Positions 1-24,572 of a DNA stretch of 24,572 bases are shown piece by piece. The stretch lies in IMG/VR virus record IMGVR_UViG_3300017751_000218, positions 1 through 24,572 of that record; one strand, written 5' to 3'. A program made the translations under genes and the position numbers. This DNA comes from a virus. Within the stretch, counting starts at the first letter, position 1, and each line of letters starts with the position of its first letter. A model generated the notes under the pieces. It saw only the letters and a list, made by a program, of their open reading frames with translations. It did no database searches and was not told the origin of the DNA.

Positions 1-4
1 ATAC

Positions 5-178
5 ATGAGTATGGCAGGAACAATAGAAGACATGCGTTGGCAGATCAAACAGCAAGAGAAAGAGATTGCAACACTTAAGAAGTTTATATATGATAACAAA
101 CTTATACGTGAGTTCGATGAAGAAGAACGTCAACGTGCAGCAGAACGTGAAAGGATAAACAAAGATGTATACGGTTGA
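5..178 (+). CDS. Small coiled-coil-like hypothetical protein
   Basis: A 57-residue reading frame runs from ATG at 5 to TGA at 176-178, beginning MSMAGTIEDMRWQIKQQ. It is almost entirely charged and helix-prone (KQQEKEIATLKK, then EEERQRAAERER), which suggests a short coiled coil. A second in-frame ATG lies at 11. The ribosome binding site would be left of the window, so the start is uncertain. It overlaps the next gene by 14 nt, typical of the translational coupling seen throughout this strand. No family is recognised; many phages carry small coiled-coil early proteins of unknown role. Confidence 0.6.
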   Translation: MSMAGTIEDMRWQIKQQEKEIATLKKFIYDNKLIREFDEEERQRAAERERINKDVYG

Positions 179-431
179 GTATGAGCCAGATGCCTCAGTG
201 ATAACCTCACTAGATCAGCAGGACATGTTCGAAGATGTAGAGTTAATCATTGGTACAGACGATAACGTAGTATTCGTCAGGCAGTATGACGATAAGCTAG
301 ATGAACATCAAGTTATCTACATGTCAATACAACAATGGTTAGACTTGATGGCTGCTTGGACTAGTCCAGAGGGTGCGTTCTACTTAGAGACAAGAAAGAA
401 AGAGAGACACAATGGAACTAGCACTACTTAG
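165..431 (+). CDS. Hypothetical acidic phage protein
   Basis: An 88-residue protein starts at ATG 165, preceded by GAAAGGA about ten bases upstream. It is acidic in its first two thirds (many Asp/Glu between residues 6 and 47) and becomes basic at the end (ETRKKERH). The strand-like middle and the WLDLMAAW segment suggest a small folded domain. There is no signal peptide, membrane segment or known catalytic motif. Its last 20 nt overlap the start of the helicase gene, so it belongs to the same replication operon. I do not recognise the family. Confidence 0.7.
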   Translation: MYTVEYEPDASVITSLDQQDMFEDVELIIGTDDNVVFVRQYDDKLDEHQVIYMSIQQWLDLMAAWTSPEGAFYLETRKKERHNGTSTT

Positions 432-1635
432 AACCTTGATGAGCAAGGACTTTTACAGCAACAACAAAGGTATCCGTACACCTGACAAGCTGTTCACTAA
501 AGATGTTCGTAAGATCAAGAACACTTTAGACTACGCTATGGATACATACGATAAGGATCTTACACTACCTGAGCTAGAGGGTTTGTTCTTTACGCACAAC
601 TCTACAATGACCACAGCTAACAAGGATGTATACAAACAGATCTTCAAGAACATAGGCAAGCAAGAGGCTATGTCTGAGGGTATAGCAGAAGAAGTGTTAG
701 GCAAACTGTTTCAGCAGGTAGTAGGCGAAGAGATAGCTAACTTAGGTTTCGACTATGTGAACGGTACAGAGACTAGCTTAGAGCCTATGCGTAAGCTACT
801 GTCTGACTATCAAGATGACTTCATGCCTAACCTCAAGATTGACTGGGGTGACATCTCCATTGATAACTTGCTACAAGCTAACGACATCCAGTCCAAGTGG
901 AAGTTCAACATCCCTTCACTGACACGTAAGGTAGAGGGCATCAGCGGCGGTCACTTAGTTATCGTAGGTGCTAGACCTAACACAGGTAAGACATCTTTCC
1001 ATGCCTCACTGATAGGTGGGCCTGATGGTTTCGCTAGTCAGGGTGCCAAGTGTATCGTGTTGTGTAACGAGGAAGCATACGAGCGTGTAGGAGCACGTTA
1101 CCTCAGTGCAGCTACCTCTATGTCAATGGAAGAGGTCAAGGGTAACTACGCCTTAGCTGCGTCACGTTATGAGCCTGTGCGTGAGAACATCAAACTGTAT
1201 GACTCAACAGGTAAAGACATGACATGGGTTGAGGCTATCATCAAAGCATACCAGCCTGACATTGTTGTACTTGATATGGGTGACAAGTTCTCTAGCAAGA
1301 CAAGTGATAAGTCTGATGTGTACTTGAAGGAAGCAGCTATCCATGCACGTAACATAGCTAAGCAGTATGGTTGTGCTATCATATGGATGTCACAGTTGAG
1401 TGCTGTAGCTGAAGGCAAGGTGTATGTAGATCAATCAATGATGGAAGGTAGTAAGACAGGCAAGGCTGCGGAGGCAGACCTAATGGTTCTGATCTCTAAG
1501 AATCCACAAGTAGAAGGAGCAGAAGAACAAGATACACAAAGGCACTTGAACATTGCAAAGAATAAGCTTAAGGGTGGTTGGCATGGAGTAGTACATTGTG
1601 AGTTAGACGGTGAACGTAGTCAGTACACAGCTTAG
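412..1635 (+). CDS. Replicative DNA helicase (DnaB / T7 gp4 helicase-domain type)
   Basis: This is a RecA-fold replicative helicase that unwinds DNA ahead of the phage polymerase using NTP hydrolysis. Visible motifs: Walker A GARPNTGKT at residues 186-194, catalytic glutamate in CNEE near residue 220, Walker B IVVLDMGD with Asp288, motif H3 with Gln328 (WMSQLS), and the distal NKLKGG segment near 384-389 that supplies the arginine/lysine-finger region. The first ~150 residues are helical and resemble a DnaB-type N-terminal/linker region. There is no zinc-binding or TOPRIM primase domain as in T7 gp4, so priming must come from another gene (probably left of the window) or the host. The start at ATG 412 overlaps the previous gene; AAAGAGAG lies just upstream. 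It is followed after 15 nt by the DNA polymerase gene. Confidence 0.92.
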   Translation: MELALLRTLMSKDFYSNNKGIRTPDKLFTKDVRKIKNTLDYAMDTYDKDLTLPELEGLFFTHNSTMTTANKDVYKQIFKNIGKQEAMSEGIAEEVLGKLFQQVVGEEIANLGFDYVNGTETSLEPMRKLLSDYQDDFMPNLKIDWGDISIDNLLQANDIQSKWKFNIPSLTRKVEGISGGHLVIVGARPNTGKTSFHASLIGGPDGFASQGAKCIVLCNEEAYERVGARYLSAATSMSMEEVKGNYALAASRYEPVRENIKLYDSTGKDMTWVEAIIKAYQPDIVVLDMGDKFSSKTSDKSDVYLKEAAIHARNIAKQYGCAIIWMSQLSAVAEGKVYVDQSMMEGSKTGKAAEADLMVLISKNPQVEGAEEQDTQRHLNIAKNKLKGGWHGVVHCELDGERSQYTA

Positions 1636-1650
1636 TAAGGAGACACAGAC

Positions 1651-3702
1651 ATGAGAATAGTATTGGATGTAGAGAACACTACCACCAAGCGTGATGGTAA
1701 GATGCATCTAGATCCGTTTGAACCGGGTAACACACTGGTACAGGTAGGTATGCAAGCTGTTGATGCAGAAGATAGCGTATGCATAGTGACATTAGACCAC
1801 ACTGAACAGAAGGACACTACAGGCGCTGGGCGTAAAGAGATACAGAAGGTGCTAGACATGACCACCCTACTGATCATGCACAATGCACAGCATGACCTGA
1901 TGTGGATGTGGGAGTGTGGCTTCAAGTACGATGGTAAGATCTACGATACCATGTTGGCAGAGTACATACTACTACGTGGTGTGAAGGAGCCGCTAAGCTT
2001 AGATGCATGTGCCCAGCGCTATGAATTAGAAGTACAGAAGGATGACACACTAAAGAAATACTTTAAAGAAGGGTACAACACAAATGAAATACCTCTCGAT
2101 GAGCTTAGCTTTTATCTTAGGGCTGACCTCGGCGCAACTCGTGAGTTGTACCTCCGTCAAGAAGAAGCCTACGCCGATTCTTCCTGCGCCTCCTTACATA
2201 ACATCAGAGACATTACCTTCAAAACCTGTACCACTCTCACAAGAATGTACATGTCAGGAATCAAGGTGGATCAACCCGCCCTCCAAGAAGTACGACTAAA
2301 GTTTGAGCAAGAGAAAGCTGAGATAGAAGAACGACTACATAGACAGATTCGTGAGCTTATGGGTGACACACCTATCAACATCAACAGCCCAGAGCAAGCA
2401 TCGCAGGTACTGTTCAGCGTTAAGGTTAACAACAAGAAAGAGTGGGCTGACCTGTTCGATTACGTCAAGACACCTCAAGAGTTCAAGGATGCAGTACGTG
2501 CTAACTCTACTAAGATATTGAAAACAAAGGCGTTTACTTGCCCTGTATGTGAAGGTAGTGGTAAGACTTACAAAGTAAAGAAGGACGGTACTAAGTACGC
2601 TAGACCTAACAAGTGTAAGGCTTGTGATGCTAGAGGGTATCAACTAAAAGAAACAAACGAGATGGCTGGCTTAGGGTTCTCTGCTCCTAGTAAGAAGTGG
2701 ATCAGCGCCAACGGTTTCAGCACAGGTAAGGATAACTTAGATGCACTTATTGCTACAGCTAAAAACAATCGTATGGGAAGTGCTGCACTTTTTCTGGCTG
2801 ATCTTAAAAGGCTTAGCGCTGTTAGCTCTTATCTTTCTAGTTTCGTTGATGGCATACATACTTATACTAAGCCTGATGGATACCTTCATGTCGGCCTTAC
2901 TCAGCACATAACTGCAACGGGCAGGTTCAGTGGGCGTAACCCTAACATGCAGAACATGCCACGAGGTAACACCTTCCCGGTCAAGAAAGTATTTGTATCA
3001 CGTTGGGATGGCGGTTACATCATGGAGGCTGACTTTGCTCAGCTTGAGTTTAGAACGGCTGCATTCTTAGCGCAAGACAAGGTAGCTATGGAAGAGATCA
3101 ACACAGGGTTTGACGTACACGCATACACTGCAAAGGTTATCACTGATGCAGGTCAGCCTACTGGCAGGCAGGACGCTAAGGCTCACACCTTTGCTCCGCT
3201 TTTCGGCGCTACAGGGTACGGTAGATCTAAGGCAGAGGCCGCTTACTATGAGCACTTCAATGAGAAGTATCAAGGTGTAGCTGCGTGGCACAAGAAGCTA
3301 GGTGATGAGGCTATACGGTTACACAAGATCACTAACGTCAGTGGTAGGCAGTATGCTTTCCCTGATGTAACACGTAGAGAGAATGGCTCACCTACCCACT
3401 TCACTATGATCAAGAACTACCCAGTGCAAGGGTTTGCTACAGGTGATGTAGTACCTCTTGTGTTGATAGAGCTTGAGGCTAGACTAGAGAAGCTGCAGTC
3501 CTGTGTAGTTAACAGTGTGCATGACTCAATGGTAGTAGATGTCCACCCAAACGAGAAGGAGTATGTGCTTGCAACTATAGATACATTGAATAAAGATCTT
3601 GACAATCTTATCGAAGAAGCGTATGACATACAGATGAACGTACCTCTACTACTAGAGGCAAAGATTGGCCCGAATTGGCTTGACACAAAGGACGTTATAT
3701 AG
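1651..3702 (+). CDS. polA: Family A DNA polymerase with 3'-5' exonuclease and DnaJ-type zinc knuckle
   Basis: Phage replicative polymerase of the Pol I/T7 gp5 family, 683 aa. Exonuclease motifs: Exo I D6/E8, Exo II N78..D82, Exo III Y155..D159, so proofreading should be active. Polymerase motifs: TGRFSG and NPNMQNMP (423-437), motif A with Asp461 (ADFAQLEFR), O-helix R506..K510..F514..F518, and motif C H624-D625-S626. Position 762 (E. coli numbering) is Phe; position 766 is Phe instead of the usual Tyr; motif C reads HDS instead of the usual HDE. Between the two domains is a zinc knuckle with Cys297, Cys300, Cys322 and Cys325, in CxxCxGxG / CxxCxxxG form like the central domain of DnaJ. That insert is reported for HMO-2011-type marine phages. 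AAGGAG lies about ten bases before ATG 1651. A second frame inside (2084-2299) may also be coding. Confidence 0.96.
   Translation: MRIVLDVENTTTKRDGKMHLDPFEPGNTLVQVGMQAVDAEDSVCIVTLDHTEQKDTTGAGRKEIQKVLDMTTLLIMHNAQHDLMWMWECGFKYDGKIYDTMLAEYILLRGVKEPLSLDACAQRYELEVQKDDTLKKYFKEGYNTNEIPLDELSFYLRADLGATRELYLRQEEAYADSSCASLHNIRDITFKTCTTLTRMYMSGIKVDQPALQEVRLKFEQEKAEIEERLHRQIRELMGDTPININSPEQASQVLFSVKVNNKKEWADLFDYVKTPQEFKDAVRANSTKILKTKAFTCPVCEGSGKTYKVKKDGTKYARPNKCKACDARGYQLKETNEMAGLGFSAPSKKWISANGFSTGKDNLDALIATAKNNRMGSAALFLADLKRLSAVSSYLSSFVDGIHTYTKPDGYLHVGLTQHITATGRFSGRNPNMQNMPRGNTFPVKKVFVSRWDGGYIMEADFAQLEFRTAAFLAQDKVAMEEINTGFDVHAYTAKVITDAGQPTGRQDAKAHTFAPLFGATGYGRSKAEAAYYEHFNEKYQGVAAWHKKLGDEAIRLHKITNVSGRQYAFPDVTRRENGSPTHFTMIKNYPVQGFATGDVVPLVLIELEARLEKLQSCVVNSVHDSMVVDVHPNEKEYVLATIDTLNKDLDNLIEEAYDIQMNVPLLLEAKIGPNWLDTKDVI
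2084..2299 (+). CDS. Candidate embedded Rz1-like lipoprotein (o-spanin), overlapping the polymerase gene
   Basis: A 71-codon frame lies wholly inside the polymerase gene in the +1 register relative to it. Seen directly: a basic N-terminus (MKY), a hydrophobic stretch, a lipobox LVSC with Cys22, then a lysine- and proline-rich mature part (KKKPTPILPAPP) with two more Cys (55 and 57). This is the layout of Rz1 outer-membrane spanin subunits, which are often overprinted on another gene. AGAAGGG lies about ten bases before ATG 2084. All five CTC codons of the polymerase gene fall within 2095-2283, which fits a second coding constraint. Against it: the partner gene is a replication gene rather than the usual Rz, and the polymerase shows other codon-use patches. 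It may be a chance frame or a recombined segment. Confidence 0.33.
   Translation: MKYLSMSLAFILGLTSAQLVSCTSVKKKPTPILPAPPYITSETLPSKPVPLSQECTCQESRWINPPSKKYD
2539..2625 (+). other. DnaJ-type zinc-knuckle insert in the polymerase
   Basis: Codons 297-325 of the polymerase hold two Cys pairs, CPVCEGSG and CKACDARG, about 21 residues apart. This matches half of the DnaJ Cys-rich (CR) domain, enough to bind one zinc ion. It sits between the exonuclease domain and the thumb/palm, roughly where T7 gp5 carries its processivity-factor loop; that comparison is positional only. Its role is unknown. Confidence 0.8.
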
Positions 3703-3708
3703 TATAAC
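3680..3708 (+). promoter_or_regulatory. Near-consensus sigma70-type promoter before the ssDNA-binding protein gene
   Basis: A perfect -35 box TTGACA at 3680-3685 is followed, after exactly 17 bases, by TATAAC at 3703-3708 (five of six -10 positions). The -35 lies in the last codons of the polymerase gene and the -10 begins right after its stop codon. Transcription would start near 3715, leaving a short leader with AAAGGA ahead of ATG 3744. It sits in the only gap of about 40 bases in the whole left operon. Confidence 0.7.
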
Positions 3709-3743
3709 TTAGTCTCTTTAACTTAGCTCAGAAAGGATATATA

Positions 3744-4577
3744 ATGAGCACAGAAGTAGCACTATCAGTAGACGGGATGAACCTAGCAGATGCTATGGGA
3801 TTCACAGCTACTACAGTACAGGCACAGTCAGACTTGTGGCGTGTAACTGCATTAGTTAAGCAAGGTATTGATGGCAAGAAGATTGTCAACACACCCATGT
3901 TTAAACTACGTAAGGGTGACGAGGAAGTGTACACTGAAACACTTAGCATGCGTTTGTTTGCTGAGCGTCAGCAGTGGACTAAGTGGGACAGTGAAGCTAA
4001 CACTACACAGAAGACAGTCTTAGCTCAGAACCTCAATGGTGACTTGAAAGATACACTAGGTGGGTTTAACTTGGGGCGTCCATCAGGTTACGTACAAGAT
4101 TGGGATGCATTACCTGAGGCAACTAAGGATATTATGCGTCGAGTAAAGCGTACCAAAGTATTCATGGGTATGCTGGGTACAGGTGACACCACTAACGAGG
4201 ATGGTGATAGCGTAGAGTTTGCTAGTGAAGTACCCTTTATCTTTGACGTTAAGAATCCTACAAGTCTCAAGTCTATGAACGCTGCTACAGGTTCACTGAT
4301 GGGCAAAGGTATTACACCTATCGAACACACCATTACTCTGAGTGGTGTTGAGCAGTCAATGCCTAACGGTAATAAGTTTGCTGAAGTAACAGCATCACTA
4401 GGTGATCGTGTAGGTTTCTCTGATGGTGACAACGAAACGTTACGTGACTTCATTGCTTGGATTGAGCGTACCAATACATGGGTGCTAGGCAAGTGGGATG
4501 AGAACAACGTAGCTAACATCTCAGCAGAAGATGCAGCCATCGTGGGTAGCATTGTTGAAGTGCAGGACTTCGAATAA
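3744..4577 (+). CDS. Putative single-stranded DNA-binding protein
   Basis: A 277-aa protein beginning MSTEVALSVDGMNLADA. No textbook OB-fold signature can be read by eye, but several points favour an ssDNA-binding protein: it sits between the polymerase and a recombination exonuclease; it has alternating strand-like segments with aromatic residues (WRVTALV, FIFDVKN); and it ends in an acidic, aromatic tail (IVEVQDFE) like the partner-binding tails of SSB and T7 gp2.5. It has its own near-consensus promoter just upstream, consistent with a protein needed in large amounts. The start is supported by AAAGGA about nine bases before ATG 3744. The stop overlaps the next ATG by one base. The function is an inference from position and tail. 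Confidence 0.55.
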   Translation: MSTEVALSVDGMNLADAMGFTATTVQAQSDLWRVTALVKQGIDGKKIVNTPMFKLRKGDEEVYTETLSMRLFAERQQWTKWDSEANTTQKTVLAQNLNGDLKDTLGGFNLGRPSGYVQDWDALPEATKDIMRRVKRTKVFMGMLGTGDTTNEDGDSVEFASEVPFIFDVKNPTSLKSMNAATGSLMGKGITPIEHTITLSGVEQSMPNGNKFAEVTASLGDRVGFSDGDNETLRDFIAWIERTNTWVLGKWDENNVANISAEDAAIVGSIVEVQDFE

Positions 4578-5437
4578 TGGAACACCCTGCTGAACTGTCA
4601 GTACATTCTTTCTTGCGTAAGGCTATAGATGGTAAAGCTTCTATGTCGCAAGAGATCATTGAGGGTGTATGCAAAGATATAGATGCAGCCTTAAACAAGC
4701 AGTTCAACAGTGGCCCACGAGATAAGTTCAAGCTTAGGATGTCTAACGTAGGGCGTCCTAAGTGCCAGCTTTGGTTTGAAAAGAATAATCCTGAGACAGA
4801 TATACTAAAGCCAACATCCTTTATGATCAACATGCTCATAGGGGATCTGGTTGAGGCTATCTTCAAAGGATTACTCAGGGCTTCTGATGTTAAGTTTGAC
4901 GATAACGATAGAGTCACCCTTGAACTAGAGGGTGGTGCTGAGGTAAGCGGTGAGTACGACATGGTGTTGGACGGTGCAGTGGATGATGTTAAGAGTGCAT
5001 CACCGTGGTCTTACACTAACAAGTTCATTGATGTAGAAACACTGGCAGCAGGTGATAGCTTTGGGTATGTCTCACAGCTAGTAGGATACGCACACGCTGC
5101 AGGTAAGAACGTTGGTGGATGGTGGGTAGTCAACAAAGGTAATGGCGAGTTCAAGTACGTCCCTGCTGCATCTGTGGACAAGGATGCTGTACTGGGTAAC
5201 ATACAAGATACGCACAACTACATCGCTAACGATGAACCATTTGAGCGTTGCTTCACGGCTGAACCCGAAACGTATAGGGGTAAGCCTAGTGGTAACATGA
5301 AGCTCAGTAAACAGTGTGGCTTCTGCTCACACAAAAAGAAATGTTGGCCGGGATTACAACCCTTGCCATCTAAAGTCTACAGAGGTGGTAAGACGCCACC
5401 AACAGTAGAGTATGTGTCATTAAACAAGGAGTACTAA
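4577..5437 (+). CDS. Cas4/RecB-like PD-(D/E)XK exonuclease with Fe-S cluster cysteines
   Basis: A 286-aa nuclease of the RecB/Cas4/AddB-C family. Catalytic residues can be read in order: Asp128 in SGEYDMVL, Asp137 and Lys139 in DDVKSAS (the D-x-K core), then Gln167 and Tyr171 in SQLVGY. Four cysteines in the family's Fe-S arrangement bracket the fold: Cys63 (RPKCQLWF) near the N-terminus and Cys247, Cys250, Cys256 (CGFCSHKKKC) near the C-terminus. In family members this 4Fe-4S cluster staples the domain together. It probably resects DNA ends for recombination-dependent replication, or degrades host DNA. Its ATG 4577 overlaps the stop of the putative ssDNA-binding protein gene. It is not linked to any CRISPR array here. 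Confidence 0.85.
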   Translation: MEHPAELSVHSFLRKAIDGKASMSQEIIEGVCKDIDAALNKQFNSGPRDKFKLRMSNVGRPKCQLWFEKNNPETDILKPTSFMINMLIGDLVEAIFKGLLRASDVKFDDNDRVTLELEGGAEVSGEYDMVLDGAVDDVKSASPWSYTNKFIDVETLAAGDSFGYVSQLVGYAHAAGKNVGGWWVVNKGNGEFKYVPAASVDKDAVLGNIQDTHNYIANDEPFERCFTAEPETYRGKPSGNMKLSKQCGFCSHKKKCWPGLQPLPSKVYRGGKTPPTVEYVSLNKEY

Positions 5438-5438
5438 A

Positions 5439-5654
5439 ATGACTAAAGTAACTATCGACGAACAAGAGTTTGACACTGATGACATGACTGAAGAGCAGAT
5501 TGGTATTCTTAATCTGTTACAACAGAACTCTGTGATTCAGAGCCAGCTTAACCACCAGCTAGGGTGCTTACAAGCTATCGGTCAGATGAAGACTGCAGAA
5601 CTTAAAGCATCACTAGGTGTTGAAGCTACAGATGCCCCCGCCGAAGAAGCGTAG
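5439..5654 (+). CDS. Small acidic protein, possibly DUF6447-like
   Basis: A 71-aa acidic protein starts one base after the exonuclease stop, with AAGGAG about seven bases before the ATG. It opens with a short strand region (KVTIDEQEFDTDDM) followed by a helix rich in Gln/Leu (residues about 24-60), and ends in APAEEA. The layout resembles short phage/bacterial proteins of the DUF6447 type, which have the same 'KVTID.xE(F/Y)D' opening and a coiled tail; the assignment is tentative. No catalytic residues are evident. Its last 23 nt overlap the endonuclease gene. Confidence 0.7.
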   Translation: MTKVTIDEQEFDTDDMTEEQIGILNLLQQNSVIQSQLNHQLGCLQAIGQMKTAELKASLGVEATDAPAEEA

Positions 5655-6078
5655 GCATAACTCTAGAAGGTATCGCAGTGGCCTAGAGAAAGAGGTTGCT
5701 GCGTACCTTACCGCTGAACAAAAGCAAGTCAGGTATGAAGTACTAAAGATAGAATGGGAAGACCTACGCTATCGTACTTACACGCCTGACTTTGTTTTAG
5801 ATAACGGTATAATCATTGAGACTAAAGGGATCTTTGATAGTGATGATAGACGTAAGCACTTGGAGGTACGAAAGCAGCACCCTGAGTTAGACATACGGTT
5901 TGTCTTCAGTAACGCTAAGGCTAAGTTGTATAAGGGAGCCAAGTCTCGTTACTTTGATTGGTGCGACAAGAATGAGTTCATGTGGGCGCACAGAGTTATA
6001 CCTGAGGCATGGTTGAAAGAGAAGGGCAAGTCTATTGATGTAGATCGCATTGCTCTTAAGCATAAAAGGAAAACTTAA
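5632..6078 (+). CDS. T7 endonuclease I-type Holliday junction resolvase
   Basis: A 148-aa protein matching T7 gp3, a homodimeric structure-selective nuclease that cuts four-way junctions and branched DNA, both to resolve replication products before packaging and to break down host DNA. All four catalytic residues of T7 endonuclease I have counterparts at nearly the same numbering: Glu19 (RSGLEKEV), Asp53 (YTPDF), Glu63 and Lys65 (IIETKG). The following DDRRKHLEVRKQHPELDIRFVFS is also close to T7. The N-terminus is very basic, as expected for DNA binding. I chose ATG 5632 over the GTG at 5617 because T7 gp3 has a similar lead-in before the catalytic Glu. It overlaps the preceding gene. Confidence 0.93.
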   Translation: MPPPKKRRHNSRRYRSGLEKEVAAYLTAEQKQVRYEVLKIEWEDLRYRTYTPDFVLDNGIIIETKGIFDSDDRRKHLEVRKQHPELDIRFVFSNAKAKLYKGAKSRYFDWCDKNEFMWAHRVIPEAWLKEKGKSIDVDRIALKHKRKT

Positions 6079-6426
6079 ATGACGTATCAGATTAAAGACA
6101 ATGAGGTAGCCTTTGTACTTAAGCCACTAGAGTATGACGAAGATGGTAACTGGACAGGTGACTTATCTACAGCTATAGCGTTGCACCCAGACAACACTTT
6201 AAACAAGATAGACTTAGCACAGATGATCAACTTAGTTACTTTGCTAGGGGCATTCCTAGAGGTATCACAGTATGATGATTATGTATATGATACAGTTGAA
6301 GCTGAGAGAAATAGATTAATAGATCTTGACATGGCAGAAGAATCTGATATATACGAGGAAGTAGAAGGTACTGGTGGTAAGGTTGTACGCCTTACTGCAT
6401 TCACTAAGACACAAGGTAACGCATGA
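6079..6426 (+). CDS. Hypothetical protein
   Basis: A 115-aa acidic protein beginning MTYQIKDNEVAFVLKP, with AAAAGGAAAA upstream of ATG 6079, directly after the endonuclease stop. It has a strand-rich N-terminus, a helical middle (residues about 47-65, DLAQMINLVTLLGAFLEV) and a strongly acidic stretch (AEESDIYEEVEG). There is no signal peptide or catalytic motif. Proteins of this kind are common beside the resolvase gene in marine T7-like phages, but I cannot name a function. Its stop overlaps the next start as ATGA. Confidence 0.75.
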   Translation: MTYQIKDNEVAFVLKPLEYDEDGNWTGDLSTAIALHPDNTLNKIDLAQMINLVTLLGAFLEVSQYDDYVYDTVEAERNRLIDLDMAEESDIYEEVEGTGGKVVRLTAFTKTQGNA

Positions 6427-6677
6427 TTAGAGAAGAACCAAAGATGACAGGACACGATCCAGTAAACAAGCCTGTGCATTACAATCAATCAGGTATAGAA
6501 TGTATTGATGCTATTGAAGCTATGACAGAGAATATGTCTGGATCATTGGCACCACAAGCAGCTAACGTACTTAAGTATATGTGGCGCTGCGAGTACAAGA
6601 ATGGTTTAGAAGATATAGACAAAGCTATCTGGTACTTGAACAGGTTACGTAAACGTTGGGTGGAGACACACAAATGA
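6423..6677 (+). CDS. DUF3310 family protein
   Basis: An 84-aa protein with the features of DUF3310, a small family frequent in phages: DPVNKPVHYN near the N-terminus, then ECIDAIEAM, and further on NVLKYMWRCEYKNG...DIDKAIWYLNRL. The biochemical role is not established; it is often found near nucleotide-metabolism genes. The ATG at 6423 overlaps the previous stop as ATGA. A second in-frame ATG at 6444, directly before the conserved core, has an AGAGAAG-like site upstream and may be the true start. Its stop overlaps the following ATG. Confidence 0.85.
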   Translation: MIREEPKMTGHDPVNKPVHYNQSGIECIDAIEAMTENMSGSLAPQAANVLKYMWRCEYKNGLEDIDKAIWYLNRLRKRWVETHK

Positions 6678-6847
6678 ACACTAAAAGATTCAGTGTAACA
6701 TTCATTATGGCAGTAGATAAGAATAATAACATACTATCCTCAGACGAAAAGTCACACAGCGAGGATGTATACGATTTAATAATGGATACTTTCTACGACA
6801 CAGATGATGTTAAAGTAGATAACTTATATGTAAAGGAGCGCCCATGA
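6674..6847 (+). CDS. Small hypothetical protein
   Basis: A 57-aa protein, MNTKRFSVTFIMAVDKNNN..., starting at ATG 6674. GGAG about nine bases upstream and the ATGA overlap with the DUF3310 stop fix this start; the TTG at 6656 is less likely. It has an N-terminal strand region (RFSVTFIMAV) followed by an acidic, serine-containing tail ending VKVDNLYVKERP. It may be a small beta/alpha domain. No family is recognised. It ends overlapping the MazG-like gene. Confidence 0.65.
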   Translation: MNTKRFSVTFIMAVDKNNNILSSDEKSHSEDVYDLIMDTFYDTDDVKVDNLYVKERP

Positions 6848-7230
6848 TTAACGAGACAGACTTAGAAGCATTCGGCTACTTCGATATGTTTCAGAACAGT
6901 ACAGACTACGAGAAAGATCCTGTGCGTTTCTATAGCCAGTTTGTAGAAGATAAAGTATTCACCAAAGGGCGTGAACGTCTAGTAGAAAATACGCTAGGCT
7001 TAGTAGGTGAAGCAGGTGAAGTATCAGAGAAGGTCAAGAAACTATTCCGTGACAAGTCTAAGTTCTCTGATGAAGAAGTACTGAAAGAGTTAGGTGATGT
7101 ACTGTTTTATGTAACAGCCTTGTCTAACATCTTTGGTGGCAACCTAAGGGCAGTCATGGAAATGAACATGGCTAAGCTAGATGATCGTGAACAACGAGGT
7201 AAACTTAAAGGCTCAGGAGACAACAGATAA
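6844..7230 (+). CDS. MazG-like nucleotide pyrophosphohydrolase
   Basis: A 128-aa protein with the all-alpha NTP pyrophosphatase fold of MazG/dUTPase-like enzymes. The metal-binding pattern is visible as LVGEAGEVSEKVKK (EExxE-type helix around residues 53-66) followed by KELGDVLFYVTAL (ExxD helix around residues 80-92). It would hydrolyse NTPs or dNTPs to the monophosphate plus pyrophosphate. In marine phages MazG homologues have been proposed to clean the nucleotide pool or alter the (p)ppGpp response; the substrate cannot be read from sequence. It sits directly before the ribonucleotide reductase and shares one base with it (TAATG), which argues for a joint nucleotide-pool role. Confidence 0.85.
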   Translation: MINETDLEAFGYFDMFQNSTDYEKDPVRFYSQFVEDKVFTKGRERLVENTLGLVGEAGEVSEKVKKLFRDKSKFSDEEVLKELGDVLFYVTALSNIFGGNLRAVMEMNMAKLDDREQRGKLKGSGDNR

Positions 7231-9125
7231 TGAACAACTACCTACCAACAGACTATCAGAGCTTCATTGCTCTATCACGCTACGCTAAGTACTACGATGG
7301 TGAAGGCCGTGAGAACTGGGGTGCTACTGTAGGGCGCTACATACTCAACCTAGTAGACAACAAAGTAGATCAAGCTACGTCAGATGAAATACACAATGCC
7401 ATCTTGAACTTGGAAGTGATGCCATCTATGCGAGCCTTGATGACTGCTGGCCCTGCACTTGACAGGGACAACACTGCTGGGTATAACTGTAGCTATCTAC
7501 CCGTAGATGACCCTAAGTCCTTCGATGAGGCTATGTACATCTTGCTCTGCGGTACTGGTGTTGGCTTCAGTGTTGAACGGCAATACGTTAGTAAGCTCCC
7601 TGAGATCCCTCAACTGTTCGACAGCGAGACTACAATCGTCGTTAAGGATAGTAAGGAAGGTTGGGCTAAAGCTTTCAGACAATTGTTGGCACTCCTATGG
7701 GCTGGTGAAATCCCTCAGTGGGATATTGGATTGGTACGTCCTGCAGGTGCTAGGCTTAAGACGTTTGGTGGTAGAGCTAGTGGCCCAGCGCCTCTAGTAG
7801 AACTATTTAACTTTGCTATCACAACTTTCAAGAATGCACAAGGCAGAAAGTTAAGCAGCGTAGAGTGTCATGACTTGATGTGCTTTATTGGTCAGATTGT
7901 AGTAGTCGGTGGTGTTCGTCGTAGTGCTATGATTTCATTGAGTAATCTATCAGATGATCGTATGCGTCACGCTAAGTCAGGTCAGTGGTGGGAGACTGCA
8001 GCATGGAGAGCCTTAGCTAATAACTCTGTGAGCTACACTGAGAAGCCTGACATGGAGACATTCATGCGTGAGTGGCAGTCTTTGGTAGAGAGTAAGTCAG
8101 GTGAGCGTGGTGTATTCAATCGGCAAGCAAGCAAGAAGCAAGCTGAGAAGTATAACCGAAGGGATAGCAACTACGACTTTGGTACTAACCCGTGTAGTGA
8201 AATCATCTTACGGCCATACCAATTCTGTAACTTAACGGAGGTAGTTGTACGTGCTACGGATACTGTGGATGATCTGGCTAGAAAAGTTAAGCTGGCTACG
8301 ATTCTGGGAACCATTCAGTCCTCATACACAAAGTTCCCCTACTTGCGTAAGGTGTGGGCAAAAAACACAGAAGAGGAACGCTTGCTTGGTGTGTCACTTA
8401 CGGGAATAATGGACAACCCCCTAATGACCCATAAGAACAAAGGCTTGGAGAAGACACTTGAATATCTTCGTGGGATCGCTGTATCTACTAATTCTGAATG
8501 GGCTGACCGTCTTGGTATACCTGTATCTGCTGCAATTACATGCGTCAAACCGTCAGGCACGGTATCGCAACTGGTGGATAGTGCCTCTGGCATACATGCT
8601 CGCCACAGTCCCTATTATATCCGTACTGTCCGTGGTGATAATAAAGATCCGCTAACACAGTTCATGAAAGACAAGGGTGTACCTAATGAGCCATGCGTAA
8701 TGAAGGGTGATACTACTACCGTGTTTAGCTTCCCGGTTAAGTCACCTAATAAAGCAGTCACTAGGAACGATATGACAGCCATAGAGCAGCTTAAGACGTG
8801 GCTGACGTATCAACGCTCATGGTGTGAGCATAAGCCTAGCGTGACGATCTCTGTGCGGGACCACGAATGGCTACATGTAGGTGCGTTTGTGTACGAACAC
8901 TTCGATGAGATGTCTGGTGTGTCTTTCCTGCCACACTCAGATCACACATATCAGCAGGCACCTTATCAAGATTGTACTAAGGAAGAGTATCAGCAACTGT
9001 TATCTATTATGCCTAAGAGCATTGACTGGACAGAGCTTACTCAGTACGAAGATGAGGACAATACTGCAGGTAGCCAGACTATGGCATGTACTGGTGACAC
9101 ATGCGAGATAGTGGATCTGAAATGA
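7230..9125 (+). CDS. nrdJ: Class II (adenosylcobalamin-dependent) ribonucleoside-triphosphate reductase
   Basis: A 631-aa monomer-type class II reductase that makes dNTPs from NTPs using adenosylcobalamin rather than oxygen or a second subunit. Key residues: redox Cys87 in AGYNCSYL, radical-site Asn320-Pro-Cys322-Ser-Glu324 (NPCSE), the second redox cysteine Cys333 in QFCNLTEV, and a C-terminal Cys620/Cys625 pair (ACTGDTC) that shuttles electrons from the external reductant. VGGVRRSAMISLSN and KPSGTVSQL are also typical. Because cobalamin is required, the host must make or take up B12. The gene overlaps a glutaredoxin gene by four bases (ATGA), the likely electron donor. Codon use changes between about 8280 and 8650. 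Confidence 0.95.
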   Translation: MNNYLPTDYQSFIALSRYAKYYDGEGRENWGATVGRYILNLVDNKVDQATSDEIHNAILNLEVMPSMRALMTAGPALDRDNTAGYNCSYLPVDDPKSFDEAMYILLCGTGVGFSVERQYVSKLPEIPQLFDSETTIVVKDSKEGWAKAFRQLLALLWAGEIPQWDIGLVRPAGARLKTFGGRASGPAPLVELFNFAITTFKNAQGRKLSSVECHDLMCFIGQIVVVGGVRRSAMISLSNLSDDRMRHAKSGQWWETAAWRALANNSVSYTEKPDMETFMREWQSLVESKSGERGVFNRQASKKQAEKYNRRDSNYDFGTNPCSEIILRPYQFCNLTEVVVRATDTVDDLARKVKLATILGTIQSSYTKFPYLRKVWAKNTEEERLLGVSLTGIMDNPLMTHKNKGLEKTLEYLRGIAVSTNSEWADRLGIPVSAAITCVKPSGTVSQLVDSASGIHARHSPYYIRTVRGDNKDPLTQFMKDKGVPNEPCVMKGDTTTVFSFPVKSPNKAVTRNDMTAIEQLKTWLTYQRSWCEHKPSVTISVRDHEWLHVGAFVYEHFDEMSGVSFLPHSDHTYQQAPYQDCTKEEYQQLLSIMPKSIDWTELTQYEDEDNTAGSQTMACTGDTCEIVDLK

Positions 9126-9352
9126 GCGTGTATGTATTAGTGGGGCGGGTTGACTGCCCTCACTGCTCCAATGCTATGGGTTTATTGAGGGATAGTCGTA
9201 TTGCAGTGCAGTACTACTCTCTCAATGACTCAAAGTGGGTACTTGACTTATTTAAAAAGTCTGGTATAAAGACTGTACCTCAAATATGGGATGCAGAAGG
9301 TAATCATGTAGGTGGTTACACTGAACTCAAAACTCTCTTGAAAGGAGATTGA
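9122..9352 (+). CDS. Glutaredoxin-like protein
   Basis: A 76-aa thioredoxin-fold protein with the redox pair Cys12-Pro-His-Cys15 after the first strand (VLVGRVDCPHC), the cis-proline segment KTVPQIW, and the GGY motif that binds glutathione or the partner. Its length fits the short phage glutaredoxins of the NrdH/Grx kind. It probably reduces the C-terminal cysteine pair of the ribonucleotide reductase encoded directly upstream. The start at ATG 9122 overlaps the reductase stop as ATGA; the in-frame ATG at 9101 lies within the reductase and is less likely. Confidence 0.9.
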   Translation: MSVYVLVGRVDCPHCSNAMGLLRDSRIAVQYYSLNDSKWVLDLFKKSGIKTVPQIWDAEGNHVGGYTELKTLLKGD

Positions 9353-9353
9353 C

Positions 9354-9473
9354 ATGACAGGTATTGAATTTATGGCGGTTGCAGCTATTGGTATGGCTGC
9401 AGTTGGTGAAGTTGTTAGCCTTACTGCAGAGTATGGCCCAGCGCTTGTTGAACAAGTAAAGGGTTGGTTCTAA
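9354..9473 (+). CDS. Very small hydrophobic hypothetical protein
   Basis: A 39-residue frame starts at ATG 9354, one base after the glutaredoxin stop. It has one of the best ribosome binding sites in the operon (AAAGGAG, about six bases of spacing). The product has a hydrophobic Ala/Val/Gly/Met-rich first half (FMAVAAIGMAAVGEVVS) and ends VEQVKGWF, so it could be a single membrane-spanning or amphipathic helix. The strong site and exact fit between two genes argue that it is real despite its size. Function unknown. Confidence 0.6.
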   Translation: MTGIEFMAVAAIGMAAVGEVVSLTAEYGPALVEQVKGWF

Positions 9474-9474
9474 C

Positions 9475-9663
9475 ATGTATGTTCTAGTACTCATAATGAT
9501 GTTCGAAGGTAATATTAAAGTACAAGCTTTCGATGGTTTATTCATGGACGTTAAGTCCTGCAATCAACTAGCTACCGAAATGGAAGAGCGTCTTATGAGT
9601 ACTAGACCTACTCCAGAATCGTCTGCTAATACATACTGTTTCCAAGTACCAGAAAGTGCATAA
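9475..9663 (+). CDS. Small hypothetical protein
   Basis: A 62-aa protein beginning MYVLVLIMMFEG, starting one base after the previous stop. The first ten residues are hydrophobic but too short and uncharged at the front for a clear signal peptide. The pattern VLVLIMMFEGN...SCNQLATEMEERL...TYCFQV looks like a small strand-helix-strand domain with two cysteines (31 and 55). Small proteins of this style are common in marine phages; no function is known to me. It shares one base with the next gene (TAATG). Confidence 0.65.
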   Translation: MYVLVLIMMFEGNIKVQAFDGLFMDVKSCNQLATEMEERLMSTRPTPESSANTYCFQVPESA

Positions 9664-10103
9664 TGAATAGCTCTGTAAGAAAACCGTTTGAACCACACTT
9701 GTATGATCGCTTCGATAACCCAGCTAAAGTACGGCTTATTGAAGTTCTTGAAAGAGAAGGTCATGAAATATCCTCTGTAAAAGAAAACTACTATGCAGAT
9801 GTAGAGTCAACTAAGGATGGCGTTACGTATTATAGTGAGGCAGAGGTTAAGCGAGGGTGGGTGGAAGCTTGGCCTGCTACTTGGGCTGAGATACGTATAC
9901 CTGATCGCAAGACAAGGCTGTTAAAAAAGTACGATTACAAAGTAAACTTCTTTGTTTTCAATAATGATCTAACATCTTGCTGGAAGATACTAGGATCACA
10001 AATGACAGACGATACTATCCGTGAAGCTAGAGGTAGACGTATCATGAAAGGCGAGAAGTTTTTCCATATACCTTACGGGGAAGCGGAGCTAATTGTTTTG
10101 TAA
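9663..10103 (+). CDS. Hypothetical protein, possibly PD-(D/E)XK nuclease-like
   Basis: A 146-aa basic protein. Residues about 44-65 (YYADVES...YYSEAEVKRGW) place an Asp and then an E-x-K after strand-like segments, which resembles the core of PD-(D/E)XK nucleases. A basic stretch (IPDRKTRLLKKYDYK) follows, then a strand region (VNFFVFNND) that could complete the core sheet. The flanking genes are nucleotide-metabolism and PhoH, so a nucleic-acid role is plausible but unproven. It starts by TAATG overlap and ends by TAATG overlap with phoH. Confidence 0.75.
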   Translation: MNSSVRKPFEPHLYDRFDNPAKVRLIEVLEREGHEISSVKENYYADVESTKDGVTYYSEAEVKRGWVEAWPATWAEIRIPDRKTRLLKKYDYKVNFFVFNNDLTSCWKILGSQMTDDTIREARGRRIMKGEKFFHIPYGEAELIVL

Positions 10104-10810
10104 TGGATAATGTAATCCCAGTTAAACAACGGCGCACCCGTCGAAAGACAAACTACAAGAACGCTGAACAAAAGAATACTTCAGGGCTTCTGCCACGGAC
10201 AAACAAGCAGAAGATGTTCATAGATGCCCTGAAGGAAAACTCACAAGTATTCGTGCTTGGCCCAGCAGGTACAGGCAAGACATACGTTACAGCTACCTTT
10301 GCTGCTGACTTGTATATCACAAAGAAGATTGACAAGATAGTTATCACTAGGCCGCACGTAGCTGTAGGAAAAGACTTAGGCTATCTACCCGGTAGCTTAG
10401 AAGAAAAGACATACCCGTGGGCTTTGCCTGTGCTTGATGTGTTAGAGAAACATTTAGGTAAGGGTAGTGTAGATACAGGAGTTAAGAATGGTAATATTGA
10501 AATGGCACCTCTGGCACTCATGCGTGGTAGGAGCTTTGATAATTCATTTATTATTGTAGATGAAACACAGAACATCACAACTCACGAGCTAAAGATGCTG
10601 TTGACAAGAGTAGGTGAAAACAGTACAATAGTTCTCAATGGTGACGTACAACAGTCTGACTTAAAAGAAGCTGATGGTTTATCTAAAGTGATACACTTAG
10701 CTAAGAAGTACATGCTGCCTGTGCCTATCATAGAGTTTGGTGTAGATGACATTGTACGTAGTGACATCTGTGCTGAGTGGGTCAAAGTGTTTATGAAGGA
10801 AAACCTATGA
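10103..10810 (+). CDS. phoH: PhoH-like P-loop ATPase
   Basis: A 235-aa PhoH-family protein. Walker A is GPAGTGKTY around residues 53-61, Walker B is FIIVDETQN around 149-157, with ITRPHVAVGKDLGYLPG between and a later NGDVQQSD segment; all are characteristic of PhoH. The family consists of RNA/DNA-helicase-like ATPases, and PhoH genes are very common in marine phages. A phosphate-starvation link has been suggested from the E. coli name, but the role in infection is unresolved. The N-terminus is basic (KQRRTRRKTNYK). It overlaps both neighbours (TAATG in, ATGA out). Confidence 0.92.
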   Translation: MDNVIPVKQRRTRRKTNYKNAEQKNTSGLLPRTNKQKMFIDALKENSQVFVLGPAGTGKTYVTATFAADLYITKKIDKIVITRPHVAVGKDLGYLPGSLEEKTYPWALPVLDVLEKHLGKGSVDTGVKNGNIEMAPLALMRGRSFDNSFIIVDETQNITTHELKMLLTRVGENSTIVLNGDVQQSDLKEADGLSKVIHLAKKYMLPVPIIEFGVDDIVRSDICAEWVKVFMKENL

Positions 10811-11016
10811 GTAATAGCTTAGAACAAGAAGCCTTAAGGCTCACAAAAGCTAAACAAGAAAAGTTCTACGATGAGTTAACTACGTTGCTCATACCAGCAC
10901 ACAGGTATCTAGATGCTAATCTATATGAGTCTCGCCCAAAGGATAGAGCAAAAGAGAGGCTAGATGATGTAGCTCTCATAGCTAGGTTTGCTGCGGAACT
11001 ATATGGATTGAAATAA
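10807..11016 (+). CDS. Small helical hypothetical protein, last gene of the + strand operon
   Basis: A 69-aa, mostly helical protein beginning MSNSLEQEALRLTKAK and ending ARFAAELYGLK. ATG 10807 is preferred because it overlaps the phoH stop as ATGA and follows GAAGGA by about six bases; the upstream in-frame start at 10777 would lie deep inside phoH. It has no signal peptide, membrane segment or catalytic motif. It is followed within five bases by the terminator hairpin that closes the operon. Confidence 0.7.
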   Translation: MSNSLEQEALRLTKAKQEKFYDELTTLLIPAHRYLDANLYESRPKDRAKERLDDVALIARFAAELYGLK

Positions 11017-11046
11017 AAAAAGGGGGCTTAGTTGCCCCCTCTTCTT
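11015..11046. terminator. Bidirectional rho-independent terminator between convergent operons
   Basis: The stem GGGGGC (11022-11027) pairs with GCCCCC (11034-11039) around the six-base loop TTAGTT, with an extra A-T closing pair. On the - strand it is followed by seven T residues; on the + strand by the weaker tract TCTTCTTTT. It lies between the last + strand gene and the last - strand gene, five to seven bases from either stop codon, so it can end transcription from both sides. The - strand version looks stronger. Confidence 0.9.
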
Positions 11047-14000
11047 TTACTTATCTTTAGCGATTAATTGCTGCAGATCTATCTTAGCATTAAACATTAA
11101 TAACTCATCAAAGTTGTAGTCCTTTATATTAGCATCTATGCCTTGCTCTTTCATTTGCTTAGTAGCTTTAGCCCGTTGCTCTGATGTGCCATTATTCAAA
11201 GCCTTATACCTAAGTACTTGTAGATGGTCCTCTCCCATAGAAGTAGTATCTACTACATTACGTACCATAAATCTCATCTTAGTTAGCTCAGCATTTACAC
11301 GACTTCTTTTGTCAGTTATGTCCATCTTTTTAAAGGCAGGGTTATTTATAAGCAACCCCATTCTTCTCTCAAGCATAGGTGCCATAGTCTCATTAAAGAT
11401 TCTATCATAAGCAGGTATATTAGAACGCTGATCTTTAGTCCATGACTTCATGCCAGACATTGAGTAGGCTTTTTCTGTAGCTGTTCTACCCGGCACGATC
11501 TTCATACCAAATATTCTAGCTAATGGATTAGGGTCATACAGTTCACCCTCTCTTGAAGCAACACGCAAACTCTCACCAGTAATATTTTCTGTCTCGCCCA
11601 TGAGCGCTTCTAGAATGTTATCGAAGTAACGGGTGGCAGACTGGTTAAACTTACCGTAACCACGAGCCTGTCTAGGGTCTTTGATTGTATCCGTATCCGT
11701 TATAAAGCCTACCATTTTATTGATGGGGTCTAGAGGTCTAAACGCCCCAGCTACAATGTTACCCACAGGCTTACCTATAGCTTCTGACACACCCTCACCA
11801 AACTCATATGCACGTTTAAATACACCCGCTTGCTCACCTTCTACGTACTCTTTACCGGGGTCTGTAAAGGCGTTGTATATTTCACGGAACATATTAGTGC
11901 GCTCACCGCCTGTATTTGTACCACCAATGGGCATAAAGTAATCTAGTGTAGCACTTAAGTCTGTTCCAAACTGAGCGTCCCTAGCAACCTGACCTATAGC
12001 TAACTGTTCACCTAGATCTTTATTCATCTCAGGTGTTACAGGCGTTCCTTGTGCCAGAGCTCTGCCTACCCTGCCTGCTGCCAGCATGTAAGATAAGGGA
12101 TATACGTTAGCTACATCAACAATAGTACTACCCATTTTTAATTGGTATGTATCTAAGCCTTGCTCTTCCTGTGATTCCGCTAACTGTGTTGCATACATAA
12201 GTGCAGATGTCCCGATAGTAGCACGAGCAAATGCCTCTCGATCTTTCATAGTTTGACCTAGAGATCTATTCTTACGTAAGATGTTACTAGCTGGCCCAGC
12301 GTAAGCCAATGGCCCCCACTGATAGGCTGATGCAACAACGTTGTTCATGAATCGACCAAATGGAAGTATCGTACCTAAGCCGGGTATAGCAGAGAATGTC
12401 TCTACTAGTTTAGCCATATCACGTACACCTCTAGCTTGATCTTTTGTAGTGTAGTCCTTAGCGAACACAGACTTCATAGTTGTGTCTAGTGCTAAGCCTG
12501 TAACCTCTTCATCAATTAGATCTAAGTTACCTTCTTCTAGTACATTAGCTAAGGTCTTACCGTGTTTAAGATCTAGATACTTATCTAGCTCAGCCATAAA
12601 CATCTGAGACTTAGTAAAGCTATCTTGAATACGCACACCAGTTAAATCGTTAGCTGCCCCTACAACTTTCTCAATGCCGTACTTGCCAAAGACTAACTTA
12701 CTCTCAGGGTTAATACCGAAACGATCTGCTGTACGTTCAACACCAGCACCCACTGTCTCAAAGAGAACCTTTTGTACGTCAGGCTTAGCATCTAACAGTT
12801 TCATGTAAGCATCGTAGCTTGTCAGAGGGTCAGCGAAGTTCTTCATCTTCTGCCCTTGAATACGTTTATATACTTTAGCTTGCCTGTATAGATCCTTGTT
12901 GCCTGTCATGACAGCCTTAGCGCCAACCATACCAAAGTTCATTAAGTCTGCTGCTGATTGACCTAGTGCAAATGAACCAAAGCCAGCAAGGTTAGCTGCG
13001 GTTGTAGCAGGTGATGATACAAGCAAACGCTTCCATACATTCTGTGCATAACCTGCACGTTGCATAGTAACCTCTTGCATTTCCTTAGCTGTAATTTCAT
13101 CTACTGCAGAGTTAAGTATGTCATTGCCAGCTACAGTAGCTTTGTTTATTCTAGACTTAGCTTGTGATAACACAGCCATAGATGAACCTAGCCCATTAAC
13201 AGACTTAGATATAACATCTCCTAGTTGAAGAGGGTTAGATATATGCTCACCCAATGTCAACATAGTAGACTCTTCAATCATATTGGAGATCTCTAAGAAG
13301 TCATCCTCTGGCATAAACTTAACCATATTAGTTAAGACATCTGATACAGTCTTGCCATCTTTCTTAATCTTAATACCGGAATCAATAGCTATCTGAGTAA
13401 GACCACCTTTACCATCAACACCTAGTATTATTTCAGCAAATACTGTCTCAGGCATAATCTTGTCAGAGATCTTAGCTTCACCACGAGCTACCTTCTTATT
13501 CCAAGAATCGTAAGCTGCTCGTACCGCCTTCTTAGCTTTCTCTTGGTTCTTCTTCTCAAGCATAGGTAAGAAGTCTTCCATAGGCCCAGTACGTTTAGCT
13601 ATGTCTAGTACATCAGAGGCTTTCTCAAAACCAGACGTACCTTTAAGTTTACCAAAGGTGTACTGAGCAGCAGGGCCAACTAAGCCACCCATAGCAGTAG
13701 TCATGGCAGACTGCATACGGTTAAACTTATCTTGGTATCCTGCCTCAATATAAATGTCTTGAATAGCACCGTCTTGAGCATAGGCTACTGCACCATCTGT
13801 TATAGCGGTGGCAATTAGAGCATTCCTATTAGATGTCTTAGCTTTCTGTGCTTTAACCAAGTTAGCTGCAGCTTGTTCACTCTTAGCTATAGTAAGTTTC
13901 TTAGCATTTTCTACAGCTTGCTCTTTAGCTTTCTTTGTAGCTGCACTACTAAGCTCCATCTTCTCTAGCTTTTTAGCTACAGCTTCAGCAGCTTCTTTCC

Positions 14001-14688
14001 CCGCTTTCTCTGCAGCCTCTTTAGTTGCACCACTTTGTGCAGCCTTCTTAGCAGCAGCTTCAGCAGCTTTCTTAATAGCTACCTTACCGCCCTGAGCAAT
14101 AGTTACAGTACCCGCTTTAAATAGACCGCCTGTCAGCAAACCTATGTAGTTAGATGGGTCAGATGCTGCAGCAGTAACGTAGTCGTAGATACCCTCTGCT
14201 TTTCCGTACAAGCCATCATTATTCCAAAAGCTACCTAACCTATCATAAAGCTTATAAGCCTCACCAGCGACTTGTTTCTGACGCTCGTTAGCCCTATTCA
14301 TGAAGACTACTTCACCTGCAGTAGAGACAGTGTTAGTGTTGAACCAACGCATATCCTCTACAAAGTCATCAACTACAGTAGCGTCATCTATTGTTTCATA
14401 GTCAACGCCCTTCTTAGCTATCATGTACTCACGAATAGTATTAAGGTTCTGAGGCTTTAGTAAGTCTGCTTGTTTAAGCTTTTGATCTGAAGGTACAGAA
14501 CTCTCAAAGGCACTCTCAGTTACAGGTGTATCTTTACCTGTGAAGCTAGATACAAAAGAGTCTACATCAAGCTCTTCCTGTGTTCGTAAGTCTACTGTAG
14601 GTGAATCATCTTCAGGAGCTTTTTTAAAAACACCAAGACCTGCATCGCCATACACTTCTTTAAATATATCATCTATGCTTTGAGTCAT
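11047..14688 (-). CDS. Large internal virion / DNA-ejection protein
   Basis: A 1213-aa protein, last gene of the - strand operon. Its size and end-of-operon position match the biggest internal core protein of T7-like phages (gp16), which enters the cell with the DNA. Features: an acidic N-terminus, a DPSNYIGLLTGGLF segment (about 178-190), an Ala/Lys-rich helical region (about 201-285) likely to be a coiled coil, Ala/Gly-rich hydrophobic segments such as ATTAANLAGFGSFALGQSAADL, and PGLGTILPFGRFMNNVV in the last third. These hydrophobic patches fit a protein that must insert in or cross membranes. No lysozyme motif is visible, unlike T7 gp16; that activity may be in the lysin gene at 17560-19020. 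AGGG lies eight bases before the ATG. The function is inferred. Confidence 0.7.
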   Translation of the reverse strand: MTQSIDDIFKEVYGDAGLGVFKKAPEDDSPTVDLRTQEELDVDSFVSSFTGKDTPVTESAFESSVPSDQKLKQADLLKPQNLNTIREYMIAKKGVDYETIDDATVVDDFVEDMRWFNTNTVSTAGEVVFMNRANERQKQVAGEAYKLYDRLGSFWNNDGLYGKAEGIYDYVTAAASDPSNYIGLLTGGLFKAGTVTIAQGGKVAIKKAAEAAAKKAAQSGATKEAAEKAGKEAAEAVAKKLEKMELSSAATKKAKEQAVENAKKLTIAKSEQAAANLVKAQKAKTSNRNALIATAITDGAVAYAQDGAIQDIYIEAGYQDKFNRMQSAMTTAMGGLVGPAAQYTFGKLKGTSGFEKASDVLDIAKRTGPMEDFLPMLEKKNQEKAKKAVRAAYDSWNKKVARGEAKISDKIMPETVFAEIILGVDGKGGLTQIAIDSGIKIKKDGKTVSDVLTNMVKFMPEDDFLEISNMIEESTMLTLGEHISNPLQLGDVISKSVNGLGSSMAVLSQAKSRINKATVAGNDILNSAVDEITAKEMQEVTMQRAGYAQNVWKRLLVSSPATTAANLAGFGSFALGQSAADLMNFGMVGAKAVMTGNKDLYRQAKVYKRIQGQKMKNFADPLTSYDAYMKLLDAKPDVQKVLFETVGAGVERTADRFGINPESKLVFGKYGIEKVVGAANDLTGVRIQDSFTKSQMFMAELDKYLDLKHGKTLANVLEEGNLDLIDEEVTGLALDTTMKSVFAKDYTTKDQARGVRDMAKLVETFSAIPGLGTILPFGRFMNNVVASAYQWGPLAYAGPASNILRKNRSLGQTMKDREAFARATIGTSALMYATQLAESQEEQGLDTYQLKMGSTIVDVANVYPLSYMLAAGRVGRALAQGTPVTPEMNKDLGEQLAIGQVARDAQFGTDLSATLDYFMPIGGTNTGGERTNMFREIYNAFTDPGKEYVEGEQAGVFKRAYEFGEGVSEAIGKPVGNIVAGAFRPLDPINKMVGFITDTDTIKDPRQARGYGKFNQSATRYFDNILEALMGETENITGESLRVASREGELYDPNPLARIFGMKIVPGRTATEKAYSMSGMKSWTKDQRSNIPAYDRIFNETMAPMLERRMGLLINNPAFKKMDITDKRSRVNAELTKMRFMVRNVVDTTSMGEDHLQVLRYKALNNGTSEQRAKATKQMKEQGIDANIKDYNFDELLMFNAKIDLQQLIAKDK

Positions 14689-14690
14689 TA

Positions 14691-16472
14691 TTAAAGCCCT
14701 GCATCTCTTAGTTTAGCTTCTATAGTGTCATACTCTTCACCTAATCTATTCACTACATCATCTGGCAGGTCATTATCAAAGGCATAATCTTGCAGTATGA
14801 AAGGGAAGTCTTCTAAGTCTTTACCTCGCATCTCTTCTAGTATTCCCTTTAGAGCAGATCTAAATATAACATCAACATCTTTTTCTTGCATAGATCCTGT
14901 GCTTAACTCTTCAAAGTACTTCTCACCATCAAAGGTTTTAACTTTATAATCCGTGTCACCAATTGTAACAACAGCATCTTCTTCTATACTAGCAATATTA
15001 GTTTGTGCTTTACCCATGTTAGCAAAGGTTGCTACGGATTGATCTGCAGCAGTGTTAATACCTAAGCCTTTCTGGAAACGCTTGAACTTAAACTGGGCAC
15101 CTAACTCACCTTGAGGTAGACCTTTATCTTTGCGTTCCTTTCGGGACATACTCTGCCACTCATCGTAAGTTACACCGTTAACCTTAAACTCATCGGCAGT
15201 CTCAGGAGCCGTTATACTATCTACGTCTACTGCAGGGGCATCTCCTAAGTCAGATGCACCTAGTCCTGTAGGCATGGTTCTATCTACGACTTCATCAGAT
15301 GCTGCCCCACTAGGTAGGTCTGTTGGTGATTGACCCGCCTGTAGAAGCTGTAATGTTGTCGTGTCCATAAGACCTGCTTTGTTGAACTTGTTTAGTGCAG
15401 AATTTATTTCATCTTGATCTGTTAGAGTTTTAGGTTGCCCCGCTGTGTTTGGCGCAGGAGTTAGTACCAGTTTAGTTACGCCAGCAGCCCCAATTGTAAG
15501 GGTATACGATTGACCATTAGGTCCAGTTTCTGTAATCTCTCTAGTTTCACCAAGTTGATTCTCAAAGTCAGCTACGATTTGCTTACTACCATCTGGTATT
15601 TCTTGTAGCAAAGTTTTATAGTTAGCCTCTCCTATTACACTAGACCAGTTCAGTACAGGATCTTTAGCTGACGCCATTCCGTACTTCTTGAATTGCGCTA
15701 ATGCAAAGGGCTTGAATGCATTCTGTCTGTACTCTTGCATGGCTGCTGTATCGCCTGTCGCTTTAAGACCTAGGTAAACAGGGTCTTCATCTAAAGCTTT
15801 ATTAATCTTTGATGCAGCTAAAGTGTAGCTTTTTAACGCTGACTCACTATCGTACAAAGATCCCGGTGAGAACGTAGCGTAAGCTCCCGGCATTAAACTT
15901 GAGTAGGCTTGTCCACGAGCCATCTCATTTACGTCAAGAACAGAGTAGCCACCTGCTGTCTTTTGTGCATCTAGCTTAGCCCTAATAGCTTTCTTTTGAT
16001 CAAAACCCAAAGCCTTTTGTAACATGGTACGGTCATCTACTTCAGGTGTTTGATCGGGAGAAGTTAAACCCATAGTACGGGATAAGAACTCTCTGTAGTC
16101 CATTTTATCATAGGCAGGACTAATAGCTGAAGCATCTATTAAAGCAGATATATCGTACTCGCTTAAACGAGACATTCCTCCACGAGCTTTTACTTCTGCT
16201 TGTACAGCCTTAGATAAGTTCATTAATCCTTGAGGGCCAGAGGCTGTGGCTGCTTTAATTTGAGCAGGGGTAACACCTAGTTGCTCAAGTCTTTTAGATT
16301 CACTAACTAAGCCATCAACAATAGTCCTACGTCTTTGTATCTCTCTGCGACTTTGCTCTGCCTCTTGGCGTTCTTCTTCTTCAAAGATGTCAGCCTTTTC
16401 TCTACGTCTTTCCATGCTGCCAGCTTGTTCATTTAAGAAGTAGCCTAGAAACGCTTTAGTATCAAATCCCAT
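14691..16472 (-). CDS. Putative internal virion protein
   Basis: A 593-aa protein beginning MGFDTKAFLGYFLNEQAG, followed by a long highly charged helix (about residues 18-65, rich in ERRR, EEEERQEAEQ and RREIQRRR), likely a coiled coil. The centre holds acidic low-complexity parts and a strand-like segment (SYTLTIGAAGVTKLVL). It sits two bases upstream of the 1213-aa ejection protein gene, the place occupied in T7-like phages by the second core protein (gp15-like). That, the size and the charged helical start support an internal virion role, but no motif proves it. GAGGG about eight bases before ATG 16472 supports the start. Confidence 0.65.
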   Translation of the reverse strand: MGFDTKAFLGYFLNEQAGSMERRREKADIFEEEERQEAEQSRREIQRRRTIVDGLVSESKRLEQLGVTPAQIKAATASGPQGLMNLSKAVQAEVKARGGMSRLSEYDISALIDASAISPAYDKMDYREFLSRTMGLTSPDQTPEVDDRTMLQKALGFDQKKAIRAKLDAQKTAGGYSVLDVNEMARGQAYSSLMPGAYATFSPGSLYDSESALKSYTLAASKINKALDEDPVYLGLKATGDTAAMQEYRQNAFKPFALAQFKKYGMASAKDPVLNWSSVIGEANYKTLLQEIPDGSKQIVADFENQLGETREITETGPNGQSYTLTIGAAGVTKLVLTPAPNTAGQPKTLTDQDEINSALNKFNKAGLMDTTTLQLLQAGQSPTDLPSGAASDEVVDRTMPTGLGASDLGDAPAVDVDSITAPETADEFKVNGVTYDEWQSMSRKERKDKGLPQGELGAQFKFKRFQKGLGINTAADQSVATFANMGKAQTNIASIEEDAVVTIGDTDYKVKTFDGEKYFEELSTGSMQEKDVDVIFRSALKGILEEMRGKDLEDFPFILQDYAFDNDLPDDVVNRLGEEYDTIEAKLRDAGL

Positions 16473-16476
16473 AGTA

Positions 16477-17103
16477 TTACCCTCTTGCCATTAGACCACC
16501 ACCCGCAGGGGCAGGGGTTTGCTCTACAGCAGTTTCTTCAGTCATTGAAGGCTCCATTGCTTCACCTTCCATAGGAGCACCCTCTTCTTCAGGAGCCTCT
16601 TCCATAGGTGCTTCCATCTCAGTCACAGCATCCAAAGCCTCAGACATTTGCAATAGCATAGCTGCTCCCTCATCCTCTGCTGGATCAGAGCCTGACTTAG
16701 CTAGTGCAGCATCTAGTAACATAGAGATGCGCTCATTCTCTTTTGCATCTGATATACTTTTAGCATCTTTGTTAGTCATCTTAAAAGGTACATCATACGA
16801 CTCAGCAGTAGCAGCAATAAACTCTTCAAGTGCGGGTGCTATAAGTAGCCCTACATCTAATGAGTGTATGCCTTTCATAGTGTTAGATATATACATACTC
16901 TCAACCATAGGTTTAACTGGCATGCCTATTTCAAGCGCTATTAACAGGTCATCTATAACGTCAGGCTTAGAAAAACCCTTCATGTAATATACAAGCGCAT
17001 CCTCTGCAGTATTAACTTCAGGTGGACGTTCCCATCTGCGCTCTCCGGGTTTACTTGTTAAAGAGTTGCCCGGAACAGGCCCATTAAACTTAGAGGCTAT
17101 CAT
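16477..17103 (-). CDS. Hypothetical virion-region protein with acidic Met/Glu/Pro-rich tail
   Basis: A 208-aa protein. I prefer ATG 17103 (MIASKFNGPVPG), with AAGGT eight bases upstream, over the GTG at 17136 that overlaps the previous gene by 20 nt. The first ~130 residues look folded and helical (PDVIDDLLIALEIGMPV). The last ~60 are low complexity, with repeated EAPMEEAPEEEG-like runs ending PAPAGGGLMARG. It lies between the holin-like gene and the internal virion proteins, where T7-like phages keep the small core protein (gp14), but there is no sequence evidence for equivalence. Confidence 0.65.
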   Translation of the reverse strand: MIASKFNGPVPGNSLTSKPGERRWERPPEVNTAEDALVYYMKGFSKPDVIDDLLIALEIGMPVKPMVESMYISNTMKGIHSLDVGLLIAPALEEFIAATAESYDVPFKMTNKDAKSISDAKENERISMLLDAALAKSGSDPAEDEGAAMLLQMSEALDAVTEMEAPMEEAPEEEGAPMEGEAMEPSMTEETAVEQTPAPAGGGLMARG

Positions 17104-17116
17104 GTCATTTACCTTA

Positions 17117-17560
17117 TTATTTAGTGAAACCTGCACCGAAGTACAAGCCTATGATTGCTGATACTATGTGTGTATCTAGTGGAGTGATTACAAAGCCTTG
17201 TGCTGTGCGCCACTGTACTGTCTCTGCTGGTCCGAATAGCCAGTTCCAGAAACCGCCAGTTGCTTCTGTGTAGCCTACGATCACACCAACCTCAGGATAC
17301 CACACTGCTACTAGCTTTGGCAAGACAATAATGCTGAATACTGCAGATAAAGCTATAAGTCTACGTGTCCAAGCGAAGTGCTTGTCGTTCTTACCTGCAT
17401 CTCTAGCTGCGTTAACTTGGTCTGCTTTGAAGCTTGCTGTCTGGAGCATCATCTTCTGTTGCTCTAGTTTGTTCTTTTGGTTCTGCCCAATGACAGACAT
17501 CACCCCACCTAACACAGTAGAGAAGAGCATGGTTATGAGTTCTAAGGGTAAGCCAAACAT
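17117..17560 (-). CDS. Holin-like membrane protein (3-TM, GTA-release holin type)
   Basis: A 147-aa protein with three hydrophobic segments: residues about 5-23 (LELITMLFSTVLGGVMSVI), about 67-86 (RLIALSAVFSIIVLPKLVAV) and about 122-143 (FVITPLDTHIVSAIIGLYFG). A charged, Lys/Gln-rich helix lies between the first two. The layout fits the 'holin of 3TMs, for gene-transfer release' family found in alphaproteobacterial phages and GTAs. Such proteins open the inner membrane so the lysin reaches the wall. It lies directly downstream of the lysin gene, with one base shared (TAATG), which supports a lysis role. Confidence 0.6.
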   Translation of the reverse strand: MFGLPLELITMLFSTVLGGVMSVIGQNQKNKLEQQKMMLQTASFKADQVNAARDAGKNDKHFAWTRRLIALSAVFSIIVLPKLVAVWYPEVGVIVGYTEATGGFWNWLFGPAETVQWRTAQGFVITPLDTHIVSAIIGLYFGAGFTK

Positions 17561-19020
17561 TAGTTACTCGCTATTCTTGTATCAGGCCTTGCTCTAGGAC
17601 GAATGGATGCTAAAGGATCAGGTACAGAGGATAGGTTAGTAAAAGCATCTGCTACTAAAGAAGTATATTCATTACCTAGAGTGCCAAAGGCATCTTTACC
17701 TGATACACCTGTGTATAACCACTCCTCTGCAGCAGTAGCTCCCTGATTGTGAGCATACCCTAATACCCCAAGTTTTTCTTTTTCAGACATACTTCTGTAT
17801 GCTCCTGAGTTTTTAGTTAAGTGCCTATGGTTTTGTAAGGTATACTTTTTAAACAATTCATCTTGCTTTTTATTATCCTGCAATAGTGCTTCTCTTTTTC
17901 CGTAGTCATACTTTACGTCTGCCAGAGCGGATTTACCCATTTGATAGCGGCCAACGTAGTGATCGTTTGCCCCTCCCATTATATTATATCTACCACTACT
18001 TTCTTTTTGAGCTACTGCCTCTTTAAACACTTCAAAGTTTGAGTCGGATATATTTTCTACTTTAGCATCGGGTTTTGGTGGGTCAGGGTATTGAACAGCT
18101 TCATTAGATCTAATAACAGTTAACACTTCAGGTGTAATGATACCTGTTACTTCTAAACCGTTTGCTTTTTGAAATTTACGCACTGCTCGTCTAGTACCTC
18201 CTCCTAATTTACCATCAGCAGCACCCGCTTTAAACCCTAGATCGTTTAAAGTTTTCTGTGTACTTTTTATTCTTTTTACCTCTTTAACTTCTTCTTTAGG
18301 TGGTTCAAAGTCATCATCTCTTATCTCTCCTTTAGAAAGGGGTAATACCCCTTCCGCTACAGGCCTACTACCAAGCCCAGCGCTGGGCAGTTCTTTATCT
18401 AACAACTCATTGCTACGTGTATCTAACTCAGGTGCATCTTCATCATCTAGAGCAGGTAGATCTCTAACATCACCCTGTGAATCAAATCTATCAAGCCTTG
18501 TATCAGTACTAACAGTAGGCTGTGTGTCAGTCTGCTTAGATGTCATGCCTCTAGTAAGACTGGCGGCTCTCATATCTAAACTACTATCTTTCGCAGAACT
18601 CTTCATCTTTGATAGGGCTGCTTCAGCGTCTTTGAAGTAGTTACCTTTAAGATCTTCACCTACAGGTATTTTTATCTTGTCTGGCTCTGGGCTTTCTATA
18701 GCCATAGCTAGAGCATCCATAACACTAAGACCTGCTCTCTGTATGTGCTCTGAGGTAAACGTTAAGGGGTCATAGGACTTCTCAACAAATGCAGGTGCTC
18801 TAGAGCCTCGCTGTGCAGCAATAGCTTTCATGAATTTATTAACAGCAGCTTGACTACTAGGTGCTTCCGTTTCAGTAGAGGCTTCTGCAGGGGCGCTTGT
18901 ACCTGCTCTACCTGTCATAGCACCTAAACCTTGAGGTGGCTTCTCAACAGCTTTATCTGCATCAAGCCCCCCTAAGATGTCAGCTATTAAGGCATCATAT
19001 GCTGCGCTTGTCATAGTCAT
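17560..19020 (-). CDS. Peptidoglycan-binding, lysozyme/transglycosylase-like lysin
   Basis: A 486-aa protein. The longer frame up to 19122 would overlap the previous gene; ATG 19020 has AAGGA seven bases upstream and begins just past that gene's stop. The first ~240 residues are low complexity and Asp/Pro/Ser-rich. Residues about 249-305 form a PG_binding_1 domain (TQKTLNDLGFKAGAADGKLG...TRRAVRKFQ). Residues about 325-470 resemble a lysozyme-like/SLT domain: putative catalytic Glu340 in QKESSGRYN, then GRYQMG and LGYAHNQG. It would cleave the wall glycan, either in lysis (the holin-like gene is next) or from the virion at entry. The long disordered N-terminus favours a virion-carried enzyme; the holin neighbour favours an endolysin. 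Confidence 0.8.
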   Translation of the reverse strand: MTMTSAAYDALIADILGGLDADKAVEKPPQGLGAMTGRAGTSAPAEASTETEAPSSQAAVNKFMKAIAAQRGSRAPAFVEKSYDPLTFTSEHIQRAGLSVMDALAMAIESPEPDKIKIPVGEDLKGNYFKDAEAALSKMKSSAKDSSLDMRAASLTRGMTSKQTDTQPTVSTDTRLDRFDSQGDVRDLPALDDEDAPELDTRSNELLDKELPSAGLGSRPVAEGVLPLSKGEIRDDDFEPPKEEVKEVKRIKSTQKTLNDLGFKAGAADGKLGGGTRRAVRKFQKANGLEVTGIITPEVLTVIRSNEAVQYPDPPKPDAKVENISDSNFEVFKEAVAQKESSGRYNIMGGANDHYVGRYQMGKSALADVKYDYGKREALLQDNKKQDELFKKYTLQNHRHLTKNSGAYRSMSEKEKLGVLGYAHNQGATAAEEWLYTGVSGKDAFGTLGNEYTSLVADAFTNLSSVPDPLASIRPRARPDTRIASN

Positions 19021-19036
19021 AGTGTAATCCTTATTA

Positions 19037-22000
19037 TTATACAGGTAGAATGTTATCGATAAGATTAGAAATAAACTTAGCTGCACCTGCCTCAAGTATA
19101 TTACTGCCTGCATCACTTCCACTAGAGTCAGCCTTTACTTTAGCTACTACTAAAGCTGTATCTCTCTCCATTACGTTTTCTGAAGACTTCCAAGCAAAGT
19201 TCATCAAGTCACGCTCTTGTTGCCATAACTCATTTAAAGCTGTCATAGTCAAGTTGTTAGCTGCCATAACCTCAGTCATATTAGCTTCATTAAGTGCTGC
19301 AGTGTTAGCTGTAGCTACACTCTGACGCCACACGGTGTTAGCTTGAGCAATCACAAGTTCATTAGAGGCGTTGAATATATCACGTTGGTTATCAAGCTCA
19401 GCTTGGAACTTAGTCATAGAGTTCTCTTCACCAGCGTTAAACTGCTCCATAGCATTAGCTTGTGCTGTATTGAATTGCTGTACCTGTGTAGTCATGCTAT
19501 CATAGAACTGATTGACTTGGTTGATACTCTCAGCATTGAACTGTAGCTGAGCATTCTCTGCAGCTTGATCTGAGAAGATGCTTTGCACTAATGACTGAGC
19601 TTCAAACATAACAACCTGTTGCTCATTATCTAAGTTAGCCATGTCCATCTCTAGGAAGGCTTGTGCTTGCTGTGCTGCAGCTTGTTGGTTATTGCTAAGG
19701 TTAGCCATGTCAACATCACTTAGAGCAGCACAGTCAGCTAACAGCTTAGCTTGTGCATTAGATAAGTTAGCTAAGTCTACAGTCTGTGTTAGTTGTGCGT
19801 TCTGTAAAGCACGAGACTGCTCAGCAGTGAAGTTCATGTTAGCTACTTCAGCAATACGCTCAGCTTTAATAACGTTTGATTGCTGTTTATTGCTAAGCTC
19901 TTGGCCTTTCATAGTAGCTTCAATCTGAGCATTAGCTAGTGCAGTCTGCTGACGGCTAGAGAGGTTCTCTACGTCAATAGTCATCTTGTTGCTCATGTTA
20001 AAGATACGAGTCTGCTGTTCGTTGTTTAGCTCAATGCCACGCTCAGCTACTTGATTAGAAATGTTAAACAGAGCAGTCTGTTGTTTGTTGTCTAATACAC
20101 GACCTTCCATAGCAGCCTTAGCTACAGCATCTTGAATGAACGCTTGTTGCTTGTTTGTAGCATCCTGCATGTTAGTTTCAAAGGCTTGTGTACTTTCTAG
20201 CACAGCCATTTGTTGCTCGTTAGTCAACTCTTGACCCATCATAGAAGCTTGCACTTGCAAGTTAGATAAGGCTGTTTGCTGTGAGTTAGACAGGTTAGCC
20301 ATCTCTACTTCTAAGTTCTGCGTAGACTTAAGCAATGTAGTTTGCTGACGGTTAGTCAAGTTGATGTCGTTCACTGCAGCGTAACGTGCTGCATTAGATA
20401 GCGCTACGTTAGCACTGATGCTTAGCTCCTGCCCTTGTAGTGAGGCTTTAAACCCCGCCATAGCAAGGACAGCTTCTTGCTCATTAGATAAGTTCTGCAG
20501 TTGTAAGTTAGCATTGTTCATGCTGTTCTGAATACGTACAGCTTGTTCGTTAGACAGGTTAGCTAACTCAAAGTTCTGTGCTGCTGCAGCGTTAGCTAGA
20601 GCTACGGCTTGCTCATTACGAACATTCTCCATGTCCATAGCTGCAAAGGTAGCAGCATCCTGCTGTGCAATAGGTAATGCACTCTCTATAGTGGCTTGTG
20701 CAATAGCAGCCATAGCCATAGAGCTACCACCTAAACCACGAGCAGTCATGGCAGCATTAGCTTTACGTAGAGCACCAGCAGCCCATGCAGGTGTGCCATC
20801 ATTGAAGGAAGCCATAAGCTTCTCCATCTGACCTTGCACAGTAGCGTTGCCTGATACAGTACCCGTAATAGATTTAGCTTCTAGTTGCTGGCTAAAGGTA
20901 GCTGTAGCAGCCTTAGCTGTAGATGCTTCATTCAGAGCTTCAAGTGTTTTAGCTGTAACGATAACTTCTTCGTTGTTTAAGATGTCGTTAATGTCAGCTA
21001 TTTCGTCTTCACCTACAGTAGTCTCTTCTGCAGTTACATCAGGTACGTACTCTGATTTCTTCTCTGGGGCAGTAGCGTATTCGTCAAACTTAGCAGCATC
21101 TTGTATTGCGCTCTCTTCAACCTTAGCTACCTCAGTTGGCGGTAGATCGTAATCTACTTCAGCAGTAGCTTTAGGAGTCTCCGTTTCAAACTCTGCAGCT
21201 TCAATCTCGTCTGGTGCATCTGCTGTTACTTCTTCACTTGTAGTGTACGAATCAAACTTAGCCGCAGCAGGGTACTGCCTTTCGTCCTCTTCTAAATCTC
21301 CTACTACAGTACCTGTCTCGTAAGCTTTCTGTACTGCTGCACCTGCTTGCTCATATGCAGCTTTAATATCTTCATAGGCTGCTGTATTACCTGTAGCTAA
21401 TGCATTTGCCATACCTGCTTGCATACGGGTACGTTCTTCATTTATGCGAACTACATCATCTTCTGTTAGTATTACGTTATAAGAGTCTAACTTAGCTGGG
21501 TCTTTGAACTCACCTTGAAGCTGAGCTAAATCACCGGGCGTCATATTAGCCGCTGTCATTTTAGCGTCTTCAGATAAAACGCCTACAGCCGCAGTTACTT
21601 TTTCAACTTCCGTTCTTACGTCATCTATAGAAGTCTTAGCATCGTATGTCTCAGCACGGCCAGCTATAGCATCTTGCTCAATGCGAGCATGTACACCAGC
21701 TACGGCCTTGTCGTATTCTGTTTTCTCTGCGTCACTTATAGTACCCCCTAAAAGGCGCTGAAAAAGAGTTAGCGAAGGAGGTTCAGGCATAGGGTACTTA
21801 GCAGCTTTCTCTTCTTCAGTTAAGCCATCTAAGTAAGCTAGGGTAGCTTTAACTGCAGGATCCTCTACTGCATCTGCAGCTTGTGCTTGCTTAACTAGAA
21901 GTGAAGCGGCTGTTGCTACCTGTCCAGTACCTTCATCAATAAGCTGGTTGTTCTCTACCTTCAAGCCATACACGGTAGGTTGTGATAATACAGAACTAGG

Positions 22001-23035
22001 TGACGTAATAGCTTTACCTAGAGCTTCACTAGTGGATGGTATATCTGTAGTTTCAAACTGCTTCTGCTTAGTTGATACATCAGCTTGTGTTTGTGTAACT
22101 AATGTATCTGCATCTGCTACGTTTTCAAGGAGTTGGTTGTATGCATTAGTTTCACTGTATATTTTACTACCTTTAGCCTGATTAAGACCTTGAGCAAACA
22201 TACCAGCTACGTCATCTTTACTGTTAATCAAAGCTATACTAGAAGTTGAGTACTCTATAGATTGACCGTTAGGGTAACTTATTTTAAACTTCTTTTCGTT
22301 GCCATCTGATCCTATTTCTTCTATCTCGTAATCACTAGGGTCTTCTGGAATATTACCACTAGCCACTAAAGACTTAAAGCTATCCGTCTGAAAAGGCTCA
22401 AACCCCCCTACGTAAGAATCTAGATCGCTAGTAAAACGGCCTACTTCTTCTAGTATCTGTTCGTAAGAAGCATTAGGTAGTCTATTAGTCTCTTCATCAA
22501 TGGAAGAACCCTCAGGAATCTCAGCCTCATTTAATGTTTTCTGTGCTTCTGTAAGTTGACCCATAGCATCGCTGTAGGATTGCTGTGCTGTATCTAGGTC
22601 TACAGAGGGTTGAGTAGTTTCAGGGGTAGGCGTACCCTCTACAATAACTTGAGAGCCTTCTGGGGGAGTTAGTTGGTCTTCTGGTAACTGTTCCTCAGAA
22701 CCCGGTAGGCCAATGACGTAATCAGGGCTTCCCGACATGGGCCCGTCATCTATAGTTCTTGTACTTTCTTCAGTTTCATCAGGTGTTATTCTAGACACAG
22801 ACTTATAACCTTCAGGTGTTGTACTACCACCTTCTTGCATACCCATGCCAGACATAGGTCCACCCTCTACACGTTGCTTAGCAATCTCGTTATAGCGACC
22901 TAACTTAGATGCAGCACTGGGACTAGACGCCAAGAAAGCATCCATCTCATCCTTCTGCGCTGGGCCAGTAAAGCCCATCTCCTTAAGGAGTTGATGTGTT
23001 TGTTGGTTAGTGAAACCTTTGAACGTCTTTGCCAT
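19037..23035 (-). CDS. Giant structural protein with 22-residue helical repeats
   Basis: A 1332-aa protein, the largest in the window. The N-terminal ~60 residues look folded (FKGFTNQQTHQLLKEMGFTG). Residues about 60-700 are acidic, low complexity and probably partly disordered, with a recurring (A/P)AK(F/L)D(S/E)Y motif. Residues about 735-805 are Ala/Met-rich and helical (WAAGALRKANAAMTARGLGG). Residues 826-1155 carry fifteen repeats of about 22 residues of the NLSNEQQTAL type. The last ~170 continue as Gln/Asn-rich helix. No enzyme motif is seen. A rod-like virion or internal core protein is the best guess from length, repeats and position among structural genes. The start at ATG 23035 follows the previous stop by six bases and has only a weak ribosome site. 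Confidence 0.85.
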   Translation of the reverse strand: MAKTFKGFTNQQTHQLLKEMGFTGPAQKDEMDAFLASSPSAASKLGRYNEIAKQRVEGGPMSGMGMQEGGSTTPEGYKSVSRITPDETEESTRTIDDGPMSGSPDYVIGLPGSEEQLPEDQLTPPEGSQVIVEGTPTPETTQPSVDLDTAQQSYSDAMGQLTEAQKTLNEAEIPEGSSIDEETNRLPNASYEQILEEVGRFTSDLDSYVGGFEPFQTDSFKSLVASGNIPEDPSDYEIEEIGSDGNEKKFKISYPNGQSIEYSTSSIALINSKDDVAGMFAQGLNQAKGSKIYSETNAYNQLLENVADADTLVTQTQADVSTKQKQFETTDIPSTSEALGKAITSPSSVLSQPTVYGLKVENNQLIDEGTGQVATAASLLVKQAQAADAVEDPAVKATLAYLDGLTEEEKAAKYPMPEPPSLTLFQRLLGGTISDAEKTEYDKAVAGVHARIEQDAIAGRAETYDAKTSIDDVRTEVEKVTAAVGVLSEDAKMTAANMTPGDLAQLQGEFKDPAKLDSYNVILTEDDVVRINEERTRMQAGMANALATGNTAAYEDIKAAYEQAGAAVQKAYETGTVVGDLEEDERQYPAAAKFDSYTTSEEVTADAPDEIEAAEFETETPKATAEVDYDLPPTEVAKVEESAIQDAAKFDEYATAPEKKSEYVPDVTAEETTVGEDEIADINDILNNEEVIVTAKTLEALNEASTAKAATATFSQQLEAKSITGTVSGNATVQGQMEKLMASFNDGTPAWAAGALRKANAAMTARGLGGSSMAMAAIAQATIESALPIAQQDAATFAAMDMENVRNEQAVALANAAAAQNFELANLSNEQAVRIQNSMNNANLQLQNLSNEQEAVLAMAGFKASLQGQELSISANVALSNAARYAAVNDINLTNRQQTTLLKSTQNLEVEMANLSNSQQTALSNLQVQASMMGQELTNEQQMAVLESTQAFETNMQDATNKQQAFIQDAVAKAAMEGRVLDNKQQTALFNISNQVAERGIELNNEQQTRIFNMSNKMTIDVENLSSRQQTALANAQIEATMKGQELSNKQQSNVIKAERIAEVANMNFTAEQSRALQNAQLTQTVDLANLSNAQAKLLADCAALSDVDMANLSNNQQAAAQQAQAFLEMDMANLDNEQQVVMFEAQSLVQSIFSDQAAENAQLQFNAESINQVNQFYDSMTTQVQQFNTAQANAMEQFNAGEENSMTKFQAELDNQRDIFNASNELVIAQANTVWRQSVATANTAALNEANMTEVMAANNLTMTALNELWQQERDLMNFAWKSSENVMERDTALVVAKVKADSSGSDAGSNILEAGAAKFISNLIDNILPV
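19571..20560 (-). repeat. Fifteen tandem 22-residue (66-nt) protein repeats
   Basis: Within the 1332-aa protein, the motif (A)N-L-S-N-x-Q-Q-x-A-L recurs from residue 826 to 1134 in 14 intervals of 20-24 residues, total 308, a mean of exactly 22. Twenty-two residues is two hendecads, which predicts a long, almost straight helical coiled coil. Units differ in sequence at both the protein and DNA level, so the array is old rather than a recent slippage product. Confidence 0.85.
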
Positions 23036-23041
23036 TATTCT

Positions 23042-23509
23042 TTATCCATTTACTACTTCGTTAAGACCCCAGATCATTGCACCCGTACCACCTAAGAATA
23101 GTACTACTCCGATAGCTAGTGATATACCCCAGAACAATCTGTCTCGTTGCTTCGCTTGTAATTCTAACGCATCTTTGTGTCTTTGTCTAGCCGCAGCTTG
23201 CTCTTTTACAACTAAATCCCACATTCCCGGTGGTCCAAATAGTCTACAAGCTTGGCGTAACTCATCCATTGCTTCTTTGTGCTTCATCTTAGCTTGTGCT
23301 ATAGCGAAGCCCTCTTCCTCAGATGAGCTTAGCCTACCTAGTGGGCCTTTGTGTTGACCCTTCTCAGCTATCTGTATCTCACTCTCTAGCTTGGCTAACT
23401 CACCAAACTTAGGCATGAGACTGCTCATATCTTTACCTGCAGTTATAGCACTAGAAATAGCACCACTTATTTGGCTAACTGCACCTGCTAAAGCTAATAC
23501 TTCTATCAT
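23042..23509 (-). CDS. Hypothetical protein with C-terminal membrane segment
   Basis: A 155-aa protein. It starts with an Ala/Gly/Ser-rich, possibly amphipathic segment (ALAGAVSQISGAISSAITAG), continues as a long charged helix (residues about 35-125, including KMKHKEAMDELRQA and ARQRHKDALELQAKQRD) and ends in one clear membrane span (LFWGISLAIGVVLFLGGTGA, about 125-147). AAGG about ten bases before the ATG supports the start. It sits among virion and lysis genes. The anchored coiled-coil layout could fit a membrane-disrupting, spanin-related or internal virion protein; I cannot decide between them. Confidence 0.75.
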   Translation of the reverse strand: MIEVLALAGAVSQISGAISSAITAGKDMSSLMPKFGELAKLESEIQIAEKGQHKGPLGRLSSSEEEGFAIAQAKMKHKEAMDELRQACRLFGPPGMWDLVVKEQAAARQRHKDALELQAKQRDRLFWGISLAIGVVLFLGGTGAMIWGLNEVVNG

Positions 23510-23523
23510 TATGGCAAACCTTA

Positions 23524-23790
23524 TTATTCATTTCTGTCTGCCATCTTTTCTACTGATGATCTTATTGCTTTTATGTTTTCGTCTATACGTGCTAGTGATA
23601 CTGCTTGTTCATGTACCGAAGTTTCTATACGGGCCATGCGTTGTTGTAAGGACATGATGTCATCTCTGTTAGCTTCAATATCAGACATCATCATACTAAC
23701 TGTCCATACGATAGCTGCCCCTTGAACAAGTAAGCCAAAGATCAGTGTAATCGGTACAGACTTGCTCAAGTGCCAGCTATCTTCAGACAT
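23524..23790 (-). CDS. Membrane-anchored coiled-coil protein, possible i-spanin
   Basis: An 88-aa protein with a short N-terminus, one membrane span (residues about 13-35, VPITLIFGLLVQGAAIVWTV) and then a continuous helix with heptad-like spacing (MSLQQRMARIETSVHEQAVSLARIDENIKAI). This N-in anchor plus periplasmic coiled coil is the form of Rz-type inner-membrane spanins, although 88 residues is short for one. No lipoprotein partner overlaps it; the only lipobox frame found in the window is inside the polymerase gene at 2084-2299. Its start overlaps the previous stop by one base (TAATG). A plain structural role is also possible. Confidence 0.7.
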   Translation of the reverse strand: MSEDSWHLSKSVPITLIFGLLVQGAAIVWTVSMMMSDIEANRDDIMSLQQRMARIETSVHEQAVSLARIDENIKAIRSSVEKMADRNE

Positions 23791-24011
23791 TATGTATTAG
23801 CCGCAATAGCTGCATTAGCAGCAGTCATATCTTCTGTAGTCCAGAAGTCTTTGGCTACCATGAGTTCCAGATGCTCTACGTTGCGTGACACAGTGTCAGC
23901 CCATTCGTCATCGTCCATGCCTTCTGGTTGTCCAGCGTTTAGCAAGTCAACAGAGTGACCCATCGCTGTGTAGTGTTGTGCGATTTCTTCTGTGGTTGGT
24001 GTATCAGTCAT
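23790..24011 (-). CDS. Hypothetical protein next to the tail fibre gene
   Basis: A 73-aa acidic protein beginning MTDTPTTEEIAQHYTAMGHS, containing GMDDDEWADTVSRNVEHLELM and ending TAANAAIAANT. It has the best ribosome binding site on this strand (AAAAGGAG about seven bases before ATG 24011). It appears helical, with no membrane segment or signal peptide. It lies directly after the tail fibre/spike gene, where small fibre-assembly or accessory proteins are often found, but no function can be assigned from sequence. Confidence 0.75.
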   Translation of the reverse strand: MTDTPTTEEIAQHYTAMGHSVDLLNAGQPEGMDDDEWADTVSRNVEHLELMVAKDFWTTEDMTAANAAIAANT

Positions 24012-24035
24012 GTCTTTCTCCTTTTCTGACTAATG

Positions 24036-24572
24036 TTATGCGTTTTCTAGGGCAGTGATCCGTGCTTCTAGTTCTTTAATTGTAGCGACCAAGAGTGGCA
24101 CTAGCTTGCTTTGGTCAATGCCTTGGTAAACAGGTTTGCCATCTGCATCGACTGCATCTTTTGTGCCTGTGATAGCCTCTGGCACAACAGCTTGAACTTC
24201 GTGTGCAATGAAGCCATCAACAGTTGTGTCTGCGTCTGCAATGAAGTTAAAACGTGATGGATTGAGTTGCTTGAGGCGATCTGTTGCGCCCGTTAGCTCA
24301 ACTACGTTTTCTTTTAGGCGGTAGTCAGAGGATGTGTTAAAAGATGTTGAGCTGCTAGTAAAAGTAATTCCGCCAACTTGACTGCCAGTCCCCGTGTAGA
24401 AAACTCGCATAGCGTTATTCGTGGTTTCTCCACCACGCACTGCTATTGAATAAGATTCAGAAGCTACGACACGCCCTGTAATAGCGATCCTGTCGCCAGC
24501 CCAGTTATCCATATCTCCTATAAATACAGTTGGCGTGGCGTCTATCCACAACCTAGGATTACCATCCCCATC
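24036..24572 (-). CDS. Tail fibre/spike C-terminus with S74 intramolecular chaperone (partial)
   Basis: The frame is open to the right edge of the window, so at least 178 C-terminal residues of a longer receptor-binding protein are present. The end is a Peptidase_S74 / intramolecular chaperone of endosialidase domain: SSDYRLKENVV holds the Ser of the self-cleavage site and a Lys five residues on, as in the known Ser-Lys dyad. GFIAHEVQAVVPEAITG follows, and a C-terminal trimerising coiled coil (LVATIKELEARITALENA) closes it. The chaperone helps the trimer fold and is then cut off at the Ser. Upstream residues (IAVRGGETTNNAMRVF) are strand-rich, as in fibre shafts. The TTG at 24549-24551 is not a credible start. 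Confidence 0.9.
   Translation of the reverse strand, partial: DGDGNPRLWIDATPTVFIGDMDNWAGDRIAITGRVVASESYSIAVRGGETTNNAMRVFYTGTGSQVGGITFTSSSTSFNTSSDYRLKENVVELTGATDRLKQLNPSRFNFIADADTTVDGFIAHEVQAVVPEAITGTKDAVDADGKPVYQGIDQSKLVPLLVATIKELEARITALENA

Follow-up and report, generated by a model that had tools for sequence, protein, structure and literature searches.

Lysis genes overprinted on other genes are already known, as with Rz1 in Rz of phage lambda. In phiX174, which has no spanins, the lysis gene E is overprinted on D, an essential and unrelated gene, and the E product acts by inhibiting peptidoglycan synthesis. Spanins act only once the peptidoglycan is gone. A 2018 survey sorts two-component spanins into three architectures, i.e., embedded (within the i-spanin gene), overlapped and separated, and reports periplasmic Cys residues in the i- or o-spanin of 507/528 pairs, the commonest pattern being none in the i-spanin and two in the o-spanin (PMC6139136).

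The window, i.e., the whole 24,572-nt stretch of viral DNA analysed here (IMG/VR record IMGVR_UViG_3300017751_000218), encodes on its (+) strand a family A DNA polymerase of the HMO-2011 type (polA, 1651-3702, 683 codons; Pfam DNA_pol_A, 1.1e-49; DNA_pol_A_exo1, 4.6e-6), whose product has a DnaJ-like CXXCXGXG insert. The closest polymerases are those of the cultured roseophages CRP-603, CRP-2 and CRP-207 (72-76% identity; 75.8% for CRP-603), followed by CRP-1, CRP-345 and HMO-2011 (58-59%). In the +1 frame of polA lies a second ORF with a lipobox, at 2084-2299 (+), exactly as the first-pass annotation had described it, encoding 71 aa (translation MKYLSMSLAFILGLTSAQLVSC followed by TSVKKK...). 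The SD-like AGAAGGG claimed upstream of its ATG is present at 2067-2073 (+), with 10 nt between motif and start codon. A tblastn search with the 71-aa product gave significant matches only in CRP-603, CRP-2 and CRP-207 (49-54%), all inside annotated polymerase genes, and the nested gene is without annotation in all three cultured carriers. IMG/VR supplied another 80 polA loci; a search there with the nested protein as query found 34, and among these no free-standing homolog outside polA was seen. A pattern derived from the family profile located 378 stretches whose products are related to the nested protein; in bacterial genomes no relative was confirmed, 10 pattern matches being unconfirmed.

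For comparison across relatives, 100 unique full-length polA genes were aligned by codon, and a non-redundant set of 58 was defined at <95% nucleotide identity, 51 of which have an open nested frame. The pattern of these 51 supports assignment of the product as a lipoprotein. The predicted signal peptide (residues 1-21, 2084-2146 (+)) is recognised from the alignment by an M-K/R start and a hydrophobic core, the latter preceded by K/R in a pattern-based reading. The lipobox LVSC follows at 2138-2149 (+), with the predicted lipidated Cys22 encoded at 2147-2149. It reads LVSC in 31 of the ORFs, LAGC in 5 and LASC in 4, with others in the remainder, so that the pattern is L-[VAGWT]-[SGAN]-C with Leu-3 and Cys invariant (51/51). 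The residue at +2 is Ser in 35 and Thr in 16, and never Asp; the sorting rule by which absence of Asp at +2 directs a lipoprotein to the outer membrane is established for E. coli and is assumed for the host of this phage. The mature domain (2147-2296 (+), about 48 aa) is Pro-rich, with 15.5% Pro across the family, and contains the conserved P45 and P48 as well as an ECTC motif (2246-2254 (+)) with the putatively periplasmic Cys55 and Cys57, which are invariant in 51/51. Thus, five residues are invariant in the alignment, L19, C22, C55, C57 and S60, and family members have two or three Cys besides the lipidated one. No significant match to the nested protein was found in Pfam or PDB.

Like lambda Rz1, the nested gene is wholly contained in the +1 frame of a second gene, and its predicted product is of the same short, Pro-rich outer-membrane lipoprotein type with Cys-Thr/Ser after cleavage. 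However, Rz1 is embedded in the i-spanin gene Rz, whereas the nested gene lies in a DNA polymerase gene, which places it outside the embedded lambda-class architecture. In addition, the mature domain of Rz1 has one Cys, whereas that of the nested protein has two, and similarity is limited to the lipobox, the only part of the nested-family profile that aligned to Rz1. The T4 genes PseT.2/PseT.3 are separated spanins away from holin and endolysin, as the nested gene would be, and thus provide a precedent for its location outside the lysis cassette; in contrast to the nested gene, they do not lie within a gene of other function, and they form a known i-/o-pair. The u-spanins (T1 gp11 type; CRP-345 gp68) share the lipobox, but they have a C-terminal TMD, which is absent from the nested protein, and the families are not homologous. 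In being a putative lysis gene that shares its DNA with an essential gene of unrelated function, the nested gene also resembles phiX174 E, although the host gene of E is no polymerase. None of the surveyed architectures (PMC6139136) accommodates an o-spanin that overprints an unrelated replication gene, and in the papers searched no case was found of a replicative DNA polymerase gene carrying an overprinted lipoprotein or probable o-spanin. This is in line with the suggestion that a spanin nested in a replicative polymerase would be a new arrangement, with the o-spanin role taken as probable.

The first-pass annotation had proposed that relatives be checked for +1 stop codons, loss of the lipobox Cys and synonymous constraint. 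Across polA codons 145-209, the +1 frame is open in 91/100 genes (51/58 of the non-redundant set), whereas it was open in only 0.5% when synonymous codons were shuffled within each gene, and none of 3000 synonymous-codon shuffles of the window polA produced a lipobox-bearing ORF of 60 aa or more nested in the sense direction. Over codons 144-212, synonymous change between tree-adjacent pairs of ORF-bearing sequences is reduced to O/E 0.66 (z = -13.9), with local minima at codons 146-170, i.e., the signal-peptide region (0.56), and at codons 186-210, i.e., the C-terminal motif (0.57). The nine broken-frame sequences showed an O/E of 1.10 over the same codons, and requiring an open frame in other parts of polA produced only mild dips (O/E 0.88-0.90, z -2.2 and -2.6). 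The zero count of stop-creating changes within the ORF was set aside as evidence, as the sequences had been selected as open. The check proposed in advance thus did not refute the claim, and every one of the 51 lipobox Cys residues is retained.

A synonymous dip by itself was not accepted as proof, since dips of z about -7 occur elsewhere, and evidence at the level of single codons was required. The third positions of polA codons are the second positions of nested codons, so that the nested protein fixes the codon choice of polA. Thr at polA codon 163 is ACT in 51/51 (background 0.26), yielding the Leu at lipobox -3, while Thr at codons 192 and 189 is ACC in 50/51 and 48/51 (background 0.15 for each), yielding Pro in the nested protein, and these locked ACC codons are the source of P45 and P48. 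Ala at codon 210 is GCC in 40/40 (background 0.11). Cys55 (polA codon 199) survives a Met-to-Leu change in polA because only CTG/TTG are used. At polA codon 204, changes among Ile, Phe and Val leave a nested Ser intact, since the codons there are confined to ATC, TTC and GTC. Altogether, 18 of the 30 most biased codon columns of polA fall within the 69-codon nested stretch. The codon counts given earlier were also accurate: all five CTC codons lie inside the stretch (2095, 2128, 2152, 2236, 2281), as do four of the seven GCC codons (2167, 2173, 2188, 2278).

The start signals are retained as well. An AAGG/GAGG/AAAGGA-type motif at equal spacing is found in nearly all ORF-bearing relatives, and SD together with an ATG/GTG start is kept in 43/51 non-redundant ORFs. 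The start codon is ATG in 42, GTG in 1 and ACG in 8; in the last group, initiation must rely on an ATG further downstream or on a weak start. Open-frame conservation, a constraint found only within the ORF and only in lineages that carry it, the kept +1 residues and the kept SD and start together support very strongly, at the level of sequence, that 2084-2299 is a real, selected protein-coding gene, in agreement with the dual coding first proposed.

The best-supported function for this gene is that of an Rz1-like o-spanin, which we regard as probable. Of the original spanin proposal, the lipobox and the Pro-rich domain stand and are joined by the two invariant Cys residues and by complementarity with the u-spanin described below; the position of the gene in the replication module counts against the role. 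Taking export, pairing and lytic role together, we consider it likely on balance that an overprinted o-spanin is made from the polA mRNA. Translation would begin inside polA, at a nested ATG (2084) served by its own SD, and would continue in the +1 frame as far as 2299. The resulting protein would be exported, cleaved and lipidated at Cys22, and the Ser/Thr at +2 would let it reach the outer membrane, where the Pro-rich domain with C55 and C57 would form disulfide-linked dimers and pair with an inner-membrane i-spanin. The complex would be harmless until the endolysin removes the peptidoglycan and would then fuse the inner and outer membranes, finishing lysis. The expression level, outer-membrane location, dimerisation, i-spanin partner and lytic role are parts of the scheme that we infer. 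Both polA and the nested gene lie in the replication module, on the strand opposite to the late genes, so that the nested gene is probably expressed early; early synthesis of a spanin is tolerable in the current model because its action waits for peptidoglycan removal.

Searches for other lipoproteins covered ten carrying genomes or fragments (G001, G002, G003, G061, G062, G064, CRP-603, CRP-2, CRP-207 and the window), in which the nested ORF is the only SD-bearing candidate; with the SD filter dropped, CRP-207 and G002 each show one further short lipoprotein. In CRP-207 (MZ892987), this is an unannotated ORF at about 52956-53165 (-) (MWVKLI..LLAGCTTITYTASC..) that overlaps the start of gp75, and its counterpart in G002 lies at 1651-1860 (+); the ORF is conserved between both and has no recognised SD. 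Family members of the nested protein weakly matched eight PHROG families, three of which are Rz-like spanins (best E 0.0013); these matches are only suggestive and could partly reflect signal peptide and composition.

No i-spanin adjoins the nested gene. A candidate partner is the 88-aa product of 23524-23790 (-), which has an N-terminal TMD, a coiled-coil-like tail and no Cys, and which weakly matches phrog_739 (Rz-like spanin, E=0.043) and phrog_689 (holin, E=0.006); a homolog is present in the lysis cassette of G006. With two Cys in the nested protein and none in this candidate, the putative pair would be like that of T4, in which the o-spanin has two and the i-spanin none (PMC6139136). TMD/coiled-coil candidates occur in most carrying genomes (gp76 in CRP-603, gp72 in CRP-2 and gp73 in CRP-207) and differ between them, none being found in G062, and such proteins likewise occur in the u-spanin genomes CRP-345 and G006. 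Elsewhere in the window, 17560-19122 (-) encodes an endolysin-like protein with a PG_binding domain (Pfam PG_binding_1, 6.5e-16; phrog_5867 endolysin, 1.9e-25), and the adjoining 17117-17560 (-) encodes a multi-TM protein in the TMD scan (phrog_38283, function unknown), which by position may be holin-like. In CRP-207, gp73 (L120:39744-40325 (-)), annotated as 'putative lysozyme', appears to consist of an N-terminal TMD and a long coiled coil, and a lysozyme-type match was absent in Pfam and PHROGs.

The distribution of the nested ORF was compared with that of a u-spanin. In CRP-1 and CRP-345, both with a broken frame, a lipobox protein with a C-terminal TMD adjoins an M15-type endolysin. This family (PHROG 30566, function unknown) has loci beside M15-type endolysins in CRP-1, CRP-345 and related contigs (L121:36316-36657 (-), L122:36191-36556 (-), L135:2485-2883 (+)). 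Only the CRP-345 member (gp68) carries a spanin label, being annotated as a spanin2 family protein. The u-spanin is present in nine polA-bearing records (CRP-1, CRP-345, G006, G054, G029, G030, G032, G035 and G036, with G006 and G054 near-identical in polA), in all nine of which the nested frame is closed, and it was found in 0/31 ORF-bearing contigs of 16-56 kb, many of which are fragments. On the tree, the nested ORF extends across an inner clade and is missing from the outgroup of HMO-2011, CRP-1 and CRP-345; three losses have occurred (L048; L054-L056; L063/L068). The L063 lineage lies inside the ORF-bearing clade, has lost the ORF and carries the u-spanin on a long contig, where it shares a cassette with an endolysin, a TMD/coiled-coil protein and a two-TM protein. 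For the L054-L056 and L048 losses, no replacement spanin was seen in the available sequence, and neither nested ORF nor u-spanin was found in HMO-2011. The mutual exclusion thus amounts to about two independent contrasts, one swap and one ancestral difference, and is suggestive rather than conclusive. In the sister phages CRP-1, CRP-345 and G006, the u-spanins probably fill the role of the nested protein.

The main rival to the o-spanin reading is an early lipoprotein with another role at the envelope, most plausibly superinfection exclusion by receptor blocking. The lipoprotein Llp of T5 blocks the receptor against further phage in this way, and the early position in the replication module, the small size of the lipoprotein and the lack of an adjacent i-spanin would all suit such a function. 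However, a Pro-rich mature domain with two invariant Cys suits o-spanins, the ORF is distributed in complement to the u-spanin, and carriers would be left without a recognisable o- or u-spanin. Moreover, the C-terminal motif is strongly conserved in the 51-protein alignment, whereas receptor-blocking proteins usually vary with the host receptor. We therefore consider exclusion unlikely, and o-spanin activity the better account. Some other action of the +1 product, e.g., in regulating lysis or in altering the sorting of host lipoproteins, is more improbable still; it draws on the fact that coding is certain while function is deduced, with no Pfam or PDB match to guide it, and is countered by the spanin-like anatomy and the u-spanin complementarity.

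A constraint on RNA or DNA (a structure or regulatory site) or on local codon use, rather than on protein, would find its parallel in two other genes of the window. Synonymous O/E falls to 0.65-0.77 (z about -6 to -7) at 4697-4801 (codons 41-75) in the gene 4577-5437 (+) and at 8430-8549 (+) (codons 401-440) in RNR, and neither dip has a consistently open overlapping sense frame. In RNR, a 65-aa ORF in the +1 frame (8458-8655 (+), TTG start, two predicted TMDs) is probably due to chance, the frame being open over codons 398-445 in 3/33 relatives. In polA, by contrast, the dip is twice as strong, does not extend past the ORF and is missing from sequences with a broken frame, a given +1 residue is preserved by differing synonymous and nonsynonymous solutions (Cys by TTG/CTG, Ser by ATC/TTC/GTC), and frame, start and SD are all kept, which makes a constraint on nucleic acid very improbable.

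Mosaic recombination importing foreign codon usage with an incidental open frame, which the first-pass annotation had kept as a live alternative, is scarcely credible: the 99% identity of the 23524-23790 protein to that of G005, against 73% for polA, is evidence of mosaic exchange in the group, but the ORF and its codon choices persist clade-wide, over polA identities of 70-100%, and the ORF was lost three times independently rather than imported once. On this breadth and on the constraint, recombination is rejected as the cause.

Moreover, the CTT-rich stretch (about 2750-2910) on which that alternative was based may be a second overprinted ORF, coinciding with 2741-2911 (+) in the +1 frame of polA, which encodes a strongly hydrophobic 56-aa product with a hydropathy about 3 SD above codon-shuffled controls. 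An SD-like AAGGA precedes its ATG, the frame is open in 36-37/58 non-redundant relatives (about 62%), and synonymous O/E at polA codons 360-385 is 0.74 (z -5.3) only where this frame is open. However, conservation does not extend to its start, no constraint is seen on its tail and similar dips occur elsewhere without an ORF, and it is therefore rated as possible and as less certain than 2084-2299. A further, tentative and rather doubtful idea is that polA is a triple-coding hub, with the o-spanin and a single-TM holin-like or i-spanin-like gene at 2741-2911; if so, part of the lysis module would be hidden in a replication gene, with lysis proteins made alongside DNA polymerase.

HMO-2011-type phages are a dominant and broadly distributed marine group (PMC9038755), and a spanin is unmentioned both in the main genome paper of the group and in the RCA phage paper. 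The nested lipoprotein is probably the missing spanin of this large group of ocean phages. Its gene, overprinted on that of a conserved enzyme and repeatedly lost, offers a clean natural example of such dual coding. This also suggests that a spanin gene may lie hidden in another reading frame in some phages that have been counted as lacking one.
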